A stretch of DNA of 64,000 bases from positions 1-64,000 of the forward strand of contig JAPLJS010000027.1 of assembly GCA_026388545.1 (NCBI GenBank). Reading direction: 5' to 3'. The notes beneath the pieces were generated by a model. That model was not told the DNA's origin. It worked only from the letters and a program-made list of their open reading frames with translations, and made no database searches. The position numbers were made by a program, and so were the translations under genes. Origin of the DNA: Deltaproteobacteria bacterium. GTDB taxonomy: Bacteria > Desulfobacterota > Syntrophia > Syntrophales > UBA2185. Below, piece by piece: positions 1 to 64,000 of the stretch (within the stretch, counting starts at the first letter, position 1; each line of letters begins with the position of its first letter).

Positions 1-50
1 AACTTGCTACGAATATCCTCCAATATGATTTCAAGATGATCGTTTTCCAT
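1..50 (-). CDS. Partial CDS, N-terminus of a hypothetical protein
   Basis: An ATG at 48-50 (minus strand) opens a frame that runs off the left edge, starting MENDHLEIILEDIRSK. A good ribosome binding site, GAGG, lies about six bases upstream on the same strand, so this is probably a real start. Sixteen codons are too few to identify the product. It lies downstream of the aminotransferase gene on the same strand and is separated from it by a heptamer-repeat array. Confidence 0.5.
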   Translation of the reverse strand, partial: MENDHLEIILEDIRSK

Positions 51-135
51 GATTAACCTCTTTTTAGGGGCAAGGGACACAAAATAGGTGCAAGGGACAA
101 GGGGCAAGGAAAAATAATAGGTTCAAGGTTCAAGG
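51..135. repeat. Heptamer array, family A (CAAGGGG/CAAGGTT type)
   Basis: Between the partial left-edge gene and the aminotransferase stop lies a run of 7-bp units related to AAGGGGC, AAGGGAC and AAGGTTC, interrupted by short A/T-rich AAAATAGG spacers. It is the leftmost of several arrays of this family found at gene boundaries in the first 7 kb. The array slightly overlaps the end of the aminotransferase reading frame. Confidence 0.75.
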
Positions 136-1253
136 GATACGCTTAGAGTGTTTACTACATAGGTGACCTGGTCGGAGGTTAGTTCAGGGTACATCGGTAG
201 AGAAACAAATTCGGAAGCGCATTTTTCGGCAACAGGGAAGCTGCCTTGACCGAGACCGAGGAATCGATAGGCATCCTGGAGATGAATGGGAACCGGGTAA
301 TGGATGCCGCACGAGATTCCCTTCTCTGAAAGGGAGGTCATCAGCCGGTCTCTCTCTTTTATACGAACGGCGTAAATATGGTAGACATGTTTTGCATAGT
401 CTGCAACGTGTGGTTTGATGATGCCATGTAGTGGAGAAAGCAGTTTATCATACTCCTGTGCATGTTTTCTCCGTGCTTCGTTCCACTTGGGCAGGTATTT
501 TAGCTTAACGCTCAGAACGGCACCCTGTATTCCATCCATCCTGGCATTCCAGCCGATCATGCTGTGGTAATATTTCTTCGCCTGACCGTGATCCCGGAAT
601 ATCCTCATTTTCTCGGCAAGGGAATCATCGTTTGTGACAACAGCTCCCGCCTCACCATAGGCGCCTAAATTCTTTCCCGGATAGAAACTGAAACAGCCCG
701 TATTTCCTATTGATCCTGCTTTATTTCCTTTATACTCCGCGCCGTGTGCCTGACAAGCATCTTCGATTACATACAATCCATGTTTCCTGGCTATTGACAT
801 GATGGGGTCCATGTCTGCCGGTTGCCCGAAGAGGTGAACAGGGATGATGGCCTTTGGCCGAGGGGTTAGGGTAGGGGAGAGGCGCTTCTTGAGGCAATCT
901 TCGAGTTTGTTGGGGTCCATGTTGTAGGTTTTCGGATCGATATCGACGAAAACCGGTTGGGCTCCGCAGTATGTGATTGCTTCGGCGGTGGCTATGAAAG
1001 TGTTCGGGACGGTAATGACCTCATCACCAGGTCCAATTCCTAAAGCAATGAGGCTCAGCCAGAGGGCATCGGTACCGTTTCCCACACCGATGGCATGCTT
1101 GCAGTTGCAAAAGGTGGCAAATTCCTGTTCAAATTTAGCAACAAAAGGTCCTCCGGCAAAGGCGGTATTTTCCATGACTTCGTTAATGGCTTCGTGGATT
1201 TCATTCTTTATGGTTTTATACTGGGCTTTCAGGTCTAAGAATGGAACATTCAT
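123..1253 (-). CDS. DegT/DnrJ/EryC1/StrS-family PLP aminotransferase (WbpE-like)
   Basis: A pyridoxal-phosphate sugar aminotransferase, likely transferring an amino group from glutamate to a keto-sugar nucleotide. The family signature EDACQAHGAEY and the Schiff-base lysine in SFYPGKNLGA (about residue 194) are present. The start at 1253 is preferred over an upstream in-frame codon because GGAGG lies five bases before it and the protein then begins MNVPFLDLKAQY, the usual N-terminus. With the nearby Gfo/Idh/MocA oxidoreductase and hexapeptide acetyltransferase it makes the WbpB/WbpE/WbpD combination that builds UDP-2,3-diacetamido-2,3-dideoxy-glucuronic acid in other bacteria; the exact sugar is an inference. 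An odd stretch (KKRLSPTLTPRPK) between the usual 'MDPxKLE' and 'KAIIPVHLFGQ' segments looks like a small in-frame insertion derived from repeat DNA around 855-890. Confidence 0.9.
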   Translation of the reverse strand: MNVPFLDLKAQYKTIKNEIHEAINEVMENTAFAGGPFVAKFEQEFATFCNCKHAIGVGNGTDALWLSLIALGIGPGDEVITVPNTFIATAEAITYCGAQPVFVDIDPKTYNMDPNKLEDCLKKRLSPTLTPRPKAIIPVHLFGQPADMDPIMSIARKHGLYVIEDACQAHGAEYKGNKAGSIGNTGCFSFYPGKNLGAYGEAGAVVTNDDSLAEKMRIFRDHGQAKKYYHSMIGWNARMDGIQGAVLSVKLKYLPKWNEARRKHAQEYDKLLSPLHGIIKPHVADYAKHVYHIYAVRIKERDRLMTSLSEKGISCGIHYPVPIHLQDAYRFLGLGQGSFPVAEKCASEFVSLPMYPELTSDQVTYVVNTLSVSLEP

Positions 1254-1261
1254 GGTTTCCT

Positions 1262-1450
1262 CCAATGAAAATAGGGGCAAGGGGCAAAAAATAGGGTCAA
1301 GGGGCGAGGAAATAAAATAGGTTCAAGGGGCAAGGGGCAAGTTATATACAGCTCCGCCCTCTCGATTACATCGAGGAGTAAGGAATAAGGAACAAGGAAC
1401 GGGTAACGAGTAACAAGTAACAAGTAACAAGGTGCAAGGGTCTAGTAGAA
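1262..1450. repeat. Heptamer array, family A, between two EPS genes
   Basis: The gap between the FemAB-like gene and the aminotransferase is largely made of 7-bp-period units: AAGGGGC units at 1270-1345, then AAGGAAT, AAGGAAC, GGGTAAC, AAGTAAC and AAGGTGC units at 1378-1443. About 30 bp between the halves (1347-1375) is not repetitive. The unit drifts along the array while the 7-bp period is kept. Confidence 0.8.
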
Positions 1451-1460
1451 CCAATATGAA

Positions 1461-2492
1461 TTAACCCATGTGTTTATATAATAGTGTTCCTAAAACGTTC
1501 AGTAGTGGTATCGGCAATTTATTAAAAAACTTATGTTGGGAATCTGATATTTTTGGAGATTCTTTTACAAAGGAATCTTTCCGAAAATCGTATCTGTAAT
1601 ATTTAATAATGTGCTCCTTTGTTCCCCATCCTGATTTAAACTGTCTCAGCCCATCGTTGTCGGTTTCCGTTCTGCCGAAACACAAGCTTTTATAGCCGTT
1701 TTCACAACACCATTTTATGGCTTCCCACATGACAAGATTGTTAGCTCTCAGGCGCTGATAAGTCCTGTCTGAGGCGCCATACTTATATATCACTTTTTCT
1801 CCAAAAAGGAAGTAAACATTGCTGGCAATTGTAATATTATTAAATGTGGCCTGGGAAATAAATCCTGAATTTTTTGAGATAATCCGGTCATAGATGTTTT
1901 TGAAGAAATAATAGGGTTGAGGGGGAAGGCCATGATCCCTCCGGGTTAAAGAGTTGAGGCGGTAGAATTCATTCATTGCGGTTAATGAATGTGCAATTTC
2001 CATTTTTACATCTTCTTTTTCAGCCTTTTTTATGTTTCTTTTAGTTGAATCCCGCAAGTGAGAAAATATTTTATCCTGACCATCGGTAAGGTCGAGGGTA
2101 TGGCCTAAATAGAACATTGATGGTTCTTTTTTTTCTAAGAAGGTTTCGCCACCTCTGATCTCGAAATACTTCCAGCCATGTTTTTTGCCGTAATCAATTA
2201 CAAAATTGAACAGCGCCTGAAATTGTTCCGGTTTAGAAGTGATTGGTTCACAGTAATCGGTGAAAGGGAGGGAAACACCTCTCTTGCCTGTGAGCAAACT
2301 GCTTATTTCCATGACCGGCATTACTGCCGACAGGTTTTTTTGTTCATTCTCCATGAGATAAAGAGGTTTATAGCCGTAGGATTTGTGGAGGATTTCAGCC
2401 CAGGTTGAAGAGTGGAAGAAAGAATAGTCGGGAAAGGAAAGGAGCAAACTATCCCAGTTTTCGTGCTCGATTGGATTTGTGATACAGATCAT
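1461..2492 (-). CDS. FemAB/GNAT-like protein of an XrtA/PEP-CTERM EPS locus
   Basis: A FemAB-like acyltransferase-fold protein of about 343 residues. Features supporting this are an N-terminal FFHSSTWAEIL segment, a central DSTKRNIKKAEKE segment and the C-terminal IKWCCENGYKSLCFGRTETDNDGLRQFKSGWG segment, the last typical of the FemAB-like proteins that accompany exosortase (XrtA) exopolysaccharide loci. The precise substrate in these systems is not established. The frame extends upstream into the heptamer array (MSLAPFPLPLYF), which looks like translated repeat, so the ATG at 2492 (MICITNPIEHENW) is taken as start although no strong ribosome site precedes it. It lies between two heptamer arrays in the same transcriptional direction as its neighbours. 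Confidence 0.8.
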   Translation of the reverse strand: MICITNPIEHENWDSLLLSFPDYSFFHSSTWAEILHKSYGYKPLYLMENEQKNLSAVMPVMEISSLLTGKRGVSLPFTDYCEPITSKPEQFQALFNFVIDYGKKHGWKYFEIRGGETFLEKKEPSMFYLGHTLDLTDGQDKIFSHLRDSTKRNIKKAEKEDVKMEIAHSLTAMNEFYRLNSLTRRDHGLPPQPYYFFKNIYDRIISKNSGFISQATFNNITIASNVYFLFGEKVIYKYGASDRTYQRLRANNLVMWEAIKWCCENGYKSLCFGRTETDNDGLRQFKSGWGTKEHIIKYYRYDFRKDSFVKESPKISDSQHKFFNKLPIPLLNVLGTLLYKHMG

Positions 2493-2499
2493 ATCAAAA

Positions 2500-2612
2500 T
2501 ATAGGGGCAAGGGGAAAGGGGCAAGGGACAAGGTTCAAGGACAAGATATAGGTTCAAGGGGCAAGGTTCAAGGTTCAAGGACAAAATATAGGAGCAAGGT
2601 TTAAGGTTCATG
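2500..2612. repeat. Heptamer array, family A, 3' side of the first four-helix-bundle gene
   Basis: Repeats of AAGGGGC, AAGGTTC and AAGGAC with a mostly preserved 7-bp period and two AAAATATAGG/AGATATAGG interruptions. It directly follows the stop side of the four-helix-bundle gene (2616-2963) and has the opposite strand orientation to the array at 2964-3005 on the other side of that gene, so the gene is bracketed by inverted arrays. Confidence 0.8.
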
Positions 2613-2615
2613 TTT

Positions 2616-2963
2616 TTATGTGAATTTGCGACGGGCTTTAATTAAACCATTTAGCATCGATGATATTTCTTGTGCCTCTCTTGACCATTCCTCACCGATT
2701 TCTTTGTCAATGTATCCGATATCTATTCCAATGTAAATTTGGGTTCGCAATTCGCCACATGAACCCTTTGCATAGGATAAAAACATTACACTTTCCTTGT
2801 GTGATTCTCTTTCGAAACCTTCAGCGATATTGCTTGGTATCGATAGCCCGGAGCGAGTAATTTGATCTTTGAAACCGTAATCTTTGAGATGTTTCAGCCC
2901 TCTATAAATATTTGCACTTAAATTGGTTGCACGTTTCCAGACCTCAAGATCCTCAAACCTCAT
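2616..2963 (-). CDS. Stand-alone four-helix-bundle protein (S23/IVP-like, TIGR02436-type)
   Basis: A 115-residue protein starting MRFEDLEVWKRA with the conserved SGLSIPSNIAEGFER segment and a later SCGELRTQI segment, all characteristic of the four-helix-bundle family first described as proteins encoded in 23S rRNA intervening sequences. Members form small helical oligomers; their molecular role is unknown. No rRNA is nearby. The start codon lies five bases after the stop of the acetyltransferase gene (TAGGGGAATG, AGGGG serving as ribosome site), and both flanks are family A heptamer arrays in inverted orientation. A second, divergent member at 27221-27640 sits in an analogous arrangement. It interrupts an otherwise co-directional EPS operon. 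Confidence 0.88.
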   Translation of the reverse strand: MRFEDLEVWKRATNLSANIYRGLKHLKDYGFKDQITRSGLSIPSNIAEGFERESHKESVMFLSYAKGSCGELRTQIYIGIDIGYIDKEIGEEWSREAQEISSMLNGLIKARRKFT

Positions 2964-3006
2964 TCCCCTAACCTTGTCCCTTGAACCTTGAACCTTGAAC
3001 CTTAAT
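2964..3006. repeat. Heptamer array, family A, 5' side of the first four-helix-bundle gene
   Basis: On the minus strand this is three AAGGTTC units, then AAGGGAC and AAGGTT. It encodes the last residues of the acetyltransferase (KVQGSRFKGQG, stop TAG) and ends just before the ATG of the four-helix-bundle gene. On the plus strand the units read CCTTGAA, the inverse of the array at 2500-2612. Confidence 0.85.
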
Positions 3007-3471
3007 TATTCTTAAAATTTTTGCGGGATTGCCGGCAGCGATGGTATTCGGAGGCACATCTTTTGTGATGACGCTTCCCGCGCCTAAAATGGCGTTTTCG
3101 CCGATGGTAACATTGGCAAGTATGGTACAGCTGGAGCCGATTGAGGCGCCCTTTTTCACGAGGGTAGGCGCTACAGTCCAGTCGGCCTCGGTTTGCAGTG
3201 AGCCGTCCGGTGCTGTCGCACGAGGGTACATATCATTGATAAAGGTGACATTATGTCCGACAAAAACGTCGTCTTCAATAATTACCCCTTCACAGATAAA
3301 GGTATGGCTGGATATCTTGCAGTTCTTGCCGACAGAGGCGTTTTTCTGTATCTCGACAAAGGCGCCGATCTTTGTGTTATCGTCAATGGTGCATCCGTAG
3401 AGGTTGATGAATTTCGAGAGTTTGACATTCTTGCCAAGCGTTACGTCATCGGCTATACAGAGATAGTTCAT
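2968..3471 (-). CDS. Left-handed beta-helix (hexapeptide) N-acetyltransferase, WbpD/WlbB-like
   Basis: A 167-residue acyltransferase made of hexapeptide repeats (for example GKNVKLSKFINLYGCTIDDNTKIGAFVEIQ split into turns, and IGSSCTILANVTIGENAILGAG). The C-terminal VITKDVPPNTIAAGNPAKI segment is the standard end of this family. It would acetylate an amino-sugar nucleotide with acetyl-CoA. It overlaps the upstream oxidoreductase by ATGA, so the two are translationally coupled, fitting a WbpB-WbpD pair. After the family-typical PAKILRII the frame runs into a family A heptamer array, adding KVQGSRFKGQG; these last residues are probably acquired repeat sequence rather than part of the fold. Confidence 0.9.
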   Translation of the reverse strand: MNYLCIADDVTLGKNVKLSKFINLYGCTIDDNTKIGAFVEIQKNASVGKNCKISSHTFICEGVIIEDDVFVGHNVTFINDMYPRATAPDGSLQTEADWTVAPTLVKKGASIGSSCTILANVTIGENAILGAGSVITKDVPPNTIAAGNPAKILRIIKVQGSRFKGQG

Positions 3472-4472
3472 AGGTACACCATCTCTCCCTTATTCTTCAA
3501 AGATCGGGTAGATGCTTCAAGCAGTTTAACCACTCTAAGTCCTGCCACTCCGTCATTTATGATTCTTCCGCCGTTGCTTATATAGTCGACAAATTTTTCA
3601 ACCATGAGCTTGAGAGCTTCGGTCTGTTCGACTCTGGGCGCCCACATGTCTCCGGAGCGATAGGAGACCAAGAGATTGTACTTACCTTCTTTGGTTTTTA
3701 CCTGGACGCCTTTATCGTAAATTTTAATTTTTTCGTCCGGCTCTAAATCGTTCCAGACAAGCATCTTTTTTTGTCCCCCGATCAGGGTGGTTCTCACCTT
3801 GACAGGGGAAAGCCAGTTGACATTGATATGCCCGATAATATTGTCTTTAAAGTATACTGTCAGGTAAGCTATATCTTCCAGCCCACGGTTAAAGTGTTCG
3901 GCTCCGGTTGCTACAACAGCCTGTGGTTTTTCACCGATCACATATTCCATGATAGAGATATCGTGCGGTGCGAGATCCCACACCACATTGATGTCGTGCT
4001 GGAAGAGGCCCAAATTGACCCTGATGGAATCGTAGTAGAAAAGATCACCTAAGACGTGGTCCTCAACAAGTTGTTTTATCTTCCTCACGGAACCTGTGTA
4101 GAGGAATGTATGATCCACCATTATTTTCAGGTTCTTTTTCTCGGCTAACTCAATGAGTTCTTCACCTTCAGCGCTGGTGTAGGTGAAGGGTTTTTCGACG
4201 AATATATTCTTGCCTTCTTCTAAAGCCTTCTTTGCAAGTTCGTAATGGGTAAAGACCGGTGTTGCAATAGCTACGACGTCGATATCAGGGTCTTTGATCA
4301 GCTCATTGAAGTCACTTGTGACCTTGATGCCGGGATACGTCTTCCGGACTTTTTTAAGGGCTTGCTGATTCATGTCGCAAACCATCTCCACCTGAGAACC
4401 TTCCGCCGTGCTGAAGTTTCTTACGAGATTGGGTCCCCAGTAACCGTATCCGATTATTCCTACTCTAATCAT
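3468..4472 (-). CDS. Gfo/Idh/MocA-family sugar-nucleotide oxidoreductase, WbpB/WlbA-like
   Basis: A 334-residue NAD(P)-dependent dehydrogenase. The N-terminal Rossmann motif GIIGYGYWGPNL, the EKPFTYT catalytic-lysine segment and the HDI histidine-bearing segment (WDLAPHDISIMEY) identify the family. WlbA/WbpB relatives oxidise the 3-hydroxyl of UDP-GlcNAcA before transamination. The start has a ribosome site (GAAGGAAA) eight bases upstream. It is coupled by a 4-bp overlap to the acetyltransferase and separated from the upstream sugar transferase by a long heptamer array. The substrate is inferred from the neighbours, not from the sequence alone. Confidence 0.9.
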   Translation of the reverse strand: MIRVGIIGYGYWGPNLVRNFSTAEGSQVEMVCDMNQQALKKVRKTYPGIKVTSDFNELIKDPDIDVVAIATPVFTHYELAKKALEEGKNIFVEKPFTYTSAEGEELIELAEKKNLKIMVDHTFLYTGSVRKIKQLVEDHVLGDLFYYDSIRVNLGLFQHDINVVWDLAPHDISIMEYVIGEKPQAVVATGAEHFNRGLEDIAYLTVYFKDNIIGHINVNWLSPVKVRTTLIGGQKKMLVWNDLEPDEKIKIYDKGVQVKTKEGKYNLLVSYRSGDMWAPRVEQTEALKLMVEKFVDYISNGGRIINDGVAGLRVVKLLEASTRSLKNKGEMVYL

Positions 4473-4493
4473 AATGTGTTTCCTTCAATTTTA

Positions 4494-4605
4494 AAGGTTC
4501 AAGGTACAAGGGTCAAGGGTCAAGGTGCAAGGGTCAAGGGTTAAGGTACAAGGGTCAAGGGTTAAGGTACAAGGTTCAAGGTTCAAGGTTCAAGGTTCAA
4601 AGTTA
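4494..4605. repeat. Longest heptamer array, family A: 15 units in exact 7-bp period
   Basis: Fifteen consecutive 7-bp units starting at 4494, 4501, 4508 and so on to 4592, followed by a degenerate sixteenth (AAAGTTA). Every unit starts AAGG and the last three bases vary (TTC, TAC, GTC, TGC, GTT). There is no slippage of phase, so this is a true minisatellite. It fills the gap between the sugar transferase stop and the oxidoreductase ribosome binding site. Confidence 0.92.
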
Positions 4606-5763
4606 ATAGGCTCCCTTACCCGTCAGTATTACCCATGGGGTCTTCAGGAGAAGCTTGATGTCAAGCCACAGCGACCACTCATTTATGTATTTGAGGTCGA
4701 GGCGTACCATTTCATCAAACGTGGTACTGCTTCTGCCGGTTACCTGCCACAGCCCTGTAATACCCGGTTTGACAGAGAGTAACCTCCGTCTGTGCCATAT
4801 ATCATAAATTTCGCACTCGTAGGGGATAGGAGGCCGTGGCCCGACAAGCGACATTTCACCCTTCAATACATTAATGAACTGCGGGAGTTCATCAAGACTG
4901 GTTTTTCTCAAAAAGTGGCCGATGGCGGTAATCCGGGGGTCGTTATTTAATTTATAGACGCCCGGCGTGTTCGCATCGCCTTTCCCCTTAGCGATATATT
5001 TTTTAATGTAATCCTTGTGGCGATTTTGATCGCTGTTCGTATACATGGATCGGAATTTCAGGAATGTGAATATTTCACCGTTGAGCCCCATTCTTTCCTG
5101 TTTAAAAAATACAGGTCCGTTAGAGGTCAGTTTGACTGCTGCGGCAATAATCAAAAAGATCGGGAAAAATAACAGAAGGGCAAACAGGCTTCCTGTTATA
5201 TCTAAAATCTTTTTTAGGGATGATGTTGTCTGTCTGGAGATACTCGGTCTTGAAAGATCGGGATAGAGGGCTATATTGAACAGACTGTTGTTGATTACGG
5301 TGTTTCCATTCTCCTCGGGAAATACGTGGAAAGATACTTTGATCTTCTTGACATCCTCCGCATCAAGATTCTCGCCAATTTTGTTTTGCAGCTTGCGGAA
5401 AATTTTTTCTATCGAACTTTCTTCAACCGAGGCCATCTCCGTAAATATGGCGCCTATGGTCTTATTGTGTTCGTACCATCCTTGCAAATCCGTTTCTCTT
5501 GAACAGGAAACAATGACCGATTTTACTTTCTCATACATGGAAGCATTGCGATTTTTTGTTTTCAACCCTGAGAAGTCAAGGAGGATGAGGAGAAAAGGTT
5601 TTTTCGATCGCTCCGTCCTTTTCCGCTCGATCCGGAGCATATGGTGAAAGTGGGGTGCACTGTAAAATGTGTGGTCTCCATCATGTGAAGGTTCCATGGC
5701 CGTTTCCGAAGGTTTCACAAGGAAGTTAGCTAACATTTTGCCATTCAACCCAGGTATATTCAT
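4603..5763 (-). CDS. Polyprenyl-phosphate sugar-1-phosphate transferase with a GGDEF-like N-terminal region
   Basis: The C-terminal half (about residues 185-386) is a bacterial sugar transferase that would load the first sugar phosphate on undecaprenyl phosphate. It has a membrane segment ([18 protein letters not shown]), [22 protein letters not shown]-like [27 protein letters not shown] and [13 protein letters not shown]. The usual N-terminal multi-pass CoA-binding-like domain is missing. In its place is a soluble region of about 170 residues with the pattern of a GGDEF-type fold ([47 protein letters not shown]), but with no GGDEF signature where one is expected. This region is probably a degenerate, non-catalytic nucleotide-cyclase-like domain. 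The start has an AGGTG ribosome site. Confidence 0.88.
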
Positions 5764-5859
5764 GACGACACCTATAGATTTGCTGTTTATAAGGTTTGCG
5801 ATTAATTAAAAAGTGACCGTCGATAACCTGGACTGAAGTATTTCTTATTTTAAAATACA

Positions 5860-5882
5860 TTTCAAGAGTAAAAGAATTTTAC
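5860..5882. promoter_or_regulatory. Candidate operator: 15-bp palindrome GTAAAAGAATTTTAC, copy 1
   Basis: A perfect inverted repeat with arms GTAAAA and TTTTAC around GAA occupies 5868-5882, in the gap between the tyrosine kinase stop and the sugar transferase start. The eight bases before it (TTTCAAGA) are also shared, giving 23 identical bases with a second copy at 44749-44771 upstream of a prepilin gene. The perfect symmetry and placement suggest a dimeric regulator site; no regulator is identified. Confidence 0.45.
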
Positions 5883-5912
5883 GAATAAAAGGTATTTACA
5901 GGTAAAGATGCT

Positions 5913-6788
5913 TTACGGATTTCTCTTGAAAAATTCTTTCGGTTTTTTCAAACGCGATATAATTTTGTCCTTTAAGTTTTGAGGTTCTTTACTGCTTCTG
6001 TAACGATAATCATAATAGTAACGGTGTGTTCCAAAATATCGTGAATGAAGCGCTGATGATTTAAATTGCATATCATTTAACACAACACCGATAATTTTCT
6101 CTGTTTTAAGTAATTTAACGGCCTGCTGAACAGATTCTCTGGGTGTTACGCCCGCCCTGACTACAAGGATAATACCATCGACCATTTTATCGAGGACATT
6201 CGGTTCCGTTGTAGCCAACACAGGTGAAGAATCAAGAATGATGTAACGGTCACTGTACCGCGATTTTAGTTCCTGAACCAGGGCTTCCATCTTCTGTGAG
6301 CCTATCAGCTCGACAGGGTTATCCTGAGAGCTCCCACCACAAAGCAGACTGAGCTTATCGACATGGGTTTTGACCAGGAGTTCAGGTATTTCAATCTCTC
6401 CAAGAAGGTAATCGGACAGACCCTTTGCTTCTTGCATTCCAAACCAACGTGAAAGCGTCGGATTGCGGAGGTCACAATCCACGAGCAAGGCATGGCTATG
6501 CAATTCGATGGCGATACTGATTGCCAGGTTTATGGCAATGAGGCTTTTGCCTTCTCCACTGAAAGCGCTTGTAACGAGGATCGTCTTCGTTTGATTTTGC
6601 AGATCAGGTTTGAAAAGGTATGTTCTCAGTTTGCGAAATTGCTCCGCGACTATGGAGCCAGGCTGAAAAAATGAGACCAACTTATTGTCTAAAACAGCAT
6701 CGTCGGATGCGGTCTTAACAGAATCTTCCTGAGGTTCCTGTATTCTTTCCTTCTCCGCCTTCTGAAGCGCTTCAAACATTTTACCCAT
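5913..6788 (-). CDS. XrtA-type tyrosine autokinase (BY-kinase, CpsD/CapB-like)
   Basis: A cytoplasmic P-loop tyrosine kinase that in EPS systems phosphorylates itself and works with a Wzz-like membrane partner to control polymer length and export. Visible elements are Walker A SAFSGEGKSLIAIN, Walker A' LLVDCDLRNP, Walker B IILDSSP and a C-terminal tyrosine-rich tail (RYFGTHRYYYDYRYR) that is the usual autophosphorylation cluster. The ATG at 6788 (MGKMFEALQKAEKER) is preferred to an upstream GTG since AAGGTG is then nine bases away. The matching chain-length protein is encoded at 8841-10316. Confidence 0.93.
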   Translation of the reverse strand: MGKMFEALQKAEKERIQEPQEDSVKTASDDAVLDNKLVSFFQPGSIVAEQFRKLRTYLFKPDLQNQTKTILVTSAFSGEGKSLIAINLAISIAIELHSHALLVDCDLRNPTLSRWFGMQEAKGLSDYLLGEIEIPELLVKTHVDKLSLLCGGSSQDNPVELIGSQKMEALVQELKSRYSDRYIILDSSPVLATTEPNVLDKMVDGIILVVRAGVTPRESVQQAVKLLKTEKIIGVVLNDMQFKSSALHSRYFGTHRYYYDYRYRSSKEPQNLKDKIISRLKKPKEFFKRNP

Positions 6789-6881
6789 AGTCACTCACAC
6801 CTTAAATATTCGTAGTTAACATCGGTTCTTTCAAAAAAAACTTGAATGAGCATTGTCCATTCCCCTTGAACCTTGGACCTT

Positions 6882-7787
6882 TTACCTGTTTTTTATAATT
6901 TGTAATAAATACTCCCCATATCCATTTTTTTTCAAAGGTTCGGCAAGACGGCGAACCCGGTCTGCATCGATATAGCCCATTCGAAAGGCAATCTCCTCAA
7001 CACAAGCGACTTTGAGACCCTGGCGCTTTTCTATAGTCTCGAAAAACATACCTGCTTCAAGAAGCGACTCATGTGTTCCCGTATCGAGCCAGGCGAAACC
7101 GCGACCAAGAATTTCAAGCTGGAGTGTTCCTCTTGCAAGGTATTCTTTATTAAGATCCGTAATTTCAAGCTCTCCCCGGGCTGAAGGCTTTAACCTGGAC
7201 GCGATTTCTATCACGTCATTATCGTAGAAGTATAAACCGGTCACCGCATAGCTGGACTTGGGGTTTGAGGGTTTTTCTTCAATGCTCAGCACTTTTCCCT
7301 GCTCATTAAACTCCGCAACACCATATCTTTCCGGGTCCCGGACCCAATATCCGAAAATAAGAGCGCCTTTATCTATTGTCACCGCTCTTTTTAAAATCTC
7401 AGGCAGGCCATGGCCATAGAAGATGTTATCCCCCAGGACGAGACAGGCATTGCTGTCACCGATGAAATCTTTTCCAATAGTAAATGCCTGGGCAATGCCT
7501 TCAGGTTTCCTTTGTTCGGCGTACGAAAAACTGAGGCCCCACTGTTCGCCATTTCCCAAAAGACTCTCGAATCGTGGGAGATCTTCCGGGGTCGAGATGA
7601 TCAGAATATTTCTGATTCCTGCCAGCATGAGTACAGAAAGAGGATAATAGATCATGGGCTTGTCATATATGGGCAATAACTGTTTGCTGACCACTTTTGT
7701 AATCGGATGGAGTCTGGTACCGGCGCCGCCCGCCAGAATAATACCTTTGTAACTCGATTGATGAAAATTTATTGATGAATAAACCAT
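6882..7787 (-). CDS. rfbA: Glucose-1-phosphate thymidylyltransferase
   Basis: Makes dTDP-glucose from glucose-1-phosphate and dTTP, the first step to dTDP-rhamnose and related sugars. The nucleotide-binding motif [29 protein letters not shown]-type segment, [29 protein letters not shown] and [14 protein letters not shown] all match RmlA, and the length is normal. The chosen ATG at 7787 has GGAG nine bases upstream; the frame can be extended to a GTG at 7802. The start overlaps the end of the upstream ATPase gene, so the two are co-transcribed. No rmlB, rmlC or rmlD is in the window. Confidence 0.95.
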
Positions 7788-8731
7788 TTGTTTATGCTCC
7801 ACGCCTTAAAATTCCATATTTCTGAATGTTCAGGAAAAAGTAAAATTAGAATGATCCCTGCGCACAGAAACAGTATAAAAATAATGAGTAATATGGGTAA
7901 CAGTTTACTCTTTTTAATCGCGTGTGACCCTTCTAAATCTTTGATCACTTCCTGAATAATTGATTTCCCGATTCGGTCTTCCTCACGTGAAAATCCTGTG
8001 AGCAGGGCATTGTCGCATAGAATATTGATCAAACGGGGGATCCCTTTTGAGTATTTATATATTGCCTTTATAGCGCCTTCATCGAATACGGAAAGATTCC
8101 GCGCTCCTGCTCTCTTCATCCTGAACAGAATGTATTCTCTCGTATCCGCAAAATTCAGAGTATTTAAATGGTAACGAACGGAAACCCTCTGTTTTAGAGC
8201 CCGAAATCTCTCATCGGCAAGAGTCTTGTTCAATTCCGGTTGTCCCAGAAGAATGACGTGGAGAAGTTTGTTCTTCGATGTTTCCAGGTTGGTAAGCAAC
8301 CGGACTTCTTCAAGAAGTTTCGTATCCAGGCTTTGGGCTTCATCGATAATTAAAAAAACCCGTTCGTTCTGAGTATAGCACGTCAGAAGAAAATTATGCA
8401 ATAATGTGAGATTCTGTCCCCGTGACTTGACGCCATCTGATTTTAATCCTAAATCTTCGCAAATATAATTGAGGAAGTCATCCGGATCCATGACGGGATT
8501 GAAAATGTAAGCCGTTCGCACATTCCCGTCTATTTTATTTAAGAGTGTATGTACAAGTGTCGTTTTGCCGGTACCCACCTCTCCGGTAATGACGGTGAAC
8601 CCCTTTTCTTCTTTGATGGCATATTTCAGGTGTGCGAGAGCTTCTTTATGATTCTCGCTCAGATATACAAATTTAGGGTCGGGCGTTATATTAAATGGCT
8701 TTTCTTTAAAGCCATAAAACTTTTCGTACAT
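7769..8731 (-). CDS. XrtA-associated AAA ATPase (ExeA/GspA-like)
   Basis: A 320-residue AAA+ ATPase starting [23 protein letters not shown], the standard start of ExeA-type proteins. It contains Walker [13 protein letters not shown], Walker [12 protein letters not shown], sensor region [23 protein letters not shown] and a single C-terminal membrane segment ([23 protein letters not shown]). This size and architecture fit the ATPase typical of exosortase EPS loci, thought to assist assembly of the envelope-spanning machinery. A paralogue with an SH3-like domain in the pilus locus (48266-49459) shares the N-terminal half. A REP-like palindrome pair lies immediately upstream of its start. Confidence 0.9.
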
Positions 8732-8747
8732 AGAGCAATATAATTTC

Positions 8748-8815
8748 GTTCCCGCGAAAGTGGGAATCTGTCATGCTTTGAAAATACTGGATTCCCGTCT
8801 ACACGGGAATGACAG
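8748..8815. repeat. Paired ATTCCCG...CGGGAAT palindromes
   Basis: Two hairpins in tandem, CCCGCGAAAGTGGG near 8751-8764 and ATTCCCGTCTACACGGGAAT at 8791-8810, separated by about 25 bases. This is the dispersed 'GTCATTCCCG' repeat type also present at 10541-10609, 24413-24510 and 57474-57545. It lies between the ATPase and the chain-length gene and could form RNA hairpins within the operon. Confidence 0.75.
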
Positions 8816-8840
8816 ATGATTAATTGTATTTTTATAATGG

Positions 8841-10316
8841 TTACGCCGCTTTTTGCTCGATATTGGGAATAGTTGCCAGCACTCTGAGCCCGAGAGTGAC
8901 TTCAACATCTCCGGCATCGTGGAATGATCTGTCCATTTGCTCCCGAATAATTGCCGCCCCAAAACTGCAACCTATGCTCACCACAAAACCAATGAGAAGG
9001 ACTTTCGGTATATCCGGGGAGAATGGCTTTTCAGGGACGCGGGCAGGATCAATTACCCTGAACTGTTCTCCCTTTTGCCGCCGTTCCAGATTTTCCGACT
9101 GCTGAGCTTCCTGGCTCTTTTTCAAAAGTTGTTCGTGCGTTTCCTTGGTATTCTGGTATTCCCGGGACAATGATGCCATCTCCTGCTCCCGTGAGGGAAC
9201 GTTTTCAATACGTGCCCTGTATCTGTTGATCTGAGATCCTATGTTTGTTTCTTCCGTCCGGAATCTCTTTATTTCCATGTCGGTCATTGCCAGTTGATTT
9301 TTCAATTCCCTGTATCGTGGGTCGCTTTTGACATTGTAGGTGTCCTTTTTTGTTTCCAGGTCGGCGAGTTTCTTCTTTGTCACAATTACGTCAGGGTGGC
9401 TTTCCGTGTATCTTGACCTTAAGTCATCGAGTTGTCTTGTGAGAGAATCCTTCTGAGATTCATAGGTTCCGGCTATCTCAGGGCCTGTAGAGGAATATCC
9501 CAGTACGGATGATGAGGTGGACGATCTGCCTGGCGCTCTTGAAGTAACAGTGGTACCTGAGCCGGTTATTGGCAATTCAAGGTCGGAGAGTTGCTTCTGT
9601 AGAAATAATTTGCGGTCCTGTGCAGCCCTCAGATTTTCCCCGACCCTCTGGTATTGCATCTGCAATTGTTCTAAAATTTTCAGATTGGTATCCCGTTGCT
9701 CAGGCAGTTCACCCATGTGGTGTCTCTTATACTGTGTCACTGCCGCCTCAAGCTCCTCTAACTTTGCCTTCTTAGCAGTAAGTTCACTGGTTAAAAACTC
9801 TGTCGTTCCCACTGCCTGCTGCTCCCTCAGTTTCAAATTCTCTTCGATAAAAAGGGAAGCCAGCCGGTTGGCAATGGCGGTAGCCATATTCGGATCTTTG
9901 CTGATATAGCCGATCGTAAAATAGCCCTTTTCCTCTTTTTTGGTGGGAAGCTCAACCTTGATGTCCTTCTGCATCTTTTCCACGATCTCTTCCCGGGTGA
10001 GATTCTTGCTCTCAGACTTATAAAGGCCGAATTCATTAATAACCTGTTCCAGACGTGTCCTGCTCATTACCTCCTGTGAAATCGATTGAAGGCGCTCTTC
10101 GATTCTTGAAGTTACTGTGGAGGGAACAAGCGACTCCGGCACTTTTTGCGGTGTTACGAGAACGAGTGTCGAGGCTTTATAGAGCCGGGGGGCAAACGTT
10201 ACATAGAGAACGGTTCCAATTATAATTACCAGAAAAGGAATCACGAGATACCAGATTCTTCTGTGTAAGATTTCCAGGTAATCATCAATGTTATAGGATC
10301 GTGCAGGATTGATCAT
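8841..10316 (-). CDS. XrtA-type polysaccharide chain-length determinant (Wzz-like)
   Basis: A 491-residue inner-membrane protein with a membrane segment near each end (about residues 24-44 LVIPFLVIIIGTVLYVTFA, and about 443-463 VLLIGFVVSIGCSFGAAII) and a long periplasmic coiled-coil region between, the layout of the Wzz/GNVR family. The C-terminal GNVR-type part includes PxxP-like DPARVPEKPFSPDIPK just before the second membrane segment. It controls polymer length together with the tyrosine kinase encoded downstream; unlike fused BY-kinases it lacks a kinase domain itself. Confidence 0.92.
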   Translation of the reverse strand: MINPARSYNIDDYLEILHRRIWYLVIPFLVIIIGTVLYVTFAPRLYKASTLVLVTPQKVPESLVPSTVTSRIEERLQSISQEVMSRTRLEQVINEFGLYKSESKNLTREEIVEKMQKDIKVELPTKKEEKGYFTIGYISKDPNMATAIANRLASLFIEENLKLREQQAVGTTEFLTSELTAKKAKLEELEAAVTQYKRHHMGELPEQRDTNLKILEQLQMQYQRVGENLRAAQDRKLFLQKQLSDLELPITGSGTTVTSRAPGRSSTSSSVLGYSSTGPEIAGTYESQKDSLTRQLDDLRSRYTESHPDVIVTKKKLADLETKKDTYNVKSDPRYRELKNQLAMTDMEIKRFRTEETNIGSQINRYRARIENVPSREQEMASLSREYQNTKETHEQLLKKSQEAQQSENLERRQKGEQFRVIDPARVPEKPFSPDIPKVLLIGFVVSIGCSFGAAIIREQMDRSFHDAGDVEVTLGLRVLATIPNIEQKAA

Positions 10317-10637
10317 AGTTATATTTACTCTTTCAGTAAAACATTTTATCTTGTCATTAATACAAAAATAAATCCATACGGGGTTAGAAAACCCCGTCTA
10401 TCGATAGGCGGTACATTCCTGTGCCGCCCGTCATGCATAATTTTCATGATTCGTGGCGCCCCACGGGGGCAGGATTAATACGAAAATACCCCCTCCCTTT
10501 CATTCCGCCCACCAGGGGAGGGAGAAGAGAGCATAATATCTGGATTCCCGCCGCAGTTTATCCCCGCGAAGGCGGGGACGGGAATGACTATTGTGGGGCG
10601 GGAATGACATATTTTAAGGAGCGGGAATGATCAATAA
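10317..10637. other. Repeat-rich intergenic region between Wzz-like and outer-membrane-barrel genes
   Basis: No convincing gene is present. It holds a perfect 8-bp-stem hairpin at 10378-10397 (ACGGGGTT-AGAA-AACCCCGT), a G/C-rich run at 10485-10530 with CCCTCCC/GGGAGGG complementarity, and dispersed ATTCCCGCC/CGGGAATGA repeats at 10541-10631. A weaker palindrome TTTACT-N5-AGTAAA (10324-10340) lies just upstream of the Wzz-like start. The hairpins could act as transcript processing or termination points inside the EPS operon. Confidence 0.6.
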
Positions 10638-11903
10638 TCAGTATGTTGCGGTGATTCTTATAATTCCCCTGTTTTCGGTGTAATCGTTCGCATCTATGTT
10701 CGAAGTTCTTTCCCTGTGTGAGATCTCCAATGCCAATGTCAGCCATTTTAACGGCGTGTGAGAGAGTGTGCCGCTCGCTCCCCAAATCCAGTCTTTCCTG
10801 TCCTGGTCAAATTCTGCCCGCTCCACGTTGCCGGAAAAACCGACAGACGTTCTCTTTTCCAGGTAGTGTGTTATTGACCCCGTCAACCGGTGGTATCGGT
10901 TAAAACCCAGATTTTCTGAAGTAAAATAATCTTCCGTATACCCACCCTGCAAGCTGAGGATGTAGGTTGTCCGGACGTCAAGATTTGTGATACTGGCTTT
11001 ATAACTTGGGCCGTCTGTTTTCTCGCCGATTTCAGGTTCTTTCCAGAAATATCCAACCTGTGCCGATGCATTGAAGGTTGGACTAAACGCGTATGTTATA
11101 CCCACAGACGGTTCATGGATGTCGTAATCTGTAGATGGGGGATCAAAATTGCGCTGTGAAAACGTGTATTCTGCAAAGATGGATGATTTTGGACTGATAC
11201 GATTCGTATAGCGGCCATTTGCCCTGTGACCGGTCATGTCGGGAGTAAGGTTAAAATCCCCGATTGTATAGCCATACTCAAGGTGGATGCCATTTTTCTG
11301 GTTAAACCAATAATCGAAAAAAGGATTAATATAATCTTCCCGGCTGTCCTGTCCGACTGTGCTTTCTGTTCTGTAAATGTTATTACGATAGTTGAGGCCC
11401 AAACGATTATCCGGCCCGAATTGATATTCAATCGTTGGCGCTACAACGTTTCGCCAGTAAATAGACCTTTCCGTTCGTGTAGAGAGTACATACTTGTTTT
11501 CCTCTGTAGTAGTGAAGTATTCCCGTTCTCTCTGCTCGTCAGATCGAATGAAGGATTCCTTCAGATAAAAATTAAAATGCTCTTTTGTGAGGTATTTAAC
11601 ATTTAACGATCCATTATGACTGACATATTTACTATCCGTTTCTTTTCCATAATAGACCAGGCCAAGGTTGTAATCAAAATCCACACCTGACACTTTGTCC
11701 ATGTTCGTATACTTCAACCCAGGTTTCACCGTCGTAATGTAATCATCCTTTTTATTTGTAGAGGCGAGATTGATGTTATCATTGTATTCTTCCTCAACGG
11801 AAATGTAAGGGTGGAAACCGGGTTCAACAGCTCCACTCTGGGCATGAACCGAAACCGGTAAATATATGCACAAGAACGCAACGAAAAAGAAAAATATTTG
11901 CAT
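10638..11903 (-). CDS. Outer-membrane beta-barrel protein of the XrtA EPS locus
   Basis: A 421-residue protein with a signal peptide (MQIFFFFVAFLCIYLPVSVHA, then QSG) followed by many alternating hydrophobic/aromatic strands ending in an aromatic residue (RGIIRITATY), the pattern of an outer-membrane barrel. The starting PYISVEEEYNDNINL is typical of the PEP-CTERM-associated outer-membrane beta-barrel family. It probably serves as or near the exit of the exopolysaccharide. The start has GAGG six bases upstream. It is preceded by the Wza-like gene and followed by the chain-length gene. Confidence 0.85.
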   Translation of the reverse strand: MQIFFFFVAFLCIYLPVSVHAQSGAVEPGFHPYISVEEEYNDNINLASTNKKDDYITTVKPGLKYTNMDKVSGVDFDYNLGLVYYGKETDSKYVSHNGSLNVKYLTKEHFNFYLKESFIRSDEQREREYFTTTEENKYVLSTRTERSIYWRNVVAPTIEYQFGPDNRLGLNYRNNIYRTESTVGQDSREDYINPFFDYWFNQKNGIHLEYGYTIGDFNLTPDMTGHRANGRYTNRISPKSSIFAEYTFSQRNFDPPSTDYDIHEPSVGITYAFSPTFNASAQVGYFWKEPEIGEKTDGPSYKASITNLDVRTTYILSLQGGYTEDYFTSENLGFNRYHRLTGSITHYLEKRTSVGFSGNVERAEFDQDRKDWIWGASGTLSHTPLKWLTLALEISHRERTSNIDANDYTENRGIIRITATY

Positions 11904-11949
11904 AATTAGCCTCTATAAAATCTTTCGAAAAACCTCAAAAAAATATTTT

Positions 11950-11972
11950 GACAGGCGGGACGCCTGTCCCAC
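11950..11972. repeat. REP-like palindrome GACAGGCG/CGCCTGTC, copy 1
   Basis: Arms GACAGGCG and CGCCTGTC surround three bases, followed by CCAC. One of five copies between 11.9 and 17.8 kb, in the short gap between the barrel gene and the export gene. Confidence 0.85.
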
Positions 11973-11979
11973 GGATGAA

Positions 11980-12594
11980 TTATGGTACAATCACCAAATC
12001 TCCTCGTTTAATAGTGACATCCGGTTCTTTTCCATCGATTATTTTCTTGTAATTGACCGTTATTCTTTTTTCAGCACCTTTTTCTTTTCTGATGATTAAA
12101 ACTTTTTTCTTGTCGGCCCAATCCGTAAAACCTCCGACCATAGTCATGAGCTGGACGAATGATGTTTCACTGCGAAGCCGGTGAACGCCAGGTTGTTTGA
12201 CCTCGCCGGAAACGAATACCTTGAAACTGTTTGCCTCCATGACCGTTACGGAAACGGTCGGGTTGTCTATGACGGTCTTCAGTTTTTTGGTCAAAACCTC
12301 TTTCAACTGGAGCGGTGTCATATCGGCTGCCTGTATATCATCGATAAGAGGCAGGGATATCTTGCCATCCATTCTGACCGGAACGGTTTTCGACATTTGC
12401 TCTTCTCTCCAGACGAAAATGTGAAGGACATCTTCGGGTCCTATTATATACTGGTCGCTGTCGGTGGCAACTTCACCCTGAGTCTTTTGAGGTGGTGTGA
12501 CATCTTTACTCTTTTGGGGATAAGCCGACGTCGGCAATAACATAAGAAGAAAAAATAATGCCAATATAAAAATCCGCGTTTCCCTTTTTTTCAT
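11980..12594 (-). CDS. Polysaccharide export protein (Wza/EpsE-like)
   Basis: A 204-residue periplasmic/outer-membrane export protein. After a signal sequence (ILALFFLLMLLPTSAYPQ) comes a Poly_export domain beginning QYIIGPEDVLHIFVWREEQMSKTVPVRMDGKISLPLI (quoted as two adjacent conserved blocks) and a SLBB-type part FKVFVSGEVKQPGVH. It lacks a lipobox cysteine, unlike E. coli Wza. Size and context fit the exosortase-associated export family. It is the first gene of the leftward EPS operon; GGAG lies nine bases before the ATG. Confidence 0.92.
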   Translation of the reverse strand: MKKRETRIFILALFFLLMLLPTSAYPQKSKDVTPPQKTQGEVATDSDQYIIGPEDVLHIFVWREEQMSKTVPVRMDGKISLPLIDDIQAADMTPLQLKEVLTKKLKTVIDNPTVSVTVMEANSFKVFVSGEVKQPGVHRLRSETSFVQLMTMVGGFTDWADKKKVLIIRKEKGAEKRITVNYKKIIDGKEPDVTIKRGDLVIVP

Positions 12595-12968
12595 CTTCCG
12601 AAGCTCCTGATTGGAATTTAATAATATTAAGAATATGACAATATATCAAAAAAAAAGTATATGTCGAGATATTTTTATTTATTAGCAGGCTTTGAAGATA
12701 TATCTTGAAATATACGAAGAACATCGCTATGATGCGTCACCGTATCACCGTTGGAATGAATTTTCTAAAAAAGGTAACGTCAGACATTGTAATTGATAGA
12801 TAAGGGAAAAAGTCATCTCACATGTTCGATAGAATAAAAAATTCACTTACAGGACGGGATTCTCTTCTTGGGCAAGAGTCAAATGATAACCCACCCGTAG
12901 GACAGGCGTCTCGCCTGTCATTTGATTGAATATTGATAGTATGTTTGAAAAAATAAAGGAGATCGGCA
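12595..12968. other. Divergent promoter region between EPS operon and prsT-like gene
   Basis: A 374-bp A/T-rich gap between divergently transcribed genes, so it should carry promoters for both. No clear sigma-54 site was found by eye. A REP-like palindrome lies at 12897-12919. No convincing gene is seen; the short frames on the minus strand have no coding character. Confidence 0.5.
12897..12919. repeat. REP-like palindrome, copy 2 (upstream of prsT-like gene)
   Basis: Arms GACAGGCG/CGCCTGTC with GTAG on the left side, and CACCC further left. With copy 3 (15262-15290), which is in inverted orientation, it brackets the TPR lipoprotein gene. Confidence 0.85.
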
Positions 12969-15251
12969 ATGCAATTTTACAGGAACAACTCATGGGTTTT
13001 CGCTTCTCTCATCCTTTTTTGCGCTCTTTTTTTAACGCTCTCGGGGTGTTCGCCAGAGGCAAAGAAAGAGAGGCACATGAAGAAAGGCGAGCAGTATTTC
13101 TCGGAAAACAAAATACAGGAAGCTATTTTAGAATATAAGAATGTCATTCAGATAGATCCGAAAGATGCCAAAGCTCATTACAAATTAGGGCAGGCGTATT
13201 TAAAATCAGGATTATTCCGGGAGGGATTCGCCGAGCTTTCAAAAACCGTTGAAATTGATCCAGGCATGATGGATGCGCAGCTCCAGTTAGGTAATCTGTA
13301 TCTTTTATCAGGAAATCGAAAAAAGGCAAAAGAACAGGCTGAGATTGTACTTGCAAAAGAGGCAAACAATTCCTCGGTACACCTTTTACTCAGTAATATC
13401 AATATCGCAGAACGGAACCTTGACGGGGCTATTTCAGAGGCGAAAAAAGCCGTTGAAGGGGACAAAAAGCTTGAAGCATACCTGCATCTGGCTAACCTTT
13501 ATATTATGAAAAAAGATCTTCCCCAGGCAGAGGAGATGCTGAAAGCCGCAGTCAAAGTCGATGAGAAAAACCTCAGGGCACGGTACTCTCTGGCCGAGTT
13601 TTATCTTCGAACGGGGAAGAGGGATTTGGCAGAACGTGAGTACCTGGAAGGTGTAAAAATTGCGCCGGAGGATGCAAACGCGTACATGACCCTGGGAAAT
13701 TTTTATGCCGCCACGAATAGACCTGAAGAGGCGGAGAAGCAATTTTTGAAAAGCACGGAATTATCACCGAAGAACATTCCTATCCGTATCCACCTGGGAA
13801 ACTTTTACCTGGCATGGGGTAAAAAAGACAAGGCCGAAGCGGTATTTAAAGAGGCTGTTGATAAAGATTCCAAGAATATCCAGGCCCTGGCAAGATTGGC
13901 CGATTTTTCCATAAATGAAAAGAAGTACGACGAAGGACTCCAGTTAACGGAAAAAATTATTCAGATTAATCCCAAAAGCCCCGAAGGGCTGCTCTTAAAA
14001 GGAAGGATCTATTTAAGCAGAAATCAATTCAATGAAGCTCAAAATCTCTTTCAGGCTTATTTAAAAGACAATCCAAAATTCCCGATGGGGTATTACCTCC
14101 TTGCTATGGCTCATTTTGGGAATCGGGACGTTCAACAGGCGAAAGCGGCTCTGGCTGAGGCAACAAAACTGAGCCCCAAATGGCAGGAACCAAGACTTCT
14201 TGCTGCCGACATCAATATAAGAGAAGGAGCTTACGATCAGGCCGTAGATGAGGCAAAAGCAATCCTGAAAGACTACCCTAAAAGTATTCAGGCTTATATG
14301 GTCATGGGCAATGCATATCTGATGAAGAGAAATATTCCCGGTGCTTCAAAAACCTTTGATGAAGTGATAAAAATTGCGCCTAATAATCCTGTGGGCTATA
14401 CACAAATGGGCCGGATACTGCTCGTTCAGAAAAAGGAGAAAGATGCCCTTGCAAAGTTCGAGAAGGCTCTATCGCTGCAACCGAATTATATAGAACCCCT
14501 GCAGTACATAATAGCAGTCTATATGAACAAGAAAGAATATAGAAAAGCATTCGACAGGGCAGCAAATCAACTTATGATCGCACCCAATAATCCCTTCCTG
14601 TATGGCATGCTGGGAGGTCTCTATGAGGCGAACAAGGATGTGGCGAATGCGGAAAATTACCTGAAAAAAGCAATCGAACTGAATGCGAATATACCGGCTC
14701 TCCACATTTCTCTTGCAAACTTTTATATGCGTCAGAGGCTGGTCGACAAGGCAAAAAATGCATACATGTCGGCAATTGAAAAGGCCCCTGATTCTCTCGG
14801 AGCTCATATGGCTCTGGGAATGATTTATGAGAGCGAGAAAAACTATGATAAGGCAAAAGACCATTATATCAAGGCTCTGAAGGTTAATCCCAATTTCCCG
14901 CCTGCCGCGAATAATCTTGCCTATATATATGCAGAGAAGGGTGGAAATATCGATGAGGCGCTCAATTTAGCACAGAAAGCGAAAGAGCAGGTTCCGGACG
15001 ATCCTCATGTATCGGACACACTGGGATGGATATACTACAAGAAGAATGTTCCGAGCAGGGCCATTGTGTACCTGAAAGAGGCAAACGAGAAGGTTCCGAA
15101 CCAGCCTATGATAAAGTATCATTTGGGGATGGCGTACTACAAAAACGGGAATTTCGATCTGGCGAAGAAAGAACTCAATGAGGCATTGAAGATAGATCCT
15201 AATTTTGAAGGCGCTGAAGAAGCAAAGGCTACACTAAGATCAATTAAGTAA
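12969..15251 (+). CDS. prsT: XrtA/PEP-CTERM system TPR-repeat lipoprotein PrsT-like
   Basis: A 760-residue lipoprotein. The signal peptide ends in the lipobox LSGC (Cys27), so it should be anchored in a membrane. The remainder is an almost unbroken array of tetratricopeptide repeats with the usual alternation (for example AHYKLGQAYLKSGLFREGF, LGWIYYKKNVPSRAIVYLKEA). Length and repeat number match PrsT, a standard member of exosortase EPS loci thought to scaffold EPS assembly or export. AAGGAG lies seven bases before the ATG. It is divergent from the wza-like operon and bracketed by inverted REP-like palindromes. Confidence 0.92.
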   Translation: MQFYRNNSWVFASLILFCALFLTLSGCSPEAKKERHMKKGEQYFSENKIQEAILEYKNVIQIDPKDAKAHYKLGQAYLKSGLFREGFAELSKTVEIDPGMMDAQLQLGNLYLLSGNRKKAKEQAEIVLAKEANNSSVHLLLSNINIAERNLDGAISEAKKAVEGDKKLEAYLHLANLYIMKKDLPQAEEMLKAAVKVDEKNLRARYSLAEFYLRTGKRDLAEREYLEGVKIAPEDANAYMTLGNFYAATNRPEEAEKQFLKSTELSPKNIPIRIHLGNFYLAWGKKDKAEAVFKEAVDKDSKNIQALARLADFSINEKKYDEGLQLTEKIIQINPKSPEGLLLKGRIYLSRNQFNEAQNLFQAYLKDNPKFPMGYYLLAMAHFGNRDVQQAKAALAEATKLSPKWQEPRLLAADINIREGAYDQAVDEAKAILKDYPKSIQAYMVMGNAYLMKRNIPGASKTFDEVIKIAPNNPVGYTQMGRILLVQKKEKDALAKFEKALSLQPNYIEPLQYIIAVYMNKKEYRKAFDRAANQLMIAPNNPFLYGMLGGLYEANKDVANAENYLKKAIELNANIPALHISLANFYMRQRLVDKAKNAYMSAIEKAPDSLGAHMALGMIYESEKNYDKAKDHYIKALKVNPNFPPAANNLAYIYAEKGGNIDEALNLAQKAKEQVPDDPHVSDTLGWIYYKKNVPSRAIVYLKEANEKVPNQPMIKYHLGMAYYKNGNFDLAKKELNEALKIDPNFEGAEEAKATLRSIK

Positions 15252-15261
15252 TTGAACGGGG

Positions 15262-15290
15262 GGACAGGCGAGACGCCTATCCTGCGGGTG
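15262..15290. repeat. REP-like palindrome, copy 3 (downstream of prsT-like gene)
   Basis: GACAGGCG-AGA-CGCCTATC followed by CTGCGGGTG, the reverse complement (with a few changes) of the copy at 12897-12919 including its CACCCGTAG shoulder. It could function as a transcript-end hairpin. Confidence 0.8.
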
Positions 15291-15323
15291 GTTGTAGTGA
15301 TATCGGCCTTTTAATGGCCCATG

Positions 15324-16640
15324 TTACATACGTTTTTCAGCCTGTTTGAGAATATCGGACAAAGAGCATCCTTTTTGACCGGTAGCTACCCCGAAGGACA
15401 TGACGGGCAGAGGGCCACGGTACTCTTTAGACTGCATTGTGATGGCATCTCTGAGACGGGCTATCGCTGTTTCGCCGATTTTTTCATCCGATAGCGGCAA
15501 TATGGCGGCAAATTTATTTCCCCCGATTCGTGAAACGACGTCTTCGGTGCGAAAGACCTTAAGCGCCTGAGCAGTACGTTTCAAAAGCTCATTTCCCGCT
15601 TCAACTCCATGGCTGACATTGACTGATATAAGGTTGTCCACGGTAATAACAACGATACTGACCGGAAACAGTCTGCCGCGCTCATGTCTGACCATTTCCT
15701 CTTCAAAATAGGCACGGTTGTATAGACCGGTAAGCACATCATGAAAACTGAGGTACCAGAGCTTCTCTTCTGTTTCTCTGAACTCGCTGATGTCGATAGA
15801 TAAACTGATCACGCCTATAATGGAGCCGTCGTCACTACGATAGGGCATTTTGTCGGTCTGTATCCATCGGTGCCCTCGCGCGGATGGGTACATCTCTATA
15901 ATACCTCTTTTTGATTGGTCTAACGCCATGACGCAGTTGTTGTCTTCATGGTAGTGGGCTACCTGATGCGCGGGAAGGTTGGGGAAGAGTTCTGAAATCG
16001 TCTTCCCGAGAATTGATTCAATCGGTCGACCCAGGGATTTAGCAAACGCTTCATTGACCTGGATAAATCGATGATTTTTATCTACGTAGAAAATACTCGT
16101 AGGAATAGAGTTTAGAACGAGTTGTAAATCTTTTCGCTCCCTCTGAAGTTCTTCATCGATTCGCTTGCGCATGGTTATATTGCGAAGGATTCCATGAACG
16201 GCAATTCCCCATTTATACGGTATAAACAGGAGGGTCGTTTCACATTCTATTTTCCTGCCATCTTTTGTCAGTGCCGCTAATTCAAATTGTTGGGACGAGA
16301 ATGCTCCGCGGGATCCTTTCTGTATTTGTTCAATTACATAATTACGGCTCTCGGGTGCTATGAGGGTTATCGTGTTAAAGTCGGGGCTGCATACTTCTTC
16401 CGCTGTTATACTAAAAAGTTCCTCAAAACGCCGGTTGACAAACTCGAACTTTCTGTCAAAAATAACGAAAATGGCATCAGTCGGCTGGTCTACGAGCGCA
16501 AAGTAGTGCCCCATTCTTTCATTGAGATCCATTTGTTCCTGCTTCCAGGTGGCTTCCAACTTTTCCAGTTCAGCCACCCGTCCACGCAGGGAGGATATTT
16601 CTTCAATGAGGTCTTCTTTTGTTCTTTTTTTATCTTTCAT
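15324..16640 (-). CDS. PAS-PAS-GGDEF protein with degenerate active site (GGNKF)
   Basis: Domains in order: a coiled-coil start (EEISSLRGRVAELEKL), two PAS domains (the first around VDQPTDAIFVIFDRKFEFVNRRF, the second around VLNSIPTSIFYVDKNHRFIQVNEAF, quoted as conserved blocks) each followed by a PAC segment, and a C-terminal GGDEF domain with FHDVLTGLYNRAYFEEE. The catalytic signature reads RIGGNKF instead of GG(D/E)EF, and the protein ends at QAEKRM, shortly before where the family usually ends. It is probably an inactive cyclase that senses or binds rather than makes c-di-GMP. The ATG at 16640 is preferred to a TTG at 16685 that lies in repeat DNA. It lies next to the EPS locus. Confidence 0.88.
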   Translation of the reverse strand: MKDKKRTKEDLIEEISSLRGRVAELEKLEATWKQEQMDLNERMGHYFALVDQPTDAIFVIFDRKFEFVNRRFEELFSITAEEVCSPDFNTITLIAPESRNYVIEQIQKGSRGAFSSQQFELAALTKDGRKIECETTLLFIPYKWGIAVHGILRNITMRKRIDEELQRERKDLQLVLNSIPTSIFYVDKNHRFIQVNEAFAKSLGRPIESILGKTISELFPNLPAHQVAHYHEDNNCVMALDQSKRGIIEMYPSARGHRWIQTDKMPYRSDDGSIIGVISLSIDISEFRETEEKLWYLSFHDVLTGLYNRAYFEEEMVRHERGRLFPVSIVVITVDNLISVNVSHGVEAGNELLKRTAQALKVFRTEDVVSRIGGNKFAAILPLSDEKIGETAIARLRDAITMQSKEYRGPLPVMSFGVATGQKGCSLSDILKQAEKRM

Positions 16641-16674
16641 TGTTTCAGTACCTGCCTTTATTATCACATTAAAT

Positions 16675-16722
16675 CGAGGATTCAAGGATTCGAGGGTTCA
16701 AGGGTTCAAGGGTTCAACGGAG
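16675..16722. repeat. Heptamer array, family A, near the GGDEF gene start
   Basis: About six units of the AAGGRTT/AGGGTTC type in 7-8-bp phase lie upstream of the PAS-GGDEF gene. This is the same family as the arrays at 1-7 kb, on the plus strand in CAAGGG orientation. Confidence 0.75.
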
Positions 16723-16835
16723 ATGAACCTAAATTAATAGCTTATTATAATGCAGGGAATGTGAGATAAATATTTTACTTTGTCAAGTGTATTTTATTAT
16801 TTTTGCAATTAAAGATTGCGACTAACAAATAAAGT

Positions 16836-16850
16836 TGGCACAGGTTTTGA
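16836..16850 (+). promoter_or_regulatory. Possible sigma-54 promoter upstream of the lytic transglycosylase gene
   Basis: TGGCAC-AGGTT-TTGA matches the -24/-12 sigma-54 layout with GG at the right distance from the -12 element, but the -12 GC is GA. It lies 36 bases upstream of the transglycosylase start. Exosortase EPS loci are often controlled by sigma-54-dependent PrsR, which makes the site worth noting; the match is imperfect. Confidence 0.3.
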
Positions 16851-16886
16851 TTGTATATAACGATAATTTATAGTCCGGAGTCAATT

Positions 16887-17633
16887 ATGACTGTTCCCAT
16901 AAGAAATAACATTGACGTTCTTACATCAACTTCCAGGGACATTCTGGAATACAAATTGAAAATGCAAGGTCAAGCAGGTGGTAAGGATGCCGTTACGTTT
17001 GACACTATTTTGAAAGATGCCATGTCTTCCGCGCCGACACTGGATAAAGAGCAAATTAACATGCTCCTGTTCATGATGAAAATGCAGATGAATGAGCGGT
17101 TATTTCGTGTTGTCACGGATGATAAAAAGGGTGGTGATCTTCATAGACCATTCTATGGACTGATAAACAAGAATATTGCCGGTCCTCTGCCGGAACCGTC
17201 AGCGTCAAAATTACAGCACCAGCCTCAAAAAAATGACAATATTCCACCCAATGGCGATATCGATGCGATTATAAGTCAAGCCGCGGATAGATTCAATCTC
17301 GATCCTGATTTGATACGAGGAGTTATAAAGGCTGAAAGTAATTTTAAAATTCACAGCACATCCTCCAAAGGGGCTATGGGTCTTATGCAACTCATGCCGG
17401 CCACTGCCAAAGATCTTGGTGTTAAAGATCCTTATGACCCTTATGAAAACGTTATGGGAGGGACGCGCTATTTGAAAGGACTCCTGGATCGATATGATGG
17501 TAATGTTGATCGTGCGCTTGCTGCATATAACTGGGGGATGGGCAATGTGGAGAGGTACCCGGACAGGTTACCCCGGGAAACCAGAATGTATATTTCGCGG
17601 ATCAAACAGTATTTCTTTGAAGCAAAGGCTTAG
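16887..17633 (+). CDS. Lytic transglycosylase (Slt/MltE-like SLT domain)
   Basis: A 248-residue protein whose C-terminal half is an SLT domain: NLDPDLIRGVIKAESNF with the catalytic glutamate in KAESNF, STSSKGAMGLMQLMPATA, and RALAAYNWGMGNVERY. The N-terminal half has low-complexity helical sequence and no clear signal peptide. It would cleave peptidoglycan, perhaps making room for an envelope complex of the adjoining EPS system. The ATG at 16887 is chosen because CGGAG lies seven bases upstream; the frame is open further upstream. Confidence 0.85.
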   Translation: MTVPIRNNIDVLTSTSRDILEYKLKMQGQAGGKDAVTFDTILKDAMSSAPTLDKEQINMLLFMMKMQMNERLFRVVTDDKKGGDLHRPFYGLINKNIAGPLPEPSASKLQHQPQKNDNIPPNGDIDAIISQAADRFNLDPDLIRGVIKAESNFKIHSTSSKGAMGLMQLMPATAKDLGVKDPYDPYENVMGGTRYLKGLLDRYDGNVDRALAAYNWGMGNVERYPDRLPRETRMYISRIKQYFFEAKA

Positions 17634-17642
17634 TCATATTCA

Positions 17643-17668
17643 GACAGGCGAGAAGCCTGTCCTACGTG
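17643..17668. repeat. REP-like palindrome, copy 4
   Basis: GACAGGCG-AGA-AGCCTGTC followed by CTACGTG just after the transglycosylase stop. It forms an inverted pair with copy 5 about 35 bases away and lies between two convergent genes, so it may serve as a bidirectional termination structure. Confidence 0.8.
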
Positions 17669-17703
17669 ATAATTTTTTCCATGCAAAGTGATTTTTATTC
17701 TAC

Positions 17704-17731
17704 CGGTAGGGCAGGCGTCTCGCCTGTCACC
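17704..17731. repeat. REP-like palindrome, copy 5
   Basis: CGGTAGGGCAGGCG-TCT-CGCCTGTC, the inverted partner of copy 4, just before the trmFO stop on the opposite strand. Confidence 0.8.
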
Positions 17732-17749
17732 TTTGAAGAAGAATTCGCA

Positions 17750-19069
17750 TCAGAATCCCATTTCTCCTTTCCATCCTGCGAGTGCTTCAAGGGAGCGTTG
17801 CGCAAAAAAGCGTCCCCTGTCTTTTTTCGGGACTTTTTCTGGAAGAGCAGGGAAAAGTCCGAAAGTGATATTCATCGGCTGAAAAGTCCTTTGATCGGCA
17901 TGAAGTATATAGCGTAGGAGGGCGCCCAGGGCTGTCGTTACGGGTGGCGGCGTCATTCCTTTTCCTGACAGGTAACAAAAAGCACTCAAACCCGCAATAA
18001 GACCAATTGCTGAGGATTCGACGTATCCCTCTGCACCCGTAATCTGACCGGCGAAAAAAATGTTGTCATTCGATCGTATTTGAAGTGATTGCCTGAGGAG
18101 GGCAGGGGAGTTGATAAATGTGTTGCGATGTATGCTCCCGTATCTCGCGAACTCCGCGCTTTCCAGACCCGGAATCATTCTTAATATACGACGCTGCTCG
18201 GGCCATGTCAGTTTCGTCTGAAATCCCACCATATTAAAGAGTATTCCATTCCGGTCCTCCTGCCGTAGTTGCACCACAGCGTATGGTTGTATTCCTGTTT
18301 TCGGGTCTATTAATCCTACCGGTTTCATCGGTCCGAAGGTGAGCGTTTGTTTTCCGCTTCCGGCAAGAATCTCAATAGGAAGGCAACCGCTGAAGAATTT
18401 CAGTTCTTCAAAAGGTTTCAGAGGAACCTCTTCACCCTCTATCAGTGCCTGCCAGAATCTTTCATATTCATCTCTATCCATGGGACAGTTTAGATAATCA
18501 CCTTCACCACTGTTGTCATATCTTGATGCCCTGAAAATCTTTGTATAATCGATAGAATCTCCTTCAATGATCGGCGAAATAGCATCATAGAAGGAGAGGT
18601 AATTACTGCCCGTCAAAGCGGCAACTTCAGTCGCCAGAGCATCGGACGTTAGGGGACCGGTGGCAATAATGACTATAGCATCACGAGGGATTTCCCGCAC
18701 TTCTTCCCTTACGACCTTCAGCCGTTTATGGGAGAGGAGTATTTCTTCGATGGTGAGTGAAAAAAGTGTCCTGTCTACGGCTAACGCCTTGCCTGCGGGA
18801 ACGGCAGTTCTATCTGCCGCCTCTATGATGAGAGAGTTCATGATGCGCATCTCTTCCTTGAGGAGACCCACAGCGTTTTCCGGCATATTGGAGCGAAGTG
18901 AATTACTGCATACCAGCTCCGCCAGATGGGGTGATGTATGGGCAGGGGAAAACACAGTGGGTTTCATTTCATAGAGGGTAACCGGGTGGCCCTTTCTCAA
19001 TAACTGCCATGCTGCCTCACAGCCGGCAAGGCCGCCGCCTATTACAATGATGGGTTTATCAGGAGTCAT
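17750..19069 (-). CDS. trmFO: Folate-dependent tRNA uracil-54 methyltransferase TrmFO
   Basis: Makes ribothymidine at position 54 of tRNAs using methylene-tetrahydrofolate and FAD. The FAD-binding N-terminus IIVIGGGLAGCEAAWQL, LAELVCSNSLRSNMPENAVGLLKEEMR (quoted as family blocks LAELVCSNSL and NAVGLLKEEMR), MKPVGLIDPKTG and the C-terminal FFAGQITGAEGYVESSAIGL identify it. Length (439) is normal. It is the last gene of a dprA-topA-trmFO run on the minus strand, an arrangement common in Gram-positive bacteria and several deltaproteobacteria. Confidence 0.97.
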   Translation of the reverse strand: MTPDKPIIVIGGGLAGCEAAWQLLRKGHPVTLYEMKPTVFSPAHTSPHLAELVCSNSLRSNMPENAVGLLKEEMRIMNSLIIEAADRTAVPAGKALAVDRTLFSLTIEEILLSHKRLKVVREEVREIPRDAIVIIATGPLTSDALATEVAALTGSNYLSFYDAISPIIEGDSIDYTKIFRASRYDNSGEGDYLNCPMDRDEYERFWQALIEGEEVPLKPFEELKFFSGCLPIEILAGSGKQTLTFGPMKPVGLIDPKTGIQPYAVVQLRQEDRNGILFNMVGFQTKLTWPEQRRILRMIPGLESAEFARYGSIHRNTFINSPALLRQSLQIRSNDNIFFAGQITGAEGYVESSAIGLIAGLSAFCYLSGKGMTPPPVTTALGALLRYILHADQRTFQPMNITFGLFPALPEKVPKKDRGRFFAQRSLEALAGWKGEMGF

Positions 19070-19076
19070 TTTTTAA

Positions 19077-21320
19077 TTATAGAGTGGCTTTATAACGACA
19101 ATCCTTGGTGCGGCAGGCTTTATAATTGTCCCCTCGCGAGGAGTGCTTTTCAACAAGAAACGGCGCACCGCACTGGGGGCATGACTCCGGCACAGGTCTG
19201 TCCCATATGGCAAATGTACATGAAGGATAGTTGGAGCAACTGAAAAATACTTTCCCTTTTTTTGTCCTTTTTTCACAGAGTGCCCCGGTACATTCTTTTT
19301 CCGGACAAGGTATCCCAAGGCTGATTGCCATGGTATTTTTGCATTCGGGGTATCCGGAACATCCTAAAAATTTTCCAAATCTTCCCTGTTTAATGGCCAT
19401 ATTTTTACCGCATTGGGTGCAAAATACATCTTTTTGCAGGGTCTCAGGCCGGCTTGCTTCTTCATGACCACTTTGAGGGATGTTCATAGTGTTTTTACAG
19501 GAAGGGTAGTTGGAGCAGGCGATAAACTTGCCGTTTCTTCCCCATTTTATAACCATAGGACTGTTGCATTTGTCGCATATAATGTCAGTAGGGGTTTCTT
19601 CACCCTTGATATTTTTCATATGGAGCTTGGCATTGTTAAGTTCATCGGTAAAGGACGCATAGAAATCATCTAATGCATCAAGTTTATTTATTTTTCCTTC
19701 CTCAATCATGTCTAACTTATTTTCCAGAGATGCCGTAAATTCAACATCCAGTATTTTAGGGAAATTTTTCACCAGCAACTCTGTCACCAGCGTCCCTAAA
19801 TCCGTCGGGATAAATCTTCCTTTATCCAGACGGACATATTCTCTATCCTGAATCGTGCTCAAAATAGTCGCGTAAGTGCTCGGCCTGCCGATACCTTTTT
19901 CTTCAAGTTCCCTGACCAGTGATGCTTCCGAAAATCGCGGCGGCGGCTGTGTGAATTTCTGCTCCGGTTTCAGGGAGAGAAGTTTCAGGGTTTCACCCAC
20001 CGAAACTTCGGGAAGAATCTTTGCGAATTCACCTTCACCTTCTCCGTTTTCCTTGCCTTCCGTGTAGACAATCGTAAATCCGGGGAATTTCATAACTGAT
20101 CCCTGTGCGCGGAAGAGGTATTTTCCGGCTTCACTATCGATTGTCGTCTGGTCGTAGACAGCCGGGTTCATCTGGCTTGCCACGAACCGGTTCCATATGA
20201 GCTGGTAGAGTCGAAACTGGTCACTACTGAGATATTGCTTTATATCTTGTGGTTTATAGGCTATGGACGATGGCCGAATTGCTTCGTGGGCATCCTGGGC
20301 TGATGCGGTATTTTTATAGGTTCGAACCTTTGCCGGAAGGAATGCGGGATCGTAATTATCTCTTATGTAGTTTCTTATTTCTTTTAAAGCTTCCTCGGCG
20401 ATGCGGACAGAATCGGTTCTCATATACGTGATCAGCCCTACGGAGCCTTCCGCCCCCAATTCTATTCCTTCATAGAGCTTTTGCGCAACGCTCATGGTTT
20501 TCTTTGCAGGGAAACGCAGCCATCGTGAGGCTTCCTGTTGTAGTTTGCTCGTTGTAAATGGCGGCAGGGGAGATCTTTTTATCTCCTTTTTTTCCAGTTT
20601 CGCGACGGTAAAGGGGGCTTGCTTTAAAAGCTCTAATATTTCGGACGATTGTAATTCATTACTGATATTAGCCTTTTTCCCGTCAATTTTAATAAGGCGT
20701 GCATCAAAGGGAGGGGGATTTGCTCCCTCCAGATGGGCGGTAATATGCCAGTACTCTTCGGGTGCAAACTTCCGGATTTCCTCCTCCCTGTCGCAAATTA
20801 ACCTCACCGCAACAGACTGCACACGTCCGGCGCTTAACCCCCTTCTTACTTTTTCCCACAGGATCGGGCTTATCTTATATCCCACAAGCCGGTCGAGGAT
20901 GCGCCGCGTTTGTTGAGCATCGAATTTATTGAGGTCGAGTTCCCGGGGATTGCCCATTGCTTCCAGAATGGTTTTTTCTGTAAGGTCATTAAAGAGAACC
21001 CGATAGATGTGTTTATCTTTCGTACGTATTTCTTCAGCAATATGCCATGCAATTGCTTCGCCTTCCCTGTCGGGGTCAGGTGCAAGATAGATGTGTTCGG
21101 CACTTTTTGCCGCCTTTTTCAGATGCGCGACAACCTTTTTTTTGGATTCAATGACGTTGTATGTTGCCTCAAACTGCTTGTCCGGATCTATTCCCAGTTT
21201 GCTTTTGGGGAGGTCCTTAATGTGTCCCATCGAAGCACAGACTTCAAAATTAGGACCAAGATATTTCTTGATGGTTTTCACCTTTGTTGGCGATTCAACG
21301 ATGATGAGGGAATCTGGCAT
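19077..21320 (-). CDS. topA: DNA topoisomerase I
   Basis: Type IA topoisomerase that relaxes negative supercoils. The Toprim domain is at the N-terminus (LIIVESPTKVKTIKKYLG, APDPDREGEAIAWHI) and the active-site tyrosine lies in GLITYMRTDS. Four C-terminal zinc-ribbon modules follow (beginning CDKCNSPMV, CTQCGKNMA, CPEKECTGA and CPQCGAPFL). The length of 747 is within the normal range. It starts two bases after the dprA stop, so the genes are co-transcribed. Confidence 0.98.
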   Translation of the reverse strand: MPDSLIIVESPTKVKTIKKYLGPNFEVCASMGHIKDLPKSKLGIDPDKQFEATYNVIESKKKVVAHLKKAAKSAEHIYLAPDPDREGEAIAWHIAEEIRTKDKHIYRVLFNDLTEKTILEAMGNPRELDLNKFDAQQTRRILDRLVGYKISPILWEKVRRGLSAGRVQSVAVRLICDREEEIRKFAPEEYWHITAHLEGANPPPFDARLIKIDGKKANISNELQSSEILELLKQAPFTVAKLEKKEIKRSPLPPFTTSKLQQEASRWLRFPAKKTMSVAQKLYEGIELGAEGSVGLITYMRTDSVRIAEEALKEIRNYIRDNYDPAFLPAKVRTYKNTASAQDAHEAIRPSSIAYKPQDIKQYLSSDQFRLYQLIWNRFVASQMNPAVYDQTTIDSEAGKYLFRAQGSVMKFPGFTIVYTEGKENGEGEGEFAKILPEVSVGETLKLLSLKPEQKFTQPPPRFSEASLVRELEEKGIGRPSTYATILSTIQDREYVRLDKGRFIPTDLGTLVTELLVKNFPKILDVEFTASLENKLDMIEEGKINKLDALDDFYASFTDELNNAKLHMKNIKGEETPTDIICDKCNSPMVIKWGRNGKFIACSNYPSCKNTMNIPQSGHEEASRPETLQKDVFCTQCGKNMAIKQGRFGKFLGCSGYPECKNTMAISLGIPCPEKECTGALCEKRTKKGKVFFSCSNYPSCTFAIWDRPVPESCPQCGAPFLVEKHSSRGDNYKACRTKDCRYKATL

Positions 21321-21322
21321 TG

Positions 21323-22471
21323 TTACTCCTTACGTATAAACTTTTTTCCCGGGAGCTGCTTGATAATCCCTCTCAGCTCCAGAGTCAACAGAATATTTAA
21401 CACATCGGGGGATTTTAACCCCGTAGCGGCGATTATACCGTCAACATTTTCTGCTTTTGAAGATATGACGTTTACTATAGAATTTTCTGTTTCGGTCAAT
21501 TTTTCAATGAATGGCTGTTCCTGCGTTTTTTTCTCTTCGCGGCTGTTCCGTTTTAATATGTGAGCTTTTGTGGAATGCTCTTTAGATACAATGTCCACCT
21601 GGGGAAGGATCTCATCCAGAATATCATAGACATTTTCTATGAGTTTTGCACCTTCCTTGATCAATTTATGTGTCCCACGTGATCCGGCTGAATCAATGCT
21701 GCCCGGCACGGCAAATACTTCACGTCCCTGTTCCATGGCCATTCTGGCTGTAATAAGAGATCCGCTCTTTTCATTCGCTTCAACCACGACTACACCCAGG
21801 GAGATACCACTGATAATTCTGTTTCTCGCGGGGAAATTTGGTGCGTTCGGAGGTGTGCCAAAAGGGTATTCAGTAATGACGGCGCCATGAGCAATGATTT
21901 CCCTATAGATATTTTCGTTTTCGGAAGGATAAACAATATCAAGGCCGCATCCTAAAACAGCAATAGTTCGCCCCCCGCCGGTGAGGGCGCCCCTATGGGC
22001 GGCAGAGTCGATTCCTCTGGCCAGGCCGCTTACCACTGTTATGCCATTCAAAACAAGCTCACGGCAGAGCCTTTCTGTTGAAAATTTGCCATATGTGCTC
22101 GCCAGCCGGGAACCGACAACAGCAATATTAATATCATCTTCCTTCAAAAGTCCCTTAACGTAGAGAAGAACAGGATAATCATAGATGTTTAAGAGGTATT
22201 TTGGATAGTGAGGATCTTGATACGTGATGATGTGAGCATCATGCTTTTTTATTAACTCAATCTCTTCTTCACTTTTTTGCCATGCATTAAACTCCTTAAT
22301 GTTTCCGGCTGTTTTACGACCGATTCCCGGAACGACCATAAGGGCATGAAAAGATGCATTGAATACATTTCCCGGATTACCGAAAGCGTCAATCAAGTTT
22401 TTAAAACCGACATTTCCCACGCCTTCGACAGACTTCAATGCTATCCAGTGTTTCTCGTTATTTTGATTCAT
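21323..22471 (-). CDS. dprA: DNA-processing protein DprA
   Basis: Loads RecA on incoming single-stranded DNA during natural transformation. It has an N-terminal helix-hairpin-helix region (FHALMVVPGIGRKTAGNI), the Rossmann core VVSGLARGIDSAAHRGAL, TIAVLGCGLDIVYPSEN, IITEYPFGTPP-type segment and RNRIISGIS, and a C-terminal winged-helix end ILLTLELRGIIKQLPG. The ATG at 22471 (MNQNNEKHWIAL) is preferred to a TTG at 22516 with no ribosome site. Its presence does not prove competence, but the MSHA-like pilus locus makes DNA uptake worth considering. Confidence 0.96.
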   Translation of the reverse strand: MNQNNEKHWIALKSVEGVGNVGFKNLIDAFGNPGNVFNASFHALMVVPGIGRKTAGNIKEFNAWQKSEEEIELIKKHDAHIITYQDPHYPKYLLNIYDYPVLLYVKGLLKEDDINIAVVGSRLASTYGKFSTERLCRELVLNGITVVSGLARGIDSAAHRGALTGGGRTIAVLGCGLDIVYPSENENIYREIIAHGAVITEYPFGTPPNAPNFPARNRIISGISLGVVVVEANEKSGSLITARMAMEQGREVFAVPGSIDSAGSRGTHKLIKEGAKLIENVYDILDEILPQVDIVSKEHSTKAHILKRNSREEKKTQEQPFIEKLTETENSIVNVISSKAENVDGIIAATGLKSPDVLNILLTLELRGIIKQLPGKKFIRKE

Positions 22472-22629
22472 CTTTATAAACAAAAGTGCCCTTGGATAAG
22501 TTCCAAATAAATTCAACTCGGAAACGATATATCGGATATCAAAGGGGTGTCAAGATTTTTCATTATTAAAATATTGCGTTCCTATCAACTTTAGGTTAGA
22601 AAATGGTCTATTATGTTTAGGAGTTATTC

Positions 22630-24345
22630 ATGATCCGTTACTTGTGCATGGTCGTTATCGCAATTTTCATGTTTGTAATGCCGTTTATGAATTCCGATTT
22701 GGTGTCCGCCCGGGAAAATTCGTCCAATAGAGAAGTCAAAAAAGAGGTCACTCCTGATCAGGGAAAGGCGAATGCTCAGAGACCCGTACTCACTGTTTCA
22801 CCGAAAGAAATAGATCTTGGTGTCATTGGGCACGGTGAAGGTATTAAAGGGAATTTTGTTCTCAAAAATGTCGGTTCAGGTAATTTGAATTGGTCTGTTA
22901 ATGGACCGGAGGGGTGGTCGTTTCTCGATGATAAAAAGATATCATGTGTGCTGAAAAATAGCACAGATAATCTGCGGGTTCACGTCAGTTTTTTAAAAAA
23001 TGATTTAAACTCAGTGAGTCTGAACACTGAAGGTAAAAATTTAATCCAATTGAGTTTTGAAACGGACAAGCGGATCAATATTTATCGGAAACATTTATCA
23101 TTCGGAACTCATAGGGAAATGGTGAAATTGATATCAAACGGAGGAACGAGGACCGTTTTTATAAGATTTGAATTAGCTTCCGGACATTCAGAACCTCAGA
23201 TTGATGCAGATCCTGCCAGAATGGATTTTGGTGTTGTTCTGCCGGGAGAAAGTTTAACGAAAAGGATTAAAGTAACAAACAAAGGGAGAGAAACCCTCCG
23301 GTGGCAAGTAGTTGCTCAAAATAGTGCGGTTGATGGTATATCCCCTGTGGCGGGACGATATATTTCGTTCTATAATGAAAACATCAAGGGAAGCGGGGTC
23401 TATGTACCACCTTCTCATTTGAAGGAATTTCTAGAAATAACTGATAAATTATCGGAATACAATGGATTTCCCTCAAGCGTTGTGCCGTCGAATGCCATAC
23501 GATATCGTTTTTCTGGAACGGGTATTGCGGTATTTTTCTTAATGGAAAATGATGAAGCAAACGTGGCCGCTTATGTGGACGAGAAAGATTCAATCAATCA
23601 TGATTGTCGTGCCGGGCAAAAAGAGATGGCAGGGTGCCAGGTTGCCGAGGGTCTTCCCTATGGTTCGCACGTTCTTACCATCCTTAATAAAGGAGGCCGT
23701 TTGGTTGTTGAAGGAGTAAGAGTCTTTGGCAAGGAAGTGAGAAAGGGGAATCCCGGTTGGATAAGTATATTTCCCGATTCAGGTTCAACGACAAAAGAAA
23801 ATGATTATGTCAATATAATGGTAAATGCGAAAAAGTTAGATCCGGGTTTTTATGGTGAGAATATAATTTTCAATTCAAATGGCGGAACAGCAATCATTGA
23901 GGTATCTTTTGAAGTATCGGCAGATAATCTTCCGAAAACTATCGATATTTATCGGTATGCGAGAGGGTATGATTATCTGTATACGGCAAATCCGCAGACA
24001 GAAATAAAAATATTACAAAGTAAAGGATATATAAAACAAGGCATCGCATATAGACTGTTCAGTTCTGGAACACCCGGAACAACTCCTTTTTATAGATGGT
24101 ATAATCCTGAAAAAAGAGATCACTTCTACTCGTACGACATGCATGGAGAAGGAAAATCGCTGAGGGGTTACCTTTATGAGGGATTTATAGGAAATATAGC
24201 AACTTCAAGGCTCACAAATACGAGGGAACTGTATCGCTGGTACAATCCTTCCACGGGTTGTCACTTTTATTCAACTGATCCAAACGGAGAAGCCATCATT
24301 AAAAAGGGTTATCGTTTTGATGGTATTGCCGGCTATGTCAGATAG
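22630..24345 (+). CDS. Secreted protein with ASH-like domains and C-terminal DUF5648-like repeats
   Basis: A 571-residue protein with a signal peptide (CMVVIAIFMFVMPFMNSDLVSA). Two immunoglobulin-like ASH/choice-of-anchor-type segments follow: PKEIDLGVIGHGEGIKGNF and PARMDFGVVLPGESLTKRI, each with the 'xNxGxxxLxW' continuation. The last 130 residues contain two related motifs, YRWYNPEKRDHFYSYD and YRWYNPSTGCHFYSTD, each followed by a GY(L/R)(Y/F)(E/D)G(F/I) tail; this is the pattern of DUF5648, found in cell-surface and secreted proteins. Function is unknown; it is probably exported. AGGAG lies six bases before the ATG. It stands alone between dprA and the tRNA cluster. Confidence 0.75.
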   Translation: MIRYLCMVVIAIFMFVMPFMNSDLVSARENSSNREVKKEVTPDQGKANAQRPVLTVSPKEIDLGVIGHGEGIKGNFVLKNVGSGNLNWSVNGPEGWSFLDDKKISCVLKNSTDNLRVHVSFLKNDLNSVSLNTEGKNLIQLSFETDKRINIYRKHLSFGTHREMVKLISNGGTRTVFIRFELASGHSEPQIDADPARMDFGVVLPGESLTKRIKVTNKGRETLRWQVVAQNSAVDGISPVAGRYISFYNENIKGSGVYVPPSHLKEFLEITDKLSEYNGFPSSVVPSNAIRYRFSGTGIAVFFLMENDEANVAAYVDEKDSINHDCRAGQKEMAGCQVAEGLPYGSHVLTILNKGGRLVVEGVRVFGKEVRKGNPGWISIFPDSGSTTKENDYVNIMVNAKKLDPGFYGENIIFNSNGGTAIIEVSFEVSADNLPKTIDIYRYARGYDYLYTANPQTEIKILQSKGYIKQGIAYRLFSSGTPGTTPFYRWYNPEKRDHFYSYDMHGEGKSLRGYLYEGFIGNIATSRLTNTRELYRWYNPSTGCHFYSTDPNGEAIIKKGYRFDGIAGYVR

Positions 24346-24381
24346 TATATTTTATTTGATGTATTGATAGCATTTGATGGT

Positions 24382-24523
24382 TTTGTAAAAAGCCTGATTA
24401 AGTCTTTATTTGTCATTCCCGTGAAAGCGGGAATCCAGTATTTTTATATAGTTACATGTAATGCGGATTCCCGTCACAGTTTATCCCTGCGAAGGCAGGG
24501 ACGTTTATGACTGCTTTTTGCGA
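24382..24523. repeat. MITE-like element with TTGTAAAAAG/CTTTTTGCGA ends, copy 1
   Basis: About 140 bp bounded by imperfect inverted ends (TTTGTAAAAAG at 24382-24392; GCTTTTTGCGA at 24513-24523) and containing ATTCCCGTGAAAGCGGGAAT plus a second ATTCCCG half and a CCCTGC/GCAGGG hairpin. A similar element lies at 57453-57572. No coding capacity. Confidence 0.6.
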
Positions 24524-24605
24524 GGGTCTCAGCATTTCGCTTGACAAAATTTTTCAAAGGGGTTATTACGATCAGCCTTATACGGTTTAGATGCAGCTGT
24601 ATTAT

Positions 24606-24682
<77 letters not shown>

Positions 24683-24691
24683 GATATAAAT

Positions 24692-24769
24692 GGTGGGTGT
24701 AGCTCAGTTGGTTAGAGTGCCGGGTTGTGGCCCCGGAGGTCGAGGGTTCAAGTCCCTTCACTCACCCCA
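24692..24769 (+). tRNA. tRNA-His (anticodon GTG)
   Basis: Anticodon loop TTGTGGC with GTG, closed by CCGGG/CCCGG. The extra 5' G (G-1) opposite C73, diagnostic of tRNA-His, is present before the acceptor GTGGGTG, which pairs with CACTCAC (one G-T). CCA is encoded. Confidence 0.96.
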
Positions 24770-24797
24770 TTTTTTGAGATCATTGAAATAAATAAAA

Positions 24798-24874
24798 GCG
24801 CCCGTAGCTCAGTTGGATAGAGTCGCAGACTTCGAATCTGTTGGTCGTACGTTCAAGTCGTACCGGGCGCGCCA
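24798..24874 (+). tRNA. tRNA-Arg (anticodon TCG)
   Basis: Acceptor GCGCCCG pairs fully with CGGGCGC; the anticodon loop is CTTCGAA giving TCG; T loop TTCAAGT; CCA encoded. It would read CGA codons directly, in addition to whatever inosine-type Arg tRNA exists elsewhere. Confidence 0.95.
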
Positions 24875-24900
24875 GATTATTGGTTGTTATACTGAATATT

Positions 24901-24993
24901 CAAGTCCCCCTTTGTAAAGGGGGATTCAGGGGGATTTTAATTGCATTTTGTAAAATCTCCCCCAACCCCTCTTTAGAAAAGAGGGAGGTCAAA
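24901..24993. repeat. CCCCCTTT/AAAGGGGG palindromic repeat, copy 1
   Basis: Between two tRNA genes, CCCCCTTTGTAAAGGGGG is followed by GATTCAGGGGGATTTTA and, 25 bases later, the inverse arm AAATCTCCCCCAACCCCTC with CTCTTTAGAAAAGAG. The whole can fold into a long hairpin with two sub-hairpins. The same element is at 37100-37189. Confidence 0.85.
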
Positions 24994-25037
24994 GTGCTTA
25001 AGTCAGTGACATTGAATGAATATTTGAAGAAATGTAT

Positions 25038-25113
25038 GGGCCCTTAGCTCAGCTGGTAGAGCAACTGACTCTTAATCAGTAGGTTGCCGGTTCGATCCCG
25101 GCAGGGCTCACCA
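25038..25113 (+). tRNA. tRNA-Lys (anticodon CTT)
   Basis: Acceptor GGGCCCT pairs with AGGGCTC (one G-T), the anticodon loop CTCTTAA gives CTT, T loop TTCGATC, and CCA is encoded. It is the last of the four-tRNA cluster and is followed nine bases later by a terminator-like hairpin. Confidence 0.96.
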
Positions 25114-25121
25114 AGAAAATC

Positions 25122-25154
25122 AAGGGGTTAGCGATTAACGTTGACCCCTTTTTT
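25122..25154 (+). terminator. Intrinsic terminator after the tRNA cluster
   Basis: AAGGGGT (25122-25128) pairs with ACCCCTT (25144-25150) and is followed by a run of six T residues. Its position directly downstream of tRNA-Lys supports transcription termination. Confidence 0.75.
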
Positions 25155-25197
25155 AATGATTCGTCTGATTATATCAGCTTGCAATCCGAGCTATATG

Positions 25198-27138
25198 TCA
25201 ATCGATATATTTTTGGTGAAAGCAGGACGGATCGGTATGGGGGAGAAACAGGGCCGCGGTGTACTGATTCATATAGGCGGGATCCGTTATGAGTTCCAGA
25301 TAGGTCATCCGCCGGGCTTGCTCACGCTGTCTTTCCCGGTGTTTGTGTGATACCATGGCCATATGGCTCCCTGCGAGAGAAGAATTACCGATAAAATGAA
25401 ACCGGTCCCGTGGCAGATCCGGAAGGAGGCCGATCGTTATGGCTGCATCCATGTCCAGAAATCTGCCAAACCCGCCGGCGATATAGACCTTCCTGAGATT
25501 GTGAAATTCCATTCCTACCTGTGTCAGCATGAGTGCACAAGCGGCATAGAGCGCCGCTTTGGCGCGGATGATGTTTTCAATATCCTGTTCATTAACAGTG
25601 ATCGCTTGTCCGGTGGCGCTTTCATTTGCGGAGACTAAGGTATAGGAGGCACGACGACCGGCGATCTGAATTGACTCCGATGATTTTGAACGGTTCAATT
25701 TTCCGGCGGCATCGATCCAGCCCGTTTGCAACAGTTGAGCCAGCAGCGAAATCATTCCGGAGCCGCAGATTCCGCGAGGCCTGACCTGGCCGATAGTTCG
25801 GAAGATCGACAGGCCAGTTGCCGGATCAACTTCCACTTTTTCGATAGCTCCGGCAGCGGCTCTCATACCGCACTTGATCCCACCGCCTTCAAAGGCCGGT
25901 CCGGCAGAGCAGGCACAGGCCAGAAGAAATTCCCGGTTGCCTAAAACTACTTCGCCGTTGGTGCCGATATCCATAAAGAGATGAACATCTTTGCTTTTGT
26001 TGCATAGATCAGTGCAGAGGATACCTGCGGTGATATCCCCGCCCACATAGCTTCCCACTGCCGGCGAAATCATAACAGGCGCCGGATCATGGATATCAAT
26101 GCCGATCTCAGACGCAGTGAAGAAAGGCACGTCGAGGAGCGTCGGTGTATACGGATCGAGCCGGATGTATTCGGGATTCAGGCCCAGCAGCAGATGGGTC
26201 ATCGTGGTATTGCCCGAAATGACGGCGCATGCAATTTCAAGGGGTTCCACTTGGTTGTGGCATGCCGACTGGCGAATGAGACGGTTGATTGTCTTGAGGA
26301 CGCGACTACGGAGTTCCTCACGACGGTCCGGCCGGCGGGCATAGTCAATACGGCTGATGATATCGAGTCCGCAGGCGAGTTGGCCGTTGTAATCGGTACA
26401 GGTGGAAAGAATCTTCATATTGGACAGATCAACCAGTTGCACTGCCACGGTAGTTGTGCCCACATCAATGGCGATCCCGTAGTGCCTGCCAGTCCCGTCG
26501 TTTGCTTCAATGGCCGTGACCCGGTATCTTCTGATTTTTCCGGAAAAATATTCTGAGGTGGACATTTGTCTGGATGGCATTCCATTGGCAACCGTGACGG
26601 TTACATTCCCTCCGGCGACCCGTAAGGCATCGGCTACCTGACGGATGACAGCAAACGGAATAATGATCTCTTCTTTACCAAGCCGCTGTTGCAGTGTGCG
26701 TATGAGACGGTCCAGGTCTGACAGACCATCGGCTTTTTGCGGGGGCGGCACATAAATGTTTATTTTTTCGGTCAACGGGCGGCAGTCCTCCGGAGTCGGC
26801 AGTAAGGCCGGATCGATAAGCTCCATCCCGTCGTCGTCACTGAACTGGCCGCCGAAACGTCCGGCCTGATCGGGCACCTCAATGATAACATCGGTATCCT
26901 GGATAGATGTTCGGCAGGTCAGTACAAAGCCCTGATCTATTTCCGACTGAGTCAAAATGCCGAGGCTTTCACAGTCAACCCGGCCGGAGATGATGCGGAC
27001 GGCGCAGTTACCGCAGGTCCCCTTGCCGCCGCAGGGGGCGTCGATCTCTACACCGGCCCGCCGCGCCACGTCCAGCAGCGTTGTCTTCGCTTGAACCTCG
27101 AGAGTGATCCCCAATGGTTGAAAAGTTACAGAAGGCAT
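25198..27138 (-). CDS. Corrinoid-protein reductive activator (RACo-like, 2Fe-2S plus ASKHA)
   Basis: A 646-residue activator that uses ATP to drive reduction of the inactive Co(II) corrinoid protein to Co(I). The N-terminus is a plant-type 2Fe-2S ferredoxin domain with Cys36, Cys42, Cys45 and Cys75 (APCGGKGTCGNC and VLTCRT). A linker region precedes a C-terminal ASKHA ATPase-like domain starting YGIAIDVGTTTVAVQLVD, with VAVISGNTTMTHLLLG-type, FMDIGTNGE and AGGFGRFLD segments (DUF4445-type). It is the last gene of the acetyl-CoA synthase cluster and follows a four-helix-bundle gene. Its ATG lies three bases after a 37-bp repeated sequence; no ribosome site is obvious. Confidence 0.93.
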   Translation of the reverse strand: MPSVTFQPLGITLEVQAKTTLLDVARRAGVEIDAPCGGKGTCGNCAVRIISGRVDCESLGILTQSEIDQGFVLTCRTSIQDTDVIIEVPDQAGRFGGQFSDDDGMELIDPALLPTPEDCRPLTEKINIYVPPPQKADGLSDLDRLIRTLQQRLGKEEIIIPFAVIRQVADALRVAGGNVTVTVANGMPSRQMSTSEYFSGKIRRYRVTAIEANDGTGRHYGIAIDVGTTTVAVQLVDLSNMKILSTCTDYNGQLACGLDIISRIDYARRPDRREELRSRVLKTINRLIRQSACHNQVEPLEIACAVISGNTTMTHLLLGLNPEYIRLDPYTPTLLDVPFFTASEIGIDIHDPAPVMISPAVGSYVGGDITAGILCTDLCNKSKDVHLFMDIGTNGEVVLGNREFLLACACSAGPAFEGGGIKCGMRAAAGAIEKVEVDPATGLSIFRTIGQVRPRGICGSGMISLLAQLLQTGWIDAAGKLNRSKSSESIQIAGRRASYTLVSANESATGQAITVNEQDIENIIRAKAALYAACALMLTQVGMEFHNLRKVYIAGGFGRFLDMDAAITIGLLPDLPRDRFHFIGNSSLAGSHMAMVSHKHRERQREQARRMTYLELITDPAYMNQYTAALFLPHTDPSCFHQKYID

Positions 27139-27140
27139 AA

Positions 27141-27177
27141 TTTAATGCAAAAGTCAAAATGCAAAGTGTAAAATTAA
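27141..27177. repeat. 37-bp repeated leader, copy 1 (before the RACo start)
   Basis: A 37-bp A/T-rich sequence ending three bases before the RACo ATG on the minus strand is repeated at 36005-36041 with one mismatch, where it ends six bases before the start frame of a CooC-like gene. It contains TGCAAAA and TTTTGCA type units of heptamer family B. Confidence 0.85.
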
Positions 27178-27197
27178 AGATGATGAAACCATTAAAG

Positions 27198-27262
27198 AAT
27201 GCAAAAGTCAAAATGCGAAATCAACTACTAAGAATTATTTTGCATTTTGCATTTTGCATTCT
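27198..27262. repeat. Heptamer array, family B, 3' side of the second four-helix-bundle gene
   Basis: Three exact TTTTGCA units (27238-27258) plus an inverted block AATGCAAAAGTCAAAATGC (27198-27216) that can pair with them to form a hairpin. The array encodes the last residues of the four-helix-bundle protein (KRMQNAKCKIILS). Confidence 0.85.
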
Positions 27263-27640
27263 TTTCGCTGTTATAATAGATTTCCCTATGATTTTTGATA
27301 ACTCATTACATTCACATGAAAAACTTTCAATTTTTATTTTTTCACCTAATTCTGCCTTGCAAAGCAACTTTAACCAATATTGAGTTTCTTTCAATTCTTT
27401 CAGTACGATCTGAAGCTTATGAACAAAGTCCGCTCTACTTTCTGCACCGCAGGCCTCTTCATAATTAGCGCCGCATGAGGTTACAGAGCGCGTTAGTTGC
27501 TTCGCGATATGGGCCTCTGCATACGATATCTTCATTTGCCCGAAAAGTTTAATACCATCAACGGAAAATTGAAGAAATCTCTCCGAGAGGTCACGTTTTA
27601 TCGAACAATTATCTTCCATACTTGATTTTGCATTTTTCAT
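27221..27640 (-). CDS. Second stand-alone four-helix-bundle protein (S23/IVP-like)
   Basis: A 139-residue member of the four-helix-bundle family, recognisable by LTRSVTSCGANYEEACGA (the counterpart of SGLSIPSNIAEG), FVHKLQIVLKELKETQYWL and a following helix. It is clearly divergent from the copy at 2616-2963. Its start overlaps the stop of the corrinoid-protein large-subunit gene as ATGA, and both its first residues (MKNAK) and its last residues (RMQNAKCKIILS) are translated family B heptamers. An internal ATG at 27619 (MEDNCSIKR) is an alternative start. It interrupts the acetyl-CoA synthase operon, and nothing in it suggests a role in that pathway. Confidence 0.88.
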   Translation of the reverse strand: MKNAKSSMEDNCSIKRDLSERFLQFSVDGIKLFGQMKISYAEAHIAKQLTRSVTSCGANYEEACGAESRADFVHKLQIVLKELKETQYWLKLLCKAELGEKIKIESFSCECNELSKIIGKSIITAKRMQNAKCKIILSS

Positions 27641-27660
27641 TTTGCATTTTTCATTTTGAT
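27626..27660. repeat. Heptamer array, family B, 5' side of the second four-helix-bundle gene
   Basis: Five units in exact 7-bp phase on the plus strand: TTTTGCA, TTTTTCA, TTTTGCA, TTTTTCA, TTTTGAT. It carries both the stop of the upstream corrinoid-protein gene and the start of the four-helix-bundle gene; each reads MKNAK from it at shifted positions. Confidence 0.9.
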
Positions 27661-28980
27661 AAAGCTTTCAATATCTGCGGCATCCTGGGGACCGACGAGC
27701 ACCTTCCAGCCCGGCAGGTTTTCCTCCAGTTCCCCGCTGATCTGGGCGACGTAGCCGGGAATAACGATCTCGCGCGTGGATACCTGGTTCTCCAGGCCTA
27801 CTTCCTTAACGAATTTGGCGATGGAGGCGCCGGAAAACTTTCCCGCCGCCCATGCTGTAAGCACGCTCATTCCCTCACATTCCGGGACCACCAGCCAGCC
27901 GCTTGTCCCGCTGTTTTCGATTTCGCCTGAGACGGTGAAATAAGTGAGTGAGAAGTTGGTCGTCACGAAAACCGGAGAATCGGGCTGGGGGTCGCCGATG
28001 GGATAGACCTTCGGCTCCACCTGGATGGGCTTCTGGGGATCGGTGTAGATATTGAGACGGAGCGTCATGAGTGTGGCCATGAGCGCGGGATCAAAGGCGG
28101 GCAGGACGCAGATACCGCCGTATTTATTGATTTCCGTGATTGCTCCGGCAGCTATTTCTAATAGATCAATGCTATGATCCAGAAAGCGTAAAAAGGGATA
28201 CCCGAGGGGCTTGACAGCGTCTTTCAGGGCGGCACGGCGGACAGCAAAGTTCGTCTGGAAGTGTTCGGCCAGAGATGATGTCCGAAACTGGAGAAGGACA
28301 TCATGGAAGCCCGCCTCCCGGAGCTTCGAGGCACACTGGAACAGGCCGTCCAGGTCGGGGGCTGTCACAGCGAGGACATGGTCATTTCTCTTCGCGGAGT
28401 TGCACAGTTCTTCCACCGTTTCCGGCGTAGCAGCGGACAGGACGCTGCGAGAACCTTTCACGGCCACAGAGGCGGCCTCCAACGCCGCCGGGCTGTCGCT
28501 TCGGAGCACCAATGGTCGTCCGGTTGTTTCCCATGCTTTTTCAGCAAGAGAAGCAAAACTATCCATGTCCCTGCCCGCATGGGTTACGGCAACCATGTCA
28601 ATTCGGAATGTTTCGCCAACCCTTTCCAGCCGGTAATCGCGGACGGCCTTCAGCGTTTCTTCGATCATCGCAGAAGGATCGGTATCATTGATATTAACGG
28701 CAAGGGCTGTCTGGCGGAAGAAGGTCTTTTCGTGCCGGTAAAGGACTGTTTCCTCACCCAGTATCAGGGTCCGGTCTGGTCCTAGTACAATTGCCCGGAC
28801 AGGCGGCTCGCTGGCCGCACCGAGCACCCGGATCGCCTCTTCAGAGGCATAAGGGCATTCGGTAATCGCAGCTTTCTTTGCCGCTAATTTCATAGCAAAG
28901 GCCATACAGGTATTTGATCCGCATTCTCTGCAATTTGTCTTAGGAAGCAGCTTCTGAATCTGCAAACCGGTCAATGCCAT
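27637..28980 (-). CDS. acsC: Corrinoid iron-sulfur protein large subunit (AcsC/CdhE)
   Basis: The 4Fe-4S-carrying subunit of the corrinoid protein that shuttles the methyl group to acetyl-CoA synthase. The N-terminal cluster motif NCRECGSNTC with a fourth cysteine in ITECPY is present, followed by the TIM-barrel part and the C-terminal corrinoid-binding region (FVTTNFSLTYFTVSGEIE, WLVVPECEGMSVLTAWAAG, VIPGYVAQISGELEE). The frame is open to 29016, but the ATG at 28980 (MALTGLQIQKLLPKTNC) matches the family start and has GAGG six bases upstream. The last residues KMKNAK come from a heptamer array. The partner small subunit is fused to AcsB in the gene just upstream. Confidence 0.95.
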   Translation of the reverse strand: MALTGLQIQKLLPKTNCRECGSNTCMAFAMKLAAKKAAITECPYASEEAIRVLGAASEPPVRAIVLGPDRTLILGEETVLYRHEKTFFRQTALAVNINDTDPSAMIEETLKAVRDYRLERVGETFRIDMVAVTHAGRDMDSFASLAEKAWETTGRPLVLRSDSPAALEAASVAVKGSRSVLSAATPETVEELCNSAKRNDHVLAVTAPDLDGLFQCASKLREAGFHDVLLQFRTSSLAEHFQTNFAVRRAALKDAVKPLGYPFLRFLDHSIDLLEIAAGAITEINKYGGICVLPAFDPALMATLMTLRLNIYTDPQKPIQVEPKVYPIGDPQPDSPVFVTTNFSLTYFTVSGEIENSGTSGWLVVPECEGMSVLTAWAAGKFSGASIAKFVKEVGLENQVSTREIVIPGYVAQISGELEENLPGWKVLVGPQDAADIESFIKMKNAK

Positions 28981-28984
28981 AATA

Positions 28985-29066
28985 ACCTCAAAGAAAATGT
29001 AAAATGCAAATTTCAAAATGATTCTTATTCAGTACTTTTGACTTTTTCATTTTTCATTTTGCATTA
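28985..29066. repeat. Family B palindromic heptamer region between acsBD and acsC
   Basis: AATGTAAAATGCAAATTTC on one side and CATTTTTCATTTTGCATT on the other can pair around an A/T-rich centre. The right arm overlaps the end of the acsB-acsD reading frame (LMQNEK stop). Units keep the 7-bp period (ATTTTTC, ATTTTGC). Confidence 0.75.
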
Positions 29067-32000
29067 GTCTAAGGATCGTCTTTTTCAGCGACATCGCTGC
29101 TTCGGGATGATACATGATCAGCAGGTCGGCGCCGGCGTACAGGAGGCTCACAGCTGTAGAAAGCTCCCAGAGGGCTGTGCGGTTTTCCAGATTTCCCCAG
29201 GCCGGGAAATCGGTTTCCGTTGCCCTGTACTCCTTGATTCTGGCGCATTCCTGTCCGGGTGAGACGATCATCGGTGCAGCCAGCATCATGTCCCCGCCCA
29301 GTCCGGTAAGACGAATCCGCTCCATGACGGAGCAGGTATATTCGATCCCGTAACCGGTCGCACCCGTCATGGGATCCATGACGATCCGCTCAGGCTTGAC
29401 ATCCATGTTTGTCAGCAGGATGTTCATCTGCTTGCCGATGTTTACATCGATGGGACTCTGGGCGACGACGCTGTGACCATAAGCTATGGCCGCACCGGCG
29501 ATGGTGCGGTAGTTGCCCTGTTCCACCCAGTTGAGGAGCAGGTTCTCTCCGGCGCAGGCCTGAGCTAAGGACTTCAGGACTTCGTTGTTCTTTTCGTAAT
29601 GACTGTGGCCGGTTATAATCAAGGGCACCTCCACAGCATCAAGAACCGCCTTGATGAGGTTGACGGCCTCATCCGGCGTGCGGTTCCCCTTTTCGGGATG
29701 GGTTCCGTCGAGACGCACGCTGATGAGATCGGCGCCGTATTTTTCCACACAGAGCCGGGCCATTTCCGCCGGCCGGTACAGCAGTTCTCCATAGATATTT
29801 CTGAGGACAGCGGGATATTTCTCGGAGATAACATCAAATACTTCCATGGCCACAAGGGGGCGATTCGGCATTCTGCCTTCCCATAGGTGGAAGGGCATGC
29901 AGTCGGCCCCGCCGATGGTCAGGGTATGGCCGCGGGTGCCGCCCGTTTTCTTCGTAGTGCCCAGTGTGACCTGCCAGATGGGGAACTCGCAGGTTTCCCG
30001 GCGGATGGGAAAGGAGGTGACGGCGTTCAAACGGTCACTAACAGCGGGCTTGATGGGCGATTCCTCCTTTTCCTCTATTCCCACCGGTAAAGCCGGCTTT
30101 TCCAGAGCCTCAACGGGTCGCACCTCAAATACAGGACGCTCTGTCGGGGCTGGGGATGGGCCCGGCGGCGGGGTCGGCAGGGCGTAGACGGCCATGTCTT
30201 CCATTTCCAGGGCCGGGTGCTGGACGCTCTCCAGGTATTCCCGGATTGCGTGCGCATCGATACCTACGTTCTCATCGGCTATCTTGTCCAGGAGATCAGG
30301 CGCCCCCTGCTCGGCGAAGCGTTTATTCAGATCGAAAGCGAGGAGTTCCTTGAGCGCCTTCGGCATCCAGACGAGTCGCCGATAGCCCCCTTCCGCCGCG
30401 AGGAACTTCCGGGAGGTCAGGAAGACCTTGCCCACACCCATGAAGCCGGGGGTTTGCTGGCCGCCGCCAACCGAGCCTGCCAGGCTGGAGAAGGTCATCC
30501 CTACAGGCGTTTCGCCCTGGTATTCCCGGTTGACAACCATGACGCCGTTGCATTCGGGAAGATAGGCCAGGATCGCCTCGAAGCAGCCGCAGCTTGTCAT
30601 GGGCCGGTCCATGAGGGAATAGCAGCAGAACTCCGTCACGGTCTTGTGGCTGTTTGTATAGACGTAGTCGTTTATGCCATGAAAGATGCCCTTTACGGGA
30701 TCGATGGTTTCGCCTTTTTTTACAGGCTGGTTAGGCCCCGTCTCGTTGATCTCATAGGCCGCCTTGCCGTCCAGCCAGTTGTAGGCCCCGCAGAGCCCCA
30801 GCCGCTCCGGTGTAATTATGCAGACGTGATTGGGAGCGAAGGACTGGCAGAGGAGGCACGAGTAGAAGGTATCCACCGCTTCATCCGTCATGGCCTCCAG
30901 GCGGCGGTTTCGCTCGTCATAGACGCGGCGGGCGACGGACAGGCGTCGTTCCACCTCTGCCTTGTCGGTGATGAGCATCACTTTCACCTTGTCCACTATG
31001 GCCGGGTAGTCGGAGATGAACTTGGTGTGTATGATATCCCCGTAATGGCGAAGCCTGAGCCCCCGTGCGAAGCCGTTCTTTGAGATGCGCGTCCAGACGA
31101 TGTCCCTTTGTCCCATATGCCAGATACCCTCGGCGCCGTTGACAAGGTGGTGGATCTGCCGCTCGAGGATAGGCTCAAAATCGGCCTGCATCTTCCGGCC
31201 CGCCACCTCCACCCAGATGGCAAGGGGCAGGCTGCCACCGGGTGCGACCTGGTCTATGTCGGGTCCGACGACCTCGATCTCTCCGTCGTTGATCTGATCC
31301 ATGTCCACGCTGGTCACGAATTCAAAAGCAGTAGTCAAGTTTCCGCCAATTTCCACTTGTGCATCGGCCTTGCGGATCAACTCCCCTTCGAAGGCCGGGC
31401 CATAGGGGACGGGAATGGGAACTTTTGTGACCTTGATCTTGCATCCCCTAACCTCCAGGGCTTTCTCCACCATTGTTTCATAGGGCACGGAGGAGACGAC
31501 ATGCTCGTACGTGCAGACGCCTGTGGGCAGAATCTGGGGGATGTCCGTATCGGCAATTGTGGGGAAGCCGTAGTTGATGGCCCCGGCGGCAATGGCGTAC
31601 TTATCAGGTGTCACCTCACCGAAGGCCAGCACAAAGGCAAAGATGCGATTCTTGTTGTACCGGAGATTCCTTTCATAATCGCCGGGCTGAACGCCGCCGA
31701 AAGAGAGGGCTACGCGATTGGCGAATCCCAGGGCGTAGATCAGGGCGGAGACGTCCCGGCCAAAGGGGATGAGGCGCGTCGGCCAGCCGAGTTGCACGCC
31801 TTCCTCGGCCAACTGTTCAGCAAACTGCCTGCCGTTGGTACTCCCCGCCATGAATACATAGAGGTTTTTCTCTTGGAGCTGCCGGGCGATGGCGACGGCG
31901 ATCTCATTGTTCGGCGCCGCACCGGTAATGGCGGCAAAGCCGGGGGCCGTCCCGTCAACGAATTCGATACCCCTTTCCCGCAGGATAACGTCATTTGCCG

Positions 32001-32367
32001 CACCCAGCCATATACCATCCACGGGATCAGGGCCCACGGCGTACTTGCAGGTCTCGATGATCTCACAGGCAAAGAGGGAAGCCACGCCCGCATCCAAAGC
32101 GCTCCCCAGATAGGGAAGCCAGACCTCATCTGCAGGACGGAGAGGCAGCAGCTCTTTGGCGTGCCGGAGGATGGGCCGGAGATCGCCCAGTGTCCGAACC
32201 TTCTCGCCGGTGAAGGCATAGATAACGGGGAGAAAATAGGCCGTCCCCGGAAAGGCCGCAGGCCACGTCTCGCCCCTTTTGTGGATGGCATGATTCAGGC
32301 GGTCGTCGGCTTCGGCGATCCAGTCCCTGGCCCCATCGATGGCGCTCGCGCAGATGATCTTAGACAT
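29047..32367 (-). CDS. Fusion of acetyl-CoA synthase (AcsB) and corrinoid-protein small subunit (AcsD)
   Basis: A single 1106-residue frame. Residues 1 to about 730 are a full-length bacterial acetyl-CoA synthase. The A-cluster ligands are Cys504, Cys507, Cys516 and Cys526 (FYSCLLCQSF...VCIIT...GLCGAYN) and the Cys593-Gly594-Cys595 motif (MTSCGCFEAI), each two residues from the Moorella numbering. A proline-rich linker (about 731-782, starting PTPPPGPSPAP) follows. Residues about 785-1106 are the small subunit of the corrinoid iron-sulfur protein (VTLGTTKKTGGTRGH, ISVRLDGTHPE, IITGHSHYEKN, IVMDPMTGATGYGIEYT). These are normally separate proteins. The start has GGAGG seven bases upstream and overlaps the CO dehydrogenase stop by 8 bp. 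No internal stop or frameshift is seen at the junction. Confidence 0.95.
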   Translation of the reverse strand: MSKIICASAIDGARDWIAEADDRLNHAIHKRGETWPAAFPGTAYFLPVIYAFTGEKVRTLGDLRPILRHAKELLPLRPADEVWLPYLGSALDAGVASLFACEIIETCKYAVGPDPVDGIWLGAANDVILRERGIEFVDGTAPGFAAITGAAPNNEIAVAIARQLQEKNLYVFMAGSTNGRQFAEQLAEEGVQLGWPTRLIPFGRDVSALIYALGFANRVALSFGGVQPGDYERNLRYNKNRIFAFVLAFGEVTPDKYAIAAGAINYGFPTIADTDIPQILPTGVCTYEHVVSSVPYETMVEKALEVRGCKIKVTKVPIPVPYGPAFEGELIRKADAQVEIGGNLTTAFEFVTSVDMDQINDGEIEVVGPDIDQVAPGGSLPLAIWVEVAGRKMQADFEPILERQIHHLVNGAEGIWHMGQRDIVWTRISKNGFARGLRLRHYGDIIHTKFISDYPAIVDKVKVMLITDKAEVERRLSVARRVYDERNRRLEAMTDEAVDTFYSCLLCQSFAPNHVCIITPERLGLCGAYNWLDGKAAYEINETGPNQPVKKGETIDPVKGIFHGINDYVYTNSHKTVTEFCCYSLMDRPMTSCGCFEAILAYLPECNGVMVVNREYQGETPVGMTFSSLAGSVGGGQQTPGFMGVGKVFLTSRKFLAAEGGYRRLVWMPKALKELLAFDLNKRFAEQGAPDLLDKIADENVGIDAHAIREYLESVQHPALEMEDMAVYALPTPPPGPSPAPTERPVFEVRPVEALEKPALPVGIEEKEESPIKPAVSDRLNAVTSFPIRRETCEFPIWQVTLGTTKKTGGTRGHTLTIGGADCMPFHLWEGRMPNRPLVAMEVFDVISEKYPAVLRNIYGELLYRPAEMARLCVEKYGADLISVRLDGTHPEKGNRTPDEAVNLIKAVLDAVEVPLIITGHSHYEKNNEVLKSLAQACAGENLLLNWVEQGNYRTIAGAAIAYGHSVVAQSPIDVNIGKQMNILLTNMDVKPERIVMDPMTGATGYGIEYTCSVMERIRLTGLGGDMMLAAPMIVSPGQECARIKEYRATETDFPAWGNLENRTALWELSTAVSLLYAGADLLIMYHPEAAMSLKKTILRLMQNEK

Positions 32368-34309
32368 CGAGTTTCCTCCGATCCTCCATGTCGTAGAGCT
32401 TCCGCTCGGTTTTTCTGTTGATTCCGAGGCGCTCGCGTTTCTTATCGAGGAGATCGATCACCATGTCTGCAGCCCGGAGAGGGTCTTCGCAGACATGGAA
32501 GGAGGCGTTGAAAAGTTCGGTGGTCTCCTCATTGAGGAAGCGGGTCACATTATCGGATCCGCCGATATGGAAAGGATGTCCCAGCACCACGTCGATCCCC
32601 GAGGCTACGAAATAGCAGGCGATGGCCACGGCCTTTTCACTCATCCATTCGGGGGCCACACCCACAGCCGGGATTTGAGACAGATCGTCTCCCAGGCCGC
32701 CCTCCAGGACCACTTCCGTTCCCGCTTCCAGGATGCGGGAGTTGTCCACGCAACTTCCCATGTGGAGGACCGGGGGCATCCCGATTGCTTCGCAAACCTC
32801 TCGCAGCCCGGCGCCCGCTGCCTCCAGCGCTGCTTCCGGCCGGAGCATTCCTTCTTTCGCCGATGCGATGGCCGCGCAGCCCGTCTTGAGGACCAGTACA
32901 TTTTGTCCGATCAATGCCCGCGTCAGGGTGTTGATATAGGCGTCCACACGTGTCCGGGGATTGTTGCAGCCTACGATCCCTGCGATGCCCCTGATCCGGC
33001 CCTGGATGACTGCATCGTTCAGGGGGCGGAAGGACGCCCGGAAACGGCCGCCTAACATATACTTGATGGCATCCACGCTGAATCCCGCCACGAGCGGCTT
33101 TTTGATATCCGGGATAGACGCCTTCTGCGGATCGCGGTTTTTGAAATTGTCGATAGCCCGGCGGATCAGGATTATTGCCGTAGCCAGAGGGTTTTCCCGG
33201 TTGAGTGTGATATGCGTCGACCCGATGGTTTTCGCGATATCCGCCGTGGAGATAATTTCCGTATGGTAGCTCCTGGCGACATCGGGCAGGCTCGGCATGC
33301 AGCATTGTACATCGACAAGCATCATCTCCACAGCGCCCGTCACTATGGCGAGCTCCTGCTGGAGGAAGCTTCCCGCCACGGGGATGCCGTGCCGCATGAG
33401 TATCTCATTCGCCGTGCAGCAGATCCCGGCCAGTGTGATCCCTTCGGCGCCGGCCTCTTTCGCATAAGCCTGGATTGCGGGATCGCGGACGGCGATAGCC
33501 AGCATCTCGGATAGTTCCGGCTCATGGCCATGGACGATGATATTGACCGTCTCTTTTCTGAGCACACCGAGGTTGGCGTTACTTCTTACGGGTGAGGGTG
33601 TTCCGAAGAGGATATCCGAAACCTGCGTGGCAATCCTTGACCCGCCCCAGCCGTCGGCAAGGGCCGTGCGGAAGGCCTGGAGGAGAATGTTCCGGTAATC
33701 GTGATCGACACCCATATGCGTTCGGTGGAGCGATTCGACCACCATCCGGTCAATGCCGAGCGGCGTGACAGCCTGGCTCTGCCAGATGGCCTGCTGCCTG
33801 AGCGGTGAGAGGCGGAGCGTCAACAGAGATTCTTCCTGAAGCATGAATTCTTTTAGTAGCAGGTCGGCGAGTTCCAGGGCAACCGCCTCCTTTTTGCGTC
33901 CCGCTTCTTCAATACCATAGCGCTTCGCCGTTTGGCGGAGGGCCCTTTCATCCCTGATCACGTAATCGGCGATACGGCCTTCCGCCGCCTTTTTCAGCAG
34001 GAGAACGAGATGACGGCCGTGATCGGAATGGGCCGCCGTTCCCCCGGCCACCTCGCGCAGGAAATTGCGTGCCACGATCGTGTCGGCATCGGCCCCGCAA
34101 ACCCCGCGCGGGGACTTGTTCGTAATCCGGCATGGTCCCATGTAACATATCCGGCAGCAGAGGCCCTCGACGCCGAACCGGCAGGGGTTCTGCTGGGTAT
34201 CCAGGCGGGTGAAACAGGTATCGACGCAATCCCGCTCCGCCTTGATCAGTGTCAGAATCGACGCCTGGTCCCATACACGGTCTTCGGGTTTTATAGGTTT
34301 CTTTGCCAT
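32360..34309 (-). CDS. acsA: Ni-Fe carbon monoxide dehydrogenase catalytic subunit (AcsA/CooS)
   Basis: Interconverts CO2 and CO and, in complex with acetyl-CoA synthase, feeds CO through an internal tunnel. N-terminal cluster cysteines (Cys43, Cys51, Cys52, Cys55, Cys60, Cys71, in NPCRFGVEGLCCRICYMGPC) supply the D and B clusters. C-cluster ligand segments follow: NIIVHGHEPELSEM (His), GICCTANEIL, VDVQCCMPSL, GIVGCNNPR, LKTGCAAIAS and HMGSCVDNSR. Length 649 is normal. AAGGAATTCG precedes the ATG. The downstream fused synthase gene overlaps it, supporting a bifunctional AcsAB complex. Confidence 0.97.
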   Translation of the reverse strand: MAKKPIKPEDRVWDQASILTLIKAERDCVDTCFTRLDTQQNPCRFGVEGLCCRICYMGPCRITNKSPRGVCGADADTIVARNFLREVAGGTAAHSDHGRHLVLLLKKAAEGRIADYVIRDERALRQTAKRYGIEEAGRKKEAVALELADLLLKEFMLQEESLLTLRLSPLRQQAIWQSQAVTPLGIDRMVVESLHRTHMGVDHDYRNILLQAFRTALADGWGGSRIATQVSDILFGTPSPVRSNANLGVLRKETVNIIVHGHEPELSEMLAIAVRDPAIQAYAKEAGAEGITLAGICCTANEILMRHGIPVAGSFLQQELAIVTGAVEMMLVDVQCCMPSLPDVARSYHTEIISTADIAKTIGSTHITLNRENPLATAIILIRRAIDNFKNRDPQKASIPDIKKPLVAGFSVDAIKYMLGGRFRASFRPLNDAVIQGRIRGIAGIVGCNNPRTRVDAYINTLTRALIGQNVLVLKTGCAAIASAKEGMLRPEAALEAAGAGLREVCEAIGMPPVLHMGSCVDNSRILEAGTEVVLEGGLGDDLSQIPAVGVAPEWMSEKAVAIACYFVASGIDVVLGHPFHIGGSDNVTRFLNEETTELFNASFHVCEDPLRAADMVIDLLDKKRERLGINRKTERKLYDMEDRRKLDV

Positions 34310-34361
34310 CGAATTCCTTTTAGGTTAACATTATTTTCTATTTCTTCTCCCAGTTAGTTGT

Positions 34362-34446
34362 AACAAGGGTTCCAGGATTTAAGGAGTCAGGGGTTCAAGC
34401 GAACTATTCACTGGAATCCTTGACTCCTCGACCCCTTGAATCCTGA
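34362..34446. repeat. Family A palindromic heptamer region within the carbon-fixation cluster
   Basis: GGATTTAAGGAGTCAGGGG with TTCAAG on the left can pair with CTTGACTCCTCGACCCC and TTGAATCC on the right, around about 15 bases. It is a hairpin-forming relative of the AAGGTTC arrays at the left of the window and lies between the CooC-like gene and the CO dehydrogenase gene. Confidence 0.7.
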
Positions 34447-34455
34447 AGATGGTGC

Positions 34456-35214
34456 TCATTTTATCATGTTCAGCAAGCACTCTATTCCAACAAACACCGG
34501 ATTGTCCGCTGAAAGAAGTTTCAGATTTCCATTTTGCTCCGATATTGCTAAAATATCTTCATCTTCCGGCAGGCCCACAACCATATTTGCTCCCGTGGCG
34601 ATTCTGATCTCTTCTGCGATTGCAGGCAACTCTCGCTGCCGGAGGCGGTTGACGACAATGGCAAGGCTGTCGTAGGCAATGTCCATATCGCCGGCCAGGG
34701 CATGGAGCCTTCTTACGGTCTCAAAACCGCGGCCCGTCGCATCGGTGACCATGACCAGGAGACTGACTTTATTAACAATGCGTCTGGAGAGGTTCTCCAA
34801 ACCCGCTTCGTTGTCCAGGATCACATAGGGATATTGTTTGACCATCTCAATAAGAACGGCCTTCAGGACGTTATTGGCATAACAGTAACATCCAGGCCCC
34901 TCACATCGCCCCATTGCAATGAGGTCAAAATCATCACTCTCCACGAGGCTCTCGGCGATACGGAGTTGCAGAAAACGCTTTTTGTCCATGCCCCGGACCG
35001 TGCCATTCTGGGCGAATTTACGGGCGTCCTCACGAATACCGCCGACGGTCTTCACCACCTTAACCCCCAGGGCCGTATCAAGGCAGGTATTGGGATCGGC
35101 ATCGACGGCCAGCACGGGACGGCATCCCCGGTGAATGAGGCGCATTACCATGAGCGCCGCCACTGTCGTCTTTCCCACACCGCCTTTTCCTGCAACCGCG
35201 ATCAGGCGATTCAT
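34456..35214 (-). CDS. CooC-type nickel-insertion ATPase, copy 1
   Basis: A MinD/CooC-family P-loop ATPase of 252 residues. It has the deviant Walker A AGKGGVGKTT (residues 8-17), VLAVDADPNTCLD, and a CxC metal-binding motif in CEGPGCYCYANNVL, the feature that distinguishes CooC/AcsF-like maturases from other MinD proteins. It is likely to help load nickel into CO dehydrogenase or acetyl-CoA synthase. It overlaps the second CooC gene by ATGA and lies just upstream of acsA. Confidence 0.92.
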   Translation of the reverse strand: MNRLIAVAGKGGVGKTTVAALMVMRLIHRGCRPVLAVDADPNTCLDTALGVKVVKTVGGIREDARKFAQNGTVRGMDKKRFLQLRIAESLVESDDFDLIAMGRCEGPGCYCYANNVLKAVLIEMVKQYPYVILDNEAGLENLSRRIVNKVSLLVMVTDATGRGFETVRRLHALAGDMDIAYDSLAIVVNRLRQRELPAIAEEIRIATGANMVVGLPEDEDILAISEQNGNLKLLSADNPVFVGIECLLNMIK

Positions 35215-35987
35215 TGCTGGACCTCAAGCCTGTTCAGGATGTCTTCGAAACAACGAAGTAAATCATCGGGCAGGCCGTCCAGGACAGAGCTACCGTCTCG
35301 GTCGGTACGGCGGAGTTCCTCCCGGTAAGGGATAATGCCGAGAAATGTGTTCCCCGGAAAAGCCTCCCGGAGGAACCGTTCATCCTCCAGGCCGTTTATC
35401 TTATTAGCCACAAGGCGGATATCCTGCAAGCCGATATCACGAGCGAGTCGCAGGATGCGCCGGGTGCTGTCTACAGCCCTCTGGCCGGGCTCAACTACGA
35501 TTATCATCCGATCCACGCCGCTGGCCGTGGCCCGTCCCAGATGCTCTACACCGGCCTCCATGTCCATAACCAGGACGTCATCCTTATACAAAATGCAATC
35601 CGTAACCAGGGCACGTATAAGCACATTCTCCGGACAGGCACAGCCGCCGCCTCCCCGCTCAACGGCGCCGAGGACGAGGAGTGCCACACCTCGATGATGG
35701 TAGGCAAAACTATCTGCAATATCGGAAACCTCCGGATTGAGTTTAAATATCTGCCCGTACTGCTTAACTTTTGCCCCTGTCCTCGCCTCGATCAGTGCCG
35801 CCTGACGGGAGATGGGGATGATACTTTCCTGTTCCCGGGCGGGGATCCCCAGGGCAGCCGCAAGATTGGCGTCCGGGTCGGTGTCCACCGCCAGGACCTT
35901 CCTGCCCCGGCGAGCCATGAGAAGGATTATCGCGGCTGCCAGCGTCGATTTACCGGCGCCCCCTTTTCCGGAGATCGCAAGCTTCAT
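35211..35987 (-). CDS. CooC-type nickel-insertion ATPase, copy 2
   Basis: A second MinD/CooC-family ATPase with AISGKGGAGKST, VLAVDTDPDANLAAALG and the CxC motif in GGGGCACPENVLIRAL. It is not a recent duplicate of its neighbour; the two differ through most of their length. They may serve the two nickel sites of the complex (C-cluster and A-cluster), as proposed for CooC and AcsF. The frame opens at 35999 (MDYYMKL); the ATG at 35987 gives the standard start MKLAISGKGG and has GGAT seven bases upstream. A 37-bp repeat precedes the gene. Confidence 0.92.
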   Translation of the reverse strand: MKLAISGKGGAGKSTLAAAIILLMARRGRKVLAVDTDPDANLAAALGIPAREQESIIPISRQAALIEARTGAKVKQYGQIFKLNPEVSDIADSFAYHHRGVALLVLGAVERGGGGCACPENVLIRALVTDCILYKDDVLVMDMEAGVEHLGRATASGVDRMIIVVEPGQRAVDSTRRILRLARDIGLQDIRLVANKINGLEDERFLREAFPGNTFLGIIPYREELRRTDRDGSSVLDGLPDDLLRCFEDILNRLEVQQ

Positions 35988-36004
35988 ATAATAATCCATA
36001 TGGA

Positions 36005-36100
36005 TTTAATGCAAAAGTCTAAATGCAAAGTGTAAAATTAAGGAACAAAAAATCATTTTGAATCTTTCATTTTAAATTTTGAAATTTGCATTTTGCATTA
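36005..36100. repeat. Family B palindromic region with 37-bp repeated leader, copy 2
   Basis: 36005-36041 matches 27141-27177 at 36 of 37 bases. The remainder, with TTTTGCATT at 36088-36098, is complementary to the left part, so the whole can fold as a hairpin. It fills the gap between the MetE-like gene and the CooC-like gene. Confidence 0.85.
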
Positions 36101-37062
36101 TTTGTATTTTTCTTTCATAAAAGCGGAAAGGTTTGCCAGACTGTCGTATACCAGCTCTGCGTCCTCAGGTGACAGGGAGCCGGTGCCGCAGGAGGGCGTT
36201 AGAAGGGCCTGATCGGCAATGAGGCGTTTTTCGATGCCCCTGGAAGCCAGGTGATCCATCATGTCTTCGAGGCGCGCCGCGAGGCTCTCCACAGTCTGTT
36301 CCCGGATGGCCGTCGAGGTGGGTACAATCCCCCAGGCAAGCGCACCGCCCCGTAACAGATGTGTTTTGACGGCCCCGGCGTACATGGCGATTGTCTCACC
36401 GTACTGGAAGGCGTCGAAGCTGATGATATCCACACCGGCATCGATGGGGATGCTCCACTCCGTGTTGCCGCAGCAGTGCATACCGGCGTTGCCGCCTTCG
36501 GTATGTACGGCATCGATCATGTCTTTGAGCAAATTGATCACATCATCCCGGCGGACGGACACATAAGTGGAACTGCCGAAAGCAGAAAGGATCGGCTCAT
36601 CGATAAAGCATATAACATGACCGGCATATGGCTTGAATTTCCGGACCTGCCAGCGGGAGATCATGGCCAGCGTTTTGGCGATCATATCCCGGAATTCTTC
36701 ATTATAATAAATCGCCCGCTTTTTTTCATCAACGACTGTCAGGGAAAAGCTGCACGGACCTGTAACCTGACATTTTACAAAAGGCATCTTTTTACCCTGC
36801 TGCCGCAGTCTCTCTTCCAGTGCGTGAATCCCCCGGGAGAAGGTCGGGCTGACGGCCACCGCCGCACAGTTGCCGTCTCCCTCTTCGGGGTCCATGGCCA
36901 GGAGGTAGGTCTCGTAGAATTGGGCAAAAGCCTCAGAGTAATCGCCGGATGTATCGAAATAGAGGCCGGCAGCTTGGATAGGATCAGGTCGACAGCGTAG
37001 CCCGGATCATCAAAGGGCATGCTGCCGATGCCGGTCGCCAGAAACTGTGGTTTAACGATCAT
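36098..37062 (-). pseudogene. MetE/UroD-like methyltransferase, disrupted by internal deletion and frameshift
   Basis: The family-typical N-terminus is read in one frame from ATG 37062 (MIVKPQFLATGIGSMPFDDPGYAVDLIL), while the continuation AAGLYFDTSGDYSEAFAQFY and everything after it lies in another frame, reaching the stop at 36098. The usual stretch between these parts (in relatives, about 30-40 residues containing a PxxPQLP-type segment) is absent, so a deletion of roughly 100 bp with loss of frame near 37000-37020 is likely. The remaining C-terminal part has the cobalamin-independent methionine-synthase-like features VTGPCSFSLT, CFIDEPILSAFGSS, MHCCGNTEWS and DQALLTPSCGTGS. It may be a real pseudogene, or the assembly may have an error here. 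In relatives such MetE-like proteins sit near acetyl-CoA pathway genes. Confidence 0.75.
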
Positions 37063-37099
37063 TGTATGTTAACTCCTCCGCGAATATTTACTAAGAAAA

Positions 37100-37189
37100 A
37101 GTCCCCCTTGGCAAAGGGGGATTTAGGGGGATTTGACAAAGGTTGACGCTCTTTAAAATCCCCCTATGCCCCCTTTATGAAAGGGGGGA
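37100..37189. repeat. CCCCCTTT/AAAGGGGG palindromic repeat, copy 2
   Basis: GTCCCCCTTGGCAAAGGGGG, GATTTAGGGGGATTT and, after about 20 bases, AAATCCCCCTATGCCCCC with CCCTTTATGAAAGGGG. This is the same composite hairpin as at 24901-24993. It lies between fhs and the MetE-like gene and could end or process the transcript. Confidence 0.85.
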
Positions 37190-37220
37190 AATATTTGAGG
37201 GTTAATAAGGTTAATAATGG

Positions 37221-38906
37221 TCAGGCATTTCCAGGGTTAGAAATGCCGGTGATATTCCCCTCGTCGTCGATATCAATGTGATAAGCCGCCGGTGCTTTCG
37301 AAAGTCCCGGCATGCGCAGGATTTCGCCGGTTATGGGAATGAGGAAGCCGGCCCCCGATGCAATCTTGATTTCCCGCACGGTGACAATGAAATCTCTGGG
37401 CAGTCCCAGGAGGGCGGGATTATCCGAAAGTGACTGCTGGGTTTTGGCAATGCATATCGGGAGTTTGTCAAAGCCGAATTTCTTGATGATGTCGAGATTT
37501 CGCTTTGCCAATGGCTGGTAGTCAATGGAAACAGCGCCGTATATCTTACTGGCAACAGTGAATATCTTGTCTTCCACCGGCTGATCCCATTTGTAGAGCG
37601 ATCGGTAAGTGCTAGACGACTTTGCGATGAGATTCACCACTTTTTCCGCGAGCTCCAGGCCACCTTCGCCGCCGAGACGGAAAATGTCGGCAGATGCGAT
37701 ATTCATCCCTTCATTTTCCGCCGCACTGATGACGGCCTGTATCTCTTCATCCGTATCGGATGGGAAACGGTTCAACGCGATGATACAGGGGACGTTGAAC
37801 TTATCAATGTTCTCGTAGTGCTTCCTCAGGTTGGCCATGCCGAGGACCGCCAGACGGGGATTGGGCTCATTGAGAGCCTCGCTGGACACACCGGCATGAT
37901 ATTTCAGGGCGCGAACCGTTGCCACCAGGATAACGATGCGGGGGTTCAAATTTCCGTAAGGCGCCACGATATCGAAGTACTTTTCCGCACCCAGCTCAAA
38001 GCCGAATCCCGCCTCGGTCACTACATAATCGGCTAAACGGAGGGCAAGGTCGGTACCTATGATGCTGTTTGTTCCCTGGGCGATGTTGGCAAAGGGACCG
38101 CCGTGAATAATGGCGGGCACACCCTCTGTGGTCTGCACCAGATTGGGGAGAAGTGCATGTTTCAGAAGGGCCGTGACGGCGCCCTCGACCTTCAGATCTC
38201 CGGTAATGACCGGCTTGTCGTCATACGTAAAGCCCACCAGAATTTTTCGTATCTTGTCCTTCAATTCCGCATACGATCGTGAGAGGCAGAGAATCGCCAT
38301 AATTTCACTGGAAGGAACGATGTCGAAGCCCGTCTCGCGGGGTACGCCGTTTGTGGAACCGCCGAGACCGATGACGATATCCCGGAGGGAGCGATCGTTC
38401 ATGTCCATCACGCGGCGCCAGGTGATCTTGCGCGGATCGATGTTCAGGGGGTTGCCGTGGAATATAGTGTTGTCAATAATGGCGGACAGGAGATTGTGGG
38501 CGCTCTCCACCGCCGGAAAATCATTCGTAAAGTGGAGATTAATTTCGTCCATGGGCAAAACGCAAGAAAGACCGCCGCCCGTAGCGCCGCCTTTGATGCC
38601 GAAAACGGGTCCCAGGGACGGTTCGCGGAGGGCTACAATAGTTGGCTTTCCCAGCCTGGCGAGGGACTGTGCGAGCCCGATGGATACAGTGGTCTTTCCT
38701 TCACCGGCAGGCGTTGGGGTCATTGCGGAAACGAGGATCAGGGAGGCATTTGCCCTGCGCTCGAAGCGCTTGATCGCCTCGATCCTGACCTTTGCCTTGT
38801 AGCGTCCGTAACATTCCAGATCGTCTTCCGCAAGGCCGATAGAGGCGGCGATTTCGGAGATCGGCCTAATGCCCTTGACGGCGCGTTGTTCTTTTACTTT
38901 CCCCAT
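37221..38906 (-). CDS. fhs: Formate-tetrahydrofolate ligase
   Basis: Activates formate with ATP to 10-formyl-THF, the first folate step of the methyl branch of the Wood-Ljungdahl pathway, or runs in reverse. The family start IRPISEIAASIGLAEDDLE-type segment, the P-loop TPAGEGKTTVSIGL, ALREPSLGPVFGIKGGATGG (as two blocks) and EKYFDI/NLNPRIVILVATVRALK segments are clear. Length 561 is normal. It follows the ACT-domain gene by two bases, so they form one transcript. Confidence 0.98.
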   Translation of the reverse strand: MGKVKEQRAVKGIRPISEIAASIGLAEDDLECYGRYKAKVRIEAIKRFERRANASLILVSAMTPTPAGEGKTTVSIGLAQSLARLGKPTIVALREPSLGPVFGIKGGATGGGLSCVLPMDEINLHFTNDFPAVESAHNLLSAIIDNTIFHGNPLNIDPRKITWRRVMDMNDRSLRDIVIGLGGSTNGVPRETGFDIVPSSEIMAILCLSRSYAELKDKIRKILVGFTYDDKPVITGDLKVEGAVTALLKHALLPNLVQTTEGVPAIIHGGPFANIAQGTNSIIGTDLALRLADYVVTEAGFGFELGAEKYFDIVAPYGNLNPRIVILVATVRALKYHAGVSSEALNEPNPRLAVLGMANLRKHYENIDKFNVPCIIALNRFPSDTDEEIQAVISAAENEGMNIASADIFRLGGEGGLELAEKVVNLIAKSSSTYRSLYKWDQPVEDKIFTVASKIYGAVSIDYQPLAKRNLDIIKKFGFDKLPICIAKTQQSLSDNPALLGLPRDFIVTVREIKIASGAGFLIPITGEILRMPGLSKAPAAYHIDIDDEGNITGISNPGNA

Positions 38907-38908
38907 GG

Positions 38909-39448
38909 CTACTTGTTGATCACCGCATCGAACCGGATATCGATATTGTACTCGTCACTGATACGGGTGATAGCATTCTTGAGGTCGACAATCTTGACGG
39001 CCGGCGGCAGAGAAAAATAGCAGATCATTTGAAAAACGTTGGCGCCAGTTATAGGATCATGGTCAACGTTAGTTGAGATATCTTCGATGTTGATTCGTCG
39101 CTCATGCAGGACCTTGCAGATTTGATGGATGATTCCCGGACGGTCGATGGATATGGCGATGAGCTTGTAGGGAATCGATGGCATGACCTCTCTGTGGAGG
39201 GGCGCCTTTGTCTTCCGGATGTAAATGTCAAGACCGGTTTTTTCACGGAGGATGTCCAGGTCATTAATCAGTTGTTCGACATTATCGTTGTTACCCGATG
39301 TCAGGATAACCATGCCGAATTCATTTCCCAGGACGCAGCCGCGCGAGCGCTCGATATTGATGCCGCGCGCCGAAAAAAATTCCGCAATTTCTCTTACCAG
39401 ACCGGGACGGTCAGGACCCATGGATGAAAAAACGACGTATGATCTCAT
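38909..39448 (-). CDS. Two-ACT-domain protein (GcvR-like)
   Basis: A 179-residue protein of two ACT domains (SSMGPDRPGLVREIAEFF and ISIDRPGIIHQICKVLHE) with no DNA-binding domain, the layout of GcvR-type regulators. It would bind an amino acid or similar ligand and act through protein contact; the target is unknown. GGAG lies seven bases before the ATG. As first gene of the fhs transcript it may link amino-acid state (perhaps glycine or serine) to one-carbon flow, which is an inference from position. Confidence 0.88.
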   Translation of the reverse strand: MRSYVVFSSMGPDRPGLVREIAEFFSARGINIERSRGCVLGNEFGMVILTSGNNDNVEQLINDLDILREKTGLDIYIRKTKAPLHREVMPSIPYKLIAISIDRPGIIHQICKVLHERRINIEDISTNVDHDPITGANVFQMICYFSLPPAVKIVDLKNAITRISDEYNIDIRFDAVINK

Positions 39449-39685
39449 AAGTCAACTCCATATTTTTTTCGTTCATTAACAATCCACTTCAAACCTGCCG
39501 GAAAGTTGCCTTCATAATGATGATAAGGATGCAATGAGAAGCAACGCAGGCATATAGTAACATACCTTGTGGAGCCGATAATGCATCCGAACGAAGGAGC
39601 CTTGAGGTCATCATATAGCTGTATTACGATGAAGTGTCAAGAAAAAGAGGGCAGTGAGTTCTCCGTGGATTACCTTATTAGACCC

Positions 39686-40099
39686 TTATCTCGCATACTT
39701 AAAGACTCCGTCTAATTTAGCCATTAATTCTTCGGGTGTTACCGGCTTGGCAATGAAGTTTCTTCCTCCGATAACTCCTTCCTGTGATTGAACTTCTCGT
39801 CTCGATGCTATGGCAGTAATAAACAGCACGGGGATGTTTTTTGTTTTTTGATTTTCGAGCAGTAGCTCCGCTACCTTCCCTCCACTGATTTCCGGCATGA
39901 TAATGTCCAGAAGAATTAAATCAGGTTGTTCCTTCGATGCCATTATTACGCCGCTGGTTCCACTTGTGGTCGTCAGTACTTCAAATCTTCCGGTCTTTTC
40001 AAGATTGAGCTTGACAAAAAAGCAGAAATCTTCTTCATCATCAATGAGCAGTATTTTTTTCCTATTAGATGGTACTTCTGTTTTCGTTTCTTCGTTCAT
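39686..40099 (-). CDS. Single-domain response regulator (CheY-like)
   Basis: A 137-residue receiver with the acidic pair in LLIDDEEDF, the phospho-acceptor aspartate in DLILLDIIMPEISG, a threonine in LFITAIAS and the lysine in FIAKPVTPEE. No output domain. GGAGG precedes the ATG. It is the last gene of a three-gene run with two related kinases, so it is probably their phosphorylation target and may relay to another partner. Confidence 0.93.
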   Translation of the reverse strand: MNEETKTEVPSNRKKILLIDDEEDFCFFVKLNLEKTGRFEVLTTTSGTSGVIMASKEQPDLILLDIIMPEISGGKVAELLLENQKTKNIPVLFITAIASRREVQSQEGVIGGRNFIAKPVTPEELMAKLDGVFKYAR

Positions 40100-40149
40100 G
40101 ATACCCTCCCCCAGGATGGAATGAAATCGAATATTATTCTCTTTTTATT

Positions 40150-41100
40150 TTAATGGGGATTGCTTTCAGGCAATCCGATGACGACCTGTGTGCCTTGTCC
40201 GGTCTCGCTTTCGATCCGGAGCGTCCCATTATGCTTATCGATGATTCCTTTTGCAATAGAGAGCCCCAGTCCCGCATTACCGGATCCGTCCTTAGTTGTA
40301 TAAAAAGGATCAAACACCTTTTCAATTTCATCTTTAGGAATTCCATCTCCGGTGTCTGCAAAAATGATCTGAAGATGCCGTTCTCCGGATGTACTCTCTA
40401 ACGGTTCAGCGCTGATGGTGATTGTTCCGCCATCCCGCATCGCATCAACAGAATTTAAAAGGAGATTGAGAAATACCTGTTTTATCTGGTTTATGTCCAT
40501 AGTTACCTTCGGCAATCCCGGAGAGAATTGCTTGACAATTTTTATATGTTTGAGTTTAAGCTGATGTTCTATGAATGACAGCGTCTCTTCGACGACGGGT
40601 TCAATCTCCACTTGTTCGGCTTGAATCGGCATCTGGCGGGTAAAACTCAAGAGTCCCTTTATTATGGAATCCGCCCTGAAAGCGGATTTCTTAATTCTCT
40701 CTACGATATCAATGAGGAGAGCATCAGAACCGGTTGACGTCCGCAGGTATTCTACCCCCTGGATGATGATTGCGAGGGGATTTTTCACCTCATGGGCAAT
40801 ACCGGCAGCTACGATACCCAGAGCAGCCAATTTTTCGGCCTGGATCAGTTGCTTTTGTGTCCTTTCCTTTTCTTCAAGTGCATCCTTGCGGGAGTTAATG
40901 AGGGTTTGGGTGAAGATACCGTATATAATAACAAAGAAGGCAATCAATATCCGTGTCAGTACCTGATCGGATGACAGAGAATCAATAATCCAGTATATTA
41001 ATACCATGAAAAGTGCAATTAAAACCAACCCATTACGTTCTATTTGCTGACGAATCATGTGTTCTTTTTTCATTGTACAGTTCACTCTCTGTTTAGACAT
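40150..41100 (-). CDS. Membrane sensor histidine kinase
   Basis: A 316-residue kinase with two N-terminal membrane segments (GLVLIALFMVLIYWIID and ILIAFFVIIYGIFTQTL), a HisKA domain with the phospho-accepting histidine in AAGIAHEVKNPLAIII, N box LLNSVDAM, G1 box ADTGDGIP, F box DPFYTTK and G2 box AGLGLSIA. No separate sensor domain is seen between the membrane segments. The kinase core is strongly similar to the next gene (41168-42490), indicating tandem duplication followed by change of the sensor part. Confidence 0.95.
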   Translation of the reverse strand: MSKQRVNCTMKKEHMIRQQIERNGLVLIALFMVLIYWIIDSLSSDQVLTRILIAFFVIIYGIFTQTLINSRKDALEEKERTQKQLIQAEKLAALGIVAAGIAHEVKNPLAIIIQGVEYLRTSTGSDALLIDIVERIKKSAFRADSIIKGLLSFTRQMPIQAEQVEIEPVVEETLSFIEHQLKLKHIKIVKQFSPGLPKVTMDINQIKQVFLNLLLNSVDAMRDGGTITISAEPLESTSGERHLQIIFADTGDGIPKDEIEKVFDPFYTTKDGSGNAGLGLSIAKGIIDKHNGTLRIESETGQGTQVVIGLPESNPH

Positions 41101-41167
41101 AAAGTGCTACATAATGAGGTAGCAGCAACATGACTGTATTTTATGTATGTGTGTTTCCCGGGATCTC

Positions 41168-42490
41168 CTAAAGGAGGTTTATTACCGGTAATCCAATAAT
41201 AACCAGCGTTCCCTCTTGAATCTTGCTTTCTATCCGGATTGTGCCGTGATGCTTATCGATGATCCCTTTTGTAATGGAAAGTCCTAAACCCGCATTTCCA
41301 CGCTTATCCTTTGTTGTGAAAAAAGGATCAAACACCTTTTTGATTTTATCCTCGGACATTCCATACCTCGTATCGGCAAAAGATATCTGTAAATACTGTT
41401 GATTGGATTCACTTTTTATCTTCTCGATGCCGATTGTTACAATTCCAGAATCCTCCATGGCCTCGACCGAGTTCAAGAGTATATTAATAAATACCTGTTT
41501 GATCTGGTTGCTGTCAATATTTATCATTGGTACGTCCGAGGGGTATTGTCTGACTACAGTAATATGTTTGGAGTTAAACTGATGTTCTATAAACGACAGA
41601 GTCTCCTCAATAATGGGGATAATCTCCGCCTTCTCTGTTTCAATCGGCATCTGGCGTGTGAAACTCAGAAGCCCTTTCACTATGGAATCTGCCCTCAGAG
41701 CGGATTTCTTGACTCTCTCCACAACGTCAACAAGGAGAGGGTCGGAACCGGTGCACGTTTTTAAATATTCAATTCCCTGGATAATGATGGCAAGAGGATT
41801 TTTCACCTCATGGGCAATACCGGCGGCGCATGCACCCACTGCGGCCAATTTTTCAGCCTGCATGAGTTCCTCGTGAAGTATTTCCTGAATTTCTTCCGCC
41901 CGTTTCCTTTCAGCAATTTCCTGCTCCAATTTGATATTGCGCTCTTCTACGTCTTTTATATAATCCGTGATTTGTGATTGAAGGAGCGCATTTTCCAGGG
42001 TTAATCGTATCTCAACAAGCATAGTTGATAGAATATTTTCATCACTTGTGTCAAAAGTTCCTCCTGCTTTTTTATGAGACAGGTTCAAGACAGCGGTAAC
42101 ATCGCCCTTTTGTCCCATATAAACGGGCATACTGAGAAATGAGGGGGACCCATATTTGGGGTTGTTTTTTTTCTGTATTCTCGGGTCTTTTTCGATGTCT
42201 TTGACAAGAAGCGGCTTTTTATCAGCTATTACATGCTTTATTAGAGAGTCATCAAGATTAATGTAAGTTCCCTTTTCCATGCCTTCGATACCCCTCGATC
42301 CAATGAGACGAAGGCGATTTGATTCGGAATCAACCACAAATGATGATCCGATTTGCGCATTCGTCAAGGCAAGGGCCTTGTCGAGTAAATTGTTGAGCAG
42401 CTCTTCAATATCTTTGTTCAGAAAATTAATTTTGGTGATATCTTTCATGGAGTCGGATTCACCAGTTCTTTTATGTAAATTATTATCCAT
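41168..42490 (-). CDS. GAF-domain sensor histidine kinase with altered G1 box
   Basis: A 440-residue soluble kinase: an N-terminal GAF domain (about residues 25-180, with ALALTNAQIGSSFVVD and FLSMPVYMGQKGDVTAVLNL), a coiled-coil linker, a HisKA domain with AAGIAHEVKNPLAIII and a HATPase domain. The region around HisKA is nearly the same as in its downstream neighbour. The G1 box reads ADTRYGMS in place of ADTGxGIP, losing the first conserved glycine of the ATP lid, so ATP binding may be weakened. F box (DPFFTTK) and G2 box (AGLGLSIT) are intact. Confidence 0.93.
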   Translation of the reverse strand: MDNNLHKRTGESDSMKDITKINFLNKDIEELLNNLLDKALALTNAQIGSSFVVDSESNRLRLIGSRGIEGMEKGTYINLDDSLIKHVIADKKPLLVKDIEKDPRIQKKNNPKYGSPSFLSMPVYMGQKGDVTAVLNLSHKKAGGTFDTSDENILSTMLVEIRLTLENALLQSQITDYIKDVEERNIKLEQEIAERKRAEEIQEILHEELMQAEKLAAVGACAAGIAHEVKNPLAIIIQGIEYLKTCTGSDPLLVDVVERVKKSALRADSIVKGLLSFTRQMPIETEKAEIIPIIEETLSFIEHQFNSKHITVVRQYPSDVPMINIDSNQIKQVFINILLNSVEAMEDSGIVTIGIEKIKSESNQQYLQISFADTRYGMSEDKIKKVFDPFFTTKDKRGNAGLGLSITKGIIDKHHGTIRIESKIQEGTLVIIGLPVINLL

Positions 42491-42667
42491 AGAACATTGC
42501 TCTTGCCAGTGAATTAATAATGACTGTTTTTAGCTTAAAATGATGCGAGACGCAAAGTATTTTGTAAAAAATATTTCCGTAGTAGAGCAAATATTGTAAT
42601 AATTATCAAAAACGGGGGAATGGTTCGAAGGAAGGATATATCCGGAGTGAATTAAGCATTATCGGGC

Positions 42668-43825
42668 TTATGGGGTAGGTGATGTATTATCTCTTAATGC
42701 ACATGGGCTTGGTACGTTTGTTATTTGAACCCTACCATCCCTGGCTATTCCCCCCGGGACACTCCAGTCCGTTGTCCCAGCATCAACAGAAATCGGTGGA
42801 TTATTGGGCGACATGTTGAAGGTGATAGGAGTACCGCATTGATTTGTTGTACACTGAGGAGTAGGTAGGAGTTGATAATCATAAAAAATAAGTGTACTTC
42901 CCTGGTAAATTTCAACATAACTTCCATTATTTATAGGTATTGATGGCCCACTTGATATGCTAACACACTTCGTCAATGTCGTATAGTTCTGTATCCTGAT
43001 CTTTGTTTTCTGTGTCGTGCATACCTTATTGTATAAGTCACCGTACGTGAGTTCGCCAACCAAATCTCCATATGCAGTGCCATTTTGTCTGGTGGCCATT
43101 TCATATTCGCGTGGTGAACCTGCAACGTTCTTACCGCTCAATCCGGGCGGAGCATTGAAGACGTTGTCGACGGATGTCTGGCTGATGACACTGGCGGCAA
43201 CACCGTAGCCCTGACCTGCTGCACCGATCTGGCCGTTATCCGCGGCGTCGTTCTGGTTCGTAACGCAAGGCACCCTCAGGACACCTGTATCCGTCGCATG
43301 ATTCAAATATTCAAACAAAGCACCGCAAAATGTATCCAGTGTAGTGTTAGTCAGCCCCCCCTGTGCTCCTCCCACGGTGTCGTAACTGACATCGTAGAAA
43401 AATACGTTGCCGAAGGAATCCTTGCCTCCCGGCAACTGGAGCTGCAGGGTCTGATAAGGCAAGAAGCATGGCGGGTTTGCGCAGGTATTGCAACTGCAAT
43501 TCGTGCCACAAGTCGCAGGGTCAGGGTTTGATACACCTGTGTTGTTCGGAGGGATTGTTATATCGGGACAGGGGAGCCTGCCGTTTGCTATGGCAAAATA
43601 TATGACGGAATTTTTGATATTATCCAGGTTGGTTTTCGTCGCAGATAATCTTGCACTTCCGATGGAAGATCGCCAGATTGTAACACTCGCCCCCAGGATC
43701 AATCCGATGATGACCAGGACTATGGAAATCTCGACTAATGAAAACCCTTTTTTCTCCCGGAACAACCGCGACAAAGCATACACTTTGGTGATGGTAAGGA
43801 TTTTGTGAAACACTGCAGTTGTCAT
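42668..43825 (-). CDS. Prepilin-like protein with type IV N-terminal methylation motif (large pseudopilin)
   Basis: A 385-residue protein with the prepilin-peptidase motif KKGFSLVEISIVLVIIGLIL after an unusually long leader of about 27 residues. The rest is rich in Cys, Pro, Asn and Thr, has a globular domain starting with a small-residue segment (NGRLPCPDI), and resembles minor pilins/pseudopilins such as MshO or MshQ in layout, but no specific family is recognised. GGAG lies five bases before the ATG. It is the last gene before a kinase group and follows the smaller prepilin at 44028-44669. Confidence 0.85.
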   Translation of the reverse strand: MTTAVFHKILTITKVYALSRLFREKKGFSLVEISIVLVIIGLILGASVTIWRSSIGSARLSATKTNLDNIKNSVIYFAIANGRLPCPDITIPPNNTGVSNPDPATCGTNCSCNTCANPPCFLPYQTLQLQLPGGKDSFGNVFFYDVSYDTVGGAQGGLTNTTLDTFCGALFEYLNHATDTGVLRVPCVTNQNDAADNGQIGAAGQGYGVAASVISQTSVDNVFNAPPGLSGKNVAGSPREYEMATRQNGTAYGDLVGELTYGDLYNKVCTTQKTKIRIQNYTTLTKCVSISSGPSIPINNGSYVEIYQGSTLIFYDYQLLPTPQCTTNQCGTPITFNMSPNNPPISVDAGTTDWSVPGGIARDGRVQITNVPSPCALRDNTSPTP

Positions 43826-43903
43826 TATAGCTCCACAACGATCATTAAACAGTTATTATATTAACCTCAGAAGGTTAACAAAGTCAAAGAAATATCATTA
43901 TAA

Positions 43904-43931
43904 AAAAAGGGAAGACGAATCTTCCCTTTTT
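43904..43931. terminator. Intrinsic terminator between the two prepilin genes
   Basis: A perfect 12-bp stem (43904-43915 with 43920-43931) closed by a CGAA loop; the arms begin with five A and end with five T, so it works on either strand. It lies about 95 bases after the stop of the smaller prepilin gene on the minus strand. Confidence 0.85.
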
Positions 43932-44027
43932 AATTTCATGAGGAATAAAGAGTTTAAGTCTCTGTCTTTAGACTTGAAATGTTTACAGCTTTAATCCTAT
44001 CTGAAAGAAATCTGTCGTTACAGCAAT

Positions 44028-44669
44028 TTAGAGCTTGAAAAACTCACTCATAGTGGTTTCAGTTACCGGCGCCGCAAAAGCTTGGAGACAACGAATCGAT
44101 CCGGTTAATGCATCTCCGTCATCATTTTGTACATCAAGGATTTGCGCTACGTTTTCAGGGGTTCTGGAAACTCCAATCCAGTTCACCGTCAGGCCCTGGA
44201 CGGCGACATTGGCTGCACCAATGGTTCCGCCGTATGGGTGAGTTGGATTCAAACGGCTTGTACCGGCAACAGCCGGTCCGGAAAGTATTTGGGAAAGTCT
44301 TAAATGCTCCCATATAGCGCAGGTTTCAGATGCAGTTCCGGCAGCACAGGTAAACATTGTGCCGGGAGCTGGATTTGTTCCCACGGCGCCGCCATCAATA
44401 AGGCCGTTTCCGTTTCCGTTAAATGTTCCCGGCCATCTGGTTGTCGCCGTATTATCATCGCCCGGATACTTTTGATACCTATCGTAATAAGTATAAATGG
44501 CGGCTGCAATTTCCTTTTGAGAATTGTACAACCTTTTCATTTTCGCGTTGTTGATAAGTTCCTGGCCTTTGATGACACCTGCAAGAATGAGCCCGATGAT
44601 CACCAGTACGATAGCCAGTTCAACAAGGGTAAACCCCCTGTCATTCCTGAGTTTTCTAAAATTGAACAT
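44028..44669 (-). CDS. Type IV prepilin-like protein (major or minor pilin, MSHA type)
   Basis: A 213-residue protein with a short basic leader and the motif RGFTLVELAIVLVIIGLILAG, which directs cleavage before Phe and membrane insertion. The segment KMKRLYNSQKEIAAAIYTYYDRYQKYPGDD is typical of pseudopilins and MshA/MshO-like pilins; two cysteines (TCAAG, ETCAIW) could form a disulfide. AAGGAG lies six bases before the ATG. The candidate operator at 44749-44771 lies about 80 bases upstream, and a strong terminator follows, so it may be transcribed on its own at high level. Confidence 0.9.
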   Translation of the reverse strand: MFNFRKLRNDRGFTLVELAIVLVIIGLILAGVIKGQELINNAKMKRLYNSQKEIAAAIYTYYDRYQKYPGDDNTATTRWPGTFNGNGNGLIDGGAVGTNPAPGTMFTCAAGTASETCAIWEHLRLSQILSGPAVAGTSRLNPTHPYGGTIGAANVAVQGLTVNWIGVSRTPENVAQILDVQNDDGDALTGSIRCLQAFAAPVTETTMSEFFKL

Positions 44670-44748
44670 TATTCGTCTCCTTTTTTTCTTTTGTTATATA
44701 TCGGCGGTTATATTTTATTGCTTTAATTTTAAGTCGTTAAAGATGACT

Positions 44749-44771
44749 TTTCAAGAGTAAAAGAATTTTAC
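44749..44771. promoter_or_regulatory. Candidate operator GTAAAAGAATTTTAC, copy 2
   Basis: The perfect palindrome at 44757-44771 with the shared shoulder TTTCAAGA, identical over 23 bases to 5860-5882. It lies upstream of the prepilin gene and overlaps the end of the upstream kinase gene. See the paired finding. Confidence 0.45.
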
Positions 44772-45838
44772 ATCTCTTCATGTGTGGGGAGAACAACCTC
44801 AAACGCCGCGCCGATTGCCTGAGGAAGAACATGGATGTCCCCCTTCATGGCATGAGCCATGTTTTTTGCCTGAAACAGGCCGATACCAAGCCCTCCTCCC
44901 TTTGTGGAGTAGAAGGGTTCAAATAAACGGGTACTGTCTTTTATAGAACTTCCCGTATCCGAGATCATGATTTTTACATTATTTCCGTCCGCAGTAATAT
45001 CGATATAGCAGTTTAGATCAGGCTCCTCGAGAGATTTATCATAGATATTCTTAAGAAGGTTATCGAAAATAGAGATGACCTTGTATTCCTCGGCAGTGAT
45101 TGACCCTTCTCCTTTTATCGTACAGGTGAGATGGTAGTGTTTTGTGAGATTTTCCAGCAGGGCTTTTACGTCAATTGATATTTTATCGGATTTCTCGATA
45201 TCGGTTTCCTTTTTCATTTCCAGAAGGCTGATAATCTTAGCCCCACGCCGGGACTGCGCGGGAAGGGTTTCCCTCAGATAAGAAATAAAGCGTTCCTGTC
45301 TCTGGGGAGTTTCTAAATGCTGCACGTTGTACGACAGAAACTCGATGAACTGAGCGATGTTTTTAACGTCATGGAGAATAAAAGTTTGGAGTTGTGAAAA
45401 TTTATAAAAGGCTTCATGAATAACTTTAATCTTAATGAGGACATCCATTTCTATGAGGAAAGAGAGTATTTCAAGGATAATCATATTCAGAAAATATTGT
45501 TCGCCCTGTGAATGACGCGGGACGATTCCTATCATTATCCGGTAATCACCTCTCTCAATGTTTTTCTTCATTGAATCATTGCTCAAGGTTGCCTTGTGCG
45601 TAAGAGAAGCATTCAGGTAGTGGATATCATAAAATATATCGTCAATTTTTATTTTTTTTAGCACAGGAACGACATCCGGTAAAAAGCGGTGGAGGTCGTA
45701 GTCGAGTTGTGTGTTAAGATCGATGAATTCGAGTATGCCACGGATGGCCTTTTGAGTAAGGCGCCGGATATAGATAAGGACGCCGATGATAACGAAACCG
45801 GCGAATATAAAAAAAGGATAGATATACTCAATCGTCAT
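44768..45838 (-). CDS. PrsK-like sensor histidine kinase
   Basis: A histidine kinase of about 356 residues with a single N-terminal membrane segment (YPFFIFAGFVIIGVLIYI), a long middle part without a recognised domain, a dimerisation/phosphoacceptor region with ILHDVKNIAQF (His followed by DVKN as in PrsK kinases) and a C-terminal HATPase with ISDTGSSI and GGGLGIGLFQAK. PrsK usually has about eight membrane segments and a GAF domain, so this is a shorter variant. The ATG at 45838 is chosen over a TTG at 45856. It overlaps the regulator gene just upstream. Confidence 0.8.
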   Translation of the reverse strand: MTIEYIYPFFIFAGFVIIGVLIYIRRLTQKAIRGILEFIDLNTQLDYDLHRFLPDVVPVLKKIKIDDIFYDIHYLNASLTHKATLSNDSMKKNIERGDYRIMIGIVPRHSQGEQYFLNMIILEILSFLIEMDVLIKIKVIHEAFYKFSQLQTFILHDVKNIAQFIEFLSYNVQHLETPQRQERFISYLRETLPAQSRRGAKIISLLEMKKETDIEKSDKISIDVKALLENLTKHYHLTCTIKGEGSITAEEYKVISIFDNLLKNIYDKSLEEPDLNCYIDITADGNNVKIMISDTGSSIKDSTRLFEPFYSTKGGGLGIGLFQAKNMAHAMKGDIHVLPQAIGAAFEVVLPTHEEM

Positions 45839-46427
45839 CGGTTCTTTTAACGCCAAACTTTCTCAAGAAATAATAGAGGCTTTCTCTTTTTACGCCCAGG
45901 ATTTTCGCTGATTGGTAAACATTGAAGTTTGTATCCCTCAGTATCCTCAAAATAATGCTCTTGTCTGCCTCATCCCGTAACGTCTGGAGACCTTTTCCCA
46001 TCTCCACATCTAATGAAATCTTTTTAATACCCTGCTTTTCAAGTTGCTCTTCCGTTTCCTTAAAGAGCAGAGCCCTTTCGACAGAGTAGTGAATTTTCTC
46101 CATGTTGGCAGGTTTCAAGAGGTAGTCGAAGGCTCCTGATTTAATAGCTTCAAGGGCAATACCTTCCGTCCTCTGTCCGGTGAGTATGATCACCTTGCAC
46201 GTGTATTTACTAAGTATGTGATTGAGAACTTTTAACCCTTCATCCGGTGTACCTTCATGTGGCGGCAATCCCAGGTCAAGGATAACAACATCGATTTTAT
46301 TGTTTTTCAGCGCGTCGATGGCCTCCTTTTGATTTCCGGCCTCTACTATGCTAAAGGCGCTTTCCAGCGAAAAGCAGATCTGCTTTCGTAGGGCTGTATC
46401 ATCTTCCACTAAAAGGATAGAAACCAT
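45828..46427 (-). CDS. PrsR-like response regulator lacking the sigma-54 ATPase domain
   Basis: A 199-residue regulator: a receiver domain (SILLVEDDTALRKQ, aspartate in VILDLGLPPHEGTPDEGLKVL, DYLLKPANMEKI) followed directly by a Fis-type helix-turn-helix (ILRILRDTNFNVYQSAKILGVKRESLYYFLRKFG, given as its helix blocks). The DLGLPPxxxxxxEGL pattern and following VIILTGQ are the hallmarks of PrsR, the regulator of exosortase EPS systems, but the central sigma-54-interacting AAA+ domain of about 240 residues is missing. It may therefore be a repressor or a sigma-70-type activator. GGAG precedes the ATG. Confidence 0.82.
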   Translation of the reverse strand: MVSILLVEDDTALRKQICFSLESAFSIVEAGNQKEAIDALKNNKIDVVILDLGLPPHEGTPDEGLKVLNHILSKYTCKVIILTGQRTEGIALEAIKSGAFDYLLKPANMEKIHYSVERALLFKETEEQLEKQGIKKISLDVEMGKGLQTLRDEADKSIILRILRDTNFNVYQSAKILGVKRESLYYFLRKFGVKRTDDD

Positions 46428-46557
46428 GATTTACTCCGTCAAATGAGTTTTAAATAGTCTGCTTAAATAACTAATTGAAATGAAAATATTTTGCAATTAT
46501 AATTTTCTATGGTATCTTGCCTCGGCAACTGATACAAATCTGAACCCCGTTGGAAGT

Positions 46558-47130
46558 ATGCGTGTACAAAAGAGCTTTTATAGAATGATTACCCAAACAG
46601 CACCGGTACTGATAGTTACAATCTGCGTCCTTTTTCTGATCCTTTTTCCGATTACGGTGGAAGCTTTCTGTTTTGAGGAGGCCGGCAGAGCGCATGGCGT
46701 GAGTCATGAGCTTCTCCAATCGATTGCCCGGGTTGAATCCGGCTTGAATTCTGAGGCTGTAAACATCAATAGAAATGGTTCAACAGATTTGGGGCTTATG
46801 CAGATAAACTCTGCATGGATTGATGTTATGCACCTGAACAGGGAAGAACTTATTTCCAATCCTTGCTATAATGTTAAGGTCGGCGCCGGTATCCTCAGGC
46901 AATGTATCGACAGAAATGGTTATACGTGGGAAGCTGTTGGATGTTACAATGCGAAGAGCAAAGGCAAACGGGTCGGTTATTCATGGAAGATTTTTCGTGA
47001 ACTGAAGAAAGAAAAGGCACGTAAGATAGCAAAGAAGAGGGAGTCTCAGCCTGAGAGCTTACGCTCAGGTCAATCACTGCATTTCAGGGTGAGAGATGTG
47101 GAAAAGCCTATAGTGAATGGAGAACCATGA
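46558..47130 (+). CDS. Lytic transglycosylase (IpgF/VirB1-like) of the pilus locus
   Basis: A secreted SLT-domain protein. After a membrane/signal segment (PVLIVTICVLFLILFPITVEAF) comes the catalytic region ELLQSIARVESGLNSEAVN (glutamate in RVESG), STDLGLMQINSAWI and WEAVGCYNAKS, typical of the small VirB1/IpgF transglycosylases that open peptidoglycan for secretion and pilus machines. The start is uncertain; the frame is open from 46480, and the ATG at 46558 is chosen for its short basic start before the signal. It overlaps the next gene by ATGA. Confidence 0.85.
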   Translation: MRVQKSFYRMITQTAPVLIVTICVLFLILFPITVEAFCFEEAGRAHGVSHELLQSIARVESGLNSEAVNINRNGSTDLGLMQINSAWIDVMHLNREELISNPCYNVKVGAGILRQCIDRNGYTWEAVGCYNAKSKGKRVGYSWKIFRELKKEKARKIAKKRESQPESLRSGQSLHFRVRDVEKPIVNGEP

Positions 47131-48215
47131 GTCTCATTACGGACTTACTTTCTAAAGTCAAGCAGCATGAATCTAAAAGGGATGTTCCGCCGATCCTGAA
47201 AGATGCCGTAGTTCAATCAACGGCAGAGAGGCGAACCAGAAAAAAGCTGACGCTTGCTCTTGTTATTGTGCTTGTATTTGTTGCTGTGGGATTTGGAGCA
47301 GTCTACCTTATCGAGTACCTGAAAGAACCATCAGCAGTTACACGTATGTCCGTGAGGACCGCGCCAGCCGTTCAGCCGTCTCCACAGATAACGGCGCCAT
47401 CGCAACAGCCTCAGTCTGAAGTCAGGACATTTGCAGCAACCTCCGTGGATCAAAAGGTAACGGAAACTGCAGTTACGCCTGAACAGAAAAGAGATTCTTT
47501 AACGCATTCTCGTGGAAAAAAAATCATAACAAAAAAATATGCCCAAGGGATTAACCCGAAGACGGCAGGCAAATTGAGGGAAATGAAACAGCATAAGGCA
47601 ACATCCGGTATGGATAGACAAGAACAGGAAGAGGGAGTCGAAAAAATATCCGGACAGGACAAAGATGCTTATCTTTATGGCGCAAGGACTTATGAAATGC
47701 AGGGGAAATATCGCCAAGCCCTCTCATACTATAAAAAAGTACTCACGGTGGAACCGAATAATTATGTCGTTATGAATAATATTTCCGGTATGCTCATTTA
47801 TTTAAGTTCATATGAGGAAGCCATACGGTATGCCCAAAAGGCACTTAATATCAAAAAAGACTATGTTTCTCCTTTGATTAATATGGGCATCAGTTACGGC
47901 CACCTTGGCAAATATTCCGAGAGCGAGAGTTATTTCCGAAGGGCCTTAACAGTGGAACCGTCAAACAGCCTTGCTCTGTTGAACCTTGGGCTCCTCTATG
48001 AAAAGCAGAGTATCTTCGATAAAGCCAATCAGCACTATATGAAACTTACTGACGCGGGAGATGCTCAGGGTTATTTAGGTCTTGCGCGAATTGCCGAGAA
48101 ACAAAAAAAAGTTACGGATGCAATTTATTTTTACAGAATGGTTATATCGACGGATACTGTAGATCCTCAAATTGTAAATACGGCAAACGAAAGGTTATTG
48201 CAGCTGACGAAGTGA
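47127..48215 (+). CDS. Membrane-anchored TPR protein, MshN-like
   Basis: A 362-residue protein with a short cytoplasmic start (MSLITDLLSKVKQHESK), a membrane segment (LTLALVIVLVFVAVGFGAVYLIEYL), a Pro/Gln/Thr-rich linker and a C-terminal array of four or five TPR motifs (DAYLYGARTYEMQGKYRQALSYY, PLINMGISYGHLGKYSESESYF and so on). This is the layout of MshN of the MSHA pilus system. It is coupled to the transglycosylase gene and converges with the main pilus operon. Confidence 0.85.
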   Translation: MSLITDLLSKVKQHESKRDVPPILKDAVVQSTAERRTRKKLTLALVIVLVFVAVGFGAVYLIEYLKEPSAVTRMSVRTAPAVQPSPQITAPSQQPQSEVRTFAATSVDQKVTETAVTPEQKRDSLTHSRGKKIITKKYAQGINPKTAGKLREMKQHKATSGMDRQEQEEGVEKISGQDKDAYLYGARTYEMQGKYRQALSYYKKVLTVEPNNYVVMNNISGMLIYLSSYEEAIRYAQKALNIKKDYVSPLINMGISYGHLGKYSESESYFRRALTVEPSNSLALLNLGLLYEKQSIFDKANQHYMKLTDAGDAQGYLGLARIAEKQKKVTDAIYFYRMVISTDTVDPQIVNTANERLLQLTK

Positions 48216-48265
48216 TAATCGGTAAATAAGAAATAAACGGAAATGGCGGCTTATATACAAAGTCG

Positions 48266-49459
48266 TCATCGAAGGGAACTGACGCTGACTATGTACGATG
48301 CAATCCAGTACTCGCCACTATCAGGCACCCGTAATTTGTACCACTTGTTTCCGCCCGATTCGGTCCATTCCTCGATAACCTCAAAACGATCACCCTTGGC
48401 GACGATACTCGCTATACCTGCCTGAAGAGACGGCCCTTCCCGCAATCGGGCGGCCCGCACAGTTACGGTTGCCATTTTTTGACGAGCGACGGTGCTGTCT
48501 GGTTTGATAGATGATTGTATCGGGGTTTGAATCGAATTACCGTTGCGTTGAAATGTATTATAGCCGAAGAGTAAAACCAAACCGGCGCAGATCAGTAGAA
48601 TAATAACGGCAACTGCGTATTGAAACATCCTATGCCGGGAGGACATTTTCAGTTGGGTATCCAGAGTATGTTTAACCGTATCCAGCACGTGTCTCTTATG
48701 AATATGGTGGCTTGTACCGATATAGGCTATCATCATGGCCCTTGAGGCGGTGAGATTGATTAATCGAGGAACGCCACCGGAGAGCTTATGTGTTAACTTT
48801 TTTGCTTTTTCGTCGAATATGGCGGAACCTTTACCTGCCTTAATCAACCTGAAGGTGATATAATCGTACGTTTCCAACGCTGTGAGAGGCCTCAATGTTG
48901 CCCTGATCGAAATCCTCTGGTCCAACTGCCGTAACCCTTCGGAATGTAATCTTCTTTGAAGCTCGGGTTGCCCGACAAGAATAATTTGCAGGAGTTTTTC
49001 CTTTTCAGTCTCTAAATTTGACAGCAGTCTCAACTCTTCCAGAGAACCGTCGGATAGATTCTGGGCTTCATCCACAATTATGATTACTCTTTTACCTGCA
49101 AGGGATTGATTTATGAGGAAGTCTCTAAAAACTTTTATCATTTCGTTCTTGTTTGTTGTTTCAAGATAAATATTTAAATCATCCAGGATAGCCTGCAACA
49201 GTTCCTCCGGGGAAAGCCTCGGTGTCATAATCAGGGCAATTTCCGCCTTTTCCTTCCACCGATCAATAAATATCTTGAGGATCGTCGTCTTTCCCGTTCC
49301 CGGTTCACCGATGATAAGAGAAAAACCCTCCTTCTGCTCCACGGCATAATCCAGGGATGCCAGAACATCATTATGCATTTTTGAGGGGTAGAAGTAGTGT
49401 GAATCCGGCGTAAGTCCGAACGGATCTTCGTTGAGATTAAAGAACTCTAAGTAATCCAT
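48266..49459 (-). CDS. MshM-like AAA ATPase (ExeA family) with C-terminal SH3-like domain
   Basis: A 397-residue ATPase starting MDYLEFFNLNEDPFGLTPDSHYFYPSK, the ExeA/MshM start, with Walker A IIGEPGTGKTTI, Walker B VIIIVDEAQNL and LLSNLETEKEKLLQIILVGQPEL. A membrane segment (FQYAVAVIILLICAGLVLLFGYN) precedes a periplasmic SH3-like domain (VTVRAARLREGPSLQAGIASIV ... WYKLRVPDSGEYWIASYIV, given as blocks) that may bind peptidoglycan. Its AAA half is paralogous to the EPS-locus ATPase at 7769-8731. It ends the main pilus operon. Confidence 0.9.
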   Translation of the reverse strand: MDYLEFFNLNEDPFGLTPDSHYFYPSKMHNDVLASLDYAVEQKEGFSLIIGEPGTGKTTILKIFIDRWKEKAEIALIMTPRLSPEELLQAILDDLNIYLETTNKNEMIKVFRDFLINQSLAGKRVIIIVDEAQNLSDGSLEELRLLSNLETEKEKLLQIILVGQPELQRRLHSEGLRQLDQRISIRATLRPLTALETYDYITFRLIKAGKGSAIFDEKAKKLTHKLSGGVPRLINLTASRAMMIAYIGTSHHIHKRHVLDTVKHTLDTQLKMSSRHRMFQYAVAVIILLICAGLVLLFGYNTFQRNGNSIQTPIQSSIKPDSTVARQKMATVTVRAARLREGPSLQAGIASIVAKGDRFEVIEEWTESGGNKWYKLRVPDSGEYWIASYIVSVSSLR

Positions 49460-49468
49460 AATCAGTTA

Positions 49469-50683
49469 CTATCCGGCGAGTTTGGTAAAAACATCATACA
49501 TGGGTAGCAGAACGCCTGCAACCATAAGCCCCATGAGACATCCCAGGGTTATTATGAGAATGGGTTCAATCATCTTGCCCACTTTATCGGAGAAGTCATC
49601 CACCAGTTTGTAGTAGTGTGTAGCGAGAAAACCAAACTGCTTGTCGAGGTTACCACTTGACTCACCGATAGCTACCATCCTGATGAACAATGGTGGGAAT
49701 ATGCTGTGGGCGCTCAACGAATCCGAAATTCTATTTCCCGCCACAATGTTCATCTTTGAGTCAAGTATTGCTTTTTTGAAGACTTCGTTTCCCATGACCT
49801 CAGCGGCAATCTCTAAAGATCGATCAATTGTAATTCCCGCTGTAATCAGTAATCTTAATTGTTCTGAGAAAAGAGCAAGCAGTTTATTATAGGTGAGGAG
49901 TCTGATAATGGGGGTTTTTATTTTTATGTAGTCCAGGTAGTATCGTGTTACAGGCCTCAATTTCATGGCCTGCAGGACGAAAAAAATCAATACGGGAATG
50001 ATTGGGAAGATGTACCAATACTGTTCGGTAAATTTGCTCAACTCGTAGAGTATTTTTGTTAGCAGAGGCATTTTGACACCTAAGTCACGAATAACCTGCA
50101 TGATTTTTGGCAAGACATATGCAAGCCAGAAAATGACGGCAGCACCTGTCGTAATTAATGAGAATAAAGGGTAGATGAGGGCCCGCTTTACTGTGGAGGC
50201 AAGATCTTGTAACTTCTGAAGATGCTCAGCGACTTCCGAGAGGCTTTCTTCTAAACGTCCTGTTTCCTCTCCGACTCTCACCAGCCTGATTAAAATGTCA
50301 GGAAATACCGCTTTATGAAGTTCCAGGGCATCGGAAAGTCTGGCGCCCATTTCTATGTTTTTTTTGATATCACTGATGGTGGCCTTTAAGTGTTCATTAT
50401 CTATTGTGTCGATAATGTCATCAATTGCGGTAAGGATCGGAACGCCGGCACGAATCATGATTGAAAGGTTCGATGAAAATTCAATAATATCCTTTCTCCG
50501 GATTCTCCATGTGATGAATCTGTCAGTTATTTTTTTAAGTATTACGCTTGATTCTTTAACGTAAAGAACATATAAGCCTCGGGTTGTGAGATTTTCGTGT
50601 ACTGAAGAGGTATTATCCGCTTCGAGGACGCCCCTAATGAGAGCGCCTTTGGCGTCCAATGCCTTATAGGAATAGCTGTTCAT
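49469..50683 (-). CDS. Type II/IV pilus inner-membrane platform protein (GspF/PilC/MshG)
   Basis: A 404-residue GspF-family protein with two T2SSF domains (first around LSIMIRAGVPILTAIDDI, second around LRLLITAGITIDRSLEIA) and three or so membrane segments, the last being PILIITLGCLMGLMVAGVLLPMYDVF. Sequences GEETGRLEESL and IGESSGNLDKQFG are the family's twin motifs. It overlaps the gspE-like stop by 4 bp, so it is translationally coupled to the assembly ATPase. Confidence 0.94.
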   Translation of the reverse strand: MNSYSYKALDAKGALIRGVLEADNTSSVHENLTTRGLYVLYVKESSVILKKITDRFITWRIRRKDIIEFSSNLSIMIRAGVPILTAIDDIIDTIDNEHLKATISDIKKNIEMGARLSDALELHKAVFPDILIRLVRVGEETGRLEESLSEVAEHLQKLQDLASTVKRALIYPLFSLITTGAAVIFWLAYVLPKIMQVIRDLGVKMPLLTKILYELSKFTEQYWYIFPIIPVLIFFVLQAMKLRPVTRYYLDYIKIKTPIIRLLTYNKLLALFSEQLRLLITAGITIDRSLEIAAEVMGNEVFKKAILDSKMNIVAGNRISDSLSAHSIFPPLFIRMVAIGESSGNLDKQFGFLATHYYKLVDDFSDKVGKMIEPILIITLGCLMGLMVAGVLLPMYDVFTKLAG

Positions 50684-52326
50684 CCCGTCACCCTGAGTAA
50701 TTCCTCGAAAGATATTATTCCCTGAGCAACCTTTCTCAGCCCGTCTTCTTTAAGTGGGACCATGCCCTTCCGTATGGCTGCTGACTGTATGGCAGTGATA
50801 GGAATATCAGAATAGATCAATTCCCGTAACTCATTGTCGATGGTCAGAATTTCTCCTATAACCAACCTTCCTGCATAGCCGGAACCGCTACACTTACTGC
50901 ATCCAACACCCCTGTATGACTTGTCGATCTGTATGTTGTATTCTTTTAAAAGTTCATGATCTTCGTCTCTTAGGGCGTGCTCTGTTTTGCAGTACTGACA
51001 TATCTTCCTTGCCAGTCTCTGTGCGATGATGGCAAGAAGTGATGATGATACGAGGAATTTATCCACCTGCAGATCCAGCAGCCGTGGTATGGATGTTACC
51101 GCATCATTTGAGTGAATGGTGGAAAGGACAAGATGGCCCGTGATTGATGTACGAACTGCTATCTTTGCTGTTTCTTCATCCCTGATTTCTCCGATAAGCA
51201 TGACATCAGGATCCTGTCTCATGAAATTTCTTGCGGCGAAGGCAAAATCATATCCGGCCTTCACGTTTACCTGGGTCTGTCTCGTAAGACTTAACTTGTA
51301 TTCAACGGGATCCTCGACGGTAATAACATTTCTCTCCAGGAGGTTAATTTCTCTGAGGGCGGCATACAGTGTGGTTGTCTTACCGGAACCTGTTGGACCG
51401 GCAATGAGAATAACTCCATAGGGTTTTTGAAAAAGCGACCTTATTATTTTCACAATGTGCTCGTCAAATCCGAGTTTGTCAATCCTGAGAAGGGGCCCTG
51501 TGCCAGCAAGAATCCTCATTACTACATTTTCGCCGTAGATGGTGGGTATAGTAGATACCCGGATATCGTATCCTTTATGAAGGAAATCAAATGTGAAAGA
51601 GCCGTCCTGAGGAAGTCGTGTTTCTGCAATATCGAGCTTGGATAGAATTTTTATCCTCGATACGCTGCCCGTATGAACGATGCGCGGAAGGGCATGCCCG
51701 TATTGTAATACCCCATCTATTCTGTAAAATATGTGAATAATATCTGATGCCGGTGTAATATGTATATCTGTCGCATTTCTTCGAATCCCGTCCATGAAAA
51801 TGAGGTCAGTTAAGGATGTCACGGCTGCCCCACTCGCAGTTCTTGATTCTTTTATTTCTTTGAGGATTCTTTCTCTGTTCTGCTGGATCGGATTCTCGAG
51901 AAAAAAGTAGCCTTTCTCCAGAGACTCACGGAAATTGTCAGGGTCAACCATATATACTTTCGGTTGATTTTTAGTAATTGACGCAACTTTGTCAACGGCC
52001 ACAATATTACTCGGATTGGTTACACCAATGCTCAACCTTCCTTCTGTGATTTCGATGGGAATGAAACCGGTTGTTTCCGCGACTTCTTTTGGAAAAAGTA
52101 TCAGGGCGTCTTCCGAAATAGGGTACTGACTCAGGTCGATGTATTCAACGCCCGCCTGTTCGGCTAAAGCCTGACCAAGTTCTTTCGATGATACAAAGCC
52201 TAACTTTACGATGGCATCACCGAGAAGCTCGCCGGTAATTTTTTGCTGGATAAGGGCAATCTGAAGCTGGTTTTCATTAATCAGGTTTTTTGACTGAAGG
52301 ATTTCTCCAATCTTTACTGCTGCCAT
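50680..52326 (-). CDS. Pilus assembly ATPase (GspE/PilB/MshE)
   Basis: A hexameric assembly ATPase of 548 residues. The N-terminal GspE-II domain (IGEILQSKNLINENQLQIAL) is followed by the ATPase core: Walker A ILIAGPTGSGKTTTLYAA, Asp box VEDPVEYKL, Walker B DPDVMLIGEIRDEETA and His box TGHLVLSTIHSNDA. The zinc tetracysteine CQYCK...CSKCSGSGYAGR is present. The frame is open to 52380, but the ATG at 52326 (MAAVKIGEIL) matches family starts and has AAGGAT upstream. Confidence 0.95.
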   Translation of the reverse strand: MAAVKIGEILQSKNLINENQLQIALIQQKITGELLGDAIVKLGFVSSKELGQALAEQAGVEYIDLSQYPISEDALILFPKEVAETTGFIPIEITEGRLSIGVTNPSNIVAVDKVASITKNQPKVYMVDPDNFRESLEKGYFFLENPIQQNRERILKEIKESRTASGAAVTSLTDLIFMDGIRRNATDIHITPASDIIHIFYRIDGVLQYGHALPRIVHTGSVSRIKILSKLDIAETRLPQDGSFTFDFLHKGYDIRVSTIPTIYGENVVMRILAGTGPLLRIDKLGFDEHIVKIIRSLFQKPYGVILIAGPTGSGKTTTLYAALREINLLERNVITVEDPVEYKLSLTRQTQVNVKAGYDFAFAARNFMRQDPDVMLIGEIRDEETAKIAVRTSITGHLVLSTIHSNDAVTSIPRLLDLQVDKFLVSSSLLAIIAQRLARKICQYCKTEHALRDEDHELLKEYNIQIDKSYRGVGCSKCSGSGYAGRLVIGEILTIDNELRELIYSDIPITAIQSAAIRKGMVPLKEDGLRKVAQGIISFEELLRVTG

Positions 52327-52366
52327 ACTGTTTGCATCCTTATTGTTATGGTAAAGTACTGTTTTT

Positions 52367-53896
52367 TTATTTAGATACAATCATGGGCTGAATTAACACG
52401 ACAAGTTCGGTTTTTGTTACCGATTTTGTCCTGCTTTTAAATAGGTAACCCAATAGAGGGATGTCTCCCAGCCCTGGGATTTGGCTATCCGCGATCTCTT
52501 CCCTGTTAGAGATAAGCCCCCCGATTATGACCATCTGTCCATTTCTGACCTTTACAGTCGTGCTCAGTTGTCTGAGATTAACGGTGGGAAGTTGAATGAG
52601 GAACGGATAGTTTCCCGAGCTATCCGGTGTGCCGAGTTTCCGTTCATCTAGTTTTACGAGGTCTGAGGTAATAGGAGTAATACTCAGGGTTATCTCGCCG
52701 CTCTCACTGATAAACGGAACAATCCCGATCATGATGCCGGAAAGCAGGCTGCTTGTGTTAACCGTAAAGGTAATGACAGGGGGACTGCCCGTTGTGGTAG
52801 TTGATTCGATCTTTGAAATATAATTTTTATCCTGCCCCACACTTAAAATTGATGTCTGTCCATTCATGATACTTACACGGGGATTTGACAGGATTCTTGT
52901 TTCCCCCTGAGTTTGGATGGCGCGAAGAAGAGAAGTGAAATCAGATGCCACTGTCGCTATGCTGAAGTTGGGGGCTGCTGCAGAAACTCCATCGGCAAAT
53001 TGTCTCGTTGCAAAGGTTGCGCTTTGGCCCTCTCGTGTATTTAAAACATAATTCCAGTTAATGCCGAATTGGAGGCCGTCGGACAGGCTGACCTCGATGA
53101 TCTTCGCCTCTACCAGAACCTGCCTGTTGATAACCTTTTTGATTGTATTGAGGTAGTTCTCAATTTTTTCAAGGTTTTTTTTCGTTGACGTGACAATGAT
53201 GGTTCCGGTTAGACGGTTAACCGTAATGTTTTGTGCTCCAGTTGAGGCGCCTGTGATTTTATCGAGGGACTTTTCAATGACATCCCAGAAGTTGTACGCA
53301 GATTTATCGGTTTCAGATTTTTGAGAAATATTTCCCTTGACGGTGGTGCCCCCGCCGGTTCCCGAAGTTACGCCGCCAAGCATGTCGCCGCCTAAGTCTG
53401 TGTGATAGGTTTGCACAATTGCAGGGAACCCCAGTTCGAAGGTTTTTGTGGATGTTGCTTTAATGAAGAGCATGTTATCTTTTACCGTGTAAAAATAGTC
53501 AGCGGAAGCACAGACCCTGTTTAAAGCATCCTCTGCGGTTACATTTTTCAAATTGAGTGTAATCGGAGTTTCAGCATTTACATCGGTATCCATTACTAAA
53601 TTAAGTCCGGTTGCCTCTGCGATAATGAAGAGCGCATCCCGCAAGGGCGTGTTTCGTGCGGACAGATCAACTATTCTCGTCTTGAGCGGTGATATGTCGT
53701 CATGGACAGGAACAAAATCGGGTGTTTTTACCGGTGTGGCAGGGGAAGGTTGTGCACCTGTCGATTCTTTAGCTTCCTTTGGAATCTGGATTTCTCTTTT
53801 AATTTCGAGTGCAGAACAAGATATCATGCATAGGAAAAATCCCAGAAACAAAAACAATTTTAACACAGAACAATTGTTTAATCTAACTTCAGCCAT
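52367..53896 (-). CDS. Outer-membrane secretin of the pilus system (MshL/GspD-like)
   Basis: A 509-residue secretin. The start has a hydrophobic segment ending in a lipobox-like MISC (Cys27). A STN-like/N domain (LRDALFIIAEATGLNLVMDTDVNAETPITLNLKNV, given as family blocks) is followed by another N domain with the VNRLTGTIIVTSTKKNLEKI segment, and the C-terminal secretin core includes VLVEAKIIEVSLSDGLQFGINW, SNPRVSIMNGQTSIL and VPFISESGEITLSITPI. The ending LLGYLFKSRTKSVTKTELVVLIQP is standard. It forms the channel through which the pilus leaves. Confidence 0.94.
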   Translation of the reverse strand: MAEVRLNNCSVLKLFLFLGFFLCMISCSALEIKREIQIPKEAKESTGAQPSPATPVKTPDFVPVHDDISPLKTRIVDLSARNTPLRDALFIIAEATGLNLVMDTDVNAETPITLNLKNVTAEDALNRVCASADYFYTVKDNMLFIKATSTKTFELGFPAIVQTYHTDLGGDMLGGVTSGTGGGTTVKGNISQKSETDKSAYNFWDVIEKSLDKITGASTGAQNITVNRLTGTIIVTSTKKNLEKIENYLNTIKKVINRQVLVEAKIIEVSLSDGLQFGINWNYVLNTREGQSATFATRQFADGVSAAAPNFSIATVASDFTSLLRAIQTQGETRILSNPRVSIMNGQTSILSVGQDKNYISKIESTTTTGSPPVITFTVNTSSLLSGIMIGIVPFISESGEITLSITPITSDLVKLDERKLGTPDSSGNYPFLIQLPTVNLRQLSTTVKVRNGQMVIIGGLISNREEIADSQIPGLGDIPLLGYLFKSRTKSVTKTELVVLIQPMIVSK

Positions 53897-54324
53897 TTTT
53901 CACCTTCTCTGTTTTTTAATAAGATCTTGTCTTTTTCAATCCTTGCGATTGAATGATTATCCATTTTGTCACCTTCATGTACAAGCTTGCCGTCAATAAT
54001 AGCAAATTTTCTTTTCTGATTGACTAAAATAAATGAAACCCTTTTTTCCGCAATGGCCGGCGGAGGTACGATTTCTGCGAGTGATGTCTTCGGGAATTCA
54101 CTTTCCCGGCTTTGTGTAAGGTTGATCGGGCTTTTTAGAGAACCGAAAGACAATGATTTTCTCTCCGTAAGCTTGGGTGTACGCTCATCGGTAAAGGTGA
54201 AGACTTTTTGCTCAGCGGGAGAAAATGATGGTGCAAAATTTACCCTTGAAATAAGCAAAATAATGATTATGGCAATTACAGGAATCGATAAAAGGAAGAT
54301 GATAATTTTATTATTCTCGTTCAC
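53878..54324 (-). CDS. Small pilus assembly protein, MshK/GspC-like
   Basis: A 148-residue protein with one N-terminal membrane segment (IIIFLLSIPVIAIIIILLI) and a C-terminal small beta domain (VSFILVNQKRKFAIIDGKLVHEGDKMDNHSIARIEKDKILLKNREGEKWL, shown as successive strands), similar in layout to MshK and the homology region of GspC/PilP. Sequence alone gives weak identification; position between the MshJ-like gene and the secretin decides it. It starts with GTG and overlaps both neighbours. Confidence 0.7.
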   Translation of the reverse strand: MNENNKIIIFLLSIPVIAIIIILLISRVNFAPSFSPAEQKVFTFTDERTPKLTERKSLSFGSLKSPINLTQSRESEFPKTSLAEIVPPPAIAEKRVSFILVNQKRKFAIIDGKLVHEGDKMDNHSIARIEKDKILLKNREGEKWLKLD

Positions 54325-54902
54325 GAACTGCCGCCTATATTTACTGACTGCATTTTTACTATTCCTTTGATCTCAATACTAATTACCGCATTTTTTGCAT
54401 CTGATCGGTTTGAGATAGTTACATCATTGATAAAGAAAAAGGGTGAAACGAGAGACTGCAGATAGCCTATGTCGTTAATAAATACTGTATAGTCCTGAAT
54501 CGTACCGATTATAGTTACCGGTAGTGCGATTTCGTCCCCCTTTTTTTCAAAATTTGCAATGGCTATATCCGCACCTTTAATACGTGACTTAATAGAATCA
54601 ATTGCTGTCAAGATCGCGCCTTCCATCGCTTCCGTTTTATCATATGACGGGAAAAGCGCCCTGATATTTACTATAGTTTCGCCTACATTTTTCGACGTTT
54701 CTTTCATCTTGACACTATTTATTTTGAGAGTTTGAAATTTATTTAACGTATCTGATAGGCTTGTTATGTACGTCTCTGTGAGAATTGCACCAGAGATGAG
54801 CACCGTAGCAAAGAGTGCGGAAACAGCATAATATAATAGAAGCTTTTTAAGCTTTGCGTCCATGGGTAAGCGTTCTGCAGAATTAGATCTTGTTTTCAAC
54901 AT
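54321..54902 (-). CDS. Inner-membrane pilus assembly protein, MshJ/PilO-like
   Basis: A 193-residue protein with one N-terminal membrane segment (LLYYAVSALFATVLISGAIL), a coiled-coil stretch and a ferredoxin-like C-terminal part (IALPVTIIGTIQDYTVFINDIGYLQSLV), the pattern of PilO/MshJ proteins that form part of the inner-membrane alignment complex. It overlaps the upstream MshI-like gene by 20 bp and the downstream gene by 4 bp. Family assignment relies partly on position. Confidence 0.72.
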   Translation of the reverse strand: MLKTRSNSAERLPMDAKLKKLLLYYAVSALFATVLISGAILTETYITSLSDTLNKFQTLKINSVKMKETSKNVGETIVNIRALFPSYDKTEAMEGAILTAIDSIKSRIKGADIAIANFEKKGDEIALPVTIIGTIQDYTVFINDIGYLQSLVSPFFFINDVTISNRSDAKNAVISIEIKGIVKMQSVNIGGSS

Positions 54903-56235
54903 CTATTTGAAAGTTTCCATTTTTTAGATCAATGTTTTTTGAAATAACCGCCATACCTGAAACATTAGTGAAATTAGCGAGGAGCTTTGTAAAGACTCTG
55001 TGCATTTCTCCGTAGTTTTTATGTGTAATAATGCCGGATACCTGGATCAGCAAAGAAACGTTCTTATTGTTTAATTGGATGGTTTGAATATGCACGTTTT
55101 CCATGGGCAGGAATTTTAATGAAACGAGCGCCTTTTGTATGTCGGGGCTTGAGTTTGCTTCGTTAACGAAATTGATTAAAGGGAGAAATTGCTGCATTTT
55201 TTCGGTTTCTTTTTCATATGCTGATGTTGCTGCATCAATTCCTGAGATATCTTTTCTCAGTAAATTAATTTTTTCATTTATCCGGGATATTTCTGATAGA
55301 TTGATTAAAATGTGACCAAGTCCAATGAGGGAAAACAGAAGAAAAAAAACAACGGCATAAGAAGCTATGCTTCTCTGAGTGTACAACATTTTGTATTTAT
55401 GAGGGAGAAGATTCTGATTCCTGAGTTTTTGTCCGAAAATGATAGCTGATACCGGTGCAGCAAAATTTGTGAGTGTTTCATCGGAGGCAAGGACGTTTGA
55501 AGGGTGCTTGACAGATACCGTAGGAATAATCGTGTTAAAACCCCCTTCTTTTTTTACAGCATTCATCAGTATTATCTGTTCGGGATACAATCGTAATTTC
55601 TGCCGGCAGTAACTGACAGTCATGTTGATATTGTCGATATCAATATCAGCGACTTCATGCCCCAAAGATGGCGTGACTCTGATAAAGCAAATCTGCCCAT
55701 TTTTGATGAGAAAAAGGGTTCTGTCTGTTTCTGAATTCAATAAAGAAAGCACCGTTTTACTGCTCCAGTCATCAGATGTCTTTATTAAGTGGGAAAGTGC
55801 GAGAATATCTGGGTAAATGTATTTGACTGATTTACCATATTTATTGAATCGCTCTATAATTTCAGTGAGCTCACTATTGTCAACGGCAAAGAAAAATATT
55901 TCCCTTGTTCCCTTCTCAGTTGACGATTTTTCCGTGAGATCGCAGTAGAAATAGGATAAGTCATTCAATACTGGAAAACGTTTTCTTATTTCAGTCTCAA
56001 TGATTTTTTTAAGATATGCAGGTTTTGCAGGGGGAGCAGCTATAATATCGCTATAAAATCTTTTGAAGTGGCAGAGCACCGTGAGATCAGGTAATTTGGC
56101 AGTTTTTAAGAAAGAGTCAAATTCCTCTTCCTGAAAAACGTTTGTCTTATGGACGACCGTCTTTTCCCTTTCGTACGATGCGTAAACCACCTTAATCAGG
56201 TTATCTTCAAAACTGACTACTACTTGTTTGCTCAA
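54883..56235 (-). CDS. PilM/PilN-like fused pilus assembly protein (MshI-like)
   Basis: A 450-residue protein. The first 280 residues are a cytoplasmic actin-like domain of the PilM/MshI type (VVVSFEDNLIKVVYASYE, TVLSLLNSETDRTLFLIKNGQICFIR, VTPSLGHEVADID). A membrane segment (YAVVFFLLFSLIGLGHILI) and a PilN-like periplasmic coiled-coil part follow. MshI of Vibrio has the same two-part layout. Translation starts at a TTG with AAGGA six bases upstream. It is the first gene of the seven-gene operon mshI-J-K-L-E-G-M. Confidence 0.82.
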   Translation of the reverse strand: MSKQVVVSFEDNLIKVVYASYEREKTVVHKTNVFQEEEFDSFLKTAKLPDLTVLCHFKRFYSDIIAAPPAKPAYLKKIIETEIRKRFPVLNDLSYFYCDLTEKSSTEKGTREIFFFAVDNSELTEIIERFNKYGKSVKYIYPDILALSHLIKTSDDWSSKTVLSLLNSETDRTLFLIKNGQICFIRVTPSLGHEVADIDIDNINMTVSYCRQKLRLYPEQIILMNAVKKEGGFNTIIPTVSVKHPSNVLASDETLTNFAAPVSAIIFGQKLRNQNLLPHKYKMLYTQRSIASYAVVFFLLFSLIGLGHILINLSEISRINEKINLLRKDISGIDAATSAYEKETEKMQQFLPLINFVNEANSSPDIQKALVSLKFLPMENVHIQTIQLNNKNVSLLIQVSGIITHKNYGEMHRVFTKLLANFTNVSGMAVISKNIDLKNGNFQIDVENKI

Positions 56236-56528
56236 TACTTTTCCTTCCTGTCAATTCCCATCCACTATGAGTGAGAATTCTCGTTGCGTTGTATATACCC
56301 TGAATTTCTCTCGCTTTCAAGTATTTTTGGAAATTATCACAGTTACTTACCAAATGATTCTGGTGGAAGATGGTATCAGCTTAATATTTATGGTAAAATG
56401 AAAAAAATGAAAAATATAATTGGCTTCAGTAGCATAATAATTTGAAATAACTCTCTTTCTTTGCTAAGGTTGAAATACGGAAATTCCGCATTATTAGATT
56501 TATTCTCATGTGATGAAACGGCGTTAAA
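56236..56528. other. Divergent intergenic region between pilus operon and PilZ gene
   Basis: About 290 A/T-rich bases that should carry promoters for the leftward pilus operon and the rightward PilZ gene. No repeat, palindromic operator or convincing sigma-54 element was identified by eye. Confidence 0.5.
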
Positions 56529-57206
56529 GTGGAAAAGTTAAGTGATATCAGACCTGGAATGAGTGTCAATCTCGTCATGCATATTGACATCGAAAAGGAA
56601 ATAACAGATGTCAGAAATGCAACAGTGTACGATACCGACGGTGTTAATAGTATATTGTCTCAGACAAATCCACCATTTACAAGGTATCATGTTGGTGAAC
56701 ACATAACAGTCACCTATCTTATAAAGAAAAAGGATAATATCAGGCGTATTGGTTTTTCTGGTAAAGTGGTGAATATCGTGAATGATTATAATCTCTATTC
56801 ATCAAAAACAGTCCAGGCCATTACCATAATCCGGGGCAGTGAGCTGAATATATATGATTTAAGAATGCACTACAGGGTGAAACCCAGGTCAGATAATGGT
56901 ATCCATCTTTATGTGAGAGATGCAAAAGTTAATATCCTAGATATCTCTATTGGCGGCGCTCGTTTTTGCCATTCAAATAATCATCCCATCGAACCGGGAA
57001 TAATGATCAAAATGATTTTAACCCTTGATTTACACAAGTTTAGTCTTGAAGCAAAAGCAGTAAATGTATGGTATCCTTCTGAAGCCGAAAGGCGGGCTGA
57101 TATAGAATATGTGTCGGTTCATTTTTTGAAAATGGATAAGAAATGTAGCTATTTACTGGGCGGAAAAATCCTGGCAATTCAGAGAGATCTTCTATCAAAA
57201 ACGTAA
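56529..57206 (+). CDS. PilZ-domain protein (YcgR-like c-di-GMP receptor)
   Basis: A 225-residue protein with an N-terminal YcgR-like beta domain (GMSVNLVMHI, GEHITVTYLIKK) and a C-terminal PilZ domain. The c-di-GMP-binding RxxxR is in HYRVKPR and the D/NxSxxG motif in DISIGGARF, so it is likely to bind the ligand. Divergent from the pilus operon, it may couple c-di-GMP level to pilus or surface behaviour. It begins with GTG; the ribosome site is weak, so the exact start is uncertain. Confidence 0.88.
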   Translation: MEKLSDIRPGMSVNLVMHIDIEKEITDVRNATVYDTDGVNSILSQTNPPFTRYHVGEHITVTYLIKKKDNIRRIGFSGKVVNIVNDYNLYSSKTVQAITIIRGSELNIYDLRMHYRVKPRSDNGIHLYVRDAKVNILDISIGGARFCHSNNHPIEPGIMIKMILTLDLHKFSLEAKAVNVWYPSEAERRADIEYVSVHFLKMDKKCSYLLGGKILAIQRDLLSKT

Positions 57207-57740
57207 CAGGAATTATATCCTCATCCTCCTCGCATGCATATCTTCCAATCCCACCCTTGTATATGTAATTAAATTTCGCCATTCATTGTCCTTGATAAGA
57301 AACACACAGTATAAGTTTGGTCTTTAAGGCGAATCAGCGCCTTCCTTCAGGGCGTCAGTTCCTGCAGCAGTCACTTATCCATAAATCAGCAGCGAGTACA
57401 TTCCCCGATGACTGCTTCAATATTTTCATGTTTATGTTTTAAAAATGATGAACTCGTAAAAAGTCAAAAACCATGTCACTCCCGCGGAGGCGGGAGTCCA
57501 GAACTATTTAATATTACTGGATTCCCACATCAGCATGAATGACAATTTGAGACGAAACCCGACTTTTTACGAAAACTTTAAAAATACATCTTTATACCCT
57601 TTTTATATAAATTTGTTTATTAGTTATCGTTGGTATCAGAATAAAGTTTTCAGAGAAAATGACGATAAATATATGGGGTTCGTTTTTGAAGACTCAGCGT
57701 ATGCAACAAGAATATAAATACAGTAATTGGGGATGAGAAA
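57207..57740. other. Non-coding region with MITE-like repeat
   Basis: No convincing gene in these 530 bases. The region contains the MITE-like element at 57453-57572; a GGCG/CGCC stem-loop near 57327-57352 follows the PilZ gene at some distance and may act in transcript ending. The short open frame at 57535-57717 starts inside the repeat and has no supporting features. Confidence 0.6.
57453..57572. repeat. MITE-like element with CTCGTAAAAAGTC/GACTTTTTACGA ends, copy 2
   Basis: CTCGTAAAAAGTC (57453-57465) and GACTTTTTACGA (57561-57572) are near-perfect inverted ends. Inside is the dispersed repeat: CACTCCCGCGGAGGCGGGAGT hairpin, then TGGATTCCC with a weak inverse. About 120 bp, no coding capacity. 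Related to 24382-24523. Confidence 0.7.
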
Positions 57741-58091
57741 ATGGGGGTAATCAATCTGGAAGACATTCACGAGGGCATGATTCTGGCCGGCGACATAAAA
57801 GATCGAAGTGGTCGTGTAATATTAGCAGGCGGGAACACAATCAGTGAAAAGCATCTGAGGGTCTTTAGAATGTGGGGAATAACAGAAGCCGATATAAGGG
57901 GTTACGAAAAGGAGGAACTTGCTGCAAATATTGTCGCTCAACTTGACCCGTTACTTTTCCAGGAGGTGGAAAATCAGATTCGTGAACGTTTCCGTCATGT
58001 AGACATAGAACATCCATTTATGAAGGAACTGTTTCATTTGCTCACACTTCGTCTGGTTCGACGCAGATCGGGAGGACAGATCGATGATTAA
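57741..58091 (+). CDS. Conserved hypothetical protein next to the HDOD gene
   Basis: A 116-residue protein beginning MGVINLEDIHEGMILAGDIKDRSGRVILAGGN and continuing ISEKHLRVFRMWGITEADIRG. This N-terminal pattern occurs at the start of many HD-GYP/HDOD-associated proteins, where it forms a small beta-rich module, but no catalytic domain follows; the C-terminal part is helical. It overlaps the HDOD gene by 8 bp and is probably its partner. Confidence 0.75.
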   Translation: MGVINLEDIHEGMILAGDIKDRSGRVILAGGNTISEKHLRVFRMWGITEADIRGYEKEELAANIVAQLDPLLFQEVENQIRERFRHVDIEHPFMKELFHLLTLRLVRRRSGGQIDD

Positions 58092-58977
58092 GAAGCCGGA
58101 GGATCTTTTAAAAGGATTAGTACAAGTATCATCTTTGCCGGTCATATATATGAAAATCAATGAGGCGGTAAATAATCCCCGATCTTCCATGAAAGATATC
58201 AGCGACATACTAAGTGATGATCCCGGTCTTACCTCCCGATTGCTCCAGCTTGTTAACAGTGCGTTCTATGGTTTCCCATCGAAAATCGAAACAGTCAGTC
58301 GTGCCCTTTTTATCGTAGGTACACAACAGATACGCGATCTCGCTTTGGCAACTTCTATAATGAGTTTGTTTAAAGGAATACCGGAGGAGCTTGTCAGCAT
58401 GGAATCGTTCTGGAGACATAGTGTAGCATGTGGTCTCGCTGCAAAAATACTTGCAACCTACCGACGGTGTGAAATGAATGTGGAACGTTTTTTTGCAGCG
58501 GGTATCATTCATGATATAGGCAGGCTCATTATCTACAAGAAAATACCGGAAACAGCGCGGGAAATGATTCTCCGCTGCAAGGCCAATAGAGAATTGCTTT
58601 ATTTAGTTGAAAAAGAAGTTATCGGTTTTAACCATTCGGATTTGGGGAGTATATTAGTGCGGTTCTGGAATCTACCACCTTCTCTGGAAGAGGTAGTGGC
58701 ATATCATCATTCGCCACGGGAAGCGAGACGATATCCTATCGAAACGTCCGTAGTTCACGTAGCTGACATTATTGCCCACGCAATGCAGATGGGCAATAGC
58801 GGGGAACAATATATTCCATCTTTAGATGAGAAAGCTTTGGAACTCATCGGAATTCCTTCAAGCGTGCTCTCTCCCACGTTGGATCAGTTGGAGCGAGAAG
58901 TTAAAGATGTTGTGCAATCCTTATTCGGAAAGCCTGAACATGTTGAAGACTACAAAAAAAAGAACGTATCTGTTTGA
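58084..58977 (+). CDS. HDOD-domain protein
   Basis: A 297-residue protein with the HDOD signature [46 protein letters not shown] and [21 protein letters not shown], followed by the helical HD-like core ([53 protein letters not shown]). HDOD proteins are regulatory relatives of HD phosphohydrolases. The GIIHDIGR and HH residues are retained, so residual metal binding is possible. It overlaps the hybrid-kinase gene by about 38 bp. Confidence 0.92.
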
Positions 58978-61147
58978 TTTAGAAGAACGGATAAGACATT
59001 TAGAGGAAGCGAATCGCTGGACATTGGATGCGCTGGATATGGTTGTATCCCTCGGAGATTTCAAGAACAGCATCAATCCTCCGGATCAAGAGCCTGCCGT
59101 CATTTTCAGTGCGGCCATGATTCAGCTGAAGCGCCTGATGCCGTTCCAGGTGCTCGCGCTCTATATGATTGATGAAGAAAATTCTGATTTTATTCTTACA
59201 GAGTGTGAACCGGAAGCAGATTCGCTCATGATTGAAAAAGAGGTGGAATTTCAAATTGCCGAAGGAGTTTTCGCCTGGGCATTGTACCAAAACCGGGCGG
59301 TTACAGTTCCGGCAAAATATTTCAATCATACGTTAGTATTTCACCCCCTAGTTACACGATCACAGGTAATAGGAATGGTGGTGGGTATTCTTGTAAATGA
59401 TGAGCTTGCTGTCAACAATGTATTATCGAACCTCCTAACGATAATATTATTTAATACGGCACGGGCGCTCGAAAACGCCTTTCTGTATAAGAAAATAAAT
59501 GACACGAACAGACAGCTTGAATATCTCGTAAAAAAACGTACAGAAGACCTGCAAAAGGCTCTGGAGGCGGCAAATGTACTGAATATCGCGAAAAGTCAAT
59601 TTCTGGCGAACATGAGCCATGAAATCAGGACACCGATGAACGGGGTGATTGGCTTTACCGGTTTGTTGTTCAATACTGATCTCGATGAAGAGCAGAGTAA
59701 ATATGTCGACACAATCAAAAAAAGCGGTGAGGCACTGCTCTTCCTTATCAATGACATTCTCGATTTCTCAAAAGGTGAGGCTGGACAGTTGAAACTTGAG
59801 AATATTGATTTTGATCCGGAGGAAGTAGCATATGATGTCTGCGATATTATCCAGCCCAGGATCGAAGGAAAGCCTATCGTTTTAGTGTGTCGCATAGGAG
59901 ACAGCCTTCCTTCCTCTGTAAAGGGAGATCCATACAGATTTAGACAGGTTCTCTTGAATTTGATGGAGAATGCTGCGAAGTTCACTGACGCTGGTGAAAT
60001 TGAACTAAACCTTAATGGAGAGGATAGACAGAACCATCAGGTGAAAATCCACGTAGTGGTCAAAGATACCGGTATCGGTATTCCGAAGAATAAGCTATCT
60101 TCAATTTTTGATTCATTTCAGCAGGTAGATTGTTCTTCTACTCGGAAGTATGGTGGGTCTGGACTCGGGCTGTCAATATGCAAAAAACTCTCGCAGTTGA
60201 TGAATGGCGATGTATGGGCGCAAAGCGAGACAGGCAGGGGCAGTGTATTTCATTTCACGGCTTGGCTGGATGAGCCTAACTTTAATAAAAATAAAGTTTA
60301 TACTTCTCTTATCGATAAAAGGGTTCTCATTGTTGGTGAGAATAAGACAAATCTTCAAATATTATCACACATGATTGAATCTTCCTGTATGCGCGTTATG
60401 ACGACACAAAAAGGGGAAGATGTTTTGCCTGCTTTACACTATGCCCATGATAACAATGATTCCTTTGACTTTTGCATGCTGGATATACGATTACCGGATA
60501 TAAATAAAGTTGTTGAAATGATCCGGGTAGCACGTACGGGAGATATTCGTTTGCTCGTATATGGCCCCATCAAGGAAAGAGTTGTCTTGGAACACGAATT
60601 ATCGGGAATGATTTCATTCATTCAGACACCGGTTCGGAAGCAAAAGTTGATTCAGACCATAGAGGAAAAAATAAATGATACGAGAGACTCGGGAAAGAGA
60701 AATAGTCTGAGGAATGGAAAGATGATCGATCGATGCAGGGCTGCACAGGGAGAGAATTCCTCACTGAAAATACTTCTGGCTGAAGATAATATAGTCAATC
60801 AGAATTTGGTAAAAATTATGCTGTGCAAAGCAGGACATCATGTAGAACTGGCAAGTAATGGCCGTGAGGCAATTAAAAAGCTCAGCATGACAAATAACAC
60901 ATTTGATTTGATCTTCATGGATGTTCAAATGCCGGTGATGGATGGTATGGCAGCTACTAAAGTAATCAGAAGTAGAGGATATGGAGATATCCCAATAATT
61001 GCCTTGACGGCCGGTGCGATGGAGGAAGACCGTGTAAAGTGCATCAACGCTGGTATGGATGACTATCTTGCTAAACCGGTGAAGCTTGAAGTTATAAAGG
61101 AGATAATTGATAAATGGACGGTTCGAAAGAAACACGTATCATTCTGA
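58940..61147 (+). CDS. Hybrid sensor kinase with two receivers, the first degenerate
   Basis: A 735-residue BarA-like kinase: N-terminal GAF-like sensor ([19 protein letters not shown]), coiled coil, HisKA with [17 protein letters not shown], HATPase with KDTGIGIP and [10 protein letters not shown], then two receivers. The first (about residues 460-590) has VGEN where an acidic pair is expected, keeps [10 protein letters not shown], but lacks the usual Ser/Thr and Lys; it is a pseudo-receiver. The second has [31 protein letters not shown] and LAKPVK and looks active. The ATG at 58940 ([17 protein letters not shown]) is preferred to the frame opening at 58826, which lies deep in the HDOD gene. 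Confidence 0.92.
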
Positions 61148-61452
61148 AACAAATGGCGGAAAATGTCGGTTTGGAAGAGGATGAGTATTTATCGCTGTTA
61201 GTACTCTTTATTGAAACGAGCACTTCATATTTAAGTGAATTGTATTCTGCGATGCATGATGGGGATTCAAAACGAGTTTATGAAACAACCCATACCATAA
61301 GAGGTGCTGCCGAAAGCCTTGGCATACCGGAAATGTCTGAAATCGCGAAGGAGATCGAAATGAAGGCCCGTCAAAATATTCTGGAAGGAGCCGAAGAAGC
61401 TACTGAACGCTTGGCGAAAGAACTTGTTTATCTAACAGAAGTTTATCATTAG
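61114..61452 (+). CDS. Hpt phosphotransfer protein
   Basis: A 112-residue all-helical protein with the phosphotransfer motif [12 protein letters not shown]; His60 is the likely phospho-site, with Arg in place of the usual Lys in HxxKG. It overlaps the hybrid-kinase stop by 34 bp, so the two are coupled and it is the expected relay from the kinase's active second receiver to an output regulator not identified here. Confidence 0.9.
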
Positions 61453-61569
61453 GATACAATAAACACCATTATTGTATTAATAGTGTAGTAGTTTCATCAT
61501 GTTTGTTGAGGTCTTACAGGGACAATTATCAATGCAATATCAAAGGCAGCAACTAAAGAGGTACAGATT

Positions 61570-63552
61570 ATGTCAACGATGAACATTAAGTGGGAACAGA
61601 TGCTTGACACTGCTGAGAAGAGACTAAGTAGAGAAAAGAAGGTATTGGTTGTGGACAATAACCCCGTCATATTGAGCTTTATGAATAATCTCCTTTTAAA
61701 ACATGATTATCAGGTGTCAACAGCAGAAGACGGGCTGACTGTTCTTAAGCTTTTGGAAACCTGCACACCGGATATCATAATTATGGATTTCATCATGCCA
61801 AATATTAACGGAGAGAAGCTGTGCCGGATGATACGTAAAATGCCGCGCATGAAAGATGCGTATATAATAATTCTTTCCGCTGTTGCTGCCGAGCATGAAA
61901 TAAACTTGACTGAACTGGGAGCTAATGCCTGCATTGCCAAGGGTCCCTTTAATAAAATGTCTGAACGCGTTTTAGCAACTTTAGATAGAATAGATTTGTC
62001 TAGACCCTGTGATTTTACGAATGAAGTCATAGGTATTGAAGAGACCTATTCGCGGGGTGTTGTCCTGGAATTACTTTCTGTAAAAAGACATTTGGAAATT
62101 ATTCTATCAAGTATATCTGAAGGTATCTTTGAAATAACCTCTGAAGCAAAGATCGTTTTTGCAAACCCGACTGCAATTTCTATTGTCGGGATAACTGAGG
62201 AAAAGCTCTTAGCTTTAAATGTCCTTGATCTATTTCATGAGATTGACCGCATGAGGGTGAACAATCTTATTGGAAATGACGCAATGATTACCCGAAACAT
62301 AAATGGTGATTCATATCGACTTATAAACGGAAAAGAAGTTTCTCTTACTATTTTGCCGATTAGAGATGAAGAGAATAAAACCGTTGTTATAATGAATGAC
62401 ATTAGTGATCGGAAGCAACTAGAGACAGAGCTGAGGCAGGCTCATAAAATCGAGGCAATAGGTACCTTAGCCGGCGGTATTGCCCATGATTTCAACAATC
62501 TATTGATGGGCATTCAAGGGTACACATCCCTCATCCTCTTTGATATGAATACAAACCACCCCCATTACGATAAGCTTAAAAGAATCGAAGAGCAGGTAAG
62601 AAGTGGTGCGGAATTAACCAAGCAGCTTTTGGGATTTGCACGTGGTGGGCGATACGAGGTCAGGGTTGCCGACTTAAACGAGATCATTGATAAGACATCA
62701 ACAATGTTTGGGAGGACAAAGAAGGAAATCACTGTTCACCGGTCGCTTGAAGAGAATCTCTGGGCGGTGGAGATTGATCGCGGGCAGATTGAGCAGGTGC
62801 TTTTAAATCTTTATGTGAATGCCTGGCAGGCCATGTCGAGTGGCGGGGATTTGTATCTGGAGACGGCCAATGTTACTATTGATAAGGAGTATGTGAAACC
62901 GTATTCCGTCAAGACGGGAAAATATGTCAAAGTTTCAGTGACGGACACAGGTGTAGGAATGGATGGGAAGACGAAAGAGCGGATATTTGATCCCTTTTTC
63001 ACCACGAAGGAGATGGGGAGAGGTACAGGTCTGGGGCTTGCGTCTGCATATGGTATTATCAAGGGACATAAAGGTATGATCAATGTATACAGTGAGAGGG
63101 GCCACGGGACAACGTTCACTATCTATTTTCCTGCATCGGACAAGAAAGTGATAAAGGAGGAGAAAGTTCCTGTAGGTATTGTGAAAGGTGATGGAACTAT
63201 TCTTCTTGTGGATGACGAAGATGTAATTATTGATGTGAGTAAGGAGCTTTTAGAGGTGTTGGGTTATCGGGTTTATATAGCAAGGAGCGGTCGTGAGGCC
63301 ATAGAAGTATACAAAGATAAGGGGTCCGAGATTGATCTGGTTATTCTGGACATGATAATGCCGGGTTTGGGTGGTGGAGAGACGTTTGATGTTCTCAAGT
63401 CCTTAAATCCTGACATCAGGGTGATTCTATCCAGCGGGTACAGCATAAACGGCAAGGCAAAGGAGATCATGGAAAGGGGTTGCAGAACATTTATACAGAA
63501 ACCGTTTCAGATGAATGACTTGTCTGATAGAATAAGAAAAGTATTGGATTAA
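61570..63552 (+). CDS. REC-PAS-histidine kinase-REC hybrid protein
   Basis: A 660-residue soluble protein. Domains in order: receiver (about 20-135; KVLVVDNNPVIL, DIIIMDFIMPNING, LSAVAAE), PAS (about 175-280; LSSISEGIFEITSEAKIVFANP), HisKA with TLAGGIAHDFNNLLMGI, HATPase with VTDTGVGMDGKT and GTGLGLASAYGI, and a C-terminal receiver (ILLVDDEDVIID, LVILDMIMPGLGG, LSSGYSI, FIQKPFQ). The first receiver has Asp-Asn instead of an acidic pair and lacks the conserved Lys (IAKGPF is near it), so it may be weakly active. AGAGG lies eight bases before the ATG. No membrane segment. Confidence 0.93.
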   Translation: MSTMNIKWEQMLDTAEKRLSREKKVLVVDNNPVILSFMNNLLLKHDYQVSTAEDGLTVLKLLETCTPDIIIMDFIMPNINGEKLCRMIRKMPRMKDAYIIILSAVAAEHEINLTELGANACIAKGPFNKMSERVLATLDRIDLSRPCDFTNEVIGIEETYSRGVVLELLSVKRHLEIILSSISEGIFEITSEAKIVFANPTAISIVGITEEKLLALNVLDLFHEIDRMRVNNLIGNDAMITRNINGDSYRLINGKEVSLTILPIRDEENKTVVIMNDISDRKQLETELRQAHKIEAIGTLAGGIAHDFNNLLMGIQGYTSLILFDMNTNHPHYDKLKRIEEQVRSGAELTKQLLGFARGGRYEVRVADLNEIIDKTSTMFGRTKKEITVHRSLEENLWAVEIDRGQIEQVLLNLYVNAWQAMSSGGDLYLETANVTIDKEYVKPYSVKTGKYVKVSVTDTGVGMDGKTKERIFDPFFTTKEMGRGTGLGLASAYGIIKGHKGMINVYSERGHGTTFTIYFPASDKKVIKEEKVPVGIVKGDGTILLVDDEDVIIDVSKELLEVLGYRVYIARSGREAIEVYKDKGSEIDLVILDMIMPGLGGGETFDVLKSLNPDIRVILSSGYSINGKAKEIMERGCRTFIQKPFQMNDLSDRIRKVLD

Positions 63553-63884
63553 ATCTAGAGAATGTTCCGATAGAAATCGCTGCTATGCATTTATTTATAC
63601 ATCTTTAATCCTTCCAAGTAGTTGATGATCTTCTCATAAATCACATTCCGGTTGATAACGTGCGGCTTCGTTAAAATACAAGTTTCATGGTGCGTATGTC
63701 GCCAACCTCCTGTGCTTTTCATCCATTGGCTACACGATCAACCGACAGCAATACGGCATTCAAAGTATTATTTTAAGAAATTCTTGTCGGAAAGAAGAAA
63801 TGAATTATTTTCTGGTATTAAAAATGTATTGACTATACGTTACCCTTATATTAATAATTTCATAATAATAAATACTCAGGATAA
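63553..63884. other. Region between the hybrid kinase and miaB
   Basis: About 330 A/T-rich bases. A 43-codon frame on the minus strand (63591-63722) starts with ATG and has an unusual His-rich segment (GGWRHTHHETC), but no ribosome site and no recognised family, so it is listed only as a possibility. The longer plus-strand frame at 63652-63939 overlaps miaB in another frame and is not credible. The end of this region should hold the miaB promoter. Confidence 0.45.
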
Positions 63885-64000
63885 TTGGAAAGATTGGAGA
63901 AGAAGTCTCTCTTTATTCGTACGTTTGGTTGTCAGATGAATGTCCATGATTCCGAAAAGATCATGGCGTTGATGGAAACGTCGGGATATGAAAGTGTCGA
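63885..64000 (+). CDS. miaB: tRNA methylthiotransferase MiaB, N-terminal fragment (runs off the window)
   Basis: The frame reads ...[34 protein letters not shown], the unmistakable N-terminus of MiaB (the TFGCQMN motif carries the first cysteine ligand of the auxiliary 4Fe-4S cluster). MiaB adds a methylthio group to i6A37 of tRNA. The start is a TTG, either 63885 or 63894; an in-frame stop at 63882-63884 excludes anything earlier. The gene continues beyond the right edge. Confidence 0.88.

Follow-up and report, generated by a model that had tools for sequence, protein, structure and literature searches.

How a corrinoid protein meets acetyl-CoA synthase (ACS) is a central open point in one of the oldest carbon pathways. 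The locus reported here raises the question of whether the two partners can be joined in a single polypeptide and, if so, what such a tether would do. It lies in a 64,000-nucleotide stretch of DNA from a Desulfobacterota genome (hereafter the window), in which a preliminary description had read AcsB and AcsD, the small subunit of the corrinoid protein CFeSP, as one gene. We asked whether this gene is genuine, how widely it occurs and how a tethered complex might work.

The fused gene and its domains

The gene, designated acsBD, occupies positions 29047-32367 of the minus strand, a strand that the preliminary description had not named. It starts with an ATG at 32367, ends with a TGA at 29047-29049 and has no internal stops; on the plus strand, 29047-32367 is not open. 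ORF, Pfam, NCBIfam and PDB searches identified its 1106-residue product as AcsB followed in frame by AcsD, both complete, as had been claimed. The Pfam domains follow each other in the order CODH_A_N, CdhC, ACS_CODH_B_C and CdhD. Based on NCBIfam and PDB sequence searches, residues 1-725 (30193-32367, minus strand) constitute the AcsB part, and residues 797-1106 (29050-29979, minus strand) were assigned to AcsD by NCBIfam, PDB search and model superposition. Between them lies a Pro-rich linker, residues 726-796 (29980-30192, minus strand), which was delimited by AlphaFold2 pLDDT, dN/dS and composition.

The NCBIfam CODH_ACS alpha/beta model matched residues 10-725 with 1031 bits, and Carboxydothermus and Moorella AcsB matched residues 11-725 in the PDB sequence search. 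This half has the three-domain architecture and the six A-cluster cysteines of bacterial AcsB; Cys 504, 507, 516, 526, 593 and 595 are all present, exactly where they had been placed before, and are invariant across 48 fused proteins. The AcsD half matched the NCBIfam delta subunit model NF003376 over residues 797-1102 (368.9 bits, cut-off 280) and 4djd_D, the small subunit of Moorella CFeSP, over residues 788-1103; its scores with NF040759 (260 of 430 bits) and TIGR00381 (229 of 253) stayed under the respective cut-offs. Its full-length sequence and its fold agree with the CFeSP small subunit (TM 0.91 by target length for the AlphaFold2 model on 4djd_D), and it departs from AcsD/CdhD proteins in being in frame with AcsB rather than a stand-alone polypeptide.

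The AlphaFold2 model of AcsBD was of mediocre to moderate quality (mean pLDDT 69.7, pTM 0.40) and gives no view of how AcsD is seated on AcsB; Foldseek matched its halves to CODH/ACS chains and to CFeSP small-subunit chains. The pLDDT fell below 50 at residues 728-771 and 785-791, and the window linker, with 15 Pro in 71 residues, is apparently disordered according to this model. The linker is Pro-rich as previously described, but nearer 70 than about 50 residues long.

Conservation of the fusion in related genomes

Within the family (Syntrophaceae), the fusion occurs in four more genomes, G003, G006, G007 and G008, the AcsB part of G008 being in pieces through gaps or frame breaks. Further Desulfobacterota with the fusion are G015, from the same order, and G507, from elsewhere in the phylum, which represent two other families. 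Among 395 phylum-level genomes, at least two fusions (G000 and G507) were present among the matches listed. Comparison of the window with three sisters gave dN/dS values of 0.066-0.073 for AcsB, 0.080-0.106 for AcsD and 0.37-0.54 for the linker, and the corresponding ranges over all pairs were 0.055-0.080, 0.080-0.114 and 0.37-0.81. Judged by these ratios, both halves of AcsBD are under purifying selection. Alignment gaps among the sisters consist of whole codons, and those in the linker also keep the frame.

The draft MAG from which the window comes is divided into 128 contigs, and an assembly or sequencing artefact that joined two genes could be suspected for this reason. However, the identical junction is found in the sister MAGs and in dozens of genomes from many studies. 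Because relatives keep the frame, we reject such an artefact, whose probability is negligible, and consider acsBD almost certainly a genuine natural AcsB-AcsD fusion. Both observations that the preliminary description had named as fatal to the fusion failed to appear: independent sister MAGs keep the linker frame without a stop or frameshift, and a PF03599 search of the own genome detected no second acsD, its matches being acsC, the AcsD half and one other that was weak, partial and in an unrelated frame. Two long frames of 1207 and 1212 residues, at G129 and G145, were discarded as candidate fusions, as the AcsB frame there is only 741-746 residues long.

Distribution and origin of the fusion

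When named genomes were scanned with the AcsD part as query, 80 loci were returned. AcsB and AcsD were in one frame at 67 of these, 53 at full length (scripted count); since the query picked relatives of the window AcsD, this sample is uninformative on fusion frequency per phylum. By NCBI names, the 67 fused loci are spread over 15 phyla, with 6 loci in unranked lineages (KSB1, Aminicenantes etc.), and phylum labels may be wrong because nearly all of these genomes are MAGs. Four more loci, L080, L089, L101 and L126, are cut by contig ends and are probably fused as well, given that the stretch before AcsD matches the linker profile. Unannotated fused relatives, whose existence had been considered possible, therefore occur in large numbers. 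The proposed search for homologues and their phylogeny did yield many fused proteins; the fusion is a widespread variant rather than a lone curiosity, and it is apparently of single origin. No fused match was present in a plasmid collection, and plasmid carriage was rejected on this ground. No description of an AcsB-AcsD fusion was found in the available text of the open-licence literature searched, and as far as these papers show the fusion is new. At L108, L122, L124, L132 and L140, from Aminicenantes, Ignavibacteria and a single Acidobacteriota locus, the AcsA that goes with fused AcsB is divergent (51-53% identity), which looks like a replacement of the CODH gene.

The linker at fused loci has a median length of 131 residues (range 70-227), and linkers of the window family are the shortest (70-76 residues). 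Most long linkers (L081-L155) share a helical-looking segment with the consensus LTxEIVxxIIxTLSxKFLG, which is not found in the window family. A linker profile had no match in the unfused AcsD proteins read, and we discarded the idea that the helix derives from an N-terminal extension of unfused AcsD.

In a quick IQ-TREE analysis of AcsD (88 rows, SH-aLRT only), unfused rows were on one side of a branch with support 99, and fused and contig-cut rows (63) formed one group, also with support 99, which the unfused L137 and L138 adjoin. The label 'fused' by itself requires 5 changes on this tree because four contig-cut rows, labelled apart, fall among the fused rows. The AcsB tree (FastTree only, 87 rows) contained all 57 fused rows in one clade with support 100; near-duplicate rows had been removed by hand before both trees. 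These topologies suggest, with good support, that the fusion arose once and later spread across phyla, and no reversal to the unfused state was seen in the set read. L137 has the gene order acsA-acsB-cooC-acsD-acsC, and that of L138 is similar, which could plausibly be the pre-fusion state. From such an order, acsB and acsD may have come to adjoin each other when the intervening cooC was lost or moved elsewhere.

The acs gene cluster and the MesB-like gene

In the window, genes are arranged in the order fhs, MesB-like gene, cooC, cooC, acsA, acsBD, acsC, four-helix-bundle ORF and acsV; the common order at fused loci is acsA-acsBD-acsC(-acsV). On the minus strand, Pfam and NCBIfam identified fhs (formate-tetrahydrofolate ligase, 37221-38906), acsC (CFeSP large subunit with corrinoid and 4Fe-4S, 27637-29016, likely start ATG 28980) and acsV (reductive activator of CFeSP of the RACo family, 25198-27138). 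Also on this strand are acsA (Ni-CO dehydrogenase, 32360-34309, NCBIfam), which shares 8 nt with the start of acsBD, and two genes for cooC-like ATPases, at 34456-35214 (named by homology and position) and 35211-35999. A small four-helix-bundle (23S rRNA-IVP-like) ORF was observed within or adjoining the acs cluster in the window (27221-27640), L079, L122 and L138 (239-757). The acsC gene is in frame with acsBD and split from it by two TGA codons only (29047-29049 and 29029-29031), which we regard as coincidence; one polypeptide comprising all three proteins was rejected because of these codons.

Of the two CFeSP subunits, AcsC is the one that carries the corrinoid and the 4Fe-4S cluster. AcsD is therefore not itself the methyl donor, as had been supposed, and AcsC is still encoded by a separate gene, so that the tether would hold the CFeSP heterodimer only via AcsD-AcsC association. 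The 1:1 ratio of AcsD to ACS inferred earlier does apply within the chain.

The MesB/core-MetE-like gene (36098-36895, minus strand) was recognized by its orthologues and its Zn ligand pattern, H-x-C, D, C. The ligands H140, C142, D161 and C236 correspond to the MesB pattern, and the H-to-D spacing of 21 in the loci read equals that calculated from the CBDB1 MesB residue numbers in PMC7005905. Of the 29 other fused genomes searched, 28 contain an orthologue with 56-83% identity (none in G554), and the gene adjoins cooC in the 20 readable loci (window included), mostly directly upstream. The unfused L137 and L138 also carry a MesB-like gene, shortly before acsA, and other unfused genomes contain at most relatives of approximately 30-42% identity. 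We refer to the protein as MesB-like rather than MesB because its NCBIfam matches, to methionine synthase and MtbA models, were weak and a PDB sequence search gave no match; the published threshold for MesB membership is 173 bits to DET0516. Its frame in the window looks disrupted near the 5' end compared to the longer orthologues of the sisters, which may reflect an assembly error. Within 36098-37140, which includes this gene, sister-like N-terminal sequence is visible upstream in another frame.

AcsE and other methyltransferases

Canonical Wood-Ljungdahl systems have a dedicated AcsE. A PF00809 search of the own genome detected no stand-alone AcsE, only FolP and an 824-residue MetH. For comparison across genomes, an AcsE-like gene was defined as a PF00809 match in a stand-alone frame of at most ~360 aa that is not FolP, a rule fixed once the results of the first fused batch were known. 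Such a gene was detected in 27 of 27 unfused Desulfobacterota, 2 of which miss the frame rule if strictly applied (G407, with a 526-aa frame, and G021, truncated at a contig end next to acsB), and it was mostly on the acs contig within a few kb of acsB. Among fused genomes, at most 11 of 63 had it (8/29 in the first batch and 3/34 in the second, with ambiguous matches counted as present), including G547, G548, G551, G558, G562 and G581; these counts were made by hand from tables, and the second batch includes the only probably fused L101 and L126. With four unfused genomes added (30/31 with the gene), Fisher's test gives 2.5e-14, a value that is descriptive only because counts were hand-typed and related genomes were treated as independent. 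The fused proteins being one group, the contrast is phylogenetically non-independent, and absence from any single MAG could be due to incompleteness. AcsE was probably lost earlier than the fusion arose, as the nearest unfused relatives, L137 and L138, also have no AcsE-like match.

MtrH was absent from all 28 genomes searched, and it was rejected as a substitute for AcsE. The short MetH (824 aa, L157:475-2946) has an AcsE-like pterin domain: the MeTr domain model NF005719 matches residues 339-599 of the protein at 242 bits, against a cut-off of 259. MetH is a common enzyme of methionine synthesis. Since metF is also present in the genome, methyl-THF would be available, and together with the short MetH this makes another route from methyl-THF to CFeSP possible.

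Proposed working of the tethered complex

AcsA and the AcsB half may form the usual CODH/ACS. AcsC would dock onto the AcsD half, so that the corrinoid carrier hangs off ACS by a long flexible tether and could swing among the A-cluster, the reactivator AcsV and a methyl-exchange partner while staying in the complex. In an AlphaFold3 model from a recent study, CFeSP is docked so that its small subunit lies at the N-terminal domain of ACS; the study also reports a similar conformation for Clostridium autoethanogenum (PMC12289521). Permanent residence of the methyl donor at the A-cluster, as first envisaged, is not what a disordered linker of about 70 residues provides; it gives proximity only, corresponding to an effective concentration of 2-4 mM for a disordered tether of 45-70 residues (a rough polymer estimate with our own formula and constants). 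We think it likely that tethering is the role of the fusion, and somewhat less firmly, though still probably, that AcsBD is a fused, functional, tethered complex.

With AcsE absent from most fused genomes and no MtrH in the genomes searched, the most likely exchange partner would be the co-encoded MesB-like protein, which could pass the methyl group from methyl-CFeSP to homocysteine. In AcsE-less Dehalococcoides, MesB has been proposed to accept a methyl group from CFeSP (PMC7005905, PMC7857596). With such a partner, the module might mainly take methyl groups (and, via AcsA, also CO2 and reductant) from acetyl-CoA for biosynthesis, in contrast to classical acetogenesis. The partner and the cleavage direction are proposed tentatively, and it is rates, partner choice and direction that we infer. 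Equally tentative is the broader idea that many phyla contain a second bacterial CODH/ACS type, tethered and AcsE-independent, in which ACS and CFeSP form one covalent unit and methyl groups would move between acetyl-CoA and methionine via a MesB-type partner, bypassing tetrahydrofolate.

Alternatively, this could be an ordinary Wood-Ljungdahl CODH/ACS, fused by chance and working in the carbon-fixing direction, whose tethered CFeSP is methylated by methyl-THF, either through a methyltransferase that went unrecognised or through the short MetH with its AcsE-like pterin domain. The genome does have fhs, metF and a MetH with an NF005719-matching domain, acsA, cooC and acsV are all there, and AcsE-like genes persist in some of the fused genomes. 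In addition, Treponema and Oscillospiraceae MAGs are among the sources of fused loci, and CO2-reductive acetogenesis is documented for termite-gut Treponema (PMC3082573). However, the lack of a stand-alone AcsE in most fused genomes and of MtrH in the genomes searched, together with a MesB-like gene in the cluster instead, argues against this explanation, and the presence of MetH by itself is no evidence for action on CFeSP; we consider it rather unlikely. It is also conceivable that the fusion is selectively neutral, an intervening gene having been lost without functional effect between proteins already together in a complex, or that the linker is cleaved post-translationally. A fast-evolving linker, its predicted disorder and the rarity of the fused form among Desulfobacterota genomes searched are consistent with neutrality or cleavage, whereas retention across many phyla with no reversal in the set read, the in-frame gaps in family linkers and a helical segment common to most long linkers, undetected by profile in the unfused AcsD read, make both improbable. 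The tethered complex thus remains the preferred interpretation.

Comparison with known CODH/ACS systems

A natural tether would make methyl transfer intramolecular and directly amenable to study, and may aid structural work. Given how seldom AcsE occurs with the fusion, genomes credited with the Wood-Ljungdahl pathway on the strength of acsB only may operate it differently from acetogens; annotation with models of one subunit each would miss the fusion.

Archaeal ACDS, in which CdhC acts with CdhD/CdhE, has homologous beta and delta subunits. Its subunits are encoded by separate genes, and its beta subunit lacks the N-terminal domain. In contrast, the AcsB half described here has this domain, and archaeal ACDS gave a shorter PDB match. 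With the CODH/ACS systems of Moorella thermoacetica, Carboxydothermus hydrogenoformans and Clostridium autoethanogenum (the last represented, with CFeSP, by PDB 9fzy), the present system shares the AcsB domains, the A-cluster cysteines and the AcsD fold, as well as AcsC, AcsA, CooC-like and AcsV homologues. However, AcsB and AcsD are separate in these three organisms and AcsE loads CFeSP, whereas here they form a single chain and no AcsE was detected. The system resembles that described for Dehalococcoides in an AcsE-less genome, a MesB-type protein and the Zn ligand pattern H-x-C, D, C; Dehalococcoides is described as having neither CODH nor MetF, whereas acsA and metF are both present here (PMC7005905, PMC7857596).
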